DNA of 64,000 nt from Chlamydiota bacterium (GCA_012729785.1 JAAYCL010000025.1:39178-103177), one strand, 5' to 3'. Counted from the first letter of the stretch, positions 1 to 64,000 are shown. Notes: generated from the sequence alone by a model not told the origin. Numbers and translations: made by a program.

Positions 1-8
1 TCATCCGC

Positions 9-26
9 TTCCCCTCGCCCGCGGCG
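9..26. repeat. 18-bp dispersed repeat, copy 1
   Basis: The 18-mer TTCCCCTCGCCCGCGGCG occurs here and again at 30877-30894, both preceded by CATCCG (one extra base in this copy). Both copies are intergenic. It may be a short dispersed repeat of this genome; two copies in one window is thin evidence. Confidence 0.35.
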
Positions 27-228
27 AGGATGACGCACGTAAGGCTCTTCATCTCCCCGATCCCGCACCCCCCGCCCGGCCGTTCCCCTGCGAGGAGAAG
101 GCGGCGAATCCTGCCCTCTCACCCGTACTAGTCGCGAAAAACGGAAAAATATTACGGAATACTTTCGTCGCCGAACGATTTTCCCGCCCTGTGCGATCCA
201 GTTCCCCACAGACGAGAAACGGCTATAC

Positions 229-302
229 TGGCTGCCCGGCGAGGACTCGAACCTCGAAACTCGGCTCCAAAGGCCGATGTGTTTCCATTACACCACCGGG
301 CA
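229..302 (-). tRNA. tRNA-Gln (anticodon TTG)
   Basis: On the minus strand a full cloverleaf can be read. The acceptor TGCCCGG pairs with CCGGGCA. The anticodon arm is TCGGC-CTTTGGA-GCCGA with TTG at positions 34-36. The T-arm contains GGTTCGAGTCC, and the 3' CCA is encoded (229-231). The gene is 74 nt including CCA. No protein gene lies close on either side. Confidence 0.93.
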
Positions 303-1216
303 ACGGCATCACCGTCCGCGGCGGCCGTGCGCGCCTTCCACCGGGCGCGCCGGGCACCCTCGCCGGGCGCACAACTCCTCTCCGGCAAAGCCCGGGCCTT
401 CGCGGCATGTAGACGCACAACAGGAGAGACGGTAGCGCAAGTGGAAGGCGGCCTTCCCCAACCGCCGCTGGGGCAATCCCGGCAGGATACCACTTCACAC
501 CGCTCCCCGATTCCGAACGCCGACAATCATATACCAGCCTTCTTCCCGCGTCAACCGTGCAATTCAGGCGTCATGCCCGGCAACGAAGGGGGTAACGCAT
601 TCGAATATCGAAAAGTGAAACAGCACGCCACCCACAGCGGGGAGACGGGAAGCGGATCGATCCCCTTCCCGATCGCGTTCTCGTCTTCGATCCGGATCCC
701 GATAGCGATTTGGATACTCGGCAACTCCAGAGGCCACGGCGCATGCGGCGGAATACCGTTGTTTCAGTATCGCTGCCACGCGGCCGCGTTTGTCAAAGCT
801 CCAGATGCCGTTTGTGTCCCGATCGAATGTTTTATGTATGATAGTACATTCTTTTGCACTTTTTTTGCCCTATTATCTACTATCCTTGCGTAAATTGTTC
901 TTTTCATCGTCGCTGCTGCGCGCTCTTTTCGATTGGGGGGGTATTTGGGAGAATCCCCTTTGGATGGATGGCTGTTCCGTCTTTGGATTGCGCGCGGGGG
1001 GCGCTGAGCCCGATTTTCCGTCTCGATGTCGAGGGGCGGGTTCCGGCGGGCGAAATGATGCGGAAACTTCCGCACACAACGGGTGCCGGGGGGCGTGCTC
1101 CAGGCGCGTGACACGGACGCCGGAAACCGCATCCTGGTTCGACGCTGCGGCCGGGCGCAGGGTGCGTCCCGGGGCCCCTCACAAAAGCCGTTATAAAGGA
1201 CGGCACAGCGCGTACA
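303..1216. other. gene-free stretch between two tRNA genes
   Basis: No open frame here has a convincing start, ribosome-binding site or recognisable protein sequence; the open frames present look like GC-driven shadows. There is an AT-rich island at about 825-915 with a short inverted repeat, ATGTA-N6-TACAT. The sequence between the two tRNAs could hold remnants of an integrated element, because a recombinase fragment lies just beyond the second tRNA. I see no confident RNA gene. Confidence 0.5.
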
Positions 1217-1291
<75 letters not shown>

Positions 1292-1360
1292 AACTACTTC
1301 ACGTGCCATTAGATAAGAATTGCCTCGGATTGCGCGAAATGCGCTGGGGTCCTGCTGGTG

Positions 1361-1702
1361 TCACGTAGAATATGTTTCTGTCCACTTGAGCATCTCCACC
1401 GCCCGGATCTTGCTCTCTGTCGGATGCACGTATCCCATCGCCGTCTCCATAGGCGCATCCCCTAGGATTACCTTCACCACCGGCATACTCACGTTGGCGA
1501 GTACCAGTCGCGTGACGAACGTGTGCCTCAAGTCGCGAAACCGGCAGTAGCCTATCCGTGATCTCCTCACATGGTTCAGGAAGCCTGTCTTCACATCATC
1601 GCAGGGACTGCCCTCTTGGCGAAACACAAATATGCCATCTTTGGGCCGGTGCTTCAATATCTCGTGCAGTTCGTATCTCGTGCACTTCGGGGGTAATGGG
1701 GA
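1361..1702 (-). pseudogene. tyrosine recombinase (phage-type integrase), C-terminal remnant
   Basis: About 113 codons of a tyrosine recombinase catalytic domain remain. The box-II region FRDLRHTFVTRLV, the helix PVVKVILGD and the nucleophile motif ETAMGYVHP are all visible. Reading in frame beyond the TTG start at 1657 continues with family-like sequence (RYELHEILKHRPKDG) until a TGA at 1703-1705, so the N-terminal two thirds are missing rather than merely unannotated. The first His of the HxxRH motif is Arg and the LGH histidine is Asp, which argues against activity. It sits beside a tRNA gene, as integrated elements often do. I infer a remnant of an excised or decayed integrative element. 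Confidence 0.75.
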
Positions 1703-1790
1703 TCAGACCTGCCCTCGCAGTCGAGAAGAACGTGTTAGCCGCATCGATCGTTTCGCGCGGGTGTGTGTCGCCGAGGGCGTCCCCACGAGG

Positions 1791-3215
1791 TCAGCGCCAG
1801 CCGTAGGCGCGGCCATCGGCATAGGGTCTTCCCCGATCCACCGCGAAACCGGGCTCCCGCGAAGCGGCGGGGGCGGCGAAGTTGACCCTGGCGCTGAAGG
1901 AGACCGTCGTCCAGCCGCTCGCGAGGGGATCGCTTCCCGCGGCGACCTCGATGGCGTCGCTGAATCCATCCCCGTCGGTGTCGGACCTCAGCGCATCCGT
2001 GTCCGTCCCTCCGGAGTTGGTTATGGGGTCGTACGGGTCATACGCCGCGCTCCCGTCGTGATGAACCTCGTCGCGGTCGGGGAGGCCGTCATCGTCGCTG
2101 TCAACTTCGTACGGATCGGTCCCGTGCGCAGCCTCCTCGTCATCGGTCAGCCCGTCCCGGTCGGTGTCCGCGCCCGCGCTGTGCCCGTACGACAGGGCGA
2201 CCCTCGACTGGCCGACGGAGGGGATGTCGTAGCGCGCGGAGAGCTTCTCGATGGCCTGATAGTCTCCGGCGATCTCCCAGAGCGAGGCATAGTATCCGCC
2301 GGCGTAGAGGGTTCCCGTCACACGATCGCGCACGAAATCGAAGATGGTCATCGGCAGCGTCAGGCTCGGCCCCCCCGCGGGGAGTTCCCCGAGGAATGTG
2401 TCTGCATACGGGTCCAGTTTGACGAGGCGCCGGGGGCCCGAACCGGGGGCGATGTAGGTGCAGGCGAGAAGGTCGTGCCCTCCCCCCGCCCGCGGGACGA
2501 AAAACTGATGCGGGAGGAAGTGCCCGGACACTTCCGGCGGGCCGCGCGTGTAGGCGACGTCGCTGTAACCCTGCAGGTAGCCGAGATCGCTCCCGTCTTC
2601 GACGTCAAACTTCCGGATGTGATTTTCAAAGCCGGTGCCCGCGTAGACGATCCGGTCATCCTCCGGGTCAAAGCATATCCAGCACTCGTCGTAAAAATAC
2701 GACGGCTCCGGGTACGGCCTGTCGGCGATCACCTTCACCGCCCCGGCGGAGCCCTCCCGCATCTCGAATATGCCCCTCTGCGAATGGTAGAAGCAGCCGA
2801 CGTAGATGCGGCCGGTGGAGGGGCGCACCGCCATACTGAAGAAATTGGGATACTGCGGGGCGCCGTTCTGGTAGTAGACGAGGGTCCCGTACACCCTCGA
2901 CGCCCCCTTCGTCCCGTCGGAGTTGATCTCGAACTCGAGAAGCTGCGACGAATCTATGTTCCCCACGTACAGCCTCCCGTTCACCGGGTGGACGGCCATC
3001 GCCGCGGGGACCGAGAGCCCGTCGCCGGGCCCGGCGAATTCGATCAGCGTGTAGGCGTCGGGGCCCTCCAGCGGTATCCTGAATACCCTGTTGTTGTGCT
3101 CGTGCTCCCCCGCGTCAAAAAAGCAGATGAAAAGCTGCCTGACATCGGCGCACGCGGAACGCGCCACGCCGCCGAAGGCGATGAGACCGATGAGCATGGC
3201 GAGTAGTAACTTCAC
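1791..3215 (-). CDS. secreted NHL/propeller-like protein with calcium-binding repeats and C-terminal tag
   Basis: The 474-residue product begins with a clear signal peptide (MKLLLAMLIGLIAFGGVARS, cleavage near ADVRQ). A region of repeated beta-strands of about 330 residues follows, with propeller-type phrases such as GRLYVGNID, GRIYVGCFY and GTLYAGGYY, suggesting a lactonase/NHL-like propeller. Next come acidic thrombospondin type 3-like repeats (DTDRDGLTDDEE, DSDDDGLPDRDE, DTDGDGFSDAIE) that should bind calcium. The last 33 or so residues contain ARVNF, a P-G-F/D-x-G core and a terminal AYGWR. This tail is shared with the proteins ending at 59577 and 62462. The gene is monocistronic, 52 bp downstream of the radical SAM gene. 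Export is well supported; the ligand is unknown. Confidence 0.8.
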   Translation of the reverse strand: MKLLLAMLIGLIAFGGVARSACADVRQLFICFFDAGEHEHNNRVFRIPLEGPDAYTLIEFAGPGDGLSVPAAMAVHPVNGRLYVGNIDSSQLLEFEINSDGTKGASRVYGTLVYYQNGAPQYPNFFSMAVRPSTGRIYVGCFYHSQRGIFEMREGSAGAVKVIADRPYPEPSYFYDECWICFDPEDDRIVYAGTGFENHIRKFDVEDGSDLGYLQGYSDVAYTRGPPEVSGHFLPHQFFVPRAGGGHDLLACTYIAPGSGPRRLVKLDPYADTFLGELPAGGPSLTLPMTIFDFVRDRVTGTLYAGGYYASLWEIAGDYQAIEKLSARYDIPSVGQSRVALSYGHSAGADTDRDGLTDDEEAAHGTDPYEVDSDDDGLPDRDEVHHDGSAAYDPYDPITNSGGTDTDALRSDTDGDGFSDAIEVAAGSDPLASGWTTVSFSARVNFAAPAASREPGFAVDRGRPYADGRAYGWR

Positions 3216-3267
3216 TGATATGAATATACCATAGCCGGGCCGGCCATTCTAATTGAGCATATCCGCG

Positions 3268-4416
3268 TCACCCGCCGCGGGGGGCGAAGAGATCGACCGC
3301 GGCCTTTTCAGCCCGCGCGGCCTTGATCCGGAGCCACGCAAGGAGCACCGCGGGCCAGAAGCGGGGATTGAACAGTATATTCAGCGTGAGAAAGCACTCG
3401 TAGGTGCAGAAGCATCTCTCCCGGCGTATCGCCCCCCGCGCCCGCGCGGCCTTTTCCCCGCGCCATATCTCCCGGAAGTCGTACCCGAAATCCCTCAGAT
3501 TGCCCAGCGGCAGGTCGGTGCGCATCTCGCACGGATAGACCTCGCCGTTGGCGAAGAGCGCCGCCCCGAGGCTGCCCGCGGCGGAACACGGGAGCAGGCA
3601 CCGCCGCTCCCGCGCTATCCGCGCGATGAGCCGGTGCCTGACGATGCGCTTGGCGTTGACGAGATCGGCGCCCGGGAAATGCCGGTACCCCCGGAGAACG
3701 CCGTCGAGCAGCGCCCTTTCGAGGCGGACGGCGTAGGCGAGATACCGCTCGATGTCGACGTCGAGCGCGGCCGGATCCCGGGGCCTTCCCCGCGCGAGAA
3801 GGGTGAATACGGCGGATGGTTTCAAGACGCGCGTGAAGTAGTCGAGGTTCCCGTCGAGCAGCCGGTCGTTGAACGAGGTGACGGTGGTCTCGATGTTCAC
3901 GTTGAAGCGGGGGACGCGCCGCTCGATGCGCTGGAGTTCCCGCAGGGTGGCGACCGCCTTCGAGAAGAGGCCGGGAACGCCGCGCAACGCGTCGTGCGCG
4001 TCCCCGACGGCGTCGAGCGACACGTCCACGCCGAGCGTGAGTTTCGGGCACGCCGCGAGGACGCGCTCCACGGCGGACACCACGCGCGCGGTCAGGCTCC
4101 CGTTCGTCGGTATCGCGACATTCCGGACGCCCGTCGCGCGATAGAATATGCCGATGATCTCCGCGAGGTCCTCCCGGAGGAAAGGCTCGCCGCCCGTGGG
4201 AAGAAGAAAGAGGAGGCGGCCCATCGTCGCCGCCGCCCTCTCGATCTCCTCGAGGGAGAGCTCCCGCGCGACGTCGGGGAACACGGTGCCGTCGCCGAAG
4301 AGGCAGTGCCCGCACCGGGCATTGCACCTATCGGTCACAAAGAAGACCAGGTAGAGGGGGAGCCCCTCCGTGCGGAGGACGCGCGCGGCGGGGCGGATGT
4401 AGTCGAAGATCCGCAT
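3268..4416 (-). CDS. radical SAM protein with SPASM-like C-terminal cluster domain
   Basis: The 382-residue product has the radical SAM motif CNARCGHC near residue 33, which binds the [4Fe-4S] cluster and S-adenosylmethionine, followed by LPTGGEPFLR (the GGE element) and NGS. The C-terminal third has a SPASM-like pattern (CSAAG, NGEVYPCEMR, LGNLRD, then CFCTYEC) that would hold auxiliary clusters. The ATG at 4416 is preferred: it follows the glycosyltransferase stop by 2 bp, has an AAAGGT-type ribosome-binding site, and starts just before conserved sequence; the open frame extends further upstream without a good site. It is the last gene of the envelope-glycan cluster, so it may modify a sugar, lipid carrier or small peptide. 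The substrate cannot be told from sequence. Confidence 0.85.
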   Translation of the reverse strand: MRIFDYIRPAARVLRTEGLPLYLVFFVTDRCNARCGHCLFGDGTVFPDVARELSLEEIERAAATMGRLLFLLPTGGEPFLREDLAEIIGIFYRATGVRNVAIPTNGSLTARVVSAVERVLAACPKLTLGVDVSLDAVGDAHDALRGVPGLFSKAVATLRELQRIERRVPRFNVNIETTVTSFNDRLLDGNLDYFTRVLKPSAVFTLLARGRPRDPAALDVDIERYLAYAVRLERALLDGVLRGYRHFPGADLVNAKRIVRHRLIARIARERRCLLPCSAAGSLGAALFANGEVYPCEMRTDLPLGNLRDFGYDFREIWRGEKAARARGAIRRERCFCTYECFLTLNILFNPRFWPAVLLAWLRIKAARAEKAAVDLFAPRGG

Positions 4417-4418
4417 CC

Positions 4419-5426
4419 TCAGTACCTTTCCCCCCTTGCATAGCTGATGAGGCCGTGGATCCCGCCGAGGCCATGGGCGACCTGGTCGGCGAGCAACAGG
4501 GGGATCGCGAGCGCGCACCTGGCCGGGCCGCCCTCCCGCGCGATGAATGCGAGGAAGCCGGCGTTGAGGGACAGCGAGGCCAAGGCCAGCGCGAGCGCCG
4601 CGGCGAGGTACGCCTTCCCCGCCATAAGCGACAACAGTGCCGCGGCGCAGGCGAGCATCGAGAGCGCGATGCCCGCCGTGAAACTTCGGGGCGACGTGAG
4701 GTGCGCGGGCGAATCGCTTCGCCCGGCGAGCCGCCTGAGCGTGATCTTCACGATCCCACTGGTACGGCGGAACCCCGTCGCCAGCAGTTCCCGGAGGCTA
4801 TAGTGCCTGAGGTGCCTCACCACGAGCTCCTTGTCCAGGAGCATTCGGTATCCGCGCGCCCGTATCCGCCCGCCGAATTCGGTGTCCTCTATGCAGGCGT
4901 TCCGGTAGCCCTCGTTGAACCCCCCGGCGCCGAGGAACGCGGCCCTTGTGATCGCCGCGATGCTGGAGTAGAAGACGCCGATCTCCGGCGGCAGCATTCG
5001 GTAGGTGTAATGCATATAGGCGTTCTTGTAGAAGCTCGCCAAGTTGCCGTGCGCCGAGTCCTTGCCCAGCATGCCCACCACGGCATCGCATTCCCCGCCC
5101 TCCAGCGCCCCCGCCACCCGGCCGAGGGCGTCCGCGGGGATGACAATGTCGGAGTCGACGAACACGAGGATCCTCCCCGCGGACACCCTCGCGCCGGCGT
5201 TCCGCGCAGCCGCCGCCCCCCTCGCCTCCCCGCTCCGCACCAGGCGGCAGGGGAAGCCCGCGACGATCCCCAGCGTGCCGTCCACGGAACCGTCGTCCAC
5301 GACGACCAGTTCGAAGTCCCGATAGCCCGAGGCGAAGACCGCCGCGAGGCACGCGCCCACCGTCGCCTCGCTGTCGCGGGCGGGGACGATGACCGAGAGG
5401 GTACACCGCTCAGAGACGGGTGGCAT
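4419..5426 (-). CDS. family 2 glycosyltransferase with C-terminal membrane segments
   Basis: The 335-residue product starts at the ATG at 5426, where homology begins (LSVIVPARDSEATVGACLAA), and overlaps the end of the upstream FAD protein gene by 17 bp. The GT-A fold is marked by VVVDDGSVDGTL (nucleotide-sugar binding), the DxD-type VFVDSDIVIP and the acceptor-side motif ACIEDTEFGGRI. Two or three hydrophobic helices follow at about residues 245-315, so the catalytic domain should be tethered to the inner membrane on the cytoplasmic side. The cluster context points to transfer of a sugar to a lipid carrier or surface glycan. Donor and acceptor are unknown. Confidence 0.88.
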   Translation of the reverse strand: MPPVSERCTLSVIVPARDSEATVGACLAAVFASGYRDFELVVVDDGSVDGTLGIVAGFPCRLVRSGEARGAAAARNAGARVSAGRILVFVDSDIVIPADALGRVAGALEGGECDAVVGMLGKDSAHGNLASFYKNAYMHYTYRMLPPEIGVFYSSIAAITRAAFLGAGGFNEGYRNACIEDTEFGGRIRARGYRMLLDKELVVRHLRHYSLRELLATGFRRTSGIVKITLRRLAGRSDSPAHLTSPRSFTAGIALSMLACAAALLSLMAGKAYLAAALALALASLSLNAGFLAFIAREGGPARCALAIPLLLADQVAHGLGGIHGLISYARGERY

Positions 5427-6783
5427 AGTCCTGCCTCGCGTAGACGTGGCGGAGCCCATCCCCGCCGTGCGCGACGATGTCCCGGGCGCATTCAAGCCCC
5501 GCCTGTATGGAGTGATCCATATTGTTGTACCAGAACGTGCCCGTCCTGCCCAGGAGGACGAGGTTGCGCAGGTCCGCGAGTCTCCGCTCGGTCTCCTCCA
5601 ACTCCCCCAGGTAGTCGAGCCCGTAGACCGGGTACACGTTCTCGATCCGCTCGATGCGGATCCCCTCGATCGCGTTGTCCGGCCCCAGGGCGCCGACGGC
5701 GCGCATCTCAGACGCCACCCGGCCGGCGAGGCGCTCCGGATCATTCCAGGTCGCGTCGCCCCTCATGCAGGTGACCTCGACGCCGATGCCCGTCCCCCCG
5801 GGGGGACACGTGGACTCCCGAAAGTGCCGCGGGATGCTCCACCGGTTGAAAAGCAGATCCTCTTGGCCGTAGTAGCACCACTGGTAGCGGAGCCGGAGGG
5901 TGCCGCGCACCATCACGTTGTAGAGCACCGCAGAGAGGTAGGAGAGGCGCGGCCGCTCCAGTCCCGCGAGGCGGCAGAGGAAGTCGAGGGGGGCGGTCCA
6001 CACCACGAGGTCCGCGGGCACCGTCGCGCCGCCGGCCGTTGTGACGGAGCGGATACGCCCCTCCGCGATCTCGATGTGCTCAACCGGCGCGCCGCGCCGC
6101 ACCTCCCCTCCCCTCGCCTCGATCCTCCGCGCCAGCGCGCGGCTGAACGCGTCGATGCCGCCGGTGCCCGGGTAGACGAACTCCGTCTTCACGCGCCGCG
6201 GGATGAGGGCCCGCGACGCCACCTCGAAGAGCGTGTTCATCTGGAGCCTCTTGTCGATGATCGCCCTGTCGATGCCGGTGCGCGCCCAGTCGGAGTGAAT
6301 CTCCCCGGGGTCGCGCTTGAGGAACTTGCGCGTGTACTCCCTGAAGAAGCACTCGTAGAGGGTCCTGCCGTACCGCTCGACGATGTAGTCCCTGAAACTC
6401 GGGCCGGGGACGCGCCGCCGCGCCACGAGGTCCCGGGAGACGCGGAGGATGATCCGCGGGGGCAGCTTGAACAGCGAGGCGATGCTGAGCGGCCAGTCGT
6501 GGTATCGGCCGAACAGCCAGACGCCGCTGCTCCGCGGCATCAGCACGAAGTCGCCGTCCAGCGCCTCCTTGATGAACGCCAGCACCTCCGGGTCGTCCGT
6601 ATGGAACCGGTGCGGCCCCACGTCGAAGACATAGTCCCCGTACGTGAAGCTCCGCGCGAGCCCGCCGACCGTGCCCTCCTTCTCGACGACCGTTACGCGG
6701 ATTCCCGCCTCCGCGAGCCGCAGTCCCGCCGACAGCCCGGCGATTCCGGCGCCGACGATCACCACCCTTTTCCCGTTCATCAT
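5410..6783 (-). CDS. FAD-dependent oxidoreductase, UDP-galactopyranose mutase/protoporphyrinogen oxidase-like
   Basis: The 457-residue product opens with a dinucleotide-binding fold (VVIVGAGIAGLSAGLRLAEAG, split here as VVIVGAGIAG and LSAGLRLAEAG), an acidic FAD-ribose ligand (VVEKEGTVGGLARS) and the FDVGPHRFH segment typical of amine-oxidase/UGM-like flavoproteins of polysaccharide clusters. The C-terminal FAD motif is LLGRTGTFWYNNMDHSI. The start is the first of two ATGs, with a GGAGG site 10-12 bp upstream, 17 bp after the YfhO-like gene stop. By context it probably acts on a nucleotide sugar or lipid-linked substrate for the adjacent glycosyltransferase. Family assignment is firm at the flavoprotein level; the reaction is not established. 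Confidence 0.82.
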   Translation of the reverse strand: MMNGKRVVIVGAGIAGLSAGLRLAEAGIRVTVVEKEGTVGGLARSFTYGDYVFDVGPHRFHTDDPEVLAFIKEALDGDFVLMPRSSGVWLFGRYHDWPLSIASLFKLPPRIILRVSRDLVARRRVPGPSFRDYIVERYGRTLYECFFREYTRKFLKRDPGEIHSDWARTGIDRAIIDKRLQMNTLFEVASRALIPRRVKTEFVYPGTGGIDAFSRALARRIEARGGEVRRGAPVEHIEIAEGRIRSVTTAGGATVPADLVVWTAPLDFLCRLAGLERPRLSYLSAVLYNVMVRGTLRLRYQWCYYGQEDLLFNRWSIPRHFRESTCPPGGTGIGVEVTCMRGDATWNDPERLAGRVASEMRAVGALGPDNAIEGIRIERIENVYPVYGLDYLGELEETERRLADLRNLVLLGRTGTFWYNNMDHSIQAGLECARDIVAHGGDGLRHVYARQDYATRL

Positions 6784-6800
6784 CCCCGTGGCTGCCTCCG

Positions 6801-9332
6801 TCAGACGTCGTGCGGCCCCCGGCGCCGCATCCCCCGACCGCGGAACAGCGGGGTCGCCCAGGCGAGGCACACCGCCGCAATCCCCGCGAGCGACATCCCC
6901 CGCCCGAGCGCGATGCTGCGCGGCGCGTAGCGGAAGACAACCGTCCGCTCCCCCGGCTCGAGGTACACGCCACGCAGGCAGCGGTTCACCCGAAGGACCG
7001 GAAGGTCGGCACCGCGCTCGCCCGTTGCCGTCCACCCGGGGTACCAGACATCGCTCAGGACGAGGAACCCAGGGTCGTCGAGACGAACGGACACCTCCAC
7101 CCTGTTGGGCGCGTAGGCCGTCACCTCCGCCTCCTGGAAGCCACCGGGGTTCTCCATCCGCCCCGCCGGCGCGTCGAGCACCACGGTCGTGCGCGGATCG
7201 TTCGCCTTGATCAGCATCAGACTCTCGCGACCGTCGCGTGCAACCACGGCGCGCCGCACCACGAACGCCCGCGGCAGGCAGGTTCGGTTGGCGTACACGA
7301 ACACGGGCCCCCAGACCCTGCCCAGCGGGTCGCGGTACCCCGCCGGCGGCCTCCACTCGTGCACAAGCTCCATCGCCGGGTGCGCCAGCGGCGCGCCCGA
7401 AAGCACGTACCGCACGTTGAGGAGGTTGAGGAGGTTGAGGTTGTCGGCGCTCCGCGCGGGCGCATCCGGGTCGCCCCCCGCGACCTTCAGGTAGAGCCTC
7501 AGTTCGTAGTCGAAGTCGCTCGCACCGAGGCTCCGCGTCCCCTCGAATTCGAGGCAGGCGAGATAGTCGATGTAGTACTCCAGGAAGACGGATTCGAACC
7601 CCTTGATCTTCGCGATCCCCGCCGGCTCGGACTCCTCGAGGGGCACGCCGCCGCCCGCCTCGTGTATCCGGAAGAGGCCGGGCTGCCGGGCGAGGAACTC
7701 CGCTACGGGGCCGCGCACCATCACCTCGCGTGGGTGTCGCACCGCGAGCATCGGCAGGCCGAGGGACCAGAGATCGGCCAGCACGACCGCCAGGAGCACG
7801 GCATACGCCGCCCTCGGGACGACACGCTGCGTGCGAAACAGGGCGAAGACGCACGCGGCGGCCGCGAGGTTCGCGAGCTGCCGGGGAGCGGCGAGGGCCC
7901 CTCTCATCCTCTCGTAGCACCCGGGCACGAGCGCCTGCCACTCGGCAAGGGTGCGGGTGTGGGGCCCCGACGGGTCGCGATCGAAGACGAATCGCACGAG
8001 GGCCTGTCCGGCCGCCACCGCCGGCGCGGGGAACGCCACGAAGACCGCAACCGCCCCGAGCAGCAGAAGGAACGCCGCGGCGGCGGCCGCCGCCGCCCGC
8101 CGCGCTCCGGCCCCGCCCCGGCGGAGGGCCGAGAAGCCGTAGCCGGCAGCGATCGCGACCGCGAAGGCGTGGAGCGCGAGCATCCGCGAGGGGCAGCGGA
8201 AAAGGGATATCCCCGGGACAAAACGGTACAGGAGGGGGAAGAGCGGCGTCGCGGGCCCCATCGCGAAGAGCAGCGAAAAGCCGATGAGGACCAGGAAGAA
8301 CGCGTTGCGCCGGTCCCGGCAGAGGACGGCCGAGGCGGCGGCGAGCGCGAGCGGGACGAGTCCCGCGTACGCGCAGAGCTCCCAGAAGTTGCCCGGCCCC
8401 CAATACGAGGAGTCGACCGCCGAGCCCTTCAGGGAGGGGAAGAGCAGCGTCATCAGGTTCGTGGGGGGGAGCGACAGCCCCGAGGCGACCGCGTAGCTGC
8501 GCATGTTGGCCCGGTAGACGAGGCCGGAGAACTCCAGGGCGGGAAGGAGCTGGATCCCGCACAGGAGCACGAAGATCACCCCCGACAGGACGAGCGACGC
8601 CGTGATCTTCGCGGCCGCACGGAGCCCGAGGCCGTGGGTCTCGTCCAGCGCGATCCACGGGAGGTACGCGAGGAGGACGAGCATCGTGTAGAAGAAATAC
8701 TGCGTGTGCCCGGCGAGGAACTGCAGGGCGCAGGCCGCCCCCAGCAGCGCGGAGGCGGCGGAACCCGGGCGCCGCAAGATCCTCTCGGCGCAGAAGAAGA
8801 CAAACGGGATCCACGCGATGGAACAGTAGTGCCAGTACTGCCCGATGAAGAGCCGGGAGACGAGGTAGCCGCTGAAGGCGAAGACCGCCGCCGAGAGGAA
8901 CGCCTGCCGCCGGTCCCCCGCGATCTCCCGCACGAAGAGGTACATCCCGAGGGCGGCGATCGCGGCATGGAGCAGGAAGAGCACCCCGTACGCGCCCAGC
9001 GACCGGGTGAGCAGGACGACGATGAAGAACGGGTAGAAGACGCCCAGCTGCGGGACGCCGTACGGAGGCTTCCCCGCGTACGCGAACGGCTCCCAGAGCG
9101 GGAGCTCCCCGTCGCGATGGAAGGAGTCGACGATGAAGGTCACCTGGGGAGCGAGGAAGCGCCAGAAGTCGGAGAGGGGGTGGTAGAACATCGACCCCGG
9201 GGAGAGGAGCACCCGGTGGAAGAACAGGCAGCAGAGCGCCACGAGAGCCGCGATGCACAGGAGGTCGACCTGGGACCAGGGGGGGCGGCTCTCGGTGCCG
9301 CCAGACGCCTGAATGGGCTCGGGGCGTCTCAT
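6801..9332 (-). CDS. YfhO-family multispanning membrane protein
   Basis: The 843-residue product has about a dozen hydrophobic helices (for example LLCIAALVALCCLFFHRVLL near the N-terminus) and the YfhO-type loop signatures DFWRFLAPQ, PLWEPFAYAGKP, FSGYLVSRLFIGQYWH and GISLFRCPSRML. A large extracytoplasmic C-terminal region with beta-strand character ends in a final membrane helix. YfhO proteins of Firmicutes are implicated in glycosylating lipoteichoic acid, and relatives are polytopic GT-C-like proteins. The start ATG overlaps the stop of the DUF2079 gene (ATGA at 9329-9332), implying translational coupling. The likely role is transfer or handling of lipid-linked sugar at the outer face of the membrane. 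Confidence 0.83.
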   Translation of the reverse strand: MRRPEPIQASGGTESRPPWSQVDLLCIAALVALCCLFFHRVLLSPGSMFYHPLSDFWRFLAPQVTFIVDSFHRDGELPLWEPFAYAGKPPYGVPQLGVFYPFFIVVLLTRSLGAYGVLFLLHAAIAALGMYLFVREIAGDRRQAFLSAAVFAFSGYLVSRLFIGQYWHYCSIAWIPFVFFCAERILRRPGSAASALLGAACALQFLAGHTQYFFYTMLVLLAYLPWIALDETHGLGLRAAAKITASLVLSGVIFVLLCGIQLLPALEFSGLVYRANMRSYAVASGLSLPPTNLMTLLFPSLKGSAVDSSYWGPGNFWELCAYAGLVPLALAAASAVLCRDRRNAFFLVLIGFSLLFAMGPATPLFPLLYRFVPGISLFRCPSRMLALHAFAVAIAAGYGFSALRRGGAGARRAAAAAAAAFLLLLGAVAVFVAFPAPAVAAGQALVRFVFDRDPSGPHTRTLAEWQALVPGCYERMRGALAAPRQLANLAAAACVFALFRTQRVVPRAAYAVLLAVVLADLWSLGLPMLAVRHPREVMVRGPVAEFLARQPGLFRIHEAGGGVPLEESEPAGIAKIKGFESVFLEYYIDYLACLEFEGTRSLGASDFDYELRLYLKVAGGDPDAPARSADNLNLLNLLNVRYVLSGAPLAHPAMELVHEWRPPAGYRDPLGRVWGPVFVYANRTCLPRAFVVRRAVVARDGRESLMLIKANDPRTTVVLDAPAGRMENPGGFQEAEVTAYAPNRVEVSVRLDDPGFLVLSDVWYPGWTATGERGADLPVLRVNRCLRGVYLEPGERTVVFRYAPRSIALGRGMSLAGIAAVCLAWATPLFRGRGMRRRGPHDV

Positions 9333-11101
9333 CTCCCCTCTCTCCGGTAGACGGCCACTCCCTCCTTTTCGAAGACAGCGTGGTAGGCGGGGGAACGGAT
9401 CGGCGCGCCCTTCTGGATGTCGCGCGTCGCCGGATCCCCCGCGCGCCCGTCGATGATGAGATAGTCGGCGTTGCGCGGGATCTTGAACATCACCACCGGT
9501 CTCATCGCGAGGTGCGGCGCGAGGTAGCGCGGCGCATACACGCTCGCGTCGCGGGGGATCAGCCGCAGCGCCTCCCTCAATGCCTCGATGTGGGCGGCAT
9601 CGGGCTGGCACCTGAACGGCCGGATGCCAATCTGCGCCGCCATGATGAGCGGCCCCCGGATAAACGTCGCGCAGGAGAGGAAGAGCAGGAGCGTGGCGAT
9701 CGCATTCCCTACCCGGCGCCCGGTCGCGAACGGGAGGCGGGAGCTCCGGGAGCAGCGTGCGACCACCGCGATCGCCCCCGCGAACAGGAACGGCACCGCC
9801 GGCAGGTAGTAGTAGGCGGCGATCGACTTCATCCAAGCCGACGAGGAGAGGCCCAGGAGAAGGAACGTGGGGGCAGCGAAAAGGATCTCGGCGCTCAAGA
9901 GGGGGAGGACGACGCCAAACGGCATCAGCACGAGATAGGCGAGCTTCAGCATCCGCGGGGACAGGAGCCGCATCAGCGCCGCGCCGGGGTCCGCCGCGAA
10001 CCACCGCGCGATGCCCACTACGCCATCGTCCGCCCCCTCGAAGAAATAGCGCGCCGTCCCGGGGCCGAGCGCGGGAATGACCAGCCACACGGCGGCGGCG
10101 AACCAGAGCGCGCTCCCAAGCGCTGGGATCACCACCCAGGCGACGCGCCGGCGCAGGAGGAGCGCATAGACCCCGAAGACGAAGGTGGTGAGCGCGATGT
10201 CCTCGCGAAGACTCCAGCAGAGGAGCAGCGCGGCCATGAACGCACCGAGTCTCTCCCGGGCGAAGAAATACAGCGCGAGCAGGAGAAAGAGCGGTGCGTA
10301 GTGGATGAAGTAGAACGGGAACAGCGCCTGGTAGCTGATTCCCGGGTGCAGAAGGTAGGCGAGCGCAAAGCAGGCGGCCGCGTACTCGCCGAGGGCGGAC
10401 CGCGCGATACGGTAGAGCATGCCCGCCCCCAGGGCGAGCGCGAGCGCATCCAGCGCGAAGATCGTTGCGCAATGCGGGGCGCATTTGAAGAACGGCACCA
10501 GGAGGAACATGATCGGGCACAGTTGCTTCCCGAAGCGTGAGCAGCCGGGGTAGCATTCCTCCGTGTTCCAGAACAGCCTGCCGTGGAGGGAGGTCCAGAA
10601 CGACTGCGCGAACACGCACAGGTCGTGCCCGGCAAACCCGAATACGCGGTACACGGCGACGGCGCGAGCGAACGTGATACCGGCGAAGAGGATGACGGCG
10701 ACGACCACGATCGTGCGCGCGCGCCGATTCATCCGCTCCTCCCACGCCGGGGCATCGGGCGATACGGTGAGGAACGCCGTGGCGGCGAAGGCGAGGGCCG
10801 CAATCCCCCCGATCGCCGCGGATACTGCGGCGGGCGGGCCGACGCCGATGCAGTAGTCGGGGAAGAAAAGCGCGGGGATCAGCAGGGCGAGGAACGGCAG
10901 GAGGGCGGCGAGGCGGCGGCCCTTCCCCGCCCGACGTGCAAGCAGGCGCCAGGCGCCCATCGCAGCCGCGGCCCCCGCCGCGGGCGCAATGGCCCACGGA
11001 AGCAGACGCCCCCCTCCGGTCGCGAGGCAGACGAAGGCACCCGCGGTCGCGCCCGCCAGTGCGGCCCCCGCTCCCGCCGCAACGCCGATGCTGTCTCTCA
11101 C
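9329..11101 (-). CDS. DUF2079-type polytopic membrane protein
   Basis: The 590-residue product has an N-terminal pair of helices, then the DUF2079 signature region GHDLCVFAQSFWTSLHGRLF followed by HPGISYQALFPFYFIHYAPL and about ten more hydrophobic segments. A soluble tail follows, with IPRDASVYAPRYLAPHL. GT-C-like topology is typical of this family, which is of unproven function and frequently found in glycan clusters. I prefer the GTG at 11101 (GGAAGGTGGG site just upstream, and a GTGA overlap with an upstream open frame). An ATG at 11137 is possible and adds 12 basic residues. It is the promoter-proximal recognisable member of the five-gene run ending at 3268. Confidence 0.8.
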   Translation of the reverse strand: MRDSIGVAAGAGAALAGATAGAFVCLATGGGRLLPWAIAPAAGAAAAMGAWRLLARRAGKGRRLAALLPFLALLIPALFFPDYCIGVGPPAAVSAAIGGIAALAFAATAFLTVSPDAPAWEERMNRRARTIVVVAVILFAGITFARAVAVYRVFGFAGHDLCVFAQSFWTSLHGRLFWNTEECYPGCSRFGKQLCPIMFLLVPFFKCAPHCATIFALDALALALGAGMLYRIARSALGEYAAACFALAYLLHPGISYQALFPFYFIHYAPLFLLLALYFFARERLGAFMAALLLCWSLREDIALTTFVFGVYALLLRRRVAWVVIPALGSALWFAAAVWLVIPALGPGTARYFFEGADDGVVGIARWFAADPGAALMRLLSPRMLKLAYLVLMPFGVVLPLLSAEILFAAPTFLLLGLSSSAWMKSIAAYYYLPAVPFLFAGAIAVVARCSRSSRLPFATGRRVGNAIATLLLFLSCATFIRGPLIMAAQIGIRPFRCQPDAAHIEALREALRLIPRDASVYAPRYLAPHLAMRPVVMFKIPRNADYLIIDGRAGDPATRDIQKGAPIRSPAYHAVFEKEGVAVYRREGR

Positions 11102-11805
11102 CGTTCCCACCTTCCCCCGCCGGGACGATCCACGCATCGCGCCGCCCCGCGGGGAGGCGTAACCGCAACGGCCCCAGCCGAGGGCCGGGAGCGACCAACG
11201 CGCCGCCGGAACCCCTCCCGCGGGAAGCAGGAGATCTGGACAGCCCTGCGGCCGGGCGCATCGCGCCGGAGCTTCTCGACGAGCCCCTTCCCTCTCATCC
11301 CCCGTATCCTGCCCTGCCCCCACTGGAGGTGCCACCCCTCATATCGGTATCCGTCTGCCGTGGATAGAAGGCGAAAATCAGTCAGGCGGAGAACGTGCTC
11401 ACAAACCCCTTGTGTGGTGTGTGGTCGGGTTGGCACTGCACTCTTCATCCAACGTACGTTTGAACATACTGAATAGGGAGTGCGAGGAGAAGCACTACTA
11501 GCGCTGTGGCTCTTGATGTTGAACTTAGCAGAATATGCCATTGCATGGAAGTGGTTTCTGAGATCCAGGGACCGATCAGGGACCACCTCCTTTCCCACAC
11601 GCGGCGTGTAGCGGGCGTGCCGACAGTTCCTCCGGGGCTCGACCGCACCGCGGTCTCTGAGATACCGAACGAACCAGAGGAACTCCGGGCACAATGCCGG
11701 CTCCCACGAATGGAACGTGTGCGTGTGCGGACACTCCGGCATCGTCCTGGCGAACTTCCCCCGGACCGACGCCATGTACTTCCTGATGCGGTCCTCGTCG
11801 TCCAT
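11098..11805 (-). CDS. hypothetical protein, probably degraded after about 57 residues
   Basis: The first 57 residues (start MDDEDRIRKYMASVRGKFAR, then TMPECPHTHTFHSWEP, CPEFLWFVRYLRDRGAVEP) look like a real small globular protein with conserved-looking Cys/His/Trp positions. After GAVEP the sequence turns compositionally odd and enters a locally AT-richer patch (about 11390-11560), so a frameshift or replacement of the 3' part is likely. The nominal stop overlaps the DUF2079 start as GTGA, which could be coupling or coincidence. The ribosome-binding site is weak. I do not recognise a named family, and this frame overlaps the open 3' extension of the HIT gene in another frame. Confidence 0.35.
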   Translation of the reverse strand: MDDEDRIRKYMASVRGKFARTMPECPHTHTFHSWEPALCPEFLWFVRYLRDRGAVEPRRNCRHARYTPRVGKEVVPDRSLDLRNHFHAMAYSAKFNIKSHSASSASPRTPYSVCSNVRWMKSAVPTRPHTTQGVCEHVLRLTDFRLLSTADGYRYEGWHLQWGQGRIRGMRGKGLVEKLRRDAPGRRAVQISCFPREGFRRRVGRSRPSAGAVAVTPPRGAARCVDRPGGGRWER

Positions 11806-12443
11806 ATCCACGTCACCCGGCGGTCGAATCCCGCCTCTCCGGTTTCCGCTGCCGTCGCGCGCCGGGGCGCGAGCCGCAGCCCGCGGCGACGGCGAGCGCG
11901 CACACCGCGACTGCACGCGCCGGAATGCTCCTCCTCATCCCCCCCTTTCTCCCCGCATCCGCGGGGACTCCCCCCGCTTTGCCGCACCCGCGCACGGGCC
12001 GCCCCCTTGAGGTGCCGCCTCACGCGCCTCGCGACCGCCTTCGCCTCCGCCGGGGACGTTCGGCGAGCCGCACACCGGCCTTCGCGGAGCCACGGGTGCC
12101 GCAGCCGGTCCGGGTCGTTTTCGTACCGCGGGATGAGGTGCCGGCGGAGGTGCGGTGCGACGTTCCCGAGACAGGCGCAGTTCATCTTCCACGGATGGGA
12201 CGCCGCCTCTCCCGCCCGCGCCGTCTTGACGAGCTCCCTGAACAGCCTGGTCCGGACCCGCTCCGGCGGCTCGTACGGCTCGCGGGCGTGCCGCTTCAGG
12301 ATGTGGACGCGGTATCCCCGGTGGAACTGGTGCTCGTCGACGACGAGGATGGAGTGCGCGAACTCGCGGACGAGGAACGGGTCGCCGCCGCCGCGCAGGC
12401 GCGCGACACGGCCGCAGATCCGGCACGGGGAGGGCGCGGTCAC
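11445..12443 (-). CDS. HIT-family protein, active-site variant with anomalous C-terminal extension
   Basis: Residues 1-140 or so match a HIT domain: zinc-ligand-like CRICGR, then FAHSILVVDEHQFHRGYRVHI with the break kept here as FAHSILVVDEH and QFHRGYRVHI, and NVAPHLRRHLIPRY. The HIT consensus is HxHxH; here the middle, nucleophilic His is Arg (CGC, one transition from CAC), so hydrolase or transferase activity is doubtful. The GTG at 12443 has GGAGG 4 bp upstream and is preferred over the GTG at 12461. Family members usually end near residue 145, but this frame stays open for another 190 codons of low-complexity, shadow-like sequence overlapping two other plausible frames. That suggests loss of the original stop or a frameshift. 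Confidence 0.55.
   Translation of the reverse strand: MTAPSPCRICGRVARLRGGGDPFLVREFAHSILVVDEHQFHRGYRVHILKRHAREPYEPPERVRTRLFRELVKTARAGEAASHPWKMNCACLGNVAPHLRRHLIPRYENDPDRLRHPWLREGRCAARRTSPAEAKAVARRVRRHLKGAARARVRQSGGSPRGCGEKGGDEEEHSGACSRGVRARRRRGLRLAPRRATAAETGEAGFDRRVTWIWTTRTASGSTWRRSGGSSPGRCRSVRTRTRSIRGSRHCARSSSGSFGISETAVRSSPGGTVGTPATRRVWERRWSLIGPWISETTSMQWHILLSSTSRATALVVLLLALPIQYVQTYVG
11813..11938 (-). CDS. possible small lipoprotein
   Basis: This is a 41-residue open frame: MRRSIPARAVAVCALAVAAG, then C, then a short basic tail. Positively charged start, hydrophobic core and AVAAGC lipobox would be lipidated at Cys21 by Lgt/Lsp. A purine-rich GGAGAAAGGGGGGG precedes the ATG. It lies between the HIT domain and the unidentified frame beginning at 11805. 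Short length and heavy overlap with an alternative frame keep confidence low. Confidence 0.35.
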   Translation of the reverse strand: MRRSIPARAVAVCALAVAAGCGSRPGARRQRKPERRDSTAG

Positions 12444-12536
12444 GGCGCCTCCGGTCTTCACGGCACGCGGGAGAGCAGCCTCCGCACGCCGGTCACTATC
12501 CGGGGGGGCGGGAATCGCGCGGGGCGCGGGGGGCCT

Positions 12537-14468
12537 TCACGCCGGGTCCCCCGACGCCTCGAGTTCCTGGCCGAGCGATTCCCACTCCTGGAGAAGGCGC
12601 TGGTGCTCGCTCGCGAGAGCGCTGCGCTCCTCCGCGATCGGGGCGAGCTCCTCGTACGACGCGGCGATCGCGGGATCGGCCATCCGCAGATCCGCCTCCG
12701 CGAGGAGCGTCTCCTGCCGCTCGATCTTCTTTTCCACGGCGAGGATCCTTTTCTTCAGCGCACGGATGCGGCGCGCGCCTCGCGGGGGATCCCCTTTCGC
12801 CGCCGCGCCCTCCGCCGCGCCCCTCTCGACCGCGGCCGGTTCTTCCGCGCCGTTCTCCGCAATCAAACGCCGGGCGTGTTCCAGGTACTCGCTGTAGCTC
12901 CCGGGGTACGTCCGCAACGTCCCGCGGTCCAGCTCGACGATCCTGTTCGTCACGCGGTCCATGAACGCGCGGTCGTGCGACACGATCACGACTGTCCCGG
13001 TGTAGGCGGCCAGCGCCCTCTCGACGGTCGCGCGCGAGGTGATGTCGAGGTGGTTCGTCGGCTCGTCGAGCAGGAGGAGGTTGGCGGGGCTGAAGAGGAT
13101 CCTGGCGATGCGGAACCGCGTCCTCTCTCCGCCGGAGAGGACGCGCAGCGGCTTGGAGACGTCGTCGCCGCCGAACAGGAAGGCGCCGAGGAGATCGCGG
13201 GCGCGCTGCGCCTGGCCCGTCGGCGCGGCCTCGCCGATCGCGTCGAGGAGCGTCGTCTCGGAGGAGATCGTGTCGGTGTCGTACTGGGCGAAGTAGACCC
13301 TTTGGACCCGCCTCCCGACGACGCACTCCCCCTCGCGCGGCGTCTCCCTGCCCGCGAGGATGCGCAGCAGGGTGGTCTTCCCGGCCCCGTTCACGCCGAC
13401 GAGGCCGATCTTCTCCCCGCGCCTGATCTCGAGGTCGATCCCCTTGAAGACCTGATGCGTTCCGTAGGCGTGGCCGACGTTCCTCAGGACGAGCATCTCG
13501 CGGTGACTGTCCGGCGCGGGGGGAAAATCGAAACGGATCGCGGTCGGGTGGAACGGCGGCTCAAGGCGCGTGATCTTGGCGAGCCGCTTGACGCGGCTCT
13601 GGACGAGCGCCGCGCGGGCGGCGTTCGTTCGGAACCTCGAGATGAACGCCTCCATCGTCTCGATCTCGCGGCGCTGGCGTGTGTACGCCTCCCACCGCGC
13701 CTCGCGCCGCTCCCTGCTGCGGACGAGGTACTGCGCGTAGTTCCCCACGTAGACCTCCGCCCTGCCGTTTTCGAGGCAGACGATCCGGTCGGCGAGCCGG
13801 TCCATCGTGGCGGGCTCGTGCGAGACCACAACCACCGTCCTCCCGCACCGCTCGATCCACCCCTCGAGCCAGAGGGTGGACTCGAGATCGAGGTGGTTCG
13901 TGGGCTCGTCGAGGAGGATGACGTCGGGCCTGCGCAGGAGGAGCTTGGCGAGAAGGATGCGCATCCGCCACCCGCCGGAGAAGTCGCGGCAGGGGCGTTC
14001 GAGGTCCCCGGGGAGGAAGCCGAGCCCCGCGGCGACGCGCGCCGCCTTCGACTCGAGGGCGTAGCCGTCCGCGTGTTCGACCAGGTGGGCGCACTCGGCG
14101 TAGCGGCGCATCACCCGATCGTGCGCGGGGGAGTCGGGGGCCGTTTTCCCCATCTCCTCCGCGAGCGCCGCCATCTCCTTCAACGCCGCCTGCACCTCGG
14201 TGAACGCCGAGAGCAGCTCCTCCCGGAGCGTCCAGACGGGGTCGATCTCCGTCTCCTGGGGAAGGTAGCCGACCGTCGTCCCCTTCGGCATTCGGATCTC
14301 GCCCGCGTCAGGCCGCTCGAGGCCCGCGATCACCTTCAGCAGCGTGGACTTGCCGCAGCCGTTGGGGCCCACGACCGCGAGGCACTCCCCCTCCCTGACG
14401 GTGAGGTCGATCCCCCGCAGGATGGGCCGCCCGCCGAGCTCCAGATGGACGTGTTCGACGCAGATCAT
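12537..14468 (-). CDS. ABC-F family ATPase (Uup/YdiF/EttA-like)
   Basis: The 643-residue soluble protein has two ATP-binding cassettes and no membrane segments. The first cassette has Walker A GPNGCGKST and signature FSGGWRMR; the second has GVNGAGKTT and LSGGERTRFR; both have LLDEPTNHLD Walker B motifs. The basic inter-domain linker (about residues 240-310) and the Lys/Glu-rich C-terminal coiled coil (about 545-640) are typical of ABC-F proteins, which act on the ribosome in translation quality control or antibiotic protection rather than in transport. The ATG overlaps the stop of the glucan synthase gene (ATGA, 14465-14468), so the two are co-translated. The subfamily cannot be fixed by eye. 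Confidence 0.92.
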   Translation of the reverse strand: MICVEHVHLELGGRPILRGIDLTVREGECLAVVGPNGCGKSTLLKVIAGLERPDAGEIRMPKGTTVGYLPQETEIDPVWTLREELLSAFTEVQAALKEMAALAEEMGKTAPDSPAHDRVMRRYAECAHLVEHADGYALESKAARVAAGLGFLPGDLERPCRDFSGGWRMRILLAKLLLRRPDVILLDEPTNHLDLESTLWLEGWIERCGRTVVVVSHEPATMDRLADRIVCLENGRAEVYVGNYAQYLVRSRERREARWEAYTRQRREIETMEAFISRFRTNAARAALVQSRVKRLAKITRLEPPFHPTAIRFDFPPAPDSHREMLVLRNVGHAYGTHQVFKGIDLEIRRGEKIGLVGVNGAGKTTLLRILAGRETPREGECVVGRRVQRVYFAQYDTDTISSETTLLDAIGEAAPTGQAQRARDLLGAFLFGGDDVSKPLRVLSGGERTRFRIARILFSPANLLLLDEPTNHLDITSRATVERALAAYTGTVVIVSHDRAFMDRVTNRIVELDRGTLRTYPGSYSEYLEHARRLIAENGAEEPAAVERGAAEGAAAKGDPPRGARRIRALKKRILAVEKKIERQETLLAEADLRMADPAIAASYEELAPIAEERSALASEHQRLLQEWESLGQELEASGDPA

Positions 14469-17400
14469 CGGGGCTGCGCGCCTCCGCTGGCGCCCATCCG
14501 CACCACGACCCTGTGCTTCGCCGAAGTTTCCTCCAGCGGGATGATGGGCTTGTCGAGGCGCCGCCCGTCCAGCTCCGCCCACGCCACGCCGCGCCCCGTT
14601 CCGTCCGGGTTCTCGACAACGATCTCGTAGAGCGCCTCGCCGCGGCGGTACTGGACGGTGAACCCGCTCCATTCGGAGGGGATGACCGGATCGACGGCAA
14701 GCGACGCGCCGGCGACCTTCAGCCCGAGCACCTCCTCGATCCAGATTCGATACATCCACGCGGCGGAGCCGGTGTACCATGTCCAGCCGCCCTGCCCCAC
14801 CCGTCCCTGCAGGCGGGAGACGTCGGCGGCGACCACGTACGGCTCGACCCTGTACCGCGCGGCCGTCTCCGGATCGCGCGCCCGCTCGATCGGGTTGAGC
14901 ATCCTGAGCAGCGACACCGCGCGCCCCCCCTCCCCCCGGCGGCAGAGCGCCATCGCCAACCACAAGGCGGCGTGCGTGTACTGACCCCCGTTCTCACGGA
15001 CGCCGGGCGGATACCCTTTGATGTAGCCCGGGTTCCTCTCCGTCCTGTCGAACGGCGGGGCGAGCAGCAGCACCATCTTCTCCTTCTCGAGCACCAGGCG
15101 CGCCAGCGCCGACTCGAGCGCCCGCGCCGCCCGCGCCGGGTCGGCCGCGCCGCTCAGCACCGCCCACGACTGGGACAAGGAGTCGATGCGGGCCTCCTCG
15201 TCCGCCGCCGACCCGAGCGGCGCGCCGTCGTCGTAGAAGGCCCTCAGGTACCAGGCGCCGTCCCAGCCGTGCCGCTCGACCGCCTCCGCGAGCGCCCTGA
15301 CCCTCCCGCGGTACGCGGAGGCGTCCTCCGGCCTGCCGTGCAGCGCGGCCGTTTCGGCGAACCGGTCCAGCACCGTCGCGAGAAACCATGCCAGCCAGAC
15401 GCTCTCCCCGCTCCCGCCGGCCCCCACCAGGTTCATCCCGTCGTTCCAGTCGCCGCCGCCGATCAGGGGCAGCCGGTGGGGCCCCGCCGTCGTCGCGCGG
15501 TCAATCGCGCGGCGGCAATGCTCGTAGAGCGTGGCGCTGTCCAACGACTCGCGCGGGGTCGTGAAGATCTCCTGCTCGTTCGGGGCAAGCGGCCGGTCCT
15601 CGATGAACGGGACGCGCTCGTTCAGGATTCCCGCGTCCCCCGTGACGCGCACGTAACGGGCGGTCGCGTACGGGAGCCAGAGCAGGTCGTCGGAGCAGCG
15701 TGTCCGCATGCCGGCGCCGGACGCCGGCTGCCACCAGTGCTGCACATCCCCCTCGACGAACTGGCGCCCCGCCGCGACGAGCAGGTGCCGCCTGGCGAGC
15801 GAGGGGTCCGCGTGAAGCAGCGCCAGTGCGTCCTGGAGCTGGTCGCGGAAGCCGAACGCCCCGCTCGACTGGTAGAATCCCGTCCGCCCCCAGATCCTCG
15901 AGCTCAGCACCTGGTACGGCAGCCAGCGGTTCAACAGGATGTCCGCCGCCCCTTCCGGGGTGCGCACCTGGACCGCCCCCACCAGCCGGTCCCACCAGCC
16001 GATCGTGCGCCGGAGGGCTTCCTCCACCTCGGCCGGATCGCGGTACTTCATGACCAGCCGGTCGACCTCCTCGATCGACTCCGCCTGCCCGAGGAGGCAG
16101 ATCACCTCCGCGCCGTCCCCCGGCTGCAGATGCACCGTCGTCTGCACGACCGCGCACGGGTCCAGCCCCGGCCAGACCCGGCCCGCCAGGCGGACTCGCT
16201 TCATCGCGGCGGGCGCGGCCATCGTCCCGTTGCGCCCGAGGAAACCTGTGCGGTCGGCGGTGTGGCTCTGCGGCTCGGGGCCGGTCGTGGCGAAGGCGAT
16301 CCGTTCCCCGTAGACAGGATGGTACCGGTTGCAGGCCAGCATCGTCCGCGTCTCGCCGTCCCACCGGCTGACGACGTGCACCTGGCTGTCCTCCCTGTGC
16401 TCGCCGAGGGTCCATTCGACGTACAGGGTGATCGACAGCCGGCGCGGGCGCGACGAGTCGTTGCGCAGCCGGAGCCGCTGCACGCGGATCGGCTCTCCGC
16501 CGGCGTCGTCCATCGGCACGAAGACGAGAAGCTCCTGCTGGATGGCGTGGCTGTTGTGTTCGAAAACGGTGTAGCCCGTCCCGTGCCGCGCGCGGTAGGC
16601 GTCCCCCTCCCGGATCGGAAGGGGGGTGGGAGTCCAGTACCTCCCCGTCTCCTCGTCGCGGATGTAGATCGCGTCGGACGGCGTGTCGGAGACCGGGTCG
16701 TTGGACCAGCCGGTCAGCCGGTTCTGCTGGCTGTTGCCGTACCAGGAGAAGGCCGAGCCCGACTCGCTGACCAGAACGCCGAAGCGGGGGTTGGCGATCA
16801 CGTTTACCCACGGCGCCGGCGTGCAGGCGCCGGGGCCGAGGTAGATCGCGTACTCCCGCCCGTCGCGGGTGAACCCGCCCAGGCCGTTGAAGTACGGGAG
16901 CTCCAGGAACGGCAGCGGGGCGGACGGCTCCTCGGGGATGGAATGCGTGGGCAGCGGATCGGGGAGCTCCCCCGCCTTCACCGGGGCGCCGAGCTGCCGG
17001 GCGAGGGGGCCGCGGGCGGCCACCAGGGCCACGCGCGCGACGGAGAGGATCAGCGTCAGGTCCTCGGGGGCGAGCTGCTCGGCGCTGCGGAGGAAGATCC
17101 CGCCCGGCTCGTCGACGCCGGTGTGCATCGAATGCGCGTCCACGAGCCGCTTCAGCTGCTCCTGCAGCGGCCGCTCGTAGCCGCCGGACTCCTCGTTGAG
17201 TATGACCAGGTCCGCCTTCAGACCCTGGAGGCGCCAGTAGGCGTGCGCCTGGAGCATCTGGCGCACGAGGCTGATATCCTCCGGCTCCCCGATGCTGACC
17301 GCGGCGATCGGGAGGTCGCCCGAGATCCCGTGCGGCCACAGGCGCGCCTGGCCCAGCCGGTTCTGCCGAAGGCGGTCCCCGGCCGGGCGGAGCGCGGGGC

Positions 17401-20400
17401 CGGGGTACAGGATGGCGCCGGCCAGCTGCTGAAAGCGGCGGGCCTCGTCCGGCTCGATGCGCAGGCGGCGGAGCTCGACCTGGGCGTACGTCCATGCGAG
17501 ATCGAACTGGCGGGCGATCGCTTTGGGATCGCCGTACTTCTCGACCATGGCCAGGGCATCCTTGCGCGTCTCCGCGGCGCAGAGGACGAGGGAAACACGG
17601 ACCCGCCGCCCGGGCTCCAGCACCACCGTGCGGCGCAGGCTGAATATCGGGTCGAGGACATGCCCGGCGGTCCCCGACAGCGCGCCGGCCAGGGCCGCCG
17701 GGAGGCGGACGGTGCGGCAACGCCCGACGAAACGCTCCCGGTCCGTTTCGAACTGCGGCGCGCCGGCCGTCTTCCCCTCGACCGTGATGCGGTGCGCCGC
17801 GTAGACCGGTGGATCCTGCGGGCCCCGCGGGCGCCGGAACGCGAGCAGCGCATCGTGCTTCTCGATCGACTCGGTGCAGACGAAGATCGAGCTGAAGGCG
17901 GGGTGCTGGCGGTCCGCGCCATGCGGGGCGAGGGCGAGCTCGATGTAGCTGGTCAGCTCGATCGTCTTCCTCTGCGCGGAGCGATTGATCAGGGTGATGC
18001 GGCGGATCTCCGCGTCGTCCTCGGGCGACACCGCGATCTCGGTTTCGGTGTCGATATCGTTGTCTGAACGGCGGAACTCGGCGCGATCCACGGCGAAGAT
18101 CGCCGCGTACGACTCCGGTTCGACGCGGACCGGATGGTAGGTGTTGCACCAGATTCGCCCGCTCCGCGCATCGCGGAGGTAGCAGAAGGAGCCCCATTCG
18201 TCGCAGGTGGGATCGGCCCGCCAGCGGGTGAGATCGAACTCACGCCAGCGGCTGTAGCCCCCGCCGGCGCCGGTCACCATCAGGGAGTAGCGGCCGTTGC
18301 CGAAGATCTGTGTCTTGGGGGTGGCGGTGTGCGGCGTCTCGAACCTGCCGACCGACGGCGCGATCCCGGCGGGCATCGCGCGGGAGGCCGCCCGCTCGCG
18401 CATCGGCACCTGGTAGAGCGGGGGCGCGACCGGGATGCGCTCGTACAGGAGCGACTCGGTCGCCCTGACCCTCGGGTCCGCGTGGAAGCGCCGCTGCATC
18501 GCGAAGTCGTTGACGAGGTTGTCGACCGCGAGGAACCCCATCGCCTGGTGGTGCGCCATATAGGCGCGCACGATCACCCCGTCCCCCCCCTCCCGGAGGC
18601 GCTGCCGGCCGAAGTCGATTGCCTCGAAGAATCCGTAGGCGCCGCGGAGCCCGAGCCTCGCGAGCCGTTTCAGGTTGCGCACCGCCGCCGCCGGCTCCAC
18701 CAGCAGCGCCAGCAGCGTGGCGTACGGGGCCACGACCAGGTCGTCCTCGAGCCCCCGCTTCAGCCCTGTCCCCGGCACGCCGAAGGCCTGGTACTGGTAC
18801 GTCTTGTTCGCGTCCAGGTCGCTGTAGGCCGACTCCGAGATCCCCCACGGCACGCCCCGCCGGCGCCCGTACTCCATCTGTGCGCCGACCGCCTCGCGGC
18901 AGGCCATCTCCAGCAGGGAATGGGGATACAGGCGCTGCACCAACAGCGGCATGAGGTACTCGAACATCGTGCCGCCCCAGCTCAACAGCACCCGGCGGTT
19001 CCCGATCGAGCCGAACGGCCTGGCCATCGCCAGCCAGTGGACCGGCGGGACGTCGCCGCGCGCGATCGAGACGAAACTTCCCAGCCGCGCCTCGCTGGCG
19101 AACAGATCGTAGTACGAGGAGTCGCGCTTCTGGGCGTCGGCGTTGTAGCCGATGCTGAACAGCCGCCGGTCGGTGTCGTAGAGGAACCGCATCCGCATCG
19201 CGCCGCCCAGCTTCCTGATGCGCCGGCGGAGTTCGTCCGCCCGCCTGCAGAGTTCCTCCGCCGGACCGCGGGCCCGCGACACGGCTCCGGCGAACCGGTC
19301 GATCCCCTCCCCCGGCGATGCGGGGCCCCTGCCGGTCTCTCCCTGCGCAGCGAGGACGATCTGGCACGCGTGAACGGCGCCGGAGGCGATTGTTCGCGCC
19401 GAGGGTGCCTCGCGCATCGACCTCCAAAACGCGTCCCGGCTCTCCGGCTCGAGCCGGTTCAGAAGCGGTTCGAACCCTGCGGGCGGCTCCTCCGCCCACG
19501 CCAGGTAGCGGTCGATGCACGCGCCCCATTCCGCGACCTGCCGCTCGAGCGCCTCCGCCCAGTGAGACGGCCCGCCGTCCCTCTCCACCTCCCGCCGCAG
19601 GATCGAGGCGACAACCCCCGCCGGCGCCGCGGCCTCGCGGATCCGGCGGATGAGCCGGTCGAGCCGCTCCGGCGGATCGGCGAACAGCCGCTCGAGCGTC
19701 TCCATCGCCTCCAGGAGCGCCTCGTCGCGGGGCGGACGGGCAAGCACACCGCGCAGAATCCGGAGCGTGTCGTGCAGCCCGCGGACGGCCTGCGGGCCGA
19801 TCAGCGGGCCGTCCGTCAGATCGCCGATGCCGTTCTCCAGGGTCCAGAGGCAGCCGAGCAGATTTCCGCTATCCACCATCGATACGTAGCGCGGCTTGAA
19901 CGGTATCCGCGTCTTCAGGTCGTACCAGTTGAACAGGTGCCCCTCGTACCGGTCGAGCGTTTCGAGCGTCTCGAACGTCCCCTCCAGGCGCCGGAGGACC
20001 TCCTCCCCGGTGAGATAGCCGAAATCGCGGGCGGCGAGGGCGCTCAGCAGCCACAGGCCCACGTTCGTCGGGCTCGTGCGCGGGGCGAGAACGTTCTGGT
20101 GGGAGATCTGGTAGTTGTCCGGGGGAAGCCAGTTCGATTCGGGGCCGACGAAGTCGTCGAAGAAGCGCCACGACTGCCGGGCGACGCCCCGGAGCATCGA
20201 AAGATCGTCCCGTGAAAGCAGTGTGCGCATCGGCTTCCACCGGGGCCTGGCGCAGAGCCGCCAGACGATCAGCGGACTGGCCAGCCACAGGGCCAGGAAC
20301 GGCGCCGCGCACGGCAACGCGGCCGGACAGAGCCGGTACACGGCGGCCGCGATGCCGAGCGCGAACAGGCTGATGAAGCTCACGCGCGCCACGAACGCGG

Positions 20401-23400
20401 GGGCGCGGCCCCTGCTCTTCCATTTGGCGATCTGCGCCGGCGTCCACTCGAGCAGCCTGCGCCTGCTGACCAGGCGGCGGTACCAGACCCGCGCGATCGC
20501 GTCCGCGGCCAGGACGGCCTGGTGCGGGATGAGGGCGGTCTCCGCGATCGACCGGAGGAAACCGTGCCGCAGCTCGCCCCAGGCGAGCCGGCGCGACGCC
20601 GGCCTCGTCGTCGCCCAGGTGAAAAACTGAGAGAGGGGGGGGAAGAACGCCCGCAGGGCAACGATGACGCCGGAGGCGGCGCCCAGCGCCGGGGAGAGAA
20701 ACCAGGCGCCGACGAGAAAGGCGGCGGAGGCGGGCGGGACCAGCGAGCGCCTGAGGTTGTCGAATATCTTCCACCGGTTCAGCGCCGAGAGCGGATTGGG
20801 AACGCGTTTCCCGTCCGCCGCCGGCACGCGGGGCAGACACCAGTCGGCGATCTGCCAGTCGCCGCAGATCCAGCGGCACTGCCGGCGCATGTAGGAGAGG
20901 TAGTCCGGCGGGAACTCCTCGTAGAGTTCGATGTCGCTCGCGAGCCCCACCCCCACGTGCGCGCCTTCGATCAGGTCGTGGCTGAGCAGCAGTTGCTCGG
21001 GAAACCGTTTCGAGAGGACGCGGTGGAAGATTTTCGGGTCGTAGATCCCCTTGCCGAGGTAGGAGGCCTCGCCCGCCAGATCCTGGTAGACGTCCGAGAC
21101 CGCCCTCGTGTACGGGTCAGTGCCGACCGGATCGGTGTACAGGCGGCTGAACGGGGTCGCCATCGCGCTGGGCAGCGAGATGCTCACGCGGGGCTGGATG
21201 ATGGCACAGCCGCCCATGACCAGCCGGCCGTCCGGAGCCAGGCGAGGTTGGTTCAGCGGGTGGGCCATCGTCTCGATCATCCGCCGGGCCGCGCCGCGCG
21301 GGAGCTGCGTGTCGCTGTCGAGCGTGATCACGTAGCGGATGTCGGCGAGCTTCTCCGGATCGCCCGCGTAGACGATTCTCCGGCCGCCGCGGGCCGGGGC
21401 GCCGCTCAGGAGCCGGTTCAGCTCCTCCAGCTTTCCCCGCTTGCGCTCCCAGCCTATGAACCGCCTCTCGGTTTCGACCCACTCGCGCTCGCGGTAGAGG
21501 AGATAGAACCGTCCCGGGCCGTAGCGCCTGTCGAGGGCGGCGATCCCCTCCTCCGCCTGGCGCAGCAGGGCGGCGTCCGTCTCCATCCGCTGCGCCTCCG
21601 CGTCGGGCAGATCGCCGAAGAGGGCGAAGAGCAGATTCGATTCCGGATTGGCGCAGTAGCGGACCTCCAGCTTGTAGAGCTCGTCGCGGATGGTCCGGCG
21701 GTTCAGGAACAGCATCGGTATGACGACCAGCGTGCGGAACTCGTCGGGGATCCCCTCCTTCTCGAACGACATCCTCGGCAACGTCCGGGGCGGCACCAGA
21801 CGGGTCAGGAGATAGTTGATCGTCTGGACGGCGAGCTCGCTTGCCGGGAGAAGGGCGAGGAGCGCCGCGGCCGATCCCGCCCAGCCGGCGGACCGGATGC
21901 CGCAGGCGAGGACCGCGCCGGCGATCAGGGCGGTCGCCGCCCCTATGGCCGACAGGTAGACCGCCGTGTGGCGTCGGAAGGCCCACTGCAGCGCCCGGTG
22001 TCGGATCCTCTCGCGGCCCCGCAGCCGGCTGGCGAGCGCGGGGCGGCCCTCGTCGATCAGATGGTAGCCGATGTGCCCGAACCGCGGATCGTCCCCTCCG
22101 CGTTCCCGCCATTCCCCGGCCGCCTCCACGGCGGCCCGGGCGGCATCCTCCTCCGGTATGTTCGATGCGCGGGACAGTTCCTCGACCGCGTGCCGGTACC
22201 GGTCCCTGGTGGCGAACTCCATCCGGCGGTAGACGTCCGCCGGGTCGTTGCGCAGCAGCGCCTCCACCCGGCTCTGACGCTCGAAGATCTCGCGCCAGTC
22301 CATCCTCGAGAGCTGCCGCAGGCTCGTGATCGCGTTGCCGATGGAGATCTGCTCGACCGCCTGCCGGGAGTCCTCCTGGGCGACGATCTCCGCGAGGCTT
22401 GTGCCCCGCGTCCGCTCCAGCCAGCTTCGGACGGGGACCAGTGCCTCCTCCGCATCGTAGAGCGGGCCGGTGAGCTGGAAGGCGAAATGGGCGCTCGGTT
22501 CCGGCATCTCGCGCGCCAGCTCGGCAAGGATGGCGAACATCCGGCCGGGATCGCGCCGCGCCGCGGTGAGCAAACGGTTGGCCCAGAAGTCGGCGCGCTC
22601 CTCCTCGTGCAGCCGCCGGTCGATCTGCCCGGCCATCCGCCGCAGGGCGTCCAGCAGGGCGATGCGCAGCATCAGCGGCGCCGCCCAGAGCTCGCCCATC
22701 GTCAGCGAAACGATCGACTGGTACGCGGACAGAAACTCCTCGATGCCGGCGCGGTCGAGGCGGTGGTCGGCATGCCGGACCAGCCCAACGGCGAGATGGT
22801 AGAGCCTCGGTTCGCCGCTGCCGGGCTCGGAGGCCAGGACCGGCAGCTCGCGGTAGAACCTTTTCGGCAGGTGCCGCCGGACATCGTCGATCTGCCCCTG
22901 GATGATGTAGGCGTTGTCGAGGATCCACTCCGCCGTGGCGGAGATCTCCTGCTCCATCCGCGAGGCCTCGGCGAGTCTGCGGCGCACGCGCTCGATCGTC
23001 TCCTCGCAGCGGTCGAGCTGCCGCAGGAGGGGTTCCTTGCGCCTGACATCCGCGCCGACCCGGTGCGATGACGCGAGGCGCCGGGCGTATCGTTGAAGCC
23101 GCGTGGAGGAGAGCGGTTCGGTGCGGACCGGCTCCTCGGCGGCCGGGATGTCGGGACGTTCGCGGATGGTGAAGACGGAGGGATGGCCCTCCCCGGAGTT
23201 CCTGAGCAGGAGGATCGCCCGGCAAACCTCCTCCGGGGACTTTTGGACGACGACGACGCTCTCGCCTGCCGTGAGCCAGCGGGCGTGTTCCGCCGCAAAC
23301 CGTCCGCCGCGGACGACCCCGATCGTTCGGAGGACGAACCAGCCGAGCAGCCCCCCGGCCAGCGCCGACGCCCCCCGCACGAGCCAGTCCGCCTCCGCGC

Positions 23401-23638
23401 CGAACATCCACGGCGGACGCATCGCCACCGCCACGGCGACTGTCGCGCACAGCAGGCCGCCGACGACCGTTCGCACCGGGTCGTACCGCAGGGGACCGCC
23501 GTCGACGCGGATGCGCCCGTCGACCGGCTTGTGGATGGCCCACGAGCGCCTGAACCGAGCGCGGCGAAGTTGCCGCAGCGCCTCGCCGGCGTCCTTGTCG
23601 CTCGGGTAGAAACCGAGCAGGATGACCCGTTTCCTCAT
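14465..23638 (-). CDS. ndvB: cyclic beta-1,2-glucan synthase (NdvB/ChvB-like), GT84-GH94 fusion
   Basis: The 3057-residue inner-membrane enzyme is slightly longer than typical NdvB (about 2800). N-terminal membrane helices lie near residues 55-115. A GT84 glycosyltransferase domain follows (VVIPMLFLNRRTI, DSDTQLPRGAARR near 775, HDLIEGAHVG, RRQCRWICGDWQ), then further helices. A glycoamylase-like segment follows (ESNWLPPDNYQ near 1170, DVPPVHWLAMARPF, AHHQAMGFLAVDN). C-terminal GH94 phosphorylase-like modules carry AFGFRDQLQDAL near 2600 and GGGDWNDGMN near 2730. The family initiates, elongates and cyclises beta-1,2-glucan from UDP-glucose and trims it by phosphorolysis; the product is periplasmic and osmoprotective. 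No NdvA exporter is adjacent; instead it overlaps an ABC-F gene. The ATG at 23638 begins conserved sequence although its ribosome-binding site is poor. Confidence 0.9.
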   Translation of the reverse strand: MRKRVILLGFYPSDKDAGEALRQLRRARFRRSWAIHKPVDGRIRVDGGPLRYDPVRTVVGGLLCATVAVAVAMRPPWMFGAEADWLVRGASALAGGLLGWFVLRTIGVVRGGRFAAEHARWLTAGESVVVVQKSPEEVCRAILLLRNSGEGHPSVFTIRERPDIPAAEEPVRTEPLSSTRLQRYARRLASSHRVGADVRRKEPLLRQLDRCEETIERVRRRLAEASRMEQEISATAEWILDNAYIIQGQIDDVRRHLPKRFYRELPVLASEPGSGEPRLYHLAVGLVRHADHRLDRAGIEEFLSAYQSIVSLTMGELWAAPLMLRIALLDALRRMAGQIDRRLHEEERADFWANRLLTAARRDPGRMFAILAELAREMPEPSAHFAFQLTGPLYDAEEALVPVRSWLERTRGTSLAEIVAQEDSRQAVEQISIGNAITSLRQLSRMDWREIFERQSRVEALLRNDPADVYRRMEFATRDRYRHAVEELSRASNIPEEDAARAAVEAAGEWRERGGDDPRFGHIGYHLIDEGRPALASRLRGRERIRHRALQWAFRRHTAVYLSAIGAATALIAGAVLACGIRSAGWAGSAAALLALLPASELAVQTINYLLTRLVPPRTLPRMSFEKEGIPDEFRTLVVIPMLFLNRRTIRDELYKLEVRYCANPESNLLFALFGDLPDAEAQRMETDAALLRQAEEGIAALDRRYGPGRFYLLYREREWVETERRFIGWERKRGKLEELNRLLSGAPARGGRRIVYAGDPEKLADIRYVITLDSDTQLPRGAARRMIETMAHPLNQPRLAPDGRLVMGGCAIIQPRVSISLPSAMATPFSRLYTDPVGTDPYTRAVSDVYQDLAGEASYLGKGIYDPKIFHRVLSKRFPEQLLLSHDLIEGAHVGVGLASDIELYEEFPPDYLSYMRRQCRWICGDWQIADWCLPRVPAADGKRVPNPLSALNRWKIFDNLRRSLVPPASAAFLVGAWFLSPALGAASGVIVALRAFFPPLSQFFTWATTRPASRRLAWGELRHGFLRSIAETALIPHQAVLAADAIARVWYRRLVSRRRLLEWTPAQIAKWKSRGRAPAFVARVSFISLFALGIAAAVYRLCPAALPCAAPFLALWLASPLIVWRLCARPRWKPMRTLLSRDDLSMLRGVARQSWRFFDDFVGPESNWLPPDNYQISHQNVLAPRTSPTNVGLWLLSALAARDFGYLTGEEVLRRLEGTFETLETLDRYEGHLFNWYDLKTRIPFKPRYVSMVDSGNLLGCLWTLENGIGDLTDGPLIGPQAVRGLHDTLRILRGVLARPPRDEALLEAMETLERLFADPPERLDRLIRRIREAAAPAGVVASILRREVERDGGPSHWAEALERQVAEWGACIDRYLAWAEEPPAGFEPLLNRLEPESRDAFWRSMREAPSARTIASGAVHACQIVLAAQGETGRGPASPGEGIDRFAGAVSRARGPAEELCRRADELRRRIRKLGGAMRMRFLYDTDRRLFSIGYNADAQKRDSSYYDLFASEARLGSFVSIARGDVPPVHWLAMARPFGSIGNRRVLLSWGGTMFEYLMPLLVQRLYPHSLLEMACREAVGAQMEYGRRRGVPWGISESAYSDLDANKTYQYQAFGVPGTGLKRGLEDDLVVAPYATLLALLVEPAAAVRNLKRLARLGLRGAYGFFEAIDFGRQRLREGGDGVIVRAYMAHHQAMGFLAVDNLVNDFAMQRRFHADPRVRATESLLYERIPVAPPLYQVPMRERAASRAMPAGIAPSVGRFETPHTATPKTQIFGNGRYSLMVTGAGGGYSRWREFDLTRWRADPTCDEWGSFCYLRDARSGRIWCNTYHPVRVEPESYAAIFAVDRAEFRRSDNDIDTETEIAVSPEDDAEIRRITLINRSAQRKTIELTSYIELALAPHGADRQHPAFSSIFVCTESIEKHDALLAFRRPRGPQDPPVYAAHRITVEGKTAGAPQFETDRERFVGRCRTVRLPAALAGALSGTAGHVLDPIFSLRRTVVLEPGRRVRVSLVLCAAETRKDALAMVEKYGDPKAIARQFDLAWTYAQVELRRLRIEPDEARRFQQLAGAILYPGPALRPAGDRLRQNRLGQARLWPHGISGDLPIAAVSIGEPEDISLVRQMLQAHAYWRLQGLKADLVILNEESGGYERPLQEQLKRLVDAHSMHTGVDEPGGIFLRSAEQLAPEDLTLILSVARVALVAARGPLARQLGAPVKAGELPDPLPTHSIPEEPSAPLPFLELPYFNGLGGFTRDGREYAIYLGPGACTPAPWVNVIANPRFGVLVSESGSAFSWYGNSQQNRLTGWSNDPVSDTPSDAIYIRDEETGRYWTPTPLPIREGDAYRARHGTGYTVFEHNSHAIQQELLVFVPMDDAGGEPIRVQRLRLRNDSSRPRRLSITLYVEWTLGEHREDSQVHVVSRWDGETRTMLACNRYHPVYGERIAFATTGPEPQSHTADRTGFLGRNGTMAAPAAMKRVRLAGRVWPGLDPCAVVQTTVHLQPGDGAEVICLLGQAESIEEVDRLVMKYRDPAEVEEALRRTIGWWDRLVGAVQVRTPEGAADILLNRWLPYQVLSSRIWGRTGFYQSSGAFGFRDQLQDALALLHADPSLARRHLLVAAGRQFVEGDVQHWWQPASGAGMRTRCSDDLLWLPYATARYVRVTGDAGILNERVPFIEDRPLAPNEQEIFTTPRESLDSATLYEHCRRAIDRATTAGPHRLPLIGGGDWNDGMNLVGAGGSGESVWLAWFLATVLDRFAETAALHGRPEDASAYRGRVRALAEAVERHGWDGAWYLRAFYDDGAPLGSAADEEARIDSLSQSWAVLSGAADPARAARALESALARLVLEKEKMVLLLAPPFDRTERNPGYIKGYPPGVRENGGQYTHAALWLAMALCRRGEGGRAVSLLRMLNPIERARDPETAARYRVEPYVVAADVSRLQGRVGQGGWTWYTGSAAWMYRIWIEEVLGLKVAGASLAVDPVIPSEWSGFTVQYRRGEALYEIVVENPDGTGRGVAWAELDGRRLDKPIIPLEETSAKHRVVVRMGASGGAQPR

Positions 23639-24100
23639 ATGCGCTCCGCACTGTGCGCCCGCGGCGATCCGATCCCGATGCCTCTCCCGCCCTCCTCCGA
23701 CGCCACGGGCAAACGGCCGCGCGTCGCACCCGGCACGGGGCGGCGGATCACGGGCCTTGTGCCGCGCCAGACCGAAGCGAAGATACGGGCGCACGAAACG
23801 GATCCCGGACGCCGCCGGCTGCGGCGAACCCGGGCCCGGGAGGGGCGCGGCGCAGACGACCGATGGACGCCGGAACGGAAGCGGCGCGGGGACGGCGACG
23901 GGGCCGCGAACCGAAGAACCGCCCCCCTCGTTCAGGCCGGCGACGACGCCGCATCTTCGCCCGGGCGGCATGCGCCGGGACGGTCACGGCAGGGAGGCGG
24001 CGCGGCGATCACACGAGCCGGGCACTCTCCGCCGTACATTCGTTGCGGCGGTGGCGGCCGGCGACGGGGCGCGCCCTGCGGGGATCGGGGGATGCGGCCC
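23639..24100. other. gene-free stretch upstream of the glucan synthase
   Basis: This is 462 bp of extremely GC-rich sequence with no frame showing a good start, ribosome-binding site or recognisable protein. It should contain the promoter of the glucan synthase/ABC-F operon, but no convincing -35/-10 pair stands out. Confidence 0.5.
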
Positions 24101-24292
24101 CTAGTTCCCGATGCGGATGTTCTGCCCCGAATCCAGCACGCCGAAGACGCGCAAGAGCCAGAGCACCACCACGACGAGCACCACGATGTTCACGATCTTT
24201 TTGATCCTGGCCTCCATCGGCACGTAGGTGTTCACCAGCCAGAGCACCACCCCTACGACGACCAGCGTGATCACCAGCGTCAACAGGTCCAT
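24101..24292 (-). CDS. small two-helix membrane protein (Thivi_2564-like)
   Basis: The 63-residue protein is almost entirely two hydrophobic helices: LLTLVITLVVVGVVLWLVN, the short loop YVPMEARIKK, and IVNIVVLVVVVLWLLRVFG. The pattern (NxYxPM..KIKxIxNIVVxxxVxLWLLxxFG) matches a widespread family of tiny inner-membrane proteins of unknown function. The ATG at 24292 is preceded by AAGGAGG, and this choice removes an implausible GC-rich N-terminal extension. It appears monocistronic. Function is unknown; loop charge suggests both termini face the same side. Confidence 0.8.
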   Translation of the reverse strand: MDLLTLVITLVVVGVVLWLVNTYVPMEARIKKIVNIVVLVVVVLWLLRVFGVLDSGQNIRIGN

Positions 24293-24439
24293 CGCGAGCC
24301 TCCTTGTGGATGCCACGCCCGTGCGGAGAGGACGAGACTTCAGGACGTATCGAGGCCTCCTTCCTCCGGCGCCGCCGGTTGTGCTGGCCTGACCGCATCC
24401 CCCCGGGGTATGCGCGCGGGGGGCCGGCCCCATCGGCCT

Positions 24440-24901
24440 CTACGCGATATCGTCCTCAAAAGAACGCGGGTACAGCCTGCGCGCGCACTCCGGGCAGATG
24501 CCGTGCGTGAACGTCGCCTCGGAGTGCGCGCCGATGTACTCCTCGATCTGCCGCCAGCTCCCCTCGTCGTCCCGTATCCTCTTGCACGACGAGCAGATCG
24601 GAAGCAGGCCGCTCAGCAGGCGGATCCGCTCCAGCGACTCCTCGAGCTCCCCGCGCTCCTTCGCGAGCGTCTCGTTCACCGACCGAAGCACCTCCTTCAG
24701 CATCCGCTCCCTGGCGAGCCGGCGCATGGCGTCGTCGAGCAGGACCCCCTCGCCGACGATCAGCGCCGAGATGACGATATCCAGGTACAGCCGGTCCGAG
24801 GGGGCGAACAGACAGAAGCCGCCGATCTCCTCCACCCCCAGGATGATCACCGCGCAAAGGACGCTGAGTATCGTGAACGCGTACTGTTTCAGGAATGCCA
24901 T
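24440..24901 (-). CDS. membrane-anchored protein with CxxC sensor-tail motif
   Basis: The 153-residue protein has an N-terminal hydrophobic helix (FTILSVLCAVIILGVEEIGG), a second hydrophobic stretch (YLDIVISALIVGEGVLL), a coiled-coil segment at about residues 60-95, and a C-terminal cysteine module: LPICSSCKRIRDDEGSW, IEEYIGAHSEATFTHGICPE, C. This tail (CxxCK.IRD...W..IE.YI...HGICPxC) is familiar from the C-termini of many sensor/PAS and response-regulator proteins, where it follows a coiled coil. It probably binds metal or senses redox state. Here it is attached only to a membrane anchor, with no kinase or cyclase domain. The start at 24901 directly precedes the first helix. Confidence 0.75.
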   Translation of the reverse strand: MAFLKQYAFTILSVLCAVIILGVEEIGGFCLFAPSDRLYLDIVISALIVGEGVLLDDAMRRLARERMLKEVLRSVNETLAKERGELEESLERIRLLSGLLPICSSCKRIRDDEGSWRQIEEYIGAHSEATFTHGICPECARRLYPRSFEDDIA

Positions 24902-25097
24902 CGCCCCGCCGGTTCAGTTGCCGCCTGCGTGGCGAGTATAGCATATCCTCCGCGCGATGCCCACGGTTCGGGGATTGCGGTCAGGCGCTGCGCCGCCGAC
25001 CGTCAGGGGTATTCCGGCGCGAGGAAGGGTTCGGAGGCGATTCCCGGGGCCGCCGCCCGGCATGCGCCGGAGCGATCCACCGTCTCCCGCGATCGAT

Positions 25098-25286
25098 CTA
25101 CGCGGACCTCTTCTGGATCGCCACGAGGATCCGCCCGAGTCGTTTGTGCCCCGCCTTGAGATACCAGTTCGCCCACCAGGCGGCCAGATCCCGCGCGGAC
25201 CACGCCTCGAGATTCCGCGCCAGCTCCTCGTGCGCCGCGGACGCGGCCTCGTCCATCCGCCGCATCGCCTCTTCATTCTTCGGCAT
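25098..25286 (-). CDS. small hypothetical soluble protein
   Basis: The 62-residue protein is largely helical: MPKNEEAMRRMDEAASAAHE, then ARNLEAWSARDLAAWWANWY and LKAGHKRLGRILVAIQKRS. The central Trp-rich WSARDLAAWWANWYLKAGHK stretch looks conserved rather than random. The ATG at 25286 has a strong GGGGAGGGGG site 3-5 bp upstream. It lies downstream of, and in the same direction as, the propeller gene (gap 134 bp). I do not recognise the family. Confidence 0.6.
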   Translation of the reverse strand: MPKNEEAMRRMDEAASAAHEELARNLEAWSARDLAAWWANWYLKAGHKRLGRILVAIQKRSA

Positions 25287-25420
25287 CGTCCCCCTCCCCG
25301 GCGCCGCGCCGTGTCCCGCGCGGCGCAGGCATCCGGACTCCCGCTCCCGTCGGAAACCGACCCCCGCCCCGGCGGCTGCGCCGGGCGGGTCCGGAACATA
25401 CGACGAGGCCGTCACCGGCG

Positions 25421-27295
25421 TCAGTGCGGGAACAGCTTGAACCGCGCGCCCGCGTCGAGGAACGCATCCGTACGCCCCTCGATCCGCTTTGCGGGATCGA
25501 AGAAGAGGCCGACGATCTCGTACGCGCCGAGGGGGACGCCGGGGGGGATCAATCCCTCGAGGATGGTCGTCTCGAACCCCGCGTCGAGGCGCGGGATGTT
25601 CGAGGCCACCGGCTGGAGATCGATCGTCAGCGTTTTCGCGTCGAGCATCGTTCCGTCCGGCAGTATGACGACGGCGAACGCCGTGAACGGCCGCTCTATC
25701 GCCTTGTTCGACTTGAAGACGGCCCTGAGCGGCTGGCCCGGGGAGAACGACTCGCCGTTCACGCTGACCTGCGCCGTGGGGATCGGCGTGGGGCCGGCCT
25801 GCGAAGCGGCATACCGGGCGATGAAGAGGTCGTCGGCGCCCGCCGACTCGAGCGGACTCTCCTCCTCCTCGCCGGGGCCGAAGATGGAGAGTCCGGCGAA
25901 CCGGCCGGTCACGAGGATGCCGGTTTCCCCGGCTGCGGCGATGCCGAGGCCCTCGTCCGCGCCCTTTCCCCCCGCGCGCCGCGCCCACTCCAGGTCGCCG
26001 TTTGCGTCGTAGCGTGCGACGAAGACGTCGCTGCCGCCCGCCGAGACGAGCTCCACCGCCCCGGGTTCCCCGAGACCGAAGTCGGCGCGGCCGGAAAACC
26101 GACCCGTGACAATCGCCGGGCCGCCGGCCGCCCCCGCCACGCGGCTGGTCCGGCCGACGGCGGCGATGCCGGCCCCCTCGTCGGCGCCCACACCACCCGC
26201 GCGCCGCGCCCACTCCAGCCCGCCGGTCGCCTCGTAGCGGGCGATGAAGATGTCGCTGCCGCCCGCCGACTCGAGCGTGGTCACGCCCGTCTCCGGGGCG
26301 CTGAACGTCGCGCGTCCCTCGAAGAGCCCCGTGACCAGTGCCCCGCCCCCGGCGCACGCGGCGACGGCGAGCCCGGCGTCGTCGCCCTGGCCGCCGGCCG
26401 GTTTCGCCCATTTCAGCATGCCGGTCTTTTCGTAGCAGGCGACAAAGATATCGCTGTTGCCCGCCGGGACAAGCGTGGTCGCCTTTCCCTCGCCCGTCCC
26501 GAACACGGCCTCCCCTCCGAACCGTCCCGTCACGGCGACCGAGCCGTTTGCCAGGGCGGCGACGCCCAGGCCCTCGTCCCAGCCCGGTCCGCCCGCTCGT
26601 TTCGCCCACTTCAGCCCGCCGCCCGCGGTGTAACAGGCGACGAAGATGTCGGAAAAGCCCGCCGACGTGAGCTCGACCTGCGTGGACTCGCCGCGCCCGA
26701 AAACGGCCTTGTCCCAGAAGATCCCCGTCACCACGACCGAGCCGTCCGCCAGCGCGGCGACCGCCGTGCCCGCGTCCGCGTAGTCGCCCCCGGCGCTCTT
26801 GGCCCACTTCAGCGCGCCGTTCCCGTCGTAGCGGGCGACGAAAAGGTCGATGGAACCGGCCGACGTGAGCGTGACCTCGCTGTCCGTGCCCCAACCGAAC
26901 ACGGCCGTGCTGTCCCTCCCCCACCCGAACGCGCCGGTCACGACGACCGACTCATCGTCGCACGCCGCGATCCCGCCCGCCCCTTCCGTATAGTTCCCTC
27001 CCGCGCTTTTCACCCACGCCGGCGTGCCGCCTGAATTATAGCGGGCGACGAAGAGGTCCCATTCCCCCGCGGAGGCGAGCGTCGTCCTGTTCTCGTCGTC
27101 CGCGCCGAAGACAGCGTCCTTCTCGAAGCGTCCCGCCGTCCAGAGACCCCCGTCGGCGTTGGCGGCGATACAGGTTCCCGCGTCGTTGTAGAGCCCCCCC
27201 GCGCGCACCGCCCACTCCAGGTCGCCCCCCTCCAGCGCCGCAATCCACCGCGCCAGCGGCGAAAGGATGCACACCAGATACGCAGTCAGGCTCAT
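25421..27295 (-). CDS. secreted seven-bladed SBBP-type beta-propeller with C-terminal Ig-like domain
   Basis: The 624-residue product has a likely signal peptide (MSLTAYLVCILSPLARWIAA). Six full repeats of about 70 residues follow, built on SAGxSDxFVARYxxxGxLxW, AxxAGG, D/EGxxVAA and VVTGRF. The N-terminal part-repeat (GGDLEWAVRAGG...AGRF) is complemented by a lone C-terminal strand set (SAGADDLFIARYAAS), the classical Velcro closure of a seven-bladed propeller. After a linker, about 110 residues (VSVNGESFSPGQPLRAVFKS ... PRLDAGFETTILEGLIPPG) form a predicted beta-sandwich that also ends the BNR-type protein at 49168-50493. It is probably extracytoplasmic and adhesive or binding; no catalytic residues are evident. 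Confidence 0.8.
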   Translation of the reverse strand: MSLTAYLVCILSPLARWIAALEGGDLEWAVRAGGLYNDAGTCIAANADGGLWTAGRFEKDAVFGADDENRTTLASAGEWDLFVARYNSGGTPAWVKSAGGNYTEGAGGIAACDDESVVVTGAFGWGRDSTAVFGWGTDSEVTLTSAGSIDLFVARYDGNGALKWAKSAGGDYADAGTAVAALADGSVVVTGIFWDKAVFGRGESTQVELTSAGFSDIFVACYTAGGGLKWAKRAGGPGWDEGLGVAALANGSVAVTGRFGGEAVFGTGEGKATTLVPAGNSDIFVACYEKTGMLKWAKPAGGQGDDAGLAVAACAGGGALVTGLFEGRATFSAPETGVTTLESAGGSDIFIARYEATGGLEWARRAGGVGADEGAGIAAVGRTSRVAGAAGGPAIVTGRFSGRADFGLGEPGAVELVSAGGSDVFVARYDANGDLEWARRAGGKGADEGLGIAAAGETGILVTGRFAGLSIFGPGEEEESPLESAGADDLFIARYAASQAGPTPIPTAQVSVNGESFSPGQPLRAVFKSNKAIERPFTAFAVVILPDGTMLDAKTLTIDLQPVASNIPRLDAGFETTILEGLIPPGVPLGAYEIVGLFFDPAKRIEGRTDAFLDAGARFKLFPH

Positions 27296-27614
27296 TGCGC
27301 CCCTCCGTCGACATTCGTCTCATACACGATTGTACACCACGCGGCGCGCCGCCGCCACACCGCCGGCCTTGCGCGTGCCGCGGGGCTCGATCGTCGCGGG
27401 AACAGATGCTACCATCTCTGAGGGTGCGCGTGGAGATCGCCGCGGCATGGGCGGTGCCTTTCGGTGCACGCCCGCGCGGTCCGCGGCAGTTTTGCCTCGC
27501 GGCGGGGAGGGATCGCGGCGGACGGGGCGCGCCTGTCCTCGGACAAGCCCGCGCCACCCTCCATAGACGCTCGGGAAGGGATTTGCAGTCGAACGCACAA
27601 CGGAAGGAGCCGCC
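27296..27614. other. divergent promoter region
   Basis: This 319-bp region separates two divergent secreted-protein genes (minus gene from 27295, plus gene from 27615) and must carry both promoters. No strong consensus -35/-10 pair or hairpin is obvious. Open frames within it look like shadows. Confidence 0.45.
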
Positions 27615-28610
27615 ATGATGATGCCCGTCGCGCGCGTACGCACGATCGCCCTCGCCGCCGTCTTCGCCGTCCAGGCCGCGGCGCTCGACGCGGCGCCTTC
27701 TGAGGACGCGCTCTGCTTCGTGCAGTTCCACCACCCGGGCGACGAGCACGAGCCGGACACGCCGACGCAGCGCACCTGGAACCGCGGCTACCACCGCAGG
27801 AAGTTTCTGCTCCAGCGCGCGGTGTTCCTCGCCTCCCCCGGCGCGAAACCGTCCGCGGGCGAGGCGGTCTTCTGGGCCGAGTGGGAACCGCCGTCTCTGC
27901 TCGTGAGGAAATTCGAGAAACCCGCGCAGGACGAGCCCCGTTTTCTGTTCCGCCCCGTCCTGGGGGAGTTCCAGAAGGCCTCGCCGCCGTACCAGAACAC
28001 CGACCCGTTCGTCTTCGGCGGGCCGTTCCTCTTCGGCAACTGCAAGCAGAACGACAAGCGGGGCAGGCCGACCGAACTCCAGTCCATGCGGAACGGCTCG
28101 GTGATCCTCTTCGGCTCGAACCGGGGCGGCTCGAAATTCGTCCTCGACACCGTCTTCGTCGTGGACGGCTGGACGCCGTACGCCACCGTCGACTACGCCG
28201 AGACGCTCAAGGGGAAGGTCCCTCCGGAGTATTTCGACGTGACCCTGCACCCGATCGCGCACGACCTCGCGGTGAACGGGCAGCCCGGCTGCTCCTACCG
28301 GCTCTACACCGGGGCGACATGGGAGAAACCGTACGGGCGGATCTTCAGCTACTTCCCCTGCAGACCGTACCGCGAAGGGGACCGACGCGGATTCGCCCGG
28401 CCCGTCATCACGCTGCCGGGGATCGTCGACAACGAACTGAGGGGCTGGCAGCGGATGAACCCGCAACAGAACGTCGAGTCGGTGGCAAAACTCTGGGACG
28501 AGGTCACGCGACAGGTGCTCGCCCAGGGGCTCTCCCTGGGCGTCCACGCCGAGATGCCGAAAAAACACTCGACCGTAGACGTTGTATCTAACCATCACCC
28601 CGACAGATAG
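27615..28610 (+). CDS. secreted protein of unknown function, C-terminus altered by an IS end
   Basis: The 331-residue product starts at an ATG with AGGAG 8 bp upstream. A signal peptide (VRTIALAAVFAVQAAALDAA) is followed by sequence rich in conserved-looking aromatic and His motifs: CFVQFHHPGDEHEPD, WNRGYHRRKFLLQRA, FWAEWEPPS, QNTDPFVFGGPFLFGNCKQN and LFGSNRGGSKFVLDTVFVVD. These resemble a conserved bacterial family I cannot name. The last dozen codons and the stop (TAG 28608-28610) lie in the left terminal repeat of the IS4-type element that starts at 28574, so the native C-terminus is lost or replaced. Export of this family would be unusual if its homologues are cytoplasmic. Confidence 0.7.
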   Translation: MMMPVARVRTIALAAVFAVQAAALDAAPSEDALCFVQFHHPGDEHEPDTPTQRTWNRGYHRRKFLLQRAVFLASPGAKPSAGEAVFWAEWEPPSLLVRKFEKPAQDEPRFLFRPVLGEFQKASPPYQNTDPFVFGGPFLFGNCKQNDKRGRPTELQSMRNGSVILFGSNRGGSKFVLDTVFVVDGWTPYATVDYAETLKGKVPPEYFDVTLHPIAHDLAVNGQPGCSYRLYTGATWEKPYGRIFSYFPCRPYREGDRRGFARPVITLPGIVDNELRGWQRMNPQQNVESVAKLWDEVTRQVLAQGLSLGVHAEMPKKHSTVDVVSNHHPDR

Positions 28611-29156
28611 TTATGCCTTTAATCGTCCCTATTGAGCACTGATGTCCCATCACTGCTGTCCGGGTATAACGTGAACAGCGTCAACCGGTCATCGACATTG
28701 GCCTCTGGCAGCTTCTGTTCGGATTCCGTGACTACCTGCAGCAGAGGGGGGATCTCGAAAAGGGTCTGGCCCAGAACCTGCAGGATCGTGTAGAGATCCT
28801 TGTCGAGGTTGAGCCACTTCTTGCCGATGGCGATCGGCACATAGACGGAGATGGCGCTCCATATCCTGGTCTTCACCGCGGTCAGGGACGTTCCGTAGAA
28901 CACCTTGATGCGGAGGTTCTGCTTGATCCATTTGAAGAAGATCCCCATCTGCATCGGCATTTGAACAGTTGCGCGATCGTGGGAGGGCCGGGAGAAGTTG
29001 TTCATCAGGAAAGCGGGGCAACGGTTCCGCTCCTCGTCGTGGCAACAGATGCGCCGGGACCTCTCGGGATGGTTCCGGGAGGACACCCCCATCGCCTAGA
29101 GGGACGACTAAAGGCACAACTGATTCACGCCGTGGCTGTTGTATACAACGTCTACG
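28574..29156. mobile_element. internally deleted IS4-type element with 57-bp imperfect terminal inverted repeats
   Basis: The ends 28574-28630 and 29100-29156 are inverted repeats in perfect register (no gaps) at 43/57 identity. The outer 14 bp (CGTAGACGTTGTAT) are identical and the inner 22 bp (AGTTATGCCTTTAATCGTCC and partner) match at 20/22. Between them is the C-terminal part of an IS4-family transposase on the minus strand. The N-terminal part is missing, giving a 583-bp MITE-like derivative. No target-site duplication is seen in the immediate flanks. The stops of both flanking convergent genes fall inside the terminal repeats. Confidence 0.8.
28619..29092 (-). pseudogene. IS4-family transposase, C-terminal fragment
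   Basis: About 157 codons remain. The region PERSRRICCHDEERNRC, FLMNNFSRP, then GIFFKWIKQNLRIKVFYGTS, AVKTRIW, and LYTILQVLGQTLFEIPPLL matches the C-terminal part of IS4-type transposases (the conserved ELFFKWIKQ helix carries the catalytic Glu; here the position reads GIFFKW, so that acidic residue is lost). The DDE N-terminal half is absent and a TAG lies just upstream. The fragment is AT-richer than the flanks. It cannot encode an active enzyme. Confidence 0.85.
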
Positions 29157-30795
29157 AATGGATGGCTCTGGAGACGATTTCGCGGGCCTCGGCGATGATC
29201 GCTTCGAGGTGTTTTGGGCTTTTGAAACTCTCCGCGTAGATCTTGTAGATATCCTCGGTGCCGGAGGGCCTCGCGGCGAACCAGCCGCCCGCGCTGACCA
29301 CCTTCAGTCCCCCCACCGGCTCGCCGTTTCCCGGGGCGCGCGTCAGCTTCGCGACGATCGGGTCGCCCGCCATCTCCTTCGCCCGGACGTTCTCCGGGGA
29401 GAGCGATTTCAGCCGCTTCTTCTCCTCGCTTGTCGCCGGCGCGTCGATCCGGGCGTAGTAGTGCGGCCCGAACTCCCGCTCGAGCCCGGCGTACTGCTCC
29501 CCCGGATCCTTCCCGGTGACGGCGGCGATCTCCGCCGCGAGGAGCCCCAGCAGCATCCCGTCCTTGTCGGTGGTCCAGACCGTGCCGTCGAAGCGCAGGA
29601 AGCTCGCCCCTGCGCTCTCCTCCCCGCCGAAGCAGAACGAGCCGTCGAAGAGGCCCGGCGCGAGGTACTTGAAGCCGACGGGCACCTCGCAGAGGGTGCG
29701 GCCCCGCGACGCCACGACGCGGTCGATCATGCTGCTCGAAACGAGCGTCTTCCCCACCGCCGCGCGCGGGGACCATCGCGGCCGATGGGCGAGCAGGTAG
29801 CCGATGGCGACGGCGAGATACTGGTTTGGGTTCATCAACCCCGCGGCGGGGGTGACGATGCCGTGCCGGTCGGTGTCGGGGTCGGTGCCGAAGGCGACCC
29901 GATACCGGTCCTTCAGCCCCACGAGTCCCGCCATCGCGTAGGGGCTCGAGCAGTCCATCCGGATCTTCCCGTCGTGGTCGGCAGTCATGAAGGCGAACGT
30001 CGGGTCGACGGCGGGGTTCACCACCGTGAGGTCGAGCCCGTAGCGCTCAGCGATCGGGTTCCAGTAGCGCACCGACGCCCCGCCGAGCGGGTCCACGCCG
30101 ATCCCGATCCCCGAGGCGCGCACCGCGTCGAGGTCGAGCACCGACGCCAGGTCGTCGATGTACGGCCCCGCGTAGTCGTGTGCGCGGGTCGTGGACGCCT
30201 TCAGCGCCGCCTGGTGCGACATGCGTCGCACCCCCCGGTTGTGTTCCTTGAGGAGCTCGTTGGCGCGGTTCTGTATCCACGCGGTCGTCTCCGTGTCGGC
30301 GGGGCCCGCGGTCGGCGGGTTGTATTTGATCCCTCCGTCCGCCGGGGGGTTGTGCGAAGGGGTGAGCACAATCCCGTCGGAGACGGAGCGGGGATTGAGG
30401 CGGTTGTGCGTGAGGATGGCCCACGAGATCACGGGGGTGGGGGTGAATCCGTCGCCGACCTGGATGTACGTCTCGACGCCGTTGGCGGCGAGCACCTCGA
30501 GCGCCGTGCGCTGGGCCGGCGCGGAGAGGGCATGCGTGTCCCTCCCGAGGAAGAGAGGGCCGGCGATGCGGTGGCGGCGGCGGTAGTCGCAGACCGCCTG
30601 CGTCACGGCGAGGATGTGCGCCTCGGTGAAGGTGCGATCATGCGTGTGCCCGCGGTGGCCGCTCGTCCCGAAGCTCACGAGCGTGCCCGGGTCGCCCGGG
30701 TCGGGCCTGTTCTCGTAGTACCCCTTTTCGAGCGCGGCGACGTCGATCAAGAGTTCCCTGGAGACCTTTTTGCCCGCGAGTGGGCTGACCGCCAT
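29152..30795 (-). CDS. pgm: alpha-D-glucose phosphate-specific phosphoglucomutase
   Basis: The 547-residue enzyme interconverts glucose-1-phosphate and glucose-6-phosphate, linking glycolysis to UDP-glucose and glucan synthesis, including supply for the NdvB-type synthase in this window. Family landmarks run in order: SFGTSGHRG, GRDTHALS, active-site phosphoserine loop GIVLTPSHNPPADGG, metal loop DPDTDRHG, sugar-binding GGEESAGASF, and phosphate-binding RPSGTEDIYKIYAE. Length and N-terminus (MAVSPLAGKKVS, then LLIDVAALEKGYY) match the E. coli Pgm type. The ATG at 30795 has an AAAGGA site. The stop codon (TAG 29152-29154) is supplied by the terminal repeat of the adjacent IS4-type element, so at most the last few residues differ from the ancestral protein. 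Confidence 0.95.
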   Translation of the reverse strand: MAVSPLAGKKVSRELLIDVAALEKGYYENRPDPGDPGTLVSFGTSGHRGHTHDRTFTEAHILAVTQAVCDYRRRHRIAGPLFLGRDTHALSAPAQRTALEVLAANGVETYIQVGDGFTPTPVISWAILTHNRLNPRSVSDGIVLTPSHNPPADGGIKYNPPTAGPADTETTAWIQNRANELLKEHNRGVRRMSHQAALKASTTRAHDYAGPYIDDLASVLDLDAVRASGIGIGVDPLGGASVRYWNPIAERYGLDLTVVNPAVDPTFAFMTADHDGKIRMDCSSPYAMAGLVGLKDRYRVAFGTDPDTDRHGIVTPAAGLMNPNQYLAVAIGYLLAHRPRWSPRAAVGKTLVSSSMIDRVVASRGRTLCEVPVGFKYLAPGLFDGSFCFGGEESAGASFLRFDGTVWTTDKDGMLLGLLAAEIAAVTGKDPGEQYAGLEREFGPHYYARIDAPATSEEKKRLKSLSPENVRAKEMAGDPIVAKLTRAPGNGEPVGGLKVVSAGGWFAARPSGTEDIYKIYAESFKSPKHLEAIIAEAREIVSRAIHS

Positions 30796-30876
30796 GGTGC
30801 ACCGTCCTTTCGCATGGGTTTCCGACGGATAGTATAGCAGGGTTCCCCCCGCCTCAGAGACGGTCGGGCGCATCCG

Positions 30877-30894
30877 TTCCCCTCGCCCGCGGCG
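30877..30894. repeat. 18-bp dispersed repeat, copy 2
   Basis: Identical 18-mer to 9-26, again preceded by CATCCG and in an intergenic region (between pgm and queC). Confidence 0.35.
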
Positions 30895-31028
30895 GAGGGG
30901 GTTAAAAGGGGGACGGCGGAAGGGGCGGGCCTCCCGGGGCGCGAAAGGCGTTGCGTCGCGCGGCTGCACGGCGTATCGGTCCCCGGGGCGGACACGCCGG
31001 CCATACCCCGTTCCGCGGCCGACCGCCG

Positions 31029-31724
31029 TCAATGGGATCTTGAGGGGATGGGGTCGGGTACGCCGGCCTCACGAAAACCCCGCAGCCGGAGGGCGCAGCT
31101 GTCGCATACCCCGCACGCCTCGGGGCCGTTGCTCGCGTAGCAGGACCAGGTGAGGTAGAACGGCGCGCCGAGACGCACCCCCCGTCGCACCACGTCCGCC
31201 TTGGTCGCGCGCAGGAGGGGCGCCACGACCCTGATCCCCGCCCCGCGCCTGGTCCCCAGCGCGGCGGCCCTGTTGAACGCCTCGATGAACACGCCGCGGC
31301 AGTCCGGGTAGCCCGAGCCGTCCTCCTCGAGCGCGCCGATGAAGATCCGCTTCGCCCCGATCACCTCGGCCCAGGAGACGGCCATCGCCAGGATGGTGGC
31401 GTTCCTGAACGGCACGTAGGTCGAGGGGACCCCCCGGCGCGAGAGGTCCGCCTCGGGTATGGGCATCGAGCGGTCGGTCAGACTGGATCCGCCGATCCGC
31501 GCGAAATGGTCGGCGCGGAGGACGAGGCGCCGGGCGGCGGGAACGCGGTAGAAGTCGGCGATATCGTGGAACGCCTTGTGCTCGCGCGGTTCGGTCAGCT
31601 GGCCGTAGTCCAGGTGGAGGCAGGCGAGATCGTACCGCCGGGCCGCCATCGCGACCGCCACGCAGCTGTCCATTCCTCCGCTCAGGAGACAGACGGCGAG
31701 GGGACGTGTCGGTTTCTTTTCCAT
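31029..31724 (-). CDS. queC: 7-cyano-7-deazaguanine synthase (QueC)
   Basis: The 231-residue enzyme converts 7-carboxy-7-deazaguanine to preQ0 with ATP and ammonia in queuosine biosynthesis. The PP-loop SGGMDS lies at residues 15-20. STYVPFRNATILAMAVSWAE, FIGALEEDGSGYPDCR and FIEAFNRA follow, then a C-terminal zinc site (CYASNGPEACGVCDSCALR). The ATG at 31724 is chosen because conserved sequence starts there; the frame stays open 12 codons further without a ribosome-binding site. No other queuosine gene (queD, queE, queF, tgt) is adjacent, so the pathway is dispersed in this genome. Confidence 0.93.
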   Translation of the reverse strand: MEKKPTRPLAVCLLSGGMDSCVAVAMAARRYDLACLHLDYGQLTEPREHKAFHDIADFYRVPAARRLVLRADHFARIGGSSLTDRSMPIPEADLSRRGVPSTYVPFRNATILAMAVSWAEVIGAKRIFIGALEEDGSGYPDCRGVFIEAFNRAAALGTRRGAGIRVVAPLLRATKADVVRRGVRLGAPFYLTWSCYASNGPEACGVCDSCALRLRGFREAGVPDPIPSRSH

Positions 31725-31984
31725 GCGACGCCGACAGTATATCGCGAACCCGCCAGCCAATACGACGGGAAACGTCAGGACACGAGCCTATTCCAGGCGC
31801 GCGCCCCCCCGGTGCCGCCGCGCTACCCCCGTGTCCATCTGCGTGCAGCCGGGGATTCAGGCTCTTTCCGTTCCGGCGCGTTCTCCACGGTGATCCCCCT
31901 CTGTGCCGGCGCGGATCCGCGGAGACGCAAGCCGTCGCGCACCTCAGAGCGCCGGGGAACATTTGACGCCGGGCCGGGCCTTCC

Positions 31985-32920
31985 CTATTCGTGCAGCGTC
32001 CAGCGGTCCTTGACCGCGTAGCGCCCGTACCGCAGCCACCCGGCCTGCAGCGCCCGCGCCGCCACGGTCGTCCCCTCCACCCGTACCTCCACGATTGTGC
32101 GGACCGTCCCCGGGCCGACCGCGCCGCAGGAGACCTGCCAGACGCCGCCCTCCTCCTCGAGGAAGCGGGAGGGGTCGTTCGCCGCCGCCCCCGCGGGGTC
32201 GAGGACCCGCATCCGCGAATAGGCGTGCGTGTGCCCGCTGAAGACGGCCCGCACCCTGTCGCCGTGCGAGACCAGCATCCGCCAGAAGTCGTCGCGCGAC
32301 CGCCGGTACGCGTTGAAGGAACTCTTGAGGTGCCGGGAACGCGGGAAGGCGGGCTCGTGAAACAAGAGGAACACGTGGTCGATCGACGCCGGCGCCGAGG
32401 CGATCGCCGCCTCCGCCCATTCCCTGCCCGCGGCATTGATCACGCCCTTGCGCCCGAGCTCGGTGTACGCATCGATCACGATCAGGCGCGCGTTCCGGTG
32501 GTCGATATGGAAATCGCAGGCGCGCGGGTGCCTCCTGACCGCCCCGGGGAGCGCCGGGATGATCGTCTCCCGGACGCAGCCCAGATGCGCGCGCTCCTCC
32601 TCGTCGTCGTGGTTCCCGATCACCGGGAGGAAGAGCGGACGCAGCGCGGGATTCGGGAAGACGCCGAGGAAGTCGCGGTACCGGGCGGCCGCCGGATCCA
32701 TATCGCCCGCAACGGCGATCAGCTCGACGGGCGGGTACGGCGGCAAGGAACCGGCGGCGCGGTCGCGGACCTCGCGGAGCGCGGCCCTCCAGACGGCCCC
32801 GTGCCGGTGCGGGTCGGAGAGGACGGCGAAGCCCCATGCGGAGGATTCGGCGCCGCGCGCGGAGGCCGCCGCGGCACACAGGAGGAGAAGCGCGAGAATC
32901 AGCGCGGCGGCACGGCGCAT
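31985..32920 (-). CDS. secreted metallophosphoesterase
   Basis: The 311-residue product starts at the ATG at 32920 (AAGGAGG 8 bp upstream) with a signal peptide (MRRAAALILALLLLCAAAAS). Calcineurin-like metal motifs follow in order: VLSDPHRHG, AVAGDMDPA, VIGNHDDEE, LLFHEPAF and FSGHTHAYSRM. It probably hydrolyses a phosphomonoester or diester outside the cytoplasm (purple-acid-phosphatase-like). It is 37 bp downstream of the HD-like gene in the same direction, so the two may be co-transcribed. The substrate is unknown. Confidence 0.87.
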   Translation of the reverse strand: MRRAAALILALLLLCAAAASARGAESSAWGFAVLSDPHRHGAVWRAALREVRDRAAGSLPPYPPVELIAVAGDMDPAAARYRDFLGVFPNPALRPLFLPVIGNHDDEEERAHLGCVRETIIPALPGAVRRHPRACDFHIDHRNARLIVIDAYTELGRKGVINAAGREWAEAAIASAPASIDHVFLLFHEPAFPRSRHLKSSFNAYRRSRDDFWRMLVSHGDRVRAVFSGHTHAYSRMRVLDPAGAAANDPSRFLEEEGGVWQVSCGAVGPGTVRTIVEVRVEGTTVAARALQAGWLRYGRYAVKDRWTLHE

Positions 32921-32957
32921 CAGGCTGCCCTCCTTCACCTGGTCTTTCGGCGCGGCG

Positions 32958-33515
32958 TCAACCGCGAACCCACCCGCGGTGGACGATTTCCGGGACCGTG
33001 AAACGGAGGCTGCGGCTATGGGCCCAGGCGATGAACTCCGGGTCCCTCGCGGCGGCGGTGGAGAGGTACTCGGGGCGCGGCGTGATGTTCACCCGCCCGA
33101 GGTCGAGCCGGTCGGCGTCCCAGCAGGTCTGCACCGTGACGTCGCCGTGCGTGAGCATCCGGGTGTGATCGGCGCAGGCGACGTGCAGCAGGGAGAACTG
33201 CGCGTCGGAGAGCTCGTACATCCTCCCGCGCAGCGCCGCCGCGAACAGCGCGCCGCGGGGGCCGTGCTCGGGGTCCGTCCCCTCGTTCTCGCGCCGGGCG
33301 TCGTGGAAGACGGAGAAGAGCTCGACGACCTCCGCGTCCGCCCCGGTGATGAGGGCGAGCCGGAGGGCGGTCTCGCGCACCCGCGCCCAGTGGCACACCC
33401 CGTGCGGGCCGTGCCAGCGAAGCGCGTACCCTCTCCGTATCTCCTCGATGAGCTCGGGCGTCACCACGGGACGTGGCCTCCGTGCGCGAAACGGCGCCTC
33501 TGGAATCGCCGACAT
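32958..33515 (-). CDS. HD-domain-like hydrolase
   Basis: The 185-residue soluble protein carries an HD-type metal pattern: HGVCHWARVRETA (His), FSVFHDARRENEG (HD), DPEHGPRGALFA (His), CADHTR, and TCWDADRLDLGRV (Asp). The ATG at 33515 begins conserved sequence; the frame is open upstream but without a credible site. HD proteins of this kind are small-molecule or nucleotide phosphohydrolases. It shares direction and close spacing with the metallophosphoesterase gene. The exact substrate cannot be told. Confidence 0.75.
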   Translation of the reverse strand: MSAIPEAPFRARRPRPVVTPELIEEIRRGYALRWHGPHGVCHWARVRETALRLALITGADAEVVELFSVFHDARRENEGTDPEHGPRGALFAAALRGRMYELSDAQFSLLHVACADHTRMLTHGDVTVQTCWDADRLDLGRVNITPRPEYLSTAAARDPEFIAWAHSRSLRFTVPEIVHRGWVRG

Positions 33516-33628
33516 GCTACCATACGCCGCGTCCGGCCGTAAGGGGCTGCGCCCGGCGTGGGGGACGTCGGGCCCGGAGGCGTTCGCCCGCGCCGCGGCA
33601 CGGCCGGGCGGAGGCGCCGGGGGGCGGA

Positions 33629-35518
33629 TCAGCCTCCGGTCGCGACCAGCCTCCGGAACGATTTCTTCCTCTGCTCGGCGTCGAGAATGCCCTTGCGGAC
33701 GCGGACTGACTTCGGCGTGACCTCGACCAGCTCGTCGGCGGCGATCCACTCGATGGCGCTCTCGAGCGTGAGTTTCCGGGGGACCTTCAGCCCCTCGAAC
33801 AGCTCCTTCGTGGCCGAGCGGCAGTTGGAGAGGTGCTTCTTCTTCGTCGGGTTGCAGGGCATATCCTCGGGACGCGAGTACTCGCCGACGATCATCCCCG
33901 CGTACACCGGGTCCATCGGGGCGACGAAGAGGGTCCCGCGCGCCTGGAGGTTTTTCAGCGCGTAGGAGGTCGCCGGCCCGGTGTCCATCGAGATCATCGA
34001 GCCGCGGGTGCGGGAGGAGATCTCCCCCGCCCACGGCCCGTACCCGGTGAAGCGGGACGAGAGGATCCCGAGGCCGCGCGTGTCGGTTAAAAACTCTCCC
34101 CGGTAGCCGATCAGGCCGCGGGTGGGGATACGGAAATCGAGCCGGATGACGCCGCGGCCGTTGTCCTGCATCGCCGTCATCTCGCCGCGGCGGCGCGCGA
34201 CCTTCTCGAGCACGGCCCCATGGAACTCCGCGGGCACCTCGATGACGAGGTGCTCCATCGGCTCCTGGAGATTCCCCTCCGCGTCGGTCGCGGTGATGAC
34301 CTCGGGGCGGGTGACGCAGAGCTCCATCCCCTCCCGCCGCATCTCCTCGATCAAAACGGCGAGGTGGAGCTCGCCGCGCCCGGAGATCTTGATCCGGTCG
34401 GCGCGCCCGGTCTCCTCGACCCTGAGCGAGACGTTGACGCGCCGCTCGCGGTCGAGCCGCGCGCGTATCTGGCGCATCGTCACCGCGCATCCCTCGCGCC
34501 CCGAGAGGGGGCCGCTGTTGACGAGGACGAACATCGAGACGGTCGGTTCGGCGATCTCCAGCGGGGGGAGGGCGGGCGACAGGAGCCCCGGGGCGGAGAA
34601 GGTGTCACCGATCGAGATCTCCTCGGGGCCCGCGAGCCAGACGATGTCGCCGGCGAAGACCTGTTCGACCTCGCACCGTTCCAGCCCGCGCGTCACCCAC
34701 AGGTGCGCGGAGACCGCGGACTCGACGCCGGCGACCTCCCACGACTCCCCGCGCGCGCCGGAGCCGTCGTGACGCGTCCAACGGGTCATCGTCTTGAGGA
34801 GCGGATCGCCGAGACGGTGGACGCCCTGGAGGACGCGCCCGCAGCCGATGCGCCCGAAATAGTCGCTCCAGGCCAGCGTGCTCACCTGCATCCGGAACGG
34901 GGCGTCGCGCTCGACCGGCGGCGACGGCACGTGCGCGATGATCGCCTCGAAGAGGGGCTCCATCCCGCGCGGGCCCTCGAGGCCCGGGTCGCGGACGAAC
35001 CACCCCTCCAGGCCGGAGCCGTAGAGGACCGGGAAGTCCGCCTGGGCGTCGCTCGCCCCGAGCTCGACGAACAGGTCGAACGTCTTGTTCAGGGCGCGGA
35101 GCGTGTCCGCCTGCGGGCGGTCCGCCTTGTTGATGATCACCACGACGCGCAGGCCGAGGCGGAGGGCGTGCATCAACACGTAGCGGGTCTGGGGCATCGG
35201 GCCCTCGATCGCGTCCACGAGCAAGAGCACGCCGTCCACCATGGAGAGGACGCGCTCCACCTCGCCCGAGAAATCGGCGTGGCCGGGGGTGTCCACGATG
35301 TTGATCAGGTACCCGTTCCACTCGACCGTGCAGTGCTTGGCGCGGATCGTGATGCCGCGCTCACGCTCGAGTTCGTTGTTGTCCATCACCCGCTCCTCGA
35401 CCCGGGCGTTGCTGCGGAAGACGCGGGCAGCCCGGAAGACCGAGTCTATCAGCGTGGTCTTGCCGTGGTCGATGTGGGCGATGATCGCCAGGTTGCGTAT
35501 CTTGTCTGCGGCTGTCAC
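33629..35518 (-). CDS. typA: translational GTPase TypA/BipA
   Basis: The 629-residue protein matches BipA in length and order. The G domain has [10 protein letters not shown] (G1), RGITIRAKH (switch I), DTPGHADF (G3) and NKADRPQA (G4). The domain II barrel, two alpha/beta domains and the characteristic C-terminal domain follow, with [19 protein letters not shown]. BipA acts on the ribosome in 50S assembly and stress translation. The start is a GTG at 35518 just before conserved sequence, with only a weak ribosome-binding site. It is transcribed in the same direction as, and downstream of, the csp gene, from which it is separated by a strong terminator. Confidence 0.95.
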
Positions 35519-35619
35519 ATGGGCACCGTAGCGGACCGAGGGAGCGCCTGGGCGGGAGACCCCGCCGGAAAGTCAAAACGCGCCGGATTGGAACCGTTCC
35601 CGCGCGCGGAAGACGGAGA

Positions 35620-35650
35620 CGAAACGGGCCCGGCGGTCCGCCGGGCCCGT
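35620..35650 (-). terminator. rho-independent terminator of the cold-shock gene
   Basis: A GC-only stem of about 12 bp (ACGGGCCCGGCG with CGCCGGGCCCGT) lies 14 bp beyond the csp stop, followed on the minus strand by TTTCGTC. Its position directly after csp and before typA fits termination of the short csp mRNA. Confidence 0.75.
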
Positions 35651-35664
35651 CCGGGATGGCAGGA

Positions 35665-35865
35665 TTAGAGCGGGACCACGCGCGACGCCTTGTCCCCCTT
35701 GGGGCCTTTCTCCACCTCGAACTCGACCTCCTGGCCCTCATCGAGGCTCTTGTACCCCTCGCCCTGGATCGAGGTGTGGTGCACGAACACATCACCGCCG
35801 GTCTCGGAGGTGATGAATCCGTACCCCTTCTGATTGCTGAACCATTTGACTTTGCCCTTCGGCAT
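35665..35865 (-). CDS. cold-shock protein (CspA family)
   Basis: The 66-residue single OB-fold protein has RNP1 (KGYGFI) and RNP2 (VFVHHTSI) single-strand nucleic-acid binding motifs, starting [12 protein letters not shown] and ending SRVVPL. It acts as an RNA chaperone. The ATG at 35865 is preferred: AAGGAGG lies 10 bp upstream, whereas a GTG at 35874 would directly abut that site. The promoter, palindromic spacer and hairpin leader upstream are listed separately and suggest regulation at the transcription-elongation or RNA-folding level. Confidence 0.95.
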
Positions 35866-35912
35866 GGCGATCACGCCTCCTTTTTACGGTACTGCGACAA
35901 GGCCATATACTG

Positions 35913-35948
35913 AAAAACCGCAAGGTTTAGACATCTCAGCCTTGCGGT
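35913..35948 (-). promoter_or_regulatory. terminator-like hairpin in the csp leader (putative attenuator or thermosensor)
   Basis: On the minus strand a perfect 9-bp stem (ACCGCAAGG/CCTTGCGGT, 14-nt loop) is followed by TTTT. It lies about 30-60 nt downstream of the predicted csp start site and about 50 nt before the csp start codon. It could also stop read-through from the polyamine operon, but the csp promoter is upstream of it, so csp transcripts must pass through it. Confidence 0.6.
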
Positions 35949-35984
35949 CGAAGAGTTCTAAGCCCGTCGCTACTATTACAAATA

Positions 35985-36012
35985 AGTATATCCCACCCGC
36001 GGCGGGTGTCAA
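35985..36012 (-). promoter_or_regulatory. sigma70-type promoter of csp with palindromic spacer
   Basis: The minus strand reads TTGACA, a 16-bp spacer, then TATACT. The bases from the end of the -35 into the spacer form the perfect palindrome CACCCGC-C-GCGGGTG, which could be an operator. The predicted start is near 35978, giving a leader of about 110 nt before the csp ATG. Confidence 0.7.
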
Positions 36013-36116
36013 TAGCCTTTTTCTCGGCCACGGGGCGGGAAAGACCCCCTCCGCCGGGCCCGGGGACGCCCCCTCCGGGCCGTTTCGGGGAGACCGGAAA
36101 CGGCGGACCGGCCGCC

Positions 36117-37280
36117 TCACTTGTTGTGCGCGAAATATTCCCGCACCAACGCCTCCATCATGACGTCCCTCCTGTCGTAGAGGCGGCGGAGCTTCCGTTT
36201 GGCGCGCGTCGCGAGGGCATAGTGCGTCAGGATCGGGAGGGCGATCGTCGTGTCGGTGTAGCAGACGACCGCGTCGGGGAGGCGGTGCGGGTCCACCTTG
36301 CCCCAGCTCACCGCCTCGTGGGGCGTGGCGCCGGAGAGGCCGCCGGTGTCGGGCCTGGCGTCGGTCACCTGGAAGAAGTAGTCCTGCCCCACCTCCTTGA
36401 TGCGGAGCACCTCCTGGATCTGCGGTTCGGTCTGGAGCATGAAGTTCTTCGGGCTCCCGCCGCCCATCAGCACCACGGCGCTCTTCCCTCCCGAGCGTTT
36501 CGCCGCCAGGACGTAGGAGGTCGTCTCGTTCACGTCGATGGAGGGGTTGATGCGGAGCTTGTTCCCGCGCAGTTCCACACCCGCCACGTTCATCCCGATG
36601 GTCGAATCGCCGGGCGAGGAGGTATAGACGGGGACCCCGCAGCGGTAGGCGGCGGCGAGGACGGAGACGTCCTTGAGCCCCGACTTGCGTTCCCACTCGG
36701 CCGCGTACCGGCCGATGAGGTGGTGGAGCTCGCCCGTGCCCATCTCCTTCTGGAACTCCGGCTGCACGAGGATCCCGCGCAGGATCTCGTCGGTCGCCAT
36801 CAGGCAGTCGGTGTAGCCGAGGAGCACGTCGTAGATGCGGACCACGTCGTTCTTGCGAAGATCGGCGTCGTCGACGAGGTGGCTCCCCGCATGGAGCGGC
36901 ATGTTGAAGGCGAAGTGCAGGTCGTGGTACAGGTTCGCCCCGGTGCCGACGATCCAGTCCACGAACCCGGCCTTGATGAGCGGGACGACGCAGGAGCAGC
37001 CCAGGCCCGCCGGGGTGAGGGCGCCCGCGAGGCTCATCCCGACCGTCACGTCCGGCTCGAGCATCTTCTGCGTGTAGAGGCGGCACCCCTCCATCAGGCG
37101 GGCGGAGTTGTAGGCGAGGAACGCGTTGTGCATCAGGTCGGGAAGCTTCTCCCTGCCCGTGATCCCCTTCGGCATGATCCTCTTCCCGGAGAGGTAGCGC
37201 GACTTGTGCGGGTACTTCTTGCTCCGGAGCCAGTCGGGTGTCTCGCAGTGGTTCTTCTGCAGTCGGTGCGTGCGTTTCAT
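36117..37280 (-). CDS. deoxyhypusine synthase homologue (bacterial, polyamine-type)
   Basis: The 387-residue protein aligns in motif order with deoxyhypusine synthase: [32 protein letters not shown] (NAD-binding region), [27 protein letters not shown] (the Lys of GGGxxK corresponds to the catalytic imine-forming lysine) and [14 protein letters not shown]. Bacteria lack eIF5A, and homologues are thought to transfer the aminobutyl group to a small polyamine acceptor (homospermidine or related) instead. It lies 28 bp downstream of an ornithine-decarboxylase-like gene in the same operon, which supports a polyamine role. The ATG at 37280 is preceded by GGAAAGGGA. The actual acceptor is not determined. 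Confidence 0.88.
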
Positions 37281-37308
37281 CTCATCGGTCCCTTTCCATG
37301 GATGCGCT

Positions 37309-38436
37309 TCATTTCACCATCACGACCCGCGCGGGCGGGATGCCGTTGAAGTTCGTCGCGCTCGCGACGCTGTAGGCGCCGGTGTGCTCCGCGTAGACGA
37401 TGTCGCCGAGCTCGAGCTCCGGGAGGTCCTCCCCGCGCGCGATGATGTCCAGGCTGTCGCACGTCGGCCCGGCGAGGGTCGAGAGCTGCCGCCTCCCCGC
37501 CTTGAAAACCTTGAACTGGTACTTCGCGTGGTCGAAGATCATCCCGCTGAGGGCCCCGTAGACGCCGTCGTCGAGGTAGTACCAGTGTTTGCTCTCCCGG
37601 ATCGCCTTCCCGACCACCCGCATCACGAGCACCGCCGAGGGCCCCGCGATGAACCGCCCCGGCTCGGCGATGATGCGCAGGTTGCGTTCGAAGAGCCGGT
37701 CTATCTCCCGGCGGATCACCCCGGCGGTCTTCTCGAACGTGTCCTCGTCGAAGTCGAAGTGCCGGATCGGGAAGCCGCCGCCGATGTCGAGCATCTCGAG
37801 CGGGAGCTGCTTCAGCTTCGCGTCGCGGAAGATGATGGAGGCCATCTCCAGGGCGTCCACGTAGTTGCCGAAGTGCGTGCACTGGCTCCCGACGTGGAAG
37901 CTCACCCCCGCGGGCTTCAAACCCAGCCGGTGCGCCTTGATGAGGAGCGGCACGGCGTCGGACGGGTCCGCGCCGAACTTGAGCGAGAGCTCCACGATCG
38001 AGCCGACGTTCGGGACCTTGATCCGGACGAGCACCCGGGCCCCCGGGGCGTGTTCGGCGATCTTGTCGAGCTCGTATTCGCTGTCGAAGGTGGTCAGCGT
38101 GACGCCCTTGCGGGCGGCGGCGGCGATCGAGCCGGCGGGCTTGATGGTGTTGGCGAAGATGATCCGTTCCGGACCCGCGCCCGCGGCGAGCACCGCGTCG
38201 AGCTCGGCCCTGGAGGCGACGTCGAACCCCGTGCCGGCCGCGGCGGCGATCTTCAGAATCTCGGGGTGCGGGTTCGCCTTGACCGCGTAGAACGGCTCGA
38301 CCCGCGGGAGCGCCCGGCGGAACCGGGCGATCTGCGCGCGGACCGCGGAGCGGCTCACCGTGAGGACCGGCGTGCCGTGCCGCTGCACGATCCCCTTGAT
38401 CTGCTTCTCGAACGCCCGCCCCCGCCCCTTGGCCAC
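37309..38436 (-). CDS. ornithine (lysine) decarboxylase-like PLP enzyme, alanine-racemase fold
   Basis: The 375-residue fold-type III PLP enzyme has Schiff-base Lys53 in [47 protein letters not shown] and [10 protein letters not shown] (phosphate and carboxylate contacts) follow, then [11 protein letters not shown] and GPTCDSLD, where the Cys and Asp are the substrate-binding pair of ornithine decarboxylases. It should make putrescine (possibly cadaverine) and, with the downstream deoxyhypusine-synthase homologue, feed a longer polyamine. The gene opens a two-gene operon. The defence-like operon lies upstream in the same direction, separated by 102 bp. Confidence 0.9.
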
Positions 38437-38538
38437 CGCCCGTCCCTCCCCTTACCTCGCTGCGCGACGCCGCGTATTCTACGACATCGCGGCGCGCGGT
38501 TCAACGTTTCCCGGCTCCTCCTCCGCATGTCCGGTGAT

Positions 38539-39165
38539 TCAATCGTTCTTCGGCGATGCGCTCCCCGCCCACGGCTTGGCTCCTAAGGACAGGAAATCCG
38601 CGTTAAGGGGCAAATCAAAAGTGTAAAGCGGCTTCCCCAATTTCATTATGCGACTACAAAATCTCATTATCTTCCCCCCCGGCTCTGCGTAGGGGATGAC
38701 TATCTTGTCGGCCAATGCAGCGACCATTTCATTTCGAATACGGGTCGTACTGGCATCGGCTCTTTTGACCCTATCCCCGCAGCACGACAGGATCAAGAGT
38801 CGGCCATCGGAAAGGGCTTTGGCATATTCCTTGCGCGGCCGTTGTGCAGGTACACGGAAAGCCGGGCACCAGATAATGGGCTGGCGCCCTTTCAGAAGAA
38901 TATCGAGGCATTCCTTCTCCATTGGAGAGTGGAAACCGCTGATGACGACTACCCCGGCATCGCGCACTTCCCGGATAAAATCATAAGTCTTGAGAATAAT
39001 ATCCCCAGGACATTTGATTGAACAAAACAAGGCGAGTGTTTTACGTTTCAGGATGCCGAAATCGCCAACTGCAAAGAGCATCTTCGGCGCATGGCTTCCT
39101 AGCTGTCGCGTTAGCGATGAGGGATATCCTGTATCCGAATCCCGGATCGACAGGATATCCATCAT
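38539..39165 (-). CDS. DprA/SMF-like Rossmann protein, last gene of the accessory operon
   Basis: The 208-residue protein resembles the Rossmann core of DprA/SMF proteins without the usual N-terminal SAM or C-terminal winged-helix domains. It has YPSSLTRQLGSHAPKMLFAV, LALFCSIKCPGDI, EVRDAGVVVISGFHSPMEKE, QPIIWCPAF and LLILSCCGDRV. The loop that in DprA reads R-x-P/S...SGLAxGID is changed to IKCPGD...SGFHSPME. Standalone DprA-like proteins recur next to restriction and helicase genes. The start at 39165 has AAGGGG 5-6 bp upstream; it follows the previous gene by 74 bp. It may bind DNA or a nucleotide; its function in the operon is unknown. Confidence 0.7.
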   Translation of the reverse strand: MMDILSIRDSDTGYPSSLTRQLGSHAPKMLFAVGDFGILKRKTLALFCSIKCPGDIILKTYDFIREVRDAGVVVISGFHSPMEKECLDILLKGRQPIIWCPAFRVPAQRPRKEYAKALSDGRLLILSCCGDRVKRADASTTRIRNEMVAALADKIVIPYAEPGGKIMRFCSRIMKLGKPLYTFDLPLNADFLSLGAKPWAGSASPKND

Positions 39166-39239
39166 AAGTACCCCTTGCAAACTCCTGGTGCTTATACAAC
39201 GGATTCATTGCCCGAATCCGACAGGTCGCCTTCCCATCC

Positions 39240-39860
39240 TCATGGAGAGATAAAAAACCATTCCTTTAACACGCGCTTGAGCTTGAGAAATGCATCGTCA
39301 GTACAACGATCGAAACTAACTCGGGTGGCAAGATCCGAGAAGATCTTTGACGTTTGGGATTTCCTCACTTCCCGAAGCGCAGCGAGCATCGCCTCTTTAG
39401 GGTGGGGTGGCTTTGTATCGCTTCTATCAATGATTCTCCGCCTGACTAGCCAATCTCTTAACGGTGGCATTCGATTGCTCCATCCAAGGATTGTATCCAC
39501 GTGTGGAGAATCGCTCCACACCCAACTCTCAAGTTCAGGGGCAATGACTATAGCTGCCGAACGTCCTCGCCACCCCGCCATGACCAGGCGGTTTTCCAGG
39601 TCTTCTTCCATCTCGATTCTGTCCATTCGATGGTCCTGGCCGGAGCCATGGTGATCGAAGACCACCAATGCGTACCTGGCTTGCATGATGGCGAATTGCA
39701 GAAATTCCGGGGCATTGCCATAACATCCATGATCATGTTCAGGATGGGTATGTATTTCCACCACAATAGGACTGATCCCCAAAGAATGATGCCGTGCGAG
39801 AATACCTCTCATGGTAAATTCCAGCTTCTTGTCTGGAACAAGAACCACTAGATCAATCAT
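39240..39860 (-). CDS. small partner of the AAA ATPase (possible TOPRIM-like or DUF4276-like nuclease)
   Basis: The 206-residue protein starts IDLVVLVPDKKLEFTMRGIL, with an acidic residue after strand 1 as in TOPRIM folds. ALVVFDHHGSGQD follows (Asp after a hydrophobic strand, where TOPRIM DxD would be), then EMEEDLENRL, VIAPELESWVWSD and a Lys/Arg-rich C-terminus. The ATG overlaps the ATPase stop (ATGA 39857-39860), so the two are translationally coupled and probably form a complex. ATPase plus small TOPRIM-like partner is a recurring anti-phage architecture (PARIS, OLD/Gabija-type and methylation-associated systems). Nuclease function is inference; the DxD is incomplete. Confidence 0.6.
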   Translation of the reverse strand: MIDLVVLVPDKKLEFTMRGILARHHSLGISPIVVEIHTHPEHDHGCYGNAPEFLQFAIMQARYALVVFDHHGSGQDHRMDRIEMEEDLENRLVMAGWRGRSAAIVIAPELESWVWSDSPHVDTILGWSNRMPPLRDWLVRRRIIDRSDTKPPHPKEAMLAALREVRKSQTSKIFSDLATRVSFDRCTDDAFLKLKRVLKEWFFISP

Positions 39861-41110
39861 CCGAGCACCCCTCCGGCAAAGAGCACGGAAAGATTCGGTG
39901 CTCCTTTCCAGTCTTTCAACTTCGGATGCCTGTCTCCGCGCACGATGTCGGTAGCTCCATCTTCTGTCTTGGCCAAACATAAGACTTGCGATACATCGAC
40001 ATCGCTCAATACCACCGGGGAATGGGTTGCCATGAGGACTTGCGCTTCATACACCGAGGACAACGATTGCACGACCGTCTCTACAGCGCGCGGATGAATG
40101 CCATTCTCCGGCTCTTCAACGATATAGCACCCGCGGAATTCCCTTAAATAGGCGGGGAGGGTTAGTGCAAGAAGTCTAAGCGTGCCGTCTGATGCCAACC
40201 ATGACGGGACCTCGAGCCCCCCGCGATATTGGAGCATCATATATCTATGCTTGTCATCCTTTCGCTCGATAGTGCGTATCCCGACCAGATCGGGCAATGC
40301 GGTCTGGAGATGCTCCACCCATTCCGTGAATCGCTCCGGATCATTTTCTTTAAGCCGCTCTATAACCCACGGGATATTCGACCCATCGGGTTTGAAGCCC
40401 GGAATCTGCTTCGGCGGACTCGCCTTGCGAATTTCCAGACTGTTGAGAATAAATTGCTGGATGCCTGATGCAAGGTAATCTTTGAACCATAGCGAGACAG
40501 GATATTCCTTCTCGTCGGGGGGGAGGTTCGCAAACGCCACACGCCGGGGTTTTGATGGATAGGAAGGTTTATATCCCTTGGGAGTCTCCGGATAGAAATT
40601 TTCGTTGCCTCCCTGCTCTTTGCTGACGACGACCGATTGCTGTTTCCTTGATAAGCCCTTTCGAGAAAGGATGCTTGCAGGCACATTCTGAAGATGAGGA
40701 AATAGCTCTCGTTGGGGCTCGATCCGGTTTCCTTTTATCTTTAGGAGAACGCGTTCCTTCATAATGCCGATGCCCTGGCCGTCCACATCCATGCCTACGG
40801 CGACTTCATATCGGATCCGGTCAAACGCGGGATTCTCCAATACCTTGCGGATTTTCTCCGGGATAAGCGCCTCAATCGCGAGCTCGAATGAATCCTCTTT
40901 TCTCCACCAGGTCAAATCCACCGGATTATTGACTCTTTGAGACACGGCGGCCTCAAGGCCATGCGACACTAAGTCGCCCAGGAAGGCTATAACATCCAAG
41001 AATGTCGTTTTCCCTGTGGCATTTGGGCCGACGAGAACCTGAAAAGGCGTGAGACTATGCCGGATATATTTCAGGCAACGATAGTTCAAAGCTTCAACGA
41101 GCGTAATCAT
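39857..41110 (-). CDS. AAA15/OLD-like P-loop ATPase of the accessory operon
   Basis: The 417-residue protein begins with a RecF/SMC-type strand (NYRCLKYIRHSLTPFQVLVG) and Walker A GPNATGKTT near residue 30. The C-terminal half has PSWLASDGTLRLLALTLPAY (signature-like), YIVEEPENGIHPRAVE (Walker B with catalytic Glu, near 335) and MATHSPVVLSDV (switch His). There is no fused TOPRIM domain. The start lies 3 bp after the methyltransferase stop, with AAGGAGG inside that gene's end, so translation is coupled upstream and, via ATGA, downstream. Such ATPases act as sensors or regulators of a nuclease partner in defence systems. The gene is visibly AT-richer than the chromosome around it. Confidence 0.85.
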   Translation of the reverse strand: MITLVEALNYRCLKYIRHSLTPFQVLVGPNATGKTTFLDVIAFLGDLVSHGLEAAVSQRVNNPVDLTWWRKEDSFELAIEALIPEKIRKVLENPAFDRIRYEVAVGMDVDGQGIGIMKERVLLKIKGNRIEPQRELFPHLQNVPASILSRKGLSRKQQSVVVSKEQGGNENFYPETPKGYKPSYPSKPRRVAFANLPPDEKEYPVSLWFKDYLASGIQQFILNSLEIRKASPPKQIPGFKPDGSNIPWVIERLKENDPERFTEWVEHLQTALPDLVGIRTIERKDDKHRYMMLQYRGGLEVPSWLASDGTLRLLALTLPAYLREFRGCYIVEEPENGIHPRAVETVVQSLSSVYEAQVLMATHSPVVLSDVDVSQVLCLAKTEDGATDIVRGDRHPKLKDWKGAPNLSVLFAGGVLG

Positions 41111-41113
41111 ATT

Positions 41114-44100
41114 CTATTCCTCCTTATAGTCCTGTCCCATGCGGTACTTGATATCGTAATTGATAATGAAATCGAGCTCTTCCTCTGTAATACCATAGTG
41201 CTTCGCCAAGACCTTGTCGATCTTGTCGATGATCGACTTGGAGTCAGACACATTGAATTCGGCGTAAATGATTGTATCGTTGTCCTTGGTTGTAATCTTC
41301 GTGCGCTTGGCGTGCTTTTCAAGGTCCCTGCTAAGAGCACTCGCGAGGCCTTGCAACTCGAGGTCATCAAAGGCTGCTGGGGGGACTGGAAAAGACCGTG
41401 CAAGTGTATCGCTAAGATGGAAGCAATCGCCATAGGCAATAAAATATGTGTAGAAGAGACTGCTATTAAGAATAGCGTGAATCACCTGTGCCATCGGTTT
41501 TGTTGAAAAGTATAGAAATCGGCCGTGGGCAGGCGGTGCGACCTTGCCATTTTTTGAGTAGTATGGCAGGCCTACCGTAGCTTTGACCCAGTATTGAGTC
41601 GCTTCCTGATAGAAAATAAAGTGCTCAGTTGGGGTTGTCGAAATAACTCTATCCAACGTCCTTTTGGGGCGTGAGAGAAATCGATGACTGATAGATGCAT
41701 GAATCTCTCCGGATAGTTTGGGGAAGACACCCTGCATGAGTTCCTCGTCAAAGCGCGTATATTGTACCGTTGGGAAAAGATAGCCACGTGCCTCCGTAGG
41801 CCATCGGTTGTATCTAGTCGTGTAGAGCATGTTGTAGTTGGGGCGATGTGGCTTGCTGGCAATAAAAATGCAATTCCGACAGTGCTGCAGTCCATCAAAG
41901 AGCTTGCCCGGTCTGTCGTCACACGGCATTAGTGTGAGGTGAGCGGAGTGGCGCATGAGATATTCGCGGAGTAACAGCATACGCGAGGACCCCACTATTG
42001 GCAGTTGTACTATAAAACTGAAGCTACCCCCCGGGGCCAGGAGTTCGAACGACCGTTCACTACATACCGCGTAGAGGTTTCCGCTCTTTTCCACTTTGTA
42101 GTTTCTGATGCCGTATTCGCCCTTGAGGGTTGAAATTTCCTTCCATGGCGGATTGCCGATGATGACATCGAAGCCGCCCTTCTTCAAGATCCCGTAGAAC
42201 TCGGCGAACCAGTGGAAGGGCTGGTGACTCCGGCGCCATTTCTCGAACGCATCCTTCTTGGCCATGTTCACGTCGTATTCCATGGCGAGGAAGCGGTCGA
42301 GTTCGTCGGTCAATTTCTTGAGGCGGGCGCGCAGTTCCTCCTTCGCAGTGGAAAAGTCCTTTGGCGACATGCCTCGCGCAGTCTGCATTTCATGGAATTT
42401 GTGGAAGGCCCTGTCGGCGATCTCCGCTTCTTCTTCGATCTTGCGCAGTCTGTCTTCCTTGTCGCCCAGGAGCAATAGACCCTGACGTCCCCCATGAGCA
42501 TTGCGCTTCAATTCATTCTCTGCGGCATCGCGGATTTCCGCGAGATTGGCGAACCCGACAAGCGTGTTGCCGGCGCGGATATTGAAATCGATATCGGGGA
42601 GCGGCTCCAGGTCCTCAACCTGCTCGATCTGCGCCACGAGTTTCAGAAACAGCCGCAATTTACAGATCTCGACCGCCTCCTCCATGATGTCCACGCCATA
42701 GAGATTATTCACAATGATGGATTTCAGGATGAAATAGCGGCAATTGGGATGCCCTTCCACCCTTTTGAGAATACCCGTGAACGACTTGTGATAATTCGGA
42801 TGGTTTTTTCTCCCCTTCTCGCCCCATTCTTCCAGGAAGAAACGCATCCTCTCCAAGCATGCCTCGTAGAGAGGATCGAGGATATTGAGCGCCGCAAAGA
42901 GGAATGCCCCCGATCCGCATGTCGGGTCGAGCACCGTCACGCTTTCGATCGCCCGCCGAAATGCCATCAGCAGTTCCGGCCCTTCGGCGTTTTCGATCAC
43001 GTCCTGGGCGAATTGGCGGATATCGAGGTTGAGGGTGATAAGCTCGTTGATGGAACGGATCCCGCCCGATGCCAGTTTTTCCCGTACCTCCTCACAACGC
43101 TTTCGCCTGGCAACGACCTCGCGCCATATCTCCGTGGGGAGGGCATACTCGGCGGGTGCTGGCCTGTTCCATCCCTTGCGGCGCTCAATGAGTCCCGGTT
43201 TCCTTGTGTCGAGTCCTTCCGCAATCTCCGGCGGCAGCGGCGATTGGAGACCGTGGCAAACCGTCGGATAGATATACCGGTCCGGATCTTCGCGTAGCAG
43301 CCGCCATACGGAACGTTCCCCCTCGAATGCCACCGTGCATTTTTCGCGCGCGGTATCGAAGAGGGAGGGGATCACCGTATTCTTGCTGATGTACTCGGTG
43401 ATATCCTCCTTTGTATAGTACGCGCCCATCTGTTTCTGGTTGATGTATTTCTCGAAGATGTATCCGAGGACATCGGGATTGATTTCATCGTCTTTCTTGA
43501 GCGGGCGCTCGTCGAGATGCCACTGGTAGGCATCAAAGAATTCATAGAGCTGCTCAAACGCCCTGTCGGGGATCGCGATGGTTTTGCCGTGCAGTTTCTC
43601 GATCTGATGGGGCAAGAAAATCCCCCCGTTCAGATACGGGACCTCCCCGAGCAATGAGGCGGCTTTGCCCGCGCGCTCCTCTCCCTTCTTGGCGAACCCC
43701 TCGAAAAAGAGCGGACACAGGAATTCCCGATAGTAGCGATCCCTCCCCATCTCCTTTCTGCATTGGGCAAGCTTGTTCTTCAGGTAATCCCGATCGCCGT
43801 TCAGGAATCCCTTCTTCTGGATGAAATATACGAACATCAGACGGTTGAGCATGACGGAGACATACCATCGCTCAAGTCCTTTGTCTGGAATACCGTCAAG
43901 GAATTTGAGGAACGCCCCATGCTCATCCTTGAAGCGGTCGTAGAACCGCTTGGTGACGCGCTCGATATCGAACGCCGTCTTCGCTCTTCCCGTCACATCG
44001 GGGAGCGTCAGGGTTTCTTCCTCTTCAAGACTCACTACCAGTGCATGGAGCTTCTGAATAAGGGATTCTCCCGGTTGACCGGGATGGTAGGGATGCTCTC

Positions 44101-44443
44101 TGCACACTGCGGGCATACCGTGCTCGCGTCGGACCCATTGCCAGATTTGCGATCGAGGCGTGCCGCCGGTGAAGATTATGAGGTGCTCATGAGCGACTTT
44201 CGTGACCTGTCGCTCGATTTTGCGACGGGTGGGATAGTCCGGGAGCCGCCCGTTGGATTCCGGTCCGCACACGAAAGCCGCCATGCCGCATTTCTCGGCG
44301 ACAGCGGAGAGAGGATATGTGTTTCCATCCACCGTGATGTCGAGCGTGGCCTTGTGATGATTCCATCCAAGCCCTTCGATGAAAAGAGGCGTGAAGTCGA
44401 ATGAGGCGAGGTGCTTGCGGGCTTCAGCGAGATTCAAAGGCAT
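41114..44443 (-). CDS. large class I DNA adenine methyltransferase (Eco57I/PglX-like)
   Basis: The 1109-residue protein has an N-terminal helical region with VMLNRLMFVYFIQKKGFLNG and YIFEKYINQKQMGAYYTKED (the landmark before the methylase core). Motif I is LDPTCGSGAFLFAALNILDP near residue 510, and motif IV is IIGNPPWKEIS near 760, giving N6-adenine specificity. A C-terminal target-recognition-like region follows. The layout matches type IIG/BREX-like single-chain methylases, but no PD-(D/E)xK nuclease motif is apparent. The gene starts 15 bp after the helicase stop. It probably marks self DNA while the helicase/PLD and ATPase proteins act on unmodified DNA. Confidence 0.88.
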   Translation of the reverse strand: MPLNLAEARKHLASFDFTPLFIEGLGWNHHKATLDITVDGNTYPLSAVAEKCGMAAFVCGPESNGRLPDYPTRRKIERQVTKVAHEHLIIFTGGTPRSQIWQWVRREHGMPAVCREHPYHPGQPGESLIQKLHALVVSLEEEETLTLPDVTGRAKTAFDIERVTKRFYDRFKDEHGAFLKFLDGIPDKGLERWYVSVMLNRLMFVYFIQKKGFLNGDRDYLKNKLAQCRKEMGRDRYYREFLCPLFFEGFAKKGEERAGKAASLLGEVPYLNGGIFLPHQIEKLHGKTIAIPDRAFEQLYEFFDAYQWHLDERPLKKDDEINPDVLGYIFEKYINQKQMGAYYTKEDITEYISKNTVIPSLFDTAREKCTVAFEGERSVWRLLREDPDRYIYPTVCHGLQSPLPPEIAEGLDTRKPGLIERRKGWNRPAPAEYALPTEIWREVVARRKRCEEVREKLASGGIRSINELITLNLDIRQFAQDVIENAEGPELLMAFRRAIESVTVLDPTCGSGAFLFAALNILDPLYEACLERMRFFLEEWGEKGRKNHPNYHKSFTGILKRVEGHPNCRYFILKSIIVNNLYGVDIMEEAVEICKLRLFLKLVAQIEQVEDLEPLPDIDFNIRAGNTLVGFANLAEIRDAAENELKRNAHGGRQGLLLLGDKEDRLRKIEEEAEIADRAFHKFHEMQTARGMSPKDFSTAKEELRARLKKLTDELDRFLAMEYDVNMAKKDAFEKWRRSHQPFHWFAEFYGILKKGGFDVIIGNPPWKEISTLKGEYGIRNYKVEKSGNLYAVCSERSFELLAPGGSFSFIVQLPIVGSSRMLLLREYLMRHSAHLTLMPCDDRPGKLFDGLQHCRNCIFIASKPHRPNYNMLYTTRYNRWPTEARGYLFPTVQYTRFDEELMQGVFPKLSGEIHASISHRFLSRPKRTLDRVISTTPTEHFIFYQEATQYWVKATVGLPYYSKNGKVAPPAHGRFLYFSTKPMAQVIHAILNSSLFYTYFIAYGDCFHLSDTLARSFPVPPAAFDDLELQGLASALSRDLEKHAKRTKITTKDNDTIIYAEFNVSDSKSIIDKIDKVLAKHYGITEEELDFIINYDIKYRMGQDYKEE

Positions 44444-44458
44444 CGTTCACACGACTCC

Positions 44459-47400
44459 CTATTTCTCGACCTTAAGATCGGACAATCCCATGGAACAGAT
44501 GATGCGTGGTTCCCGGGCGGTTTCCGCATCATCGGTCTTGACCGTGAGCGCATCGGCGTCACGGAGGGACATCACCTTTTGCGCCAGATCCTGATCGGAT
44601 ACGTGCGTCCGCAACAGGCGATTCAGAACATCCTTGGCGGCATCGCGCAACGGATACCGGTATATCTCCTCAATGGCCCGGTGCAACTCCTGCCGATCAA
44701 ACAGAGTATCCTTCACTTCTTCCGCGTATCGCTTGAGCCGCTCATATGTTCTGAACCGCGCGCCCGAGGGGCGGCCGAGCTGACCCCCGCCTGTCTTCTC
44801 TTCCTTAACGATCTGCTCGACCCCTGACCGGACGAGGGTATGATGTGCCTCAAGGCGCGGAACCGCCGGCGTGGCCGGGGCGCACCTGGCGGCATCCAGA
44901 ATCAATTTCTGCGATTCTGTAACGCTTCGACCGGAGGAATCAATCCAGGCGAGCGCATCGTTGTCCCCAGCGGTCCGCAGATAGACCAGAACTCCGGCAG
45001 GGGCCTCGGACGAGGATTTGTGCGCGCGGGTGGAATACACTACCGGTGGCAGATCGGCGACGGTTTTCTCCAATGCGGGATCGGCGCCGACCGCGTTCTT
45101 CCATATCTGATAGGCGTAGGATGCCATATCCACTTCCCCATCGGCGTCGCCGTCGAGGATACCCGCTTTTTCGGTAAAAAGATCGCGCACGGCCTTATCA
45201 TTGCGGTCATCCTCGAAGAACGCCTCGTCCGTCCCGACCACTTCAGCGTTCTCCCGCAGGCGCTGCCGTACACGGGCGCGAAGACGAATTATGCGCTCCA
45301 CGCCATCGGCGGGGAGAAACGAGTAGCTCACTATAGTTTCCGCATGTTGCCCGATGCGGTCCACACGGCCGATCCGCTGCACAAGGCGGATAATCGCCCA
45401 CGGGAGATCGTAATTGACCACAATGGCGCAGTCCTGGAGATTCTGTCCCTCGCTCAACACATCCGTGGCGATGAGCACCCGAAGTTCGTCTTTCGGGGGA
45501 ACCTTGTCCCGCTTTTCGTTGCTTTCCGGGCTGAACCTCCAGGCAAGATGCGTTGGGTCCGATGAATTTCCCGTTACAGCCGCCAGGCGATCGACTCCCA
45601 TCGCTTTGAGTTGCTTTTCGAGATAGAGCACCGTGTCGGCGAATTGGGAAAATACGATTATCTTGTCCTTGGGATGTTGTGTACGGATCAGTGCACGCAA
45701 CGCTGATAGCTTCGTATCAAGGCGGGGATTCCACTCGCCGCACATGTCCAGCACTCCGATGAGCGCTTCGGCGTCGGTACGCAGGTACTTTGGGAGTATC
45801 TTGTCGAAAAGGTCCGCGCGAAGCCAGTCGAACCGTTTTTTCCCATGAGTGGCATACCCGCGGTAAACCTCTGCTGCCCGCTTTCTGAAGCCCTCGATTG
45901 TCCGCAGGTCAGTTGTGTCCTCGGCGGCGCATGCCGTCCCTTCTTCTCCCTGGAAGATATCCCCGACAAAATCGGTGTCTTCGTCGCATATCCGAGCATC
46001 CAATAGACCGCTATCCTGTGTTCCGATGGGGAGAGGTTTCCCCGCTTCTATGGCATGGAGATAGACAAAGTTCCGAAGGATGTGTCGTTCCACCGACTGG
46101 AGAAACGCCTGTCCGCTGGATTCAAGTCGCTTGAACAGATTTGTCCGGCAGAATCCCATCAATCGCTTGCCTGCACGGGAGAGATTTTGAAGCGCCTTTG
46201 CCTCATCTCTGGTCGGCGGTGTATCGGGAGCCGGGGCGATGAAGTTGCCCAATCCATAGCGGGGCAGATGGAGTGAGCCGATTGTAGTAACGACATCCGA
46301 GGAGTAGAGACGCGCATACTGATCTTTCTTGCTGCGCTCATCGATGGAAAATTTCAACGTCTTGGGGATACGCGTGGGGAAGTAGTACGGGACCCCCTCC
46401 TTAAGCGGGAGGAACTTGCGCCCGTTCGCGGGATCAGTTTCCGCATAATTATCCATGATGAAGCTGCGCGTCCGCCGGACAAGATAGAGGCGCATGAGTT
46501 CGCGCCAGTCGTCGGCATATTCGCTCTTCTCAAAGGCCGCCAATGTTCGCGGGGCGCATTGATGGCGGCGAATGAATTCCGTCTCCCCTAGATCTTTCAG
46601 CAGCCTCTCCGGACGGATGGGGAGCGTCTGATCGTCGGGGAGGAATAACCGGAGCTGGTTTGAGAGGTCAAGATAGGTTTTATTGTAGGGTGTCGCGGAA
46701 AGCAGAATGCACTTGCTGTCGTTCTTCTTGATGTAATCACGAATGGCGCTGTAGGTCTTCCCCTCGCGGTTGCGGAGATTATGGCTTTCGTCGATCACCA
46801 CGAGACGATATCGGCGCATGTCGGGCAATTCACGGATAGCGCGGCTTAGAGAAAGCACTTTCCCGCGAAGATGGTATCGTTCCCTGTAATCTGTCCACAT
46901 GGGGAGCAGATTTTTCGGGCAGATCACCAGAGTCTCAAGATCGTAATCGTCCTCGAAAACACGCGCGAGCGCCGTCGCCATCATGGTCTTGCCGAGGCCG
47001 ACCACGTCGCCGATCAATACCCCGCCGCGCTTATTGACGTGATGTGCGGCGATTTTGACCGCTGCTTCCTGAAAGGCGAACAGCCTGTCCTTCAGCTCGT
47101 CCGGCAGGTGGAATTCGGATATGCCCTCGCGGGCCTCGCGGGATAGATGGTAGGCCATCTTGATGTAGATATGATATGGGGGGATCGCATCCTCGCGCGC
47201 CCAGCTCTCCTCGATGACGCTCACAAGATCGGAGGAGATATCGATGCACCAATGGTCACTCCATCTATCCTCGAACCATTGCGCCAGTTTTCGGCATGCA
47301 TCGTGATCGAGGACGTCGATGTTCAACTCTCCCTGATGCGCAAGGCCGGCGAGGGTCAGATTACTGCTGCCAAGGTAACCGACGGTTGGATTTATGGGAT

Positions 47401-47845
47401 CCGGTCTGAACAGCAGATACAGTTTTGCGTGGAGCGGATGGCGCAGAAACAGCCTGACGACGACCTTCTTCGCTTTAATCTGTGCGGCCAGTCTGCGAAG
47501 TCCCGCTTCGTCATCATTAGTGGGTACGCCGATCGTCAGTTGCTCCTTGAATTTCTGGACTATCTCCTTCTTGAGGCGAACGGCGATTTTCTGATCGATA
47601 TCCTCGTCTGACTTGCCCATACCGAGAAGGGTATAGACTTCTTCATGGGGTATGCGCTGCATCCCGACAAGCAGACGGCAGCAACGCCCCTCTCCGCCCG
47701 CCCAACGCTCAATGTGAGAATCCAGGGCCTTCCACCCGCGGAGATTGAAATATCCCACGCAAAAATCCGCGCGGTCGGAGACTGCAATCGTTTCACGGAG
47801 AGCGGAAAGGAGATCGTCGGAGATGTTGTCGAAGATGCGGGGCAT
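44459..47845 (-). CDS. PLD-domain SNF2-type helicase/nuclease, first gene of the accessory operon
   Basis: The 1128-residue protein joins an N-terminal phospholipase-D-like domain (HPLHAKLYLLFRPD with downstream GYLGSSNLTLAG, an HxK..GSxN motif near residues 138-160) to an SF2/SNF2 helicase. Helicase motifs are motif I GDVVGLGKTMMATAL near 280, DESHNLRN (DEAH-like) near 350, motif III LLSATPYN, and the C-terminal lobe with FSQFADTVLYLEKQL, ATDVLSEGQNLQDC near 800 and QRIGRVDRIGQ. The PLD active site could cut DNA as a dimer. A strong GGAGG lies 6 bp before the ATG at 47845. A single promoter with tandem repeats precedes it, and four genes follow in the same direction. Confidence 0.9.
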   Translation of the reverse strand: MPRIFDNISDDLLSALRETIAVSDRADFCVGYFNLRGWKALDSHIERWAGGEGRCCRLLVGMQRIPHEEVYTLLGMGKSDEDIDQKIAVRLKKEIVQKFKEQLTIGVPTNDDEAGLRRLAAQIKAKKVVVRLFLRHPLHAKLYLLFRPDPINPTVGYLGSSNLTLAGLAHQGELNIDVLDHDACRKLAQWFEDRWSDHWCIDISSDLVSVIEESWAREDAIPPYHIYIKMAYHLSREAREGISEFHLPDELKDRLFAFQEAAVKIAAHHVNKRGGVLIGDVVGLGKTMMATALARVFEDDYDLETLVICPKNLLPMWTDYRERYHLRGKVLSLSRAIRELPDMRRYRLVVIDESHNLRNREGKTYSAIRDYIKKNDSKCILLSATPYNKTYLDLSNQLRLFLPDDQTLPIRPERLLKDLGETEFIRRHQCAPRTLAAFEKSEYADDWRELMRLYLVRRTRSFIMDNYAETDPANGRKFLPLKEGVPYYFPTRIPKTLKFSIDERSKKDQYARLYSSDVVTTIGSLHLPRYGLGNFIAPAPDTPPTRDEAKALQNLSRAGKRLMGFCRTNLFKRLESSGQAFLQSVERHILRNFVYLHAIEAGKPLPIGTQDSGLLDARICDEDTDFVGDIFQGEEGTACAAEDTTDLRTIEGFRKRAAEVYRGYATHGKKRFDWLRADLFDKILPKYLRTDAEALIGVLDMCGEWNPRLDTKLSALRALIRTQHPKDKIIVFSQFADTVLYLEKQLKAMGVDRLAAVTGNSSDPTHLAWRFSPESNEKRDKVPPKDELRVLIATDVLSEGQNLQDCAIVVNYDLPWAIIRLVQRIGRVDRIGQHAETIVSYSFLPADGVERIIRLRARVRQRLRENAEVVGTDEAFFEDDRNDKAVRDLFTEKAGILDGDADGEVDMASYAYQIWKNAVGADPALEKTVADLPPVVYSTRAHKSSSEAPAGVLVYLRTAGDNDALAWIDSSGRSVTESQKLILDAARCAPATPAVPRLEAHHTLVRSGVEQIVKEEKTGGGQLGRPSGARFRTYERLKRYAEEVKDTLFDRQELHRAIEEIYRYPLRDAAKDVLNRLLRTHVSDQDLAQKVMSLRDADALTVKTDDAETAREPRIICSMGLSDLKVEK

Positions 47846-47866
47846 TGAGCGCCTCCAGAGGGGCTA

Positions 47867-47928
47867 ATGATACGACAATCTCGATGAGATCACAATGTTG
47901 AGCCGATATCCATGTTGAGCCGATATCC
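47867..47928 (-). promoter_or_regulatory. promoter and tandem-repeat operator of the accessory operon
   Basis: The minus strand reads -35 TTGTGA (47895-47890), a 17-bp spacer and -10 TATCAT (47872-47867), about 20 bp before the helicase ATG. Immediately upstream of the -35 lie two perfect head-to-tail copies of a 17-mer (plus-strand ATGTTGAGCCGATATCC, 47895-47911 and 47912-47928). The spacer contains the palindrome ATCTC-ATC-GAGAT. The arrangement suits an activator site plus a repressor site; no regulator gene is next to it. Confidence 0.6.
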
Positions 47929-48355
47929 CTGCCGTAGTAAAGCAAACATGAATTTACATAGTTGGGCTATTTGCAGGAGTGATTGTGTTTGATGGGCGAT
48001 ATCAAGATGGGAAGGAGTCACGCCTCCGACGTGGAGGCAAGCTCGACGGCGGTCCGGATCCTTGCGGCGACGTGGGGGATAACGCCGGCCCGGAAACACC
48101 CTCTCCGCTCAGTCCCCCTTGCCCTCGCTCCTATTACGCTACCCCTCGCACGAAGACGCCCTTTTGAATCTAGAGCGTCCGGCGCAGGCTGGCCGCAAAC
48201 CGCCCGCTCGCACGGAAAAGCCCTACTGCTGCACCACGGCCTTGCAGCTGTCGTTGAACGCCCCAACTCATTCGATGCGCCTTGCCCGATTCGGTTCCCT
48301 TCCCCGGATCATGGAGTGAGAAAGAGGCGCACGGAACAACAATGCACATAGCACA
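47929..48355. other. gene-free stretch upstream of the accessory operon
   Basis: This region of over 400 bp separates the accessory operon promoter from the terminator of the H1-like gene. The part nearest the operon is AT-rich. No frame shows a good start with recognisable protein, and no repeat array or RNA gene was seen. Confidence 0.45.
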
Positions 48356-48357
48356 TA

Positions 48358-48390
48358 AAGAAGCGGCGCGCCCTTTCGGGCGCGCCGCTT
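48358..48390 (-). terminator. rho-independent terminator of the H1-like gene
   Basis: A perfect 13-bp stem (AAGCGGCGCGCCC/GGGCGCGCCGCTT, loop TTTC) lies 29 bp after the stop at 48419 and is followed on the minus strand by CTTTATG. Confidence 0.8.
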
Positions 48391-48418
48391 GGGGCATCAC
48401 CGTTGTGCGGAGAGCCGG

Positions 48419-48937
48419 TCAGGCCTTCTTCACCTTGTCCGCCAGCTTGATGAGCCGGCAGATGCGGATGACCTCGAGCCTGCCTCCCACCCCCACGGCC
48501 GCGCTGTCGGCGCGGAACTCCTGGACGATGCCGACGCGCTCCTTGCCGCCGTCCGTCCTCCATCCGACCAGATTGCCGATCTTGATATCGGTCGGGACCG
48601 ACGGACGCCTGCTGGGCTTCGCCGGGGTCATCTGGGAGTACTTCAACCAGATCGGCTCGGCCTGTGCCGCGTCGCCGACCACAAGGATCGAGGGCGCGCC
48701 TTCTTCGCCGAATCTCCTCAGGACGACCTTCTTGGCGGCCTTACGGCCCCTGCGGCCGGCCTTCTTCTGCTTTTTCGCGGCCTTGGGGGCCGCCTTCCCC
48801 GCCTTCTTGCCGGGCTTCGCTGCGGCAGCCGCGGCCTGTTTCTTAACCTTCCTGCCGCTCCTGGCGGCCTTTTTCGCGGTCTTTTTCGCCTTTTTGGGCG
48901 TCTCCTCGGCCTGCGAGGAGATGAGTTCATCGATCAT
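48419..48937 (-). CDS. histone H1-like Lys/Ala-rich protein fused to a C-terminal beta-rich domain
   Basis: The 172-residue protein has an N-terminal tail (about residues 12-75) of KAKKTAKK, RKVKKQAAAAAAKPGKKAGK and AAPKAAKKQKKAGRRGRKAA repeats, like bacterial H1/HC1-type nucleoid proteins and expected to bind nucleic acid. The C-terminal 100 residues (PSILVVGDAAQAEPIWLKYS; IGNLVGWRTDGGKERVGIVQ; GGRLEVIRICRLIKL) look like a small beta-barrel (SH3/KOW-like). The ATG at 48937 has AGGAGG exactly 6 bp upstream, so the open extension further upstream is rejected. It is monocistronic with its own strong terminator, as for an abundant protein. The domain pairing is unfamiliar to me. Confidence 0.75.
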   Translation of the reverse strand: MIDELISSQAEETPKKAKKTAKKAARSGRKVKKQAAAAAAKPGKKAGKAAPKAAKKQKKAGRRGRKAAKKVVLRRFGEEGAPSILVVGDAAQAEPIWLKYSQMTPAKPSRRPSVPTDIKIGNLVGWRTDGGKERVGIVQEFRADSAAVGVGGRLEVIRICRLIKLADKVKKA

Positions 48938-49167
48938 CTGCGTCCTCCTTCCTTCTTTTCGTTCTTTCGAACCCCCGCGGACGCACCGCGGAACCTCCTG
49001 ACCGGCTGCGGAACCCGCCGTCCGCACCACAGTCACTTCACGGCTTCATGGTATCAGGAAACGGACGTCTGTCAAGGAAAATTGAGCGTCCACAGGGGGG
49101 CTGGGGCGCCCCCGCCCGGCGCGCAATGCGGCGCCGTTCAGGCCCGTTCCCGTGGTATATTTGCGCA

Positions 49168-50493
49168 ATGCGCGCCGCTGCAAGCGCTTCGTGCGCCGTC
49201 CTCCTCGTCTGTGCCGCCCGCGTCCCGTCGTTGGCGGAGACGTGGGCGTGGTCAGGCACCGGGCGCATCGAGGGGGCGGACAACGTCTTCAGGATCGTCC
49301 AGGCCTGCGGCGGCGCCCTGCACGCCGCCACCGGCCCCCGCGGGGCGGTCTACACGTCCCACGGGGAAGGATGGAGCCGCCCCGCGTTCCTCCCCGGCGC
49401 AGCCGATGTCCTGGCCCTCATCGAAGCGTCAAACGGCTCCCTCTACGCCGGCAGCTCCCCGAACGGGGCGATCTTTAGGAGCGATGACGGCGGGGAAAGC
49501 TGGGACGCGATCTTCTCGGACCATGCGAACGTAGGCGAGGTCAAGTCGTTCGCCGAGATGGAAGACGGGTCCCTGTACGCTGGCACCGGCCCGGAGGGGA
49601 CGATCCTCGTCTCCCGCGACGGCGGGGGATCGTGGGAGGAGGCGGGGAGTATCCCGGGCGCGCGGTTCGTCTACTGTCTCCTCGCCGCCTCGGGCGAGGT
49701 TCTCTACGCAGGGACCGACTGCGGCGTCTTCGCGTCTCACGAGGAGGGCCGGTGGCGGTCCACCGGCGGGCCTCCGGGCGTTCCCCTCGTCTTCCGCCTT
49801 GCGGAGGGGACAAGCGGATCGATCCTCGCGGGGTGCGATGGACAAACGTTCGAGTATCCGGCCGGGACGGGTTCGTGGCTTCCCGGCCTGCGGGTGAGCC
49901 GATTCAGCTACGCGGTCTTCAGCATCGTGGACGTTTCGGGAACGCTTTTCGCAAGCACCGGATCGGACAGCGGCATCCACGCGCGCGCGCCGGGCGACGC
50001 GGCCTGGCGCCGCGTCGCCGGTTTCAGGTACGCGCCGAACGTCTACGACCTGCTCCACGCGTCCGACGGGACGTCGTACGCGGCGGTCGGCGGCTCCGCG
50101 GGCTCGGGGGCGGTGTACGCGCACGCGCCGCTCCTGAAAGTCTGGGTGGGCACGGATATGCCCAATGCCGGGGAGCCGCTGACCGTCGAGTTCGCCGTGC
50201 GCCCCGTCGCATCCCGTTTCGACGCGTACGCGATCGTCACGGGGCCGGGCGGATCCTACTCCTGCACAGACGGAACCCCGTCGGTTTTGGTGCCCGGCAT
50301 CCGGCCGTTCCTGCGCGGCGTCCCCGGCCTCGCCGTCCCCGCGTCAGGCGTCGTCCTCTCCCTCCCCGCCGCGCCCCCCGGCGCCTGGTCGGTCGTCGCC
50401 GGCCTCGTCCCCGCCGGGGCGCCGCCCTCGGCACACGGTACAATCCCCGGATATCTCGATTCCTGCCGGATCGAGATCGGGGCCGGAAGGTGA
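49168..50493 (+). CDS. secreted BNR/sialidase-like propeller with C-terminal Ig-like domain
   Basis: The 441-residue product starts at an ATG at 49168 with a signal peptide (MRAAASASCAVLLVCAARVP, cut near SLAET). Propeller repeats carry BNR/Asp-box-like turns (IFRSDDGGESWD, ILVSRDGGGSWEEA) and periodic GSLYAGxxPxG phrases. These are sequence features of photosystem-assembly or sialidase-type propellers, without visible catalytic residues. The last 110 residues (GEPLTVEFAV, FDAYAIVTGPGG, PASGVVLSLPAAPPGAWSVV) parallel the C-terminal beta-sandwich of the propeller at 25421-27295. Probably an extracellular or periplasmic binding protein. Confidence 0.72.
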   Translation: MRAAASASCAVLLVCAARVPSLAETWAWSGTGRIEGADNVFRIVQACGGALHAATGPRGAVYTSHGEGWSRPAFLPGAADVLALIEASNGSLYAGSSPNGAIFRSDDGGESWDAIFSDHANVGEVKSFAEMEDGSLYAGTGPEGTILVSRDGGGSWEEAGSIPGARFVYCLLAASGEVLYAGTDCGVFASHEEGRWRSTGGPPGVPLVFRLAEGTSGSILAGCDGQTFEYPAGTGSWLPGLRVSRFSYAVFSIVDVSGTLFASTGSDSGIHARAPGDAAWRRVAGFRYAPNVYDLLHASDGTSYAAVGGSAGSGAVYAHAPLLKVWVGTDMPNAGEPLTVEFAVRPVASRFDAYAIVTGPGGSYSCTDGTPSVLVPGIRPFLRGVPGLAVPASGVVLSLPAAPPGAWSVVAGLVPAGAPPSAHGTIPGYLDSCRIEIGAGR

Positions 50494-50736
50494 CGTCTCG
50501 CCGCGGAGGGGCCGACGCGGCGGGGGCCCCCGTGCTCCGCGGCGGCGGCACCGTAGATCGTATCGCCTTTCCATGGCGCTTCCCGGGCACCCCGATTCCG
50601 GGCCGTCGCATTCGCCGCCGGATCCCTCCGGTGGCGATCCCGGCGGCGTGCGGTTGAACGGCGTTGACAGGCCGCGCCGCCTGGCCGATACTTTCGGCGT
50701 AAGGACGCGCCCGCCTGAAGGGAGCCCGCGGACCCG

Positions 50737-51564
50737 ATGAAGACCTTCACCGCCGCGCTCGTCCAGATCGAGGTCGAGGCCGACGTCGAGTCGAATCTGC
50801 GGCGTCTCGAGGCGGGGCTCCGCGACGCGGCCGCGCGCGGAGCGGCGCTCGTCTGCGGTCCGGAGTTCTTCCTCTGTCCCGTCGACCCGTCGGAACTCTC
50901 CCGACGCGCTACCGCAGTCCCCGGCCCCCTCACCGAGCGACTCGGCGAGATGGCCCGCCGTTACGCCGTTCACTTCGTCCCCGGCACCATCCCCGAGCGG
51001 CGGGAGGACGGGCACCCGTTCAACACCCTTGTCGCCTTCGGCCCCGACGGGGCGCTGATCGGATCGTACCGGAAACGCCACCTCTTCCGCGCGGCGGTAC
51101 CCGGGGCATTCTCGCACGACGAAGGGGAGTACCTCTCCGCGGGCGAACGACCCGCCGGCCTCATCGACACGCCGTTCGCCCGCCTTGGGACGGGCATCTG
51201 CTACGATCTGCGGTTCCCCGAGCAGTTCCTGCGCCTCTCCCTCGCCGGCGCGGAGGTCCTTGTCGTCCCGTCGGCGTTCACGAGGCTCACCGGCCAGGCG
51301 CACTGGAGCGTTCTCTGCCGCGCGCGCGCCATCGAGACCGGATGCTTCCTCCTCGCGCCCGACCAGGCGGGATCTCCGCCGGCGGGACCGCCGCGCTACG
51401 GGCGGAGTGCGATCGTCGGTCCGTGGGGCGAGGTGCTCGCTATGGCCGGGGAGGGGGACGAGGTGATCTTCGCGGCACTCCCCGCGGAGGCGCTCGCGGA
51501 GGCGCGCGCGCGCCTTCGCAGCGTCGCGGGGCGCGTGCGGGGCGATTCCGTCCCCGCCCCCTGA
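50737..51564 (+). CDS. carbon-nitrogen hydrolase (nitrilase superfamily, omega-amidase/NIT2-like)
   Basis: The 275-residue enzyme has the full nitrilase triad: Glu43 (VCGPEFF), Lys113 (SYRKRHLF) and Cys155 (GTGICYDLRFPE), with the following LRLSLAGAEVLVVPSAF helix-strand typical of NIT2/omega-amidase branches. It hydrolyses a C-N amide bond such as that of alpha-ketoglutaramate or a similar small amide in the cytoplasm. The ATG at 50737 is preceded by a modest GAAGGGAG. The gene stands alone; neighbours give no pathway clue. Confidence 0.9.
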   Translation: MKTFTAALVQIEVEADVESNLRRLEAGLRDAAARGAALVCGPEFFLCPVDPSELSRRATAVPGPLTERLGEMARRYAVHFVPGTIPERREDGHPFNTLVAFGPDGALIGSYRKRHLFRAAVPGAFSHDEGEYLSAGERPAGLIDTPFARLGTGICYDLRFPEQFLRLSLAGAEVLVVPSAFTRLTGQAHWSVLCRARAIETGCFLLAPDQAGSPPAGPPRYGRSAIVGPWGEVLAMAGEGDEVIFAALPAEALAEARARLRSVAGRVRGDSVPAP

Positions 51565-52012
51565 GACAACCATCCGGGGGGAGATATCCCCGGCAGGGAA
51601 ACCATTTCCCGCGCCGGATTCCGGGTACAAGCGGGATCGGGACGCGAACGTTGCCGTTTCTCCTCTTCCGCCGGTTCAAGACAAACCCTCCGCGCGGTTC
51701 CTTGCCCTACTAGTCGCAACGGGGGACCGTTTTATTACAGACTATTTTCAGTTTTTTCAGCCGGTGACATAACGAAGCGGGAAACAACCTAAAAACCGCT
51801 CCCGGTGCATCCGGCCGCGCGCAACGAAACGGCGCCGGGTCGTACGCGGCGGCGACGCGCGCGGGGGACCCCCCGCGCTTCTCCCGGGAGGCGCGCGTGG
51901 GTGGCCGGGCGCAGGATGCAGAGCGCCCGGGCACCCCGATGCGCGTCGCGGCACGCCCGACACCGCAATTACAGTTCCCCTCCCCCGTCCCCACCGGCTA
52001 TAATGAGCGCCT
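51565..52012. other. gene-free stretch before the GH13 gene
   Basis: This 448-bp region contains two small hairpins just after the amidohydrolase stop (CCGGGG/CCCCGG and GGGAAA-CCA-TTTCCC). It also has an AT-rich patch at about 51715-51800 with several T-runs, probably holding the promoter of the GH13 gene. No supported coding frame. Confidence 0.45.
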
Positions 52013-55000
52013 ATGAGCCCGGCGAACGGTCGGCCCCGCAGGCCGTACTTCCCTCTCGAGTTCCCCGTTTCGAAGAAGGAGTGGGACCGCTACGAACTGG
52101 GGCGCGGCATCTTCCCGGAGGGGGGCGAGGTCCGCGTCCCCGACTTCCGCGTCCTCCGGCAGATCGTCAAGAGGATCTACGAACGCCGGGACGACCGGGC
52201 GTTCTCCGGCGTGCCGCCGAAGGCGGGGCAACTCAACGCGACCGGCCTCCTCAACGAGATCTTCCGCGCGATCATCAGGCGCTACTGCGAGACGAAGAAC
52301 CCCGCGGCGTTCAAGAAGGGGCTGGCGCATGCGAAGACGCGCCTCGCTCCGAACCGGCTCCGCGGCGCGATCGAGGAGTTCGTCGCCGCCTTCCCTCCGC
52401 AGACGGTCTTGACGGGGCGCCTCGCGCCGCGGAAGTTTCTCGCGGGGGAGACCGGCGGCATCCCCAACCGGCAGCTCGCGGCCGCCGAGATGCTCCTCCT
52501 CGCCATCTCGAACGCCAACCCCGCGCTCGCCCCGGCGATCGAGCTGTTCAACGACGAAACACTCGCCCGGGAGACCGCCTACCCGGCCCTTCTCCGGTCG
52601 CTCGAGTCGTTCTTCCGCGCCCAGCCCGGCTTCGGCCGCGCCGACACGCCGATCCTGGACTTTCTGCGCGAGCCGGTTTCCGCATTCCCCGACTCGCTGC
52701 AGGGACAGCTCTCCTACATCAGGGAGCGCTGGCGCGAGTATCTGCCCGAGGCGCTCTACTACCGGCTCCTCACCGCCCTCGACGTCCTCAAGGAGGAGGA
52801 GAAGTCGGGCTGGCTCGGGGCGGGGCCGACGCAGGTCCTCACCTTCAAGGGGCTCCGCGACGATGAGTACCCGGAGTACGCGCGGTACGTCGACTCCCCC
52901 GAATACGAGCGCTTCACCGAGGACCGCGACTGGATGTCGAAGGTCGTGCTGATCGCCAAGAGCACCTACGTCTGGCTCGACCAGCTCTCGAAAAAGCACG
53001 GCCGCCTGATCAGGCGCATCGACGAGATCCCCGACGAGGAGCTGGACACGCTCGCCCGCTGGGGATTCTCCGGCCTCTGGCTCATCGGCATCTGGGAGCG
53101 GAGCCCCGCCTCGCGCCGGATCAAGCAGATCTGCGGCAACGCCGAGGCCCTCGCCTCCGCCTACTCCCTCTACGACTACTCGATCAGCCGCGACCTCGGC
53201 GGGGAGGAGGCGTTCCGCAGGTTGAAGGAGCGGGCGTGGCGGCGCGGGATACGGCTGTGCACCGATGTCGTCCCCAACCACACCGGCCTCTACTCGCGGT
53301 GGGTCGTCGAGCACCCGGAGCGCTACATCCAGCTCGACTCCCCGCCGTTCCCCGGCTACCGGTTCACCGGCCCCGACCTCTCCGGCGACCCGCGCGTCTC
53401 GCTCCGGATCGAAGACGGCTACTGGAGCCGGCGCGACGCCGCCGTCGTCTTCCAGCGGCGCGATACCCGCACGGGCGAAACGCGCTACATCTACCACGGC
53501 AACGACGGCACGAGTATGCCGTGGAACGACACGGCGCAGCTCGACTTCCTCCGCGCCGATGTCCGCGAGGCGGTGATCCGCACCATACTCGACGTCGCGA
53601 GGCGCTTCCCGATCATCCGCCTCGACGCGGCGATGACGCTCGCCAAGAAGCATTTCCAGCGCCTCTGGTACCCGCACCCCGGCACCGGCGGCGGGATCCC
53701 CTCGCGCGCCGAGCACGGGATGCTGCGCGAGGAGTTCGACCGCCGGATGCCGCACGAGTTCTGGCGCGAGGTCGTGGACCGGGTGACCCGCGAGATGCCC
53801 GACACGCTTCTGCTCGCCGAGGCGTTCTGGATGATGGAGGGGTACTTCGTCCGCACGCTCGGGATGCACCGCGTCTACAACAGCGCCTTCATGAACATGC
53901 TGAAGATGGAGGAGAACGACAAGTACCGGAGCGTGGTGAAGAACGTACTCGAGTTCGACCCGCGGGTGCTCAAGCGGTTCGTCAACTTCATGAACAACCC
54001 GGACGAGCGCACGGCGGTCGACCAGTTCGGCTGCGGCGACAAGTACTTCGGCGTCTGCCTGATGATGGTGACGATGCCGGGCCTGCCGATGTTCGGGCAC
54101 GGGCAGATCTTCGGGTTCAAGGAGAAGTACGGGATGGAGTACCGCCGCGCCTACTGGGACGAGCCGATCGACTGGAACCTCGTCCGGCGCCACGAGGCGG
54201 AGATCTTCCCGCTGATGCGGAAACGGCACCTGTTCAGCGGGGTCGAGCGGTTCGCCCTCTACGACTTCTACACCGGCTCCGGCCGGGTGGACGAAAACGT
54301 CTTCGCCTTCTCGAACCGTTGCGGGACCGAGCGCGCGGTGGTGCTCTACCACAACCGCTACGCGGAGACGGAGGGGTGGATACGGACCTCATGCGGCATG
54401 GCGATGGACTACGAGGGCGGCGGGGAGAAACGGGTCGTCCAGAAGACGCTCGCCGAGGCGCTGGAACTGAACGTGGCGCCCGGCGTCCACTACATCTTCC
54501 GCGACCAGGCGACGAACCTCGAGCACATTCGTTCCGGCCGGGATCTGGCCCGCCAGGGGATCCGCGCGCGGCTCGGGGCCTACCGCTTCGCGGTCTATTT
54601 GGACTTCCGGGAGGTCGCCGACGGGCCCGAGGGGTACTACCGGCGCCTGGCCAAGTCGCTCGGCTGGCGCGGCGTGCCGAGCGTCGAGGAGGCGGTGCGG
54701 GAGCTGATCCTCGAGCCGGTCCACGCGCCGTTCGTCCGGTTCACGGGCAACACGGCGGTCGAAACGTTCGCCGCCGATCCCGTCGCGGCGCGCCCGGGAC
54801 TCGCCAAAGACGCGGCGGAGCTGGTCCGGGCGGTCTCCAAACAGACGGGCGCCTCGGGCGACGGCCGCCGCGTGCGGGAGCAGATCGCCAAGGGGATGGA
54901 AACGCTCGCGCGCGTCGCCGCATTCCCACCCGAAGGGTCGCCCGCGCTCGACTACCTGCGGACGGGGTTCGATGAAGGGAGCGTCTTCATGGCCACCGCC

Positions 55001-55516
55001 CTCGCGTGGGTCATCACGCACAACCTCGGCGCGCTGCGGTCACGCGAGGACGCCGCGGCGCAGGGCGTGGCCTTGATGGACGAACTGCTGCTCGGGAAGG
55101 CGTTCGCAGAGGCGCTCCGGGGGCACGGCCTCGACGCGTGGGCCGCCGCGCAGCGCGCCACGCTCCTGGCCATCCTCACCGGCTACCACCGTTGGGCCGA
55201 CACCGGCCGCGAAGAGGAGTGCCTCGCCTCGTTCAGGGATCTTCTCAACGACGGCGACGCGCGCCTCTGCCTCGGCTTCAACCGCTATAACGGCGTCCTC
55301 TGGTTCAACCGCGAGCGGTTGGAGACCCTCCTCTACTGGCTCTATACCGTGTCGGTCCTCGGCCTCGCCGCCGAAGAAACGGCGTCGAACGCCGAGATTC
55401 TCCGCGGCGCCGAGCGGCGCTTCGAGATCATACGGCGCATCCAAGACGCCGCCGAGGCGTCCGGGTACGAGGCGGACAGGTTCACCGCCCTGCTCGCGCC
55501 CGCGGCGCCGGCATAG
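52013..55516 (+). CDS. large GH13-family alpha-glucan-active enzyme
   Basis: The 1167-residue cytoplasmic protein (no signal peptide) has a helical N-terminal domain of about 340 residues. A TIM barrel follows: LARWGFSGLWLIGIWERSPA, CTDVVPNHTGLYSRW (region I), IIRLDAAMTLAKKHF with nucleophile Asp538, TLLLAEAFW with acid/base Glu603, and FVNFMNNPDE with Asp664. A beta domain and a further helical C-terminal domain of about 300 residues complete it. All three GH13 catalytic acids are present. The long flanking helical domains recall GlgE-like or other intracellular alpha-glucan enzymes rather than secreted amylases. It likely acts on glycogen or maltodextrin, linking to the phosphoglucomutase in this window. 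Exact specificity (hydrolase or transferase) is unclear. Confidence 0.85.
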   Translation: MSPANGRPRRPYFPLEFPVSKKEWDRYELGRGIFPEGGEVRVPDFRVLRQIVKRIYERRDDRAFSGVPPKAGQLNATGLLNEIFRAIIRRYCETKNPAAFKKGLAHAKTRLAPNRLRGAIEEFVAAFPPQTVLTGRLAPRKFLAGETGGIPNRQLAAAEMLLLAISNANPALAPAIELFNDETLARETAYPALLRSLESFFRAQPGFGRADTPILDFLREPVSAFPDSLQGQLSYIRERWREYLPEALYYRLLTALDVLKEEEKSGWLGAGPTQVLTFKGLRDDEYPEYARYVDSPEYERFTEDRDWMSKVVLIAKSTYVWLDQLSKKHGRLIRRIDEIPDEELDTLARWGFSGLWLIGIWERSPASRRIKQICGNAEALASAYSLYDYSISRDLGGEEAFRRLKERAWRRGIRLCTDVVPNHTGLYSRWVVEHPERYIQLDSPPFPGYRFTGPDLSGDPRVSLRIEDGYWSRRDAAVVFQRRDTRTGETRYIYHGNDGTSMPWNDTAQLDFLRADVREAVIRTILDVARRFPIIRLDAAMTLAKKHFQRLWYPHPGTGGGIPSRAEHGMLREEFDRRMPHEFWREVVDRVTREMPDTLLLAEAFWMMEGYFVRTLGMHRVYNSAFMNMLKMEENDKYRSVVKNVLEFDPRVLKRFVNFMNNPDERTAVDQFGCGDKYFGVCLMMVTMPGLPMFGHGQIFGFKEKYGMEYRRAYWDEPIDWNLVRRHEAEIFPLMRKRHLFSGVERFALYDFYTGSGRVDENVFAFSNRCGTERAVVLYHNRYAETEGWIRTSCGMAMDYEGGGEKRVVQKTLAEALELNVAPGVHYIFRDQATNLEHIRSGRDLARQGIRARLGAYRFAVYLDFREVADGPEGYYRRLAKSLGWRGVPSVEEAVRELILEPVHAPFVRFTGNTAVETFAADPVAARPGLAKDAAELVRAVSKQTGASGDGRRVREQIAKGMETLARVAAFPPEGSPALDYLRTGFDEGSVFMATALAWVITHNLGALRSREDAAAQGVALMDELLLGKAFAEALRGHGLDAWAAAQRATLLAILTGYHRWADTGREEECLASFRDLLNDGDARLCLGFNRYNGVLWFNRERLETLLYWLYTVSVLGLAAEETASNAEILRGAERRFEIIRRIQDAAEASGYEADRFTALLAPAAPA

Positions 55517-55531
55517 CGCCCCCGGCCGTCC

Positions 55532-56773
55532 TCACGCCGTGCGGTACTCCTCGGGCACCGCGTCCGCCCCGTCCCACACGACATCGCGGAAGTGCTGCGG
55601 GTCGGTGTTCCCCTCGGTGTTGATGAGGAGCACCTGCGACTGCGGACCGAGGCGCAGCAGCTCCCTGAGCGGCCCCGTATCCTTCCGCCTCAGGATAAAC
55701 ATCAACGCGCCGAGCGTCACCGCTCCGGATTCCCCCGATATGATGATCGGGTCCCCGTCCAGCGGGATGCCGTACACCCGCATCCCCTTGGCGGCCACGT
55801 AGTCGGGGCACGAGATGAAGACATCGGCGCAGTCCCAGAGCAGCCGCCAGGCAAGCGGGCTCGGTTGCCCGCAGGCAAGGCCCGCCATTATGGTGTCCAG
55901 CGCGCCACCGAACGAGTGCGGCTCCCCGTCCCCCTTCTTCGCCGACTCGTACAGGCACGCCGCCTTCTCCGGCTCCACCACCACCGAGACGGGGGCCTTC
56001 ATGCCGAACAGTTCGCGGTAGAAACCGATCGCCGACGCCGCGAGCGCGCCGACGCCCGCCTGCACGAAGAGGTGCGTCGGCCCGACGATCCCCTGCGCGG
56101 CGAGCTGCTCCTGCGCCTCGGCGAACATCGTGATATAGCCCTGCATCACCCAGATCGGGATCTCCTCGTACCCTTCCCACGAGGTGTCCGATATGACCTG
56201 CCAGCCGCGCTCCTGCGCGTCGACATTCACCTGCCGCACCGCGTCGTCGTACGTTCCGTCTATGATGATGACCTTGGCGCCGTAGCTCTCGATGGCCTTG
56301 ATGCGCACCGGGGAGGTCCCCTTGTGCACGTAGATGACCGATGTGTGCCCCAACCTCGACGCCGCCCACGCGACCCCCCTGCCGTGATTGCCGTCCGTCG
56401 CCGCCGCGAAGGTGATCGGCCCGAGCTTCTGCATCAGAACCGGCGAGGTCAACTCCTTGAGCGGCAGCTCGAGGTGCGCCATCCCAAGCTTCTTCTTCAG
56501 GAACTGATAGACGGCGAACGAGCCTCCGAGGACCTTGAACGAGTTCAGCTCGAGGCGGAGGGATTCGTCCTTCACCCAGATGCCGCCGAGGTTGAGCATC
56601 GCGGCAAGATTGTCGAGTCCCTTGAGGGGGCTGACCCGGTAGCCGGGTATCTGGCGGTGGAAACTCCGCGTGAGGCGCGCGATGCCGGGCGGGAAGATCC
56701 GGTGCAGCGCCTCGGTGCGCTCGCCCGCCCGCGCGCGCAGGTTCTCGACCCACTTGATGGGCCTGCTCCTCAT
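55532..56773 (-). CDS. diaminopropionate ammonia-lyase-like PLP enzyme
   Basis: The 413-residue fold-type II PLP enzyme carries Schiff-base Lys in LNSFKVLGGSFAVYQFL, phosphate and substrate loops AAATDGNHGRGVAWAA, QAGVGALAASAIGFYR, GALDTIMAGLACGQPS, and GESGAVTLGALMF near the C-terminus. This set is diagnostic for the YgeX/DpaL group, which splits 2,3-diaminopropionate to pyruvate and ammonia. The ATG at 56773 has AAGGAGT 6 bp upstream; upstream in-frame sequence is rejected. It converges on the GH13 gene with only 15 bp between stops. Pyruvate production is interesting beside the pyruvate-kinase-like gene upstream, but the two need not be linked. Confidence 0.88.
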   Translation of the reverse strand: MRSRPIKWVENLRARAGERTEALHRIFPPGIARLTRSFHRQIPGYRVSPLKGLDNLAAMLNLGGIWVKDESLRLELNSFKVLGGSFAVYQFLKKKLGMAHLELPLKELTSPVLMQKLGPITFAAATDGNHGRGVAWAASRLGHTSVIYVHKGTSPVRIKAIESYGAKVIIIDGTYDDAVRQVNVDAQERGWQVISDTSWEGYEEIPIWVMQGYITMFAEAQEQLAAQGIVGPTHLFVQAGVGALAASAIGFYRELFGMKAPVSVVVEPEKAACLYESAKKGDGEPHSFGGALDTIMAGLACGQPSPLAWRLLWDCADVFISCPDYVAAKGMRVYGIPLDGDPIIISGESGAVTLGALMFILRRKDTGPLRELLRLGPQSQVLLINTEGNTDPQHFRDVVWDGADAVPEEYRTA

Positions 56774-56961
56774 GACGCACTCCTTATTCCGCAGGGAACC
56801 GGAAAGGAGAACGGGGCACTCGCCGCCGCCGCGGAAGGAGCGCCGCGACGCGACGAACCCCCGTTTCGCCCCCTCGTTCCCGTAGGCGGAGGATACCATA
56901 CCGCGGCGGAGGGCGGCAACATCGGATGCGGAGAGGGCGCGGATCGAGGACCGCCGGGGAA

Positions 56962-57564
56962 TCAGTTCTTCCCCGCGCCACCGGAGTAGCGCTCCCGCAC
57001 CTCGTCGATGTTCAGCGGTTCGTACGGTTTGCAGAGGAGTTCATTCACCCGCAGCCCCCGGAGATTCTGTGAGGAGGCCGCCCGCATCACGAGGGCCGTG
57101 TCCGCGCCACGGGCGGTCCCCGCGACGGCGATGACCCGCTCCCCTGAAGCCGCGAGACCCGCGTCGGCCGCCATGAGGACGATCTCGACGCAAACCTTGA
57201 CCCCCTGGGAGAAGCAACGGAGCAGGTTGGCCATCGCCGTCGGCGTGTCGCTGCCGTAGAGGGCGTGCGTGTGGAACAGCATCGTGCCGAAATGCACCGC
57301 GTGCCCCGCCGCCTCCAGGTCCGCGATCAGTTCCCGCGGAAACGGGTGCGTCCCTTTCCTGAAACCGTGCTGGTGCGGGACGACGACAAGCCTGATCCCC
57401 CGCCCGGTGAAGAGCTCGAGCGCCGTTCGCGCCGTGGCGCCGGTCGTGGAGGCCAGGATGATTTTCTTCACCCCCAGCTCCTCCGCCCGCCTGCAGACCA
57501 GCGCGAGCGTCGCGTCGGTGTTTTCGGGCCCGAGCCCCTCGAAGTACACCGTCGTTCGTTCCAT
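56962..57564 (-). CDS. pyruvate kinase alpha/beta (C-terminal)-domain-like protein
   Basis: The 200-residue protein consists solely of a pyruvate-kinase C-terminal-like Rossmann domain: YFEGLGPENTDATLALVCRR, GVKKIILASTTGATARTALE, then GIRLVVVPHQHGF and VCVEIVLMAADAGLAASGER, and AVAGTARGADTALVMRAASS. The catalytic TIM barrel of pyruvate kinase is absent, as in a widespread standalone family of unknown role. AAAGGAGGGGGG directly precedes the ATG at 57564. It lies 11 bp after the TRIC-type channel gene in the same direction and is probably co-transcribed with it. Confidence 0.85.
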   Translation of the reverse strand: MERTTVYFEGLGPENTDATLALVCRRAEELGVKKIILASTTGATARTALELFTGRGIRLVVVPHQHGFRKGTHPFPRELIADLEAAGHAVHFGTMLFHTHALYGSDTPTAMANLLRCFSQGVKVCVEIVLMAADAGLAASGERVIAVAGTARGADTALVMRAASSQNLRGLRVNELLCKPYEPLNIDEVRERYSGGAGKN

Positions 57565-57575
57565 CCCCCCTCCTT

Positions 57576-58316
57576 TTATCCTCGCGTGCGTTCGGAGCCG
57601 AAGCGGGGCGGACGCCCGGAAAGGGGATCCAGGCGCCCCTTTTCGTCCCGCTCCGCCTTTCCGGCGTCGTGCGCCCCCTTGCGGATCATGGTGAGACGCG
57701 AAGGCGAATGCGCCAGTCTCCTGACCCTGGGGAGGGAGATTCCGTAGCGCATCGCCGCGACGCGGAGCACGAACGCCGTCAGGGCCGCAGAGAGAATCTG
57801 GAACCGCACGGAAAAACCCGCCGCGCGGGAGGCGACGAGGCAGGCCCCGCCCGCGAGCGCCGCGGTGGCATAGAAGTCGGTCTTGAGCACGACGGGGATC
57901 TCCCTGACCAGGACGTCCCTGATCAGGCCGCCCCCCGTCGCGGTGATGGCGGCCATCATGACGATGCCGAGGGCGCCGAAGCCCGACGACGCCGCCTCTT
58001 CGGCCCCGATCGCCGCGAAGACGCTCAGGCCCACCGCGTCGGCCGCCATCACGCAGTCCCACCGCGGGGCGATTTTTCTCGCCGCGAAGAAGACCGCCAG
58101 CCCCCCCGCCAGGCACGCCAGGAGATACGTCTCGTTCCGGAACGCCGCCGGACGGGCGGCGCCGAGGAGGAGGTCCCGGATGATCCCGCCCCCGATCCCC
58201 GTGGCGGTCGCCAACACCATCATCCCGAGGAGATCGAGCTCGTGCTTGAGGGCGCGGAACGCCCCTGACACGGCGAAAACGAACGTCCCGAAGACATCGA
58301 GCGCGTACAGCATCAT
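57576..58316 (-). CDS. TRIC/YicG-type trimeric cation channel family membrane protein
   Basis: The 246-residue protein has about seven hydrophobic helices arranged as two homologous halves, each with the glycine-rich pore motif followed by Arg-Asp: ATGIGGGIIRDLLLG and ATGGGLIRDVLVREIP. This matches the UPF0126/YicG family, prokaryotic relatives of TRIC channels that conduct potassium or other monovalent cations. The extra 45-residue hydrophilic C-terminus is basic. Two adjacent ATGs (58316, 58313) follow AAAGGA, so the start is uncertain by one codon. Confidence 0.87.
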   Translation of the reverse strand: MMLYALDVFGTFVFAVSGAFRALKHELDLLGMMVLATATGIGGGIIRDLLLGAARPAAFRNETYLLACLAGGLAVFFAARKIAPRWDCVMAADAVGLSVFAAIGAEEAASSGFGALGIVMMAAITATGGGLIRDVLVREIPVVLKTDFYATAALAGGACLVASRAAGFSVRFQILSAALTAFVLRVAAMRYGISLPRVRRLAHSPSRLTMIRKGAHDAGKAERDEKGRLDPLSGRPPRFGSERTRG

Positions 58317-58445
58317 TCCTTTACCGCCCGCCTCGAAACGGCTCCTCTGCGGCGGATGCTTCCCGCGACACCGGACAGGAACCGCCGCTCCCGGCGCGGG
58401 CATTGTACTTCCGCGGCCGGCTCGAAACAAGCGGATTCCGGCATA

Positions 58446-58474
58446 TTGACATCCGCATCTCCCTCCGGTAACTT
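58446..58474 (+). promoter_or_regulatory. putative promoter of the SGNH hydrolase gene
   Basis: TTGACA (58446-58451), a 17-bp spacer and TAACTT (58469-58474) form a reasonable sigma70-type promoter about 95 bp upstream of the SGNH hydrolase ATG. Confidence 0.5.
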
Positions 58475-58569
58475 GATTGATGGAGCACGCGGTCGGTTGC
58501 GTTTTGCGCACCGCGCCGGGTGGTCGTTGTTCGCGCACCGATGCGTTCTCTGTGTACCCGGGAGGGGCC

Positions 58570-59577
58570 ATGGACGCGCGCGGCACGGTGGGGGCGCTCG
58601 CGTGTCGAAGAGCCGTCGCGGCGTGCGTCCTCTCCGCCGCGGTTGTTTCGCCCGTCTGTGTGGCGGCGGGCGACTACCTGCACCCGGTCGTCGTCACCTG
58701 CCTCGGCGACAGCGTCACGTACGGTGCGCCCTGGGGGGCGGGCGATCCCGAGACCTACCCCGCGCAGCTCGCCGTCCTCCTTGACTCCGCCTACCCCTCG
58801 AAGGTCTGCGAGGTGCACAACCGCGGCGTGAACGGCGCTACGGCCGACACGCTGCTCGCCAAACTCAACAGCGAGGGCTTCCCCGAGCAGCCCGATTTCG
58901 TCCTCCTGATGATCGGCGGGAACGATCTGGGCGCCGCCCACGACAGTGCCAGTTTCTCGGAGATCCTGCCCCAGACGCTGTCCGAGGTCCAGCAGTGCGT
59001 GAACCGCATCAACGACCAGACGAACCATGACGGAAAGAAGCCGCGCGTGCTCCTCTCCGCCTTCATCCCGAACAGGATAGGGAATGTGGGGGGGTGGGAC
59101 GCGAACCTGGGCATCCAGATATACAACGCAAGCCTCGCGGATATGGAGGGGGTGGACCGCTATTTCAGCACGAACTTCTCCGACCTGTACTCCCCCACCC
59201 CCCCCCTTACGATCGAGGACCTGATATGCGGCGACCTTGTCCACCCGACCGAGGCCGGGTACACGCTCATCGCGGAGAACTGGTACGACGAGATCGCGGC
59301 CTTCCCGCCGATGGTGGACACCGACGGCGACGGCCTCTGGGACGAGGAGGAAACCGACTGCGGGACGAACCTCGAGCTCGCCGACTCCGACGCCGACGGA
59401 CTCGGGGACCTTGTCGAGCTTGCGTGTGCGGACGCCGCGGCCGTGCTCGGCGGCTACGCGAAGCGGCCCGCCGCGGTCCGCGTGAACTTCCAGCCGCCGC
59501 GCCGTGTATCCCCCTCCGGCTTCGCCCCGGACGGCGGTTGTTCCGCCGCGGTCGGCTCACCGTTCTGGTGGGACTGA
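58570..59577 (+). CDS. secreted SGNH/GDSL hydrolase with calcium-binding repeats and C-terminal tag
   Basis: The 335-residue product starts at an ATG at 58570 with GGGAGGGG upstream and a signal peptide (VAACVLSAAVVSPVCVAAG). SGNH blocks are block I CLGDSVTYG (catalytic Ser), block III LLMIGGNDL and block V GDLVHPTEAGY (Asp-His), so it should be an esterase or lipase of the GDSL type acting outside the cytoplasm. Acidic repeats follow (DTDGDGLWDEEETD, DSDADGLGDLVE), then the C-terminal tag AVRVNFQPP ... GFAPDGG ... FWWD, shared with the proteins ending at 1791 and 62462. Its 3' end overlaps the convergent cyclase gene by 21 bp. Confidence 0.85.
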   Translation: MDARGTVGALACRRAVAACVLSAAVVSPVCVAAGDYLHPVVVTCLGDSVTYGAPWGAGDPETYPAQLAVLLDSAYPSKVCEVHNRGVNGATADTLLAKLNSEGFPEQPDFVLLMIGGNDLGAAHDSASFSEILPQTLSEVQQCVNRINDQTNHDGKKPRVLLSAFIPNRIGNVGGWDANLGIQIYNASLADMEGVDRYFSTNFSDLYSPTPPLTIEDLICGDLVHPTEAGYTLIAENWYDEIAAFPPMVDTDGDGLWDEEETDCGTNLELADSDADGLGDLVELACADAAAVLGGYAKRPAAVRVNFQPPRRVSPSGFAPDGGCSAAVGSPFWWD

Positions 59578-61197
59578 GCGCGCCGTCTCCCCGTCGTTGC
59601 GTCCGCGAAACCTTTCGTACGCCGGCATCAGCGAGTAGACGTCCAGCGTGTCCGTCCGTCCCTTTACCTGCACGATGCCGAGCGACTCGTGGGGATAGCG
59701 CTGCTTGTAGGGGCCCAGCGTCGCCCCGGAGCAGATGATCGGCGCGCCATTCTCCGCCGTGAGCTCCTCGATCCGCTGCGCGACGTTGACCGCATCGCCG
59801 ATCACCGTGTACTCGATCTTGTTCGCCGTGCCGATGTTGCCGGCGAGCACGAGCCCGCTGTGGATGCCGATCCCCGCCTTGAGCTCGGGCTGCCCGTCCT
59901 CGCGCTGCTCCGCGTTGAACTCGCCGAGGGCGCGGTACATGGCGAGCGCCGCCCGTATCGCCCGGTCCCGGTGGTCGGCACGCGGCTGCGGGGCGCCGAA
60001 AACGGCGAGGATCGCGTCGCCGATGAACTTGTTGACCGTCCCTCCCTCCTCCTCGACCGCCCCCGCCATCAGGGTGAAGTAGCGGTTGAGCATCGCCACG
60101 ATGCGGTCGGGCTCCATCCCCTCCGAGAGGGAGGTGTAGCCGCGGATGTCGCAGAAGATGATCGAGACCTCGAGCTGTATCCCCCCCATCCGGATCCCCC
60201 CCTCCAGCACCTGGCGGGTGAGCGTCCGGTCCACGTAGCGGTTGAACGCCTCCACGATCCGCTTCCTCTCCCGCAGGCCGATGATCATCTCGTTCACCCG
60301 GTCGCCGAGGAGCCCGATCTCGTCGCGGGCGTCCACCCGGACGGTCGCCGAAAGGTCGCCGCGGTGGACGGCCTCCACGGCCTCGCTCACGGCGCGGGTG
60401 CTCCGGCCGATCATCATGCCGAACGAGATCACGACGGCGAACCCCATCACGAGGCAGAAGATGGAGAGGGAGATCGACTGCGACACCTGGTAGCCCGCCA
60501 TCGCGCGCGCGGAGACGATCTGCCGTCCGGTCTCGTCCAGGATCACGTACCGCCAGACGACCGCGTTGAGCACGGTGAGGAGGAGCGGGAGGGCGCAGAT
60601 GGTGACGAAGACGAGGTGCGTGCGGCCGCGCAGCGAAAGCGAGTGCCCGCCCGGCTGCATGTCGAGGTGCCCGTGGGGGAAGAGGACGGGCAGGAGCCGG
60701 ATGCGGGAGACGGCGGAGACCGCGAAGTAGCCGAGGACGGTCATGAAGGCGCCGTCGAAGAGACCCATCATCGCGGTCGTGGCCCAGTAGGTCTTCAGGA
60801 CGGGCGGGCGCAGCATCGAGAGCACGAACGGGAAGATCATCAAGGCGGCCATCCAGAATGTTGCCGTGAGGGCGGCGTACGCCACGGGGGCGTTCATCGC
60901 GCGCAGGCGGGCGAGGGTGAGCAGACGGTCGGAGGGCGTCTCCTTCCGCGCGAGCGTCCGCATCGCATCGTGGATCGGCCGCTCGTAGACGAGGCAGAGG
61001 ACGAAGTAGAGGAGGAAGCTGAGGAGGAGGTACGCGCAGCTCATCGCGTTGTCGATGGAGCGTTGCGCATCGGAGGCGTAGGAGAACGGATCCATCTCCA
61101 TGAGGTACGCGCCGAGAAGCACGAAGCTCCCGGCCGCGATCCCCACCATCAGGAGCGGATTCAAGAAGCGAAGCGCAACGCGTCTGAACGCCTTCAT
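59557..61197 (-). CDS. membrane class III adenylate/guanylate cyclase with HAMP domain
   Basis: The 546-residue protein has a membrane region of about six helices in the N-terminal 290 residues, a HAMP-like linker (MMIGRSTRAVSEAVEAVHRG, DEIGLLGDRVNEMI) and a class III cyclase domain. Metal Asp lies in IFCDIRGYTSLSEG and in NKFIGDAILAVFG, and transition-state residues in TVIGDAVNVAQRIEEL. It makes cAMP or cGMP in response to a membrane or periplasmic signal. The ATG at 61197 is preferred; an ATG at 61212 lies inside a TATAAT that could be the -10 box, which would make the mRNA nearly leaderless. The stop lies inside the 3' end of the convergent SGNH gene. Confidence 0.88.
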   Translation of the reverse strand: MKAFRRVALRFLNPLLMVGIAAGSFVLLGAYLMEMDPFSYASDAQRSIDNAMSCAYLLLSFLLYFVLCLVYERPIHDAMRTLARKETPSDRLLTLARLRAMNAPVAYAALTATFWMAALMIFPFVLSMLRPPVLKTYWATTAMMGLFDGAFMTVLGYFAVSAVSRIRLLPVLFPHGHLDMQPGGHSLSLRGRTHLVFVTICALPLLLTVLNAVVWRYVILDETGRQIVSARAMAGYQVSQSISLSIFCLVMGFAVVISFGMMIGRSTRAVSEAVEAVHRGDLSATVRVDARDEIGLLGDRVNEMIIGLRERKRIVEAFNRYVDRTLTRQVLEGGIRMGGIQLEVSIIFCDIRGYTSLSEGMEPDRIVAMLNRYFTLMAGAVEEEGGTVNKFIGDAILAVFGAPQPRADHRDRAIRAALAMYRALGEFNAEQREDGQPELKAGIGIHSGLVLAGNIGTANKIEYTVIGDAVNVAQRIEELTAENGAPIICSGATLGPYKQRYPHESLGIVQVKGRTDTLDVYSLMPAYERFRGRNDGETARSVPPER

Positions 61198-61328
61198 GGG
61201 CACCGCGCGCATTATAGCCGGCCGCCCCCCCCTTTGCCACCGTGAAGCTGCCGCTCGACGGCGCCGACGCGTCCTGCCGGTTCGACATGCATCTTCCATC
61301 CCCGCGCAGGGAGTGCTACAATATCACT

Positions 61329-62462
61329 ATGAACTCCCGCGGCCCGACTGCGGTGGCGGCGTTCTTCCTCTCTCTCCCCTCCCCCGCCCTTTCCGCCCCC
61401 TGGCCCGGCGACGGGGGGACGGACATAACCGGCGATCTCCCCTCCACGTACGAGCCCAGCGGCATCATCTGGCACGACCGGCTCGAGACCCTCTTCCTCG
61501 TGCACGACAAAGGATGGGTGGCCAGGCTGGAAAGCGACGGGACATTCGACGCGTGGAACGTCGGCGGGGACCTCGAAGCCCTCGCCGTCGCCGACCCCTC
61601 GAGCGACTATCTCTACCTCGGCGTCGAGCAACCCAACGATTCCATCCTCGAGTTCCGGATCTCCACCGGGACGCTCACCGGAAAATCGTGGGACCTCACG
61701 CCATGGATGACCGGCCCGTCGAACAGCGGGCTCGAGGCGCTCACCTTCGTCCCCGACGGCCACCACCCGTACGGCGACGGGAACGGCCAAACCCGCTCCG
61801 GCGGACTCTTCTATGCGGGGCTCCAGGAAGACGGGACCTCGCCGTATGACGGCAGGGTATACGTCTTCGACGTGGACCTCTCGACAAGCGGAGAGGTGGA
61901 CTACGTGGTCGACTTCAGCCCTGTGTCGCCTCCAATCAAGGACCTCTCCGACATGTGGTATGACACCGGCACAAGAACGCTCTACCTGCTACACGACGGC
62001 GCGAACACCGTCCGGGAGATGCTGACTGACAACACGCTAACGGACCCGCTCCTCGTCGAGTACGCTCTGCCGGGCACGGGCCAGGAGGGGGTCGCCTTTG
62101 TCAGGACGTCGCCCGCCGAGGGGTACCTCTACATCACGGACGACTCCCTGCACACGGTCGTCCGGTACGGCGGCTACCCGGTTTTGGACGCCGACGAGGA
62201 CGGGCTCTCGGACGCGCAGGAGTGTTGGCACGACGGGGAGCCCGCCTTCGACACAAACGCGGACACGGATCCGTTGAACGCCGACTCCGACGGGGATCTG
62301 TTCACGGACTACGTGGAGCTTCAGCGCGGCACCGACCCGCTCGACGACGACGACGCGCCCGCGTGCCTGCGGATCAACTTCCAGCCGTTCGCCCTGCCGA
62401 CTCCCGCCGCCTGGTGCCTGGACGCCGGGACCGCGGCCGCCTCGACCGGCTACGGCTGGTGA
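61329..62462 (+). CDS. secreted SdiA-regulated/YjiK-like propeller protein with C-terminal tag
   Basis: The 377-residue product starts at an ATG at 61329 with a signal peptide (AVAAFFLSLPSPALSA). The propeller-like domain opens EPSGIIWHDRLETLFLVHDK, then NVGGDLEALAVADPSSDYLY, the pattern of SdiA-regulated/YjiK phytase-like propellers, and continues GQEGVAFVRTSPAEGYLYIT. Calcium-binding repeats follow (DADEDGLSDAQE, NADSDGDLFTDYVE), then the tag CLRINFQPFALP ... CLDAG ... TGYGW at the extreme C-terminus. It is transcribed divergently from the cyclase. The likely location is the periplasm or cell surface; no enzyme motif is certain. Confidence 0.78.
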   Translation: MNSRGPTAVAAFFLSLPSPALSAPWPGDGGTDITGDLPSTYEPSGIIWHDRLETLFLVHDKGWVARLESDGTFDAWNVGGDLEALAVADPSSDYLYLGVEQPNDSILEFRISTGTLTGKSWDLTPWMTGPSNSGLEALTFVPDGHHPYGDGNGQTRSGGLFYAGLQEDGTSPYDGRVYVFDVDLSTSGEVDYVVDFSPVSPPIKDLSDMWYDTGTRTLYLLHDGANTVREMLTDNTLTDPLLVEYALPGTGQEGVAFVRTSPAEGYLYITDDSLHTVVRYGGYPVLDADEDGLSDAQECWHDGEPAFDTNADTDPLNADSDGDLFTDYVELQRGTDPLDDDDAPACLRINFQPFALPTPAAWCLDAGTAAASTGYGW

Positions 62463-62501
62463 GCAGGCGGTCACCGGTCGCTCGCCGATTCCTTCCGGCG
62501 A

Positions 62502-62527
62502 CAAAAAAGGCGGGCCGGGGCCCGCCT
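62502..62527 (-). terminator. terminator oriented on the minus strand, with no obvious gene
   Basis: A perfect 9-bp stem (AGGCGGGCC/GGCCCGCCT) is followed on the minus strand by TTTTTTG; on the plus strand there is no T-run. It lies 40 bp after the stop of the secreted propeller gene, so the stem may serve that gene weakly. Its proper orientation would end a minus-strand transcript coming from where the IS110-type element now sits. Confidence 0.6.
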
Positions 62528-62624
62528 CCTGTATCCGCGCTCCCCCGTCCGACCTCTCCCAACTCGCCCCTTCTCGATCGGACGCGGTGAAACGCACAGT
62601 AAAAGATCTGATTATATGATAGGC

Positions 62625-62693
62625 AGCTACCTCCCTGACGCGTTAGCATCGCACTGAGATCGCCCGGTAAGTGGTCTCAGAAAGGAGGTAGCT
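62625..62693 (+). promoter_or_regulatory. hairpin masking the transposase ribosome-binding site
   Basis: AGCTACCTCC (62625-62634) is the exact complement of GGAGGTAGCT (62684-62693), which contains the transposase ribosome-binding site. Inside is a second stem, CTGAGATC (62654-62661) with GGTCTCAG (62673-62680). Transcripts entering from outside would fold and hide the site, a known way for insertion sequences to prevent read-in expression. Confidence 0.7.
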
Positions 62694-62696
62694 GGT

Positions 62697-63710
62697 ATGT
62701 ACTCGATCGGCATCGATCTCCACAAGGAGACGGCGTGGTATTGCGTATTCGACGCACAGGGCCATCGGGTATCACATGGGAGCTTACCGGCGGACCCGGA
62801 GTCTTTCAAGAAGTATTTCGAAGGAGTACCCCGGCCATTCAAGATGGCGGTGGAGGCGACGTATAACTGGTACTACGTGATCGACATTGCTGAAGAGTAT
62901 GCGGCAGAGGTGTACCTGGCAGATTCGTATCAGGTGAAGGCGTTCGCGAAGAAGCACAAGAAGACGGACAAGATAGATGCGCGGCTGATCGCGTGGTTGC
63001 TGCACCGGGGAGACCTGCCCACGGTGGCCATACCCGACAAGGAGACGCGGAAGAACAGGGAGATGCTGCGGTACAGGATGCGGCTGGTGTCGGACAGGAC
63101 GCGGAACATCGTACGGCTCAAGGCGATGCTGGATAGGATCGGGTTCAAGGGGACGGGTAATCTCGCCACGGCAAAGAGGCGTAAGGAGATTGGGTCGACG
63201 GAGATACCGGAGCCCTACGGGAGGATCGCGCGAGGGTATCTCGCGCGGATCGCGCAGCTCAGTGAGGAGCTCAAGATCTGCGGGAGCGATCTAAAGGTCC
63301 TCGCGGGGCGGGATCAGGATGTGATGCACCTGATGAGCGTGCCGGGTTTTCAGTCGTTCAGCGCGCTGCTCGTCAAGACGGAGATCTTTGACATCAGCAG
63401 GTTCCGTTCGTTCGGAGCGCTGTGCGCTTACAGCGGCTTGGCTCCTCGGGTGCACGCAAGCGGAGGGCATTGTTACCATGGGCCGCTGAACACGAACAGG
63501 CGCAAGGAGCTTCAGTGGATCCTGTTGGAGAACGCCTGGCATGCGATGAGGAAGATTCCGCGCCTGGAGCGCAAGTACGCGGCGATCAAGAAACGGAAAG
63601 GGTGCAACACGGCGAAGGTTGCAGTCGCCCGGGACATCCTGAAGATCATCTATCACATCCTGAAGGAGAAACGGCCGTTCTATCCGGAGAGTGAAAGGCT
63701 GTCGGCGTGA
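62697..63710 (+). CDS. IS110-family transposase (DEDD plus Tnp20 domains)
   Basis: The 337-residue protein has the RuvC-like N-terminal domain of DEDD transposases (MYSIGIDLHKETAWYCVFDA with the first Asp; VEATYNWYYVID with Glu; KKTDKIDARLIAWLL with the Asp pair) and the C-terminal Tnp20 domain with catalytic Ser (MSVPGFQSFSALLVKTEI, FGALCAYSGLAPRVHASGG). These enzymes recombine circular intermediates under guidance of an element-encoded RNA. The frame is intact and the GGAGG site strong, so the copy may be active. Confidence 0.93.
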   Translation: MYSIGIDLHKETAWYCVFDAQGHRVSHGSLPADPESFKKYFEGVPRPFKMAVEATYNWYYVIDIAEEYAAEVYLADSYQVKAFAKKHKKTDKIDARLIAWLLHRGDLPTVAIPDKETRKNREMLRYRMRLVSDRTRNIVRLKAMLDRIGFKGTGNLATAKRRKEIGSTEIPEPYGRIARGYLARIAQLSEELKICGSDLKVLAGRDQDVMHLMSVPGFQSFSALLVKTEIFDISRFRSFGALCAYSGLAPRVHASGGHCYHGPLNTNRRKELQWILLENAWHAMRKIPRLERKYAAIKKRKGCNTAKVAVARDILKIIYHILKEKRPFYPESERLSA

Positions 63711-64000
63711 AGCCCGGACATAGCCAGTCGGCGGGAGCCCCTGCGCTCGTTGGGGTCTAAAGGGACCGTCACGGTCGCCTTTCCCAGGTTTGATTAGCGA
63801 GGGGCTCCTCCGAGATTATCATGCGGCTTTGAGGAGTAAGGCCGCCGATAGGTGACTGAAGACTGGTGCGCTACAATCCAGTGCTTCACTGATACTCAGC
63901 CCGGCTGGCAAGAGAAGAGCGTGGAAGTTCAGTGCAGGGGGGCAGGCCTTACTGGCAAGGTGTCTTTACGCTTGCCTTCTGCCTACATAGGTGACCCCTA
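63711..64000 (+). ncRNA. candidate bridge RNA region of the IS110/IS1111-type element
   Basis: No coding frame is present after the transposase stop. The region contains several complementary blocks: GGAGCCCC (63734-63741) with GGGGCTCC (63801-63808), and a small hairpin GACCG-TCA-CGGTC near 63764-63776. In IS1111-type elements the guide (bridge) RNA is encoded 3' of the transposase, which fits this position and length. The RNA ends and its target-binding loops cannot be fixed without the right end of the element and other copies. Confidence 0.5.

Follow-up and report, generated by a model that had tools for sequence, protein, structure and literature searches.

Gene organization and insertion of the operon

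The window analyzed here, that is, the whole stretch of 64,000 nucleotides, contains between positions 38,539 and 47,928 an operon of five open reading frames, all of them on the minus strand (Table 1). From gene 1 to gene 5, the intergenic spacings are 15 bp, 3 bp, a 4-bp ATGA overlap, and 74 bp, exactly as given in the original prediction, and the domain calls made there for the five genes are upheld. The region from 38,500 to 47,950 has a GC content of 54.1%, compared with 69% on either side, in agreement with the claim that the operon is AT-richer than its neighbors. Also, the single promoter proposed earlier has a counterpart in the sigma-70-like site upstream of gene 1, which matches the consensus at 9 of 12 positions, with such sites as frequent in the region as expected by chance. 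The perfect tandem repeat that adjoins this site is a possible operator. No other copy of it exists in the genome, even with up to two mismatches allowed, and a search for a conserved operator showed the repeat to be private to the present locus, without conservation in homologs.

Table 1. Features of the operon and of its upstream boundary, listed in the direction of transcription; coordinates are those of the window.
Feature	Position	Strand	Description and evidence
Intrinsic terminator of the preceding gene	48361..48390	-	Strong hairpin with a 13-pair stem, 11 GC; separates the preceding gene from the operon
Perfect 17-bp tandem repeat, GGATATCGGCTCAACAT x2	47895..47928	.	Abuts the -35 hexamer, directly upstream of the promoter-like site
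Promoter-like site, TTGTGA-17-TATCAT	47867..47895	-	Sigma-70-like, 9/12 consensus match, about 21 bp before the gene 1 start codon; count of such sites in the region at chance level
Gene 1, 1128 aa; core: SNF2 helicase with a fused HKD/PLD nuclease domain at its N-terminus	44459..47845	-	Pfam PLDc_2, SNF2-rel_dom, Helicase_C
Gene 2, 1109 aa; core: N6-adenine DNA methyltransferase of the Eco57I/PglX class that carries a target-recognition domain of its own	41114..44443	-	Pfam Eco57I, 2.6e-24
Gene 2 target-recognition domain, variable part, residues ~866-1050	41294..41848	-	Mean identity to homologs 27%, versus 65-68% for the core of the methylase
Gene 3, 417 aa; inserted module: MAD3-family ABC ATPase of the OLD type (AAA_15/AAA_21)	39857..41110	-	NCBIfam antiphage_MADS3, 505 bits (cut-off 420)
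Gene 4, 206 aa; inserted module: MAD4-family protein, predicted to fold like the C-terminal Toprim part of OLD	39240..39860	-	NCBIfam antiphage_MADS4, 205 bits (cut-off 160)
Gene 5, 208 aa counted from ATG; core-linked: divergent protein of DprA-like (SMF Rossmann) type	38539..39165	-	Pfam DNA_processg_A, 33.5 bits (cut-off 29.6)

The operon is bordered upstream and downstream by genes at 48,419–49,036 and 37,309–38,436, respectively. In one family member, the homologs of both genes lie 398 bp apart and the operon is absent, and in three other members an MFS transporter gene is found between them. Because family members have nothing or another gene between the same flanks, the operon corresponds to an insertion. 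It is laterally acquired and probably has an anti-phage function. A search for attachment-site repeats at the island borders gave none of note, and 10 flanking ORFs compared with the PADLOC models gave zero matches.

Proteins of the core

In gene 1, the active sites of both domains are intact. The PLD site (H139-x-K141, G159-S-x-N162, and E173) and the Walker A (GxGKT, residues 283–287) and DESH (residues 352–355) motifs of the ATPase are kept in nearly all of 70 homologs, in whose alignment 445 of the 1128 columns are conserved at 90% or more, with HxK, GSSN, and the motifs of the ATPase among them. The nearest relative, from locus L012, shares 78% identity.

Gene 2 matches the PADLOC REase_MTase_IIG model (PDLC03628) end to end with 1060 bits. 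Its catalytic motif, NPPW, belongs to an NPP(Y/W/F) signature present in 82 of 82 homologs. The AlphaFold model of this protein is moderate (pTM 0.49), and the fold resembles those of M.BseCI and CamA (Z 17) and also those of DrdV, MmeI, and LlaGI. At the N-terminal domain, a conserved (D/E)xK is not present, being A49-x-K51 found instead; for this reason, the HKD domain of gene 1 would probably be the cutting domain of the system.

The family of gene 5 keeps the motifs G-x-HSP-x-E, CPAR, and RN across 51 homologs, with gene 5 itself carrying F103 in place of the arginine of CPAR. A housekeeping DprA (257 bits) is encoded separately in the same genome. The PADLOC PsyrA model gives 51 bits with gene 5, and DprA-like proteins are partners in toxin–antitoxin defense pairs such as ShosTA and PsyrTA.

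Conservation of the core across genomes

When 84,980 genomes were scanned for relatives of gene 2, 414 were obtained, of which the best 80 loci, spanning about 15 phylum names, were analyzed. Among these best 80 of 414, the helicase lies directly upstream of the methyltransferase in 71 of the 75 loci having at least 1.5 kb of upstream sequence, and a DprA-like gene is located downstream in 37 of the 46 having at least 6 kb of sequence. In an independent sample seeded with the helicase, this family is present in 18 of 384 genomes, about 5% of a broad bacterial sample; in each of the 11 loci of sufficient length, the methyltransferase follows the helicase, and the DprA-like gene occurs in 4 of the 7 loci with the same methyltransferase type and at least 6 kb of sequence. 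The conserved unit is the helicase plus the methyltransferase, usually with the DprA-like gene. Together with the recurrence of the complete operon at locus L069 (see below), the regular helicase–methyltransferase order exceeds what chance would produce.

Moreover, the distances among the core proteins co-vary in 39 loci (helicase–methylase r = 0.67, helicase–DprA r = 0.55, methylase–DprA r = 0.67; p = 0.001 in all cases), a signal to which host relatedness may contribute. For the target-recognition domain, no tracking of the helicase distances is detected in the same number of loci (r = 0.06, p = 0.21). These values fit a core that is inherited together while its sequence specificity is exchanged.

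Core homologs are also found on plasmids, and on Rhodococcus plasmids the helicase–methylase pair stands alone. The DprA-like gene is not a strict requirement, since some cores are without it, for example those on cyanobacterial and Rhodococcus plasmids; a comparison of gene 5 with plasmid sequences gave no match. A literature search of partial coverage found no description of a helicase–methyltransferase–DprA core, only general conflict-system papers.

A variable slot between the methyltransferase and the DprA-like gene

The space between the methyltransferase and the DprA-like gene is empty (112 bp or less) in 12 loci and filled (0.4–8.2 kb) in 41. With ORFs called by a simple rule, 84 slot genes run in the direction of the operon and 9 against it, compared with 241 and 180 for flanking genes (p = 2e-10), being these slot counts not independent because several Poribacteria loci share related Schlafen inserts. 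The slot genes fall into 74 sequence clusters, only 8 of them present in two or more loci. Among 84 slot genes, the domains recognized are Schlafen AlbA_2 (12), AAA_15 of OLD-type ATPases (7), PIN (4), YhcG nuclease (3), and Macro (2), together with DarT, HepT, GmrSD, DUF3644, and DUF5131, and many inserts have no recognized domain. For 84 flanking genes, no slot domain and no family with more than three members appears among the best 25 families listed, where single members may be hidden.

Judged by these domains, the inserts make up a repertoire of predicted suicide, toxin, and defense proteins. The slot accepts exchangeable modules, which would act as second-line effectors, and in the present locus it holds a two-gene module of an ATPase and a putative nuclease. 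An antitoxin role of the DprA-like protein toward the cargo is disfavored, since the gene is also present where the slot is empty and so would not be the antitoxin of any one cargo.

The MAD3–MAD4 module

In gene 3, the Walker A (GPNATGKT), Walker B (EEPENG), and H-loop (ATHSP) motifs are all conserved. For its partner MAD4, the AlphaFold model has high confidence (pLDDT 91), and in a fold comparison it is best matched by OLD nucleases, at their C-terminal Toprim regions (Z 9.2–10.0 over 177–179 residues); Foldseek alone was weak on this model (best E 0.0095), and the MAD4 profile has no match among PDB sequences. In nine homologs, residues D43, D69, E109, E111, and K150 of MAD4 are invariant. 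The canonical glutamate of Toprim motif 1 is not invariant in this set, which makes the nuclease activity of MAD4 uncertain. Given the OLD-Toprim-like model, MAD3 and MAD4 together look like an OLD nuclease, putatively active, split over two genes.

The original prediction listed as a refuting outcome that the five-gene order would occur in no other genome. The exact order is found once more, at the Nitrospirae locus L069 (MAD3, 515 bits; MAD4, 226 bits). Elsewhere, the pair lies between a DrmD/RapA-like helicase and DUF1156–DUF499 genes (L108), beside a DUF499 gene in a member of the same phylum as the window (L105), or apart from either core (L104, L106, L107, L109, and L110). In a MAD3–MAD4 tree, L069 and the DUF499-linked L105 form a group with the window's pair (99/98), and L108 clusters with L107, where no such core adjoins. 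Because the tree groups pairs across different contexts, the context of the module has changed more than once. Also, OLD-type ATPases with a DUF4276-like partner are located behind a different methyltransferase, without DprA, at L135, L142, and L144 and on the Anabaena cylindrica plasmid pANACY.05. From the arrangements of the first three loci, one subtype might have such a pair as a regular partner and not as free cargo.

These arrangements bear on a reading in which the helicase, methyltransferase, MAD3, MAD4, and DprA-like protein would form one complex, a single five-part machine with MAD3 as restriction sensor or motor and not as a separate fallback. The 3-bp and 4-bp spacings, the repeated order at L069, and the pairs of OLD ATPase and Toprim-like protein behind the methyltransferase at L135, L142, and L144 are consistent with it. 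Nonetheless, most loci that share this helicase and methyltransferase have no such pair, their slot being otherwise filled or empty, MAD3–MAD4 occurs with DUF499 genes and without either core, and at L012 neither MAD3 nor MAD4 is present in the 620 bp behind the methyltransferase, up to the contig end. A single machine of this kind is therefore rather unlikely. Moreover, genes 3 and 4 vary among loci, the pair being one of many alternative inserts, and on this ground the idea that the five genes are one conserved system is rejected. The other part of the original proposal, a fused system with the ATPase–partner pair as second effector, gains support, since the pair is MAD3–MAD4, which also occurs beside other cores, and its partner has a predicted OLD-type Toprim fold.

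Comparison with known systems

A match of the complete operon to a named system, the other refuting outcome listed in the original prediction, was not obtained with PADLOC or NCBIfam, and the earlier claim that the gene set of the operon differs from those of DISARM, BREX, and PARIS holds. The closest published frame is that of the DUF499-centered BREX-related (BR) Type-2 systems, for which the name Hma is also in use (PMC12839542, PMC8565338), with the OLD-ABC/nuclease modules that are embedded in BREX and BREX-related loci (PMC12839542) as backup nucleases. The operon has in common with DUF499-centered BR Type-2/Hma a Swi2/Snf2 helicase with an HKD nuclease fused at its N-terminus, a methyltransferase of the N6-adenine type (here with the Eco57I domain and NPPW), and modules of an OLD-ABC and a nuclease, located within the core or next to it, as putative backup effectors. 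However, it has a DprA-like gene instead, with no DUF499 and no DUF3780. The DUF499 ATPase (PF04465) is absent from the whole genome, two DUF499 queries against related core loci found none, and DUF3780 has no Pfam match in the five operon proteins. Gene 1 reaches 134 bits with the helicase model of DUF499 systems (NF042964), whose cut-off is 1100. An identity with Hma/BR Type-2 is ruled out by the lack of DUF499.

With MADS, the methylation-associated defense system, the operon shares MAD3 and MAD4, above their equivalog cut-offs, and a methyltransferase nearby. Gene 2 gives 16 bits with the MAD2 methyltransferase model (cut-off 720), and none of the remaining MAD models matches an operon protein. 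With only two MADS families in the operon, MADS identity is ruled out. The MADS membership of genes 3 and 4 had not been recognized in the original prediction.

An OLD-type ABC ATPase with a Toprim-type partner, in this case by the predicted fold of MAD4, is also common to PARIS, OLD, and Gabija. PARIS senses the restriction inhibitor Ocr. In contrast to PARIS, the partner here is of the MAD4 family, and the module sits inside a modification–restriction operon. Gene 3 scores 98.7 bits with the AriA model, being higher the scores of the HEC-01A and MAD3 models, and the PADLOC AriB model matches none of the five proteins. On the other hand, a SNF2 helicase and a PglX-like adenine methyltransferase are shared with BREX (PglX) and DISARM (DrmD, DrmMI). 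No PglZ, BrxC, DrmA, DrmB, or DrmC-type gene is found among the five proteins or the 10 flanking ORFs, which rules out BREX and DISARM identity; the DISARM models give only partial matches to helicase and methylase domains (DrmD 124.5 bits, cut-off 610).

A methyltransferase with a built-in recognition domain and an ATP-driven helicase-nuclease are features of type IIG/ISP/III restriction-modification (RM) systems such as DrdV and LlaGI. In the operon, by comparison, the predicted nuclease and the helicase are on a separate chain, the nuclease is of the HKD type, and a DprA-like gene and a slot are added. A homologous helicase–VapC–methyltransferase set is carried by plasmid pSYSX of Synechocystis 6803, where the helicase (51% identity) and the methyltransferase (47%) are in the same order; it differs in the VapC-type gene between them, and no DprA-like gene was found nearby. 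Hagemann and colleagues are said to have assigned, in 2018, the GAAGGC m6A motif of this strain to slr6050. By gene order, the pSYSX methyltransferase would be slr6050. In Synechocystis 6803 DNA, GA(m6A)GGC is methylated at 99.6% (PMC7296061).

These similarities raise the possibility of an ordinary type IIG/ISP-like RM system with unrelated passengers, where the slot and the DprA-like gene would be by-products of defense-island crowding. The full-length type IIG call of PADLOC on gene 2 agrees with this, as do the helicase–methylase pairs standing alone on Rhodococcus plasmids. However, the slot inserts are strongly co-directional and inside the operon, unlike the flanks, the slot domains are not seen among the flanking-gene families listed, the DprA-like distances track the core, and the N-terminal domain of gene 2 is without a conserved (D/E)xK. 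With these observations, an ordinary RM system is improbable.

Proposed mechanism

Based on the evidence presented here, the operon would probably be a laterally acquired, two-layer, RM-like phage-defense unit composed of the core, a DprA-type sensor, and a plug-in abortive-infection module. In the first layer, gene 2 would methylate host DNA at the adenines of a short target, the SNF2 protein would move by ATP along DNA without the mark, and the HKD nuclease domain of gene 1 would cut this unmarked DNA. The DprA-like protein would belong to this layer and not to the cargo, most likely sensing a nucleotide or single-stranded DNA made during the attack and gating the response. In the second layer, MAD3–MAD4 would be the plug-in, an OLD-type ATPase with the Toprim-like nuclease half on a separate gene. 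Most likely, this pair would become active only once the first layer has been overrun or blocked, and it would then cut nucleic acid and stop the cell. The fallback role is suggested by analogy with relatives, namely, OLD, PARIS, and the OLD-ABC/nuclease modules embedded in BREX. In other genomes, the slot holds other suicide or defense modules.

An epigenetic or plasmid/transformation-control operon with no anti-phage role, in which the DprA-like protein would bind incoming single-stranded DNA, as DprA families do during transformation, and for which the core homologs on plasmids could be cited, is very improbable given the abortive-infection and toxin systems of the slot repertoire and the annotation of the MAD3 and MAD4 families as defense.

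Significance of the modular slot

The two-layer unit proposed above might be one case of a wider scheme, which is put forward tentatively. An unnamed defense chassis spanning phyla would consist of the HKD-SNF2 helicase, an adenine methyltransferase with a freely exchanged target domain, and a DprA-like gatekeeper, and its fixed slot would take almost any abortive-infection module, with the DprA-like protein or the core as a universal trigger for unrelated effectors. Annotation tools would label the locus as a type IIG methylase plus loose parts, though the helicase family is found in 18 of 384 genomes.

The modular slot is the most interesting part of the locus. A fixed slot predicts that unrelated toxins would be silent in the intact operon and would fire once the core is inhibited. 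Moreover, the slot is a source for a catalog of new abortive-infection genes without a known domain, and the natural series of an empty slot and many inserts next to the same core could reveal how a single core of the restriction type connects to many effectors.

Repeats and gene content around the core

In the operon promoter, the -35 hexamer adjoins a perfect 17-bp tandem repeat found once in the genome; the GGATATC motif of this tandem repeat is common to the core of an inverted repeat (16-nt arms, 94%) lying across the start of the DprA-like gene. None of the five operon genes encodes a regulator.

In four Poribacteria loci (L062, L022, L038, and L032), multiple inserts occur together at each locus, examples being Schlafen-AlbA and TPR-Schlafen, as well as an OLD-type ATPase accompanied by a partner of 180 aa. 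A conserved three-gene insert (proteins of 257, ~135, and 211 aa) is common to the two Chloroflexi-group loci L034 and L067; a Pfam scan covering two of its proteins gave no match, and the insert is a candidate new effector module. In the Nitrospirae locus L069, the only other one found with the five-gene order, the methyltransferase appears from its sequence to be frameshifted close to its end, the ORF finishing at 13105 and the similarity extending to 13303.

Three loci form a second subtype that lacks DprA; here the HKD-SNF2 helicase is joined by an Alw26-like methyltransferase and by an OLD-type ATPase along with a DUF4276-like partner.

Coordinates of repeats and related loci
Sequence	Position	Feature
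Window	47895-47928	Tandem repeat
Window	39117-39165	Inverted repeat
L034	13366-15211	Three-gene insert
L108	4741-16048	MAD3-MAD4 and flanking genes
L090	7870-15687	Core with VapC-type gene
L135, L142, L144	7503-9301, 7752-9514, 10103-11925 (minus strand)	Second subtype

At L108, MAD3-MAD4 has a DrmD/RapA-like helicase on one side and DUF1156-DUF499 genes on the other; therefore, this module also serves BREX-related cores. Finally, the core is present on pSYSX of Synechocystis 6803 (L090), with a VapC-type gene separating helicase from methyltransferase, which provides a relative open to experiment in a model cyanobacterium.
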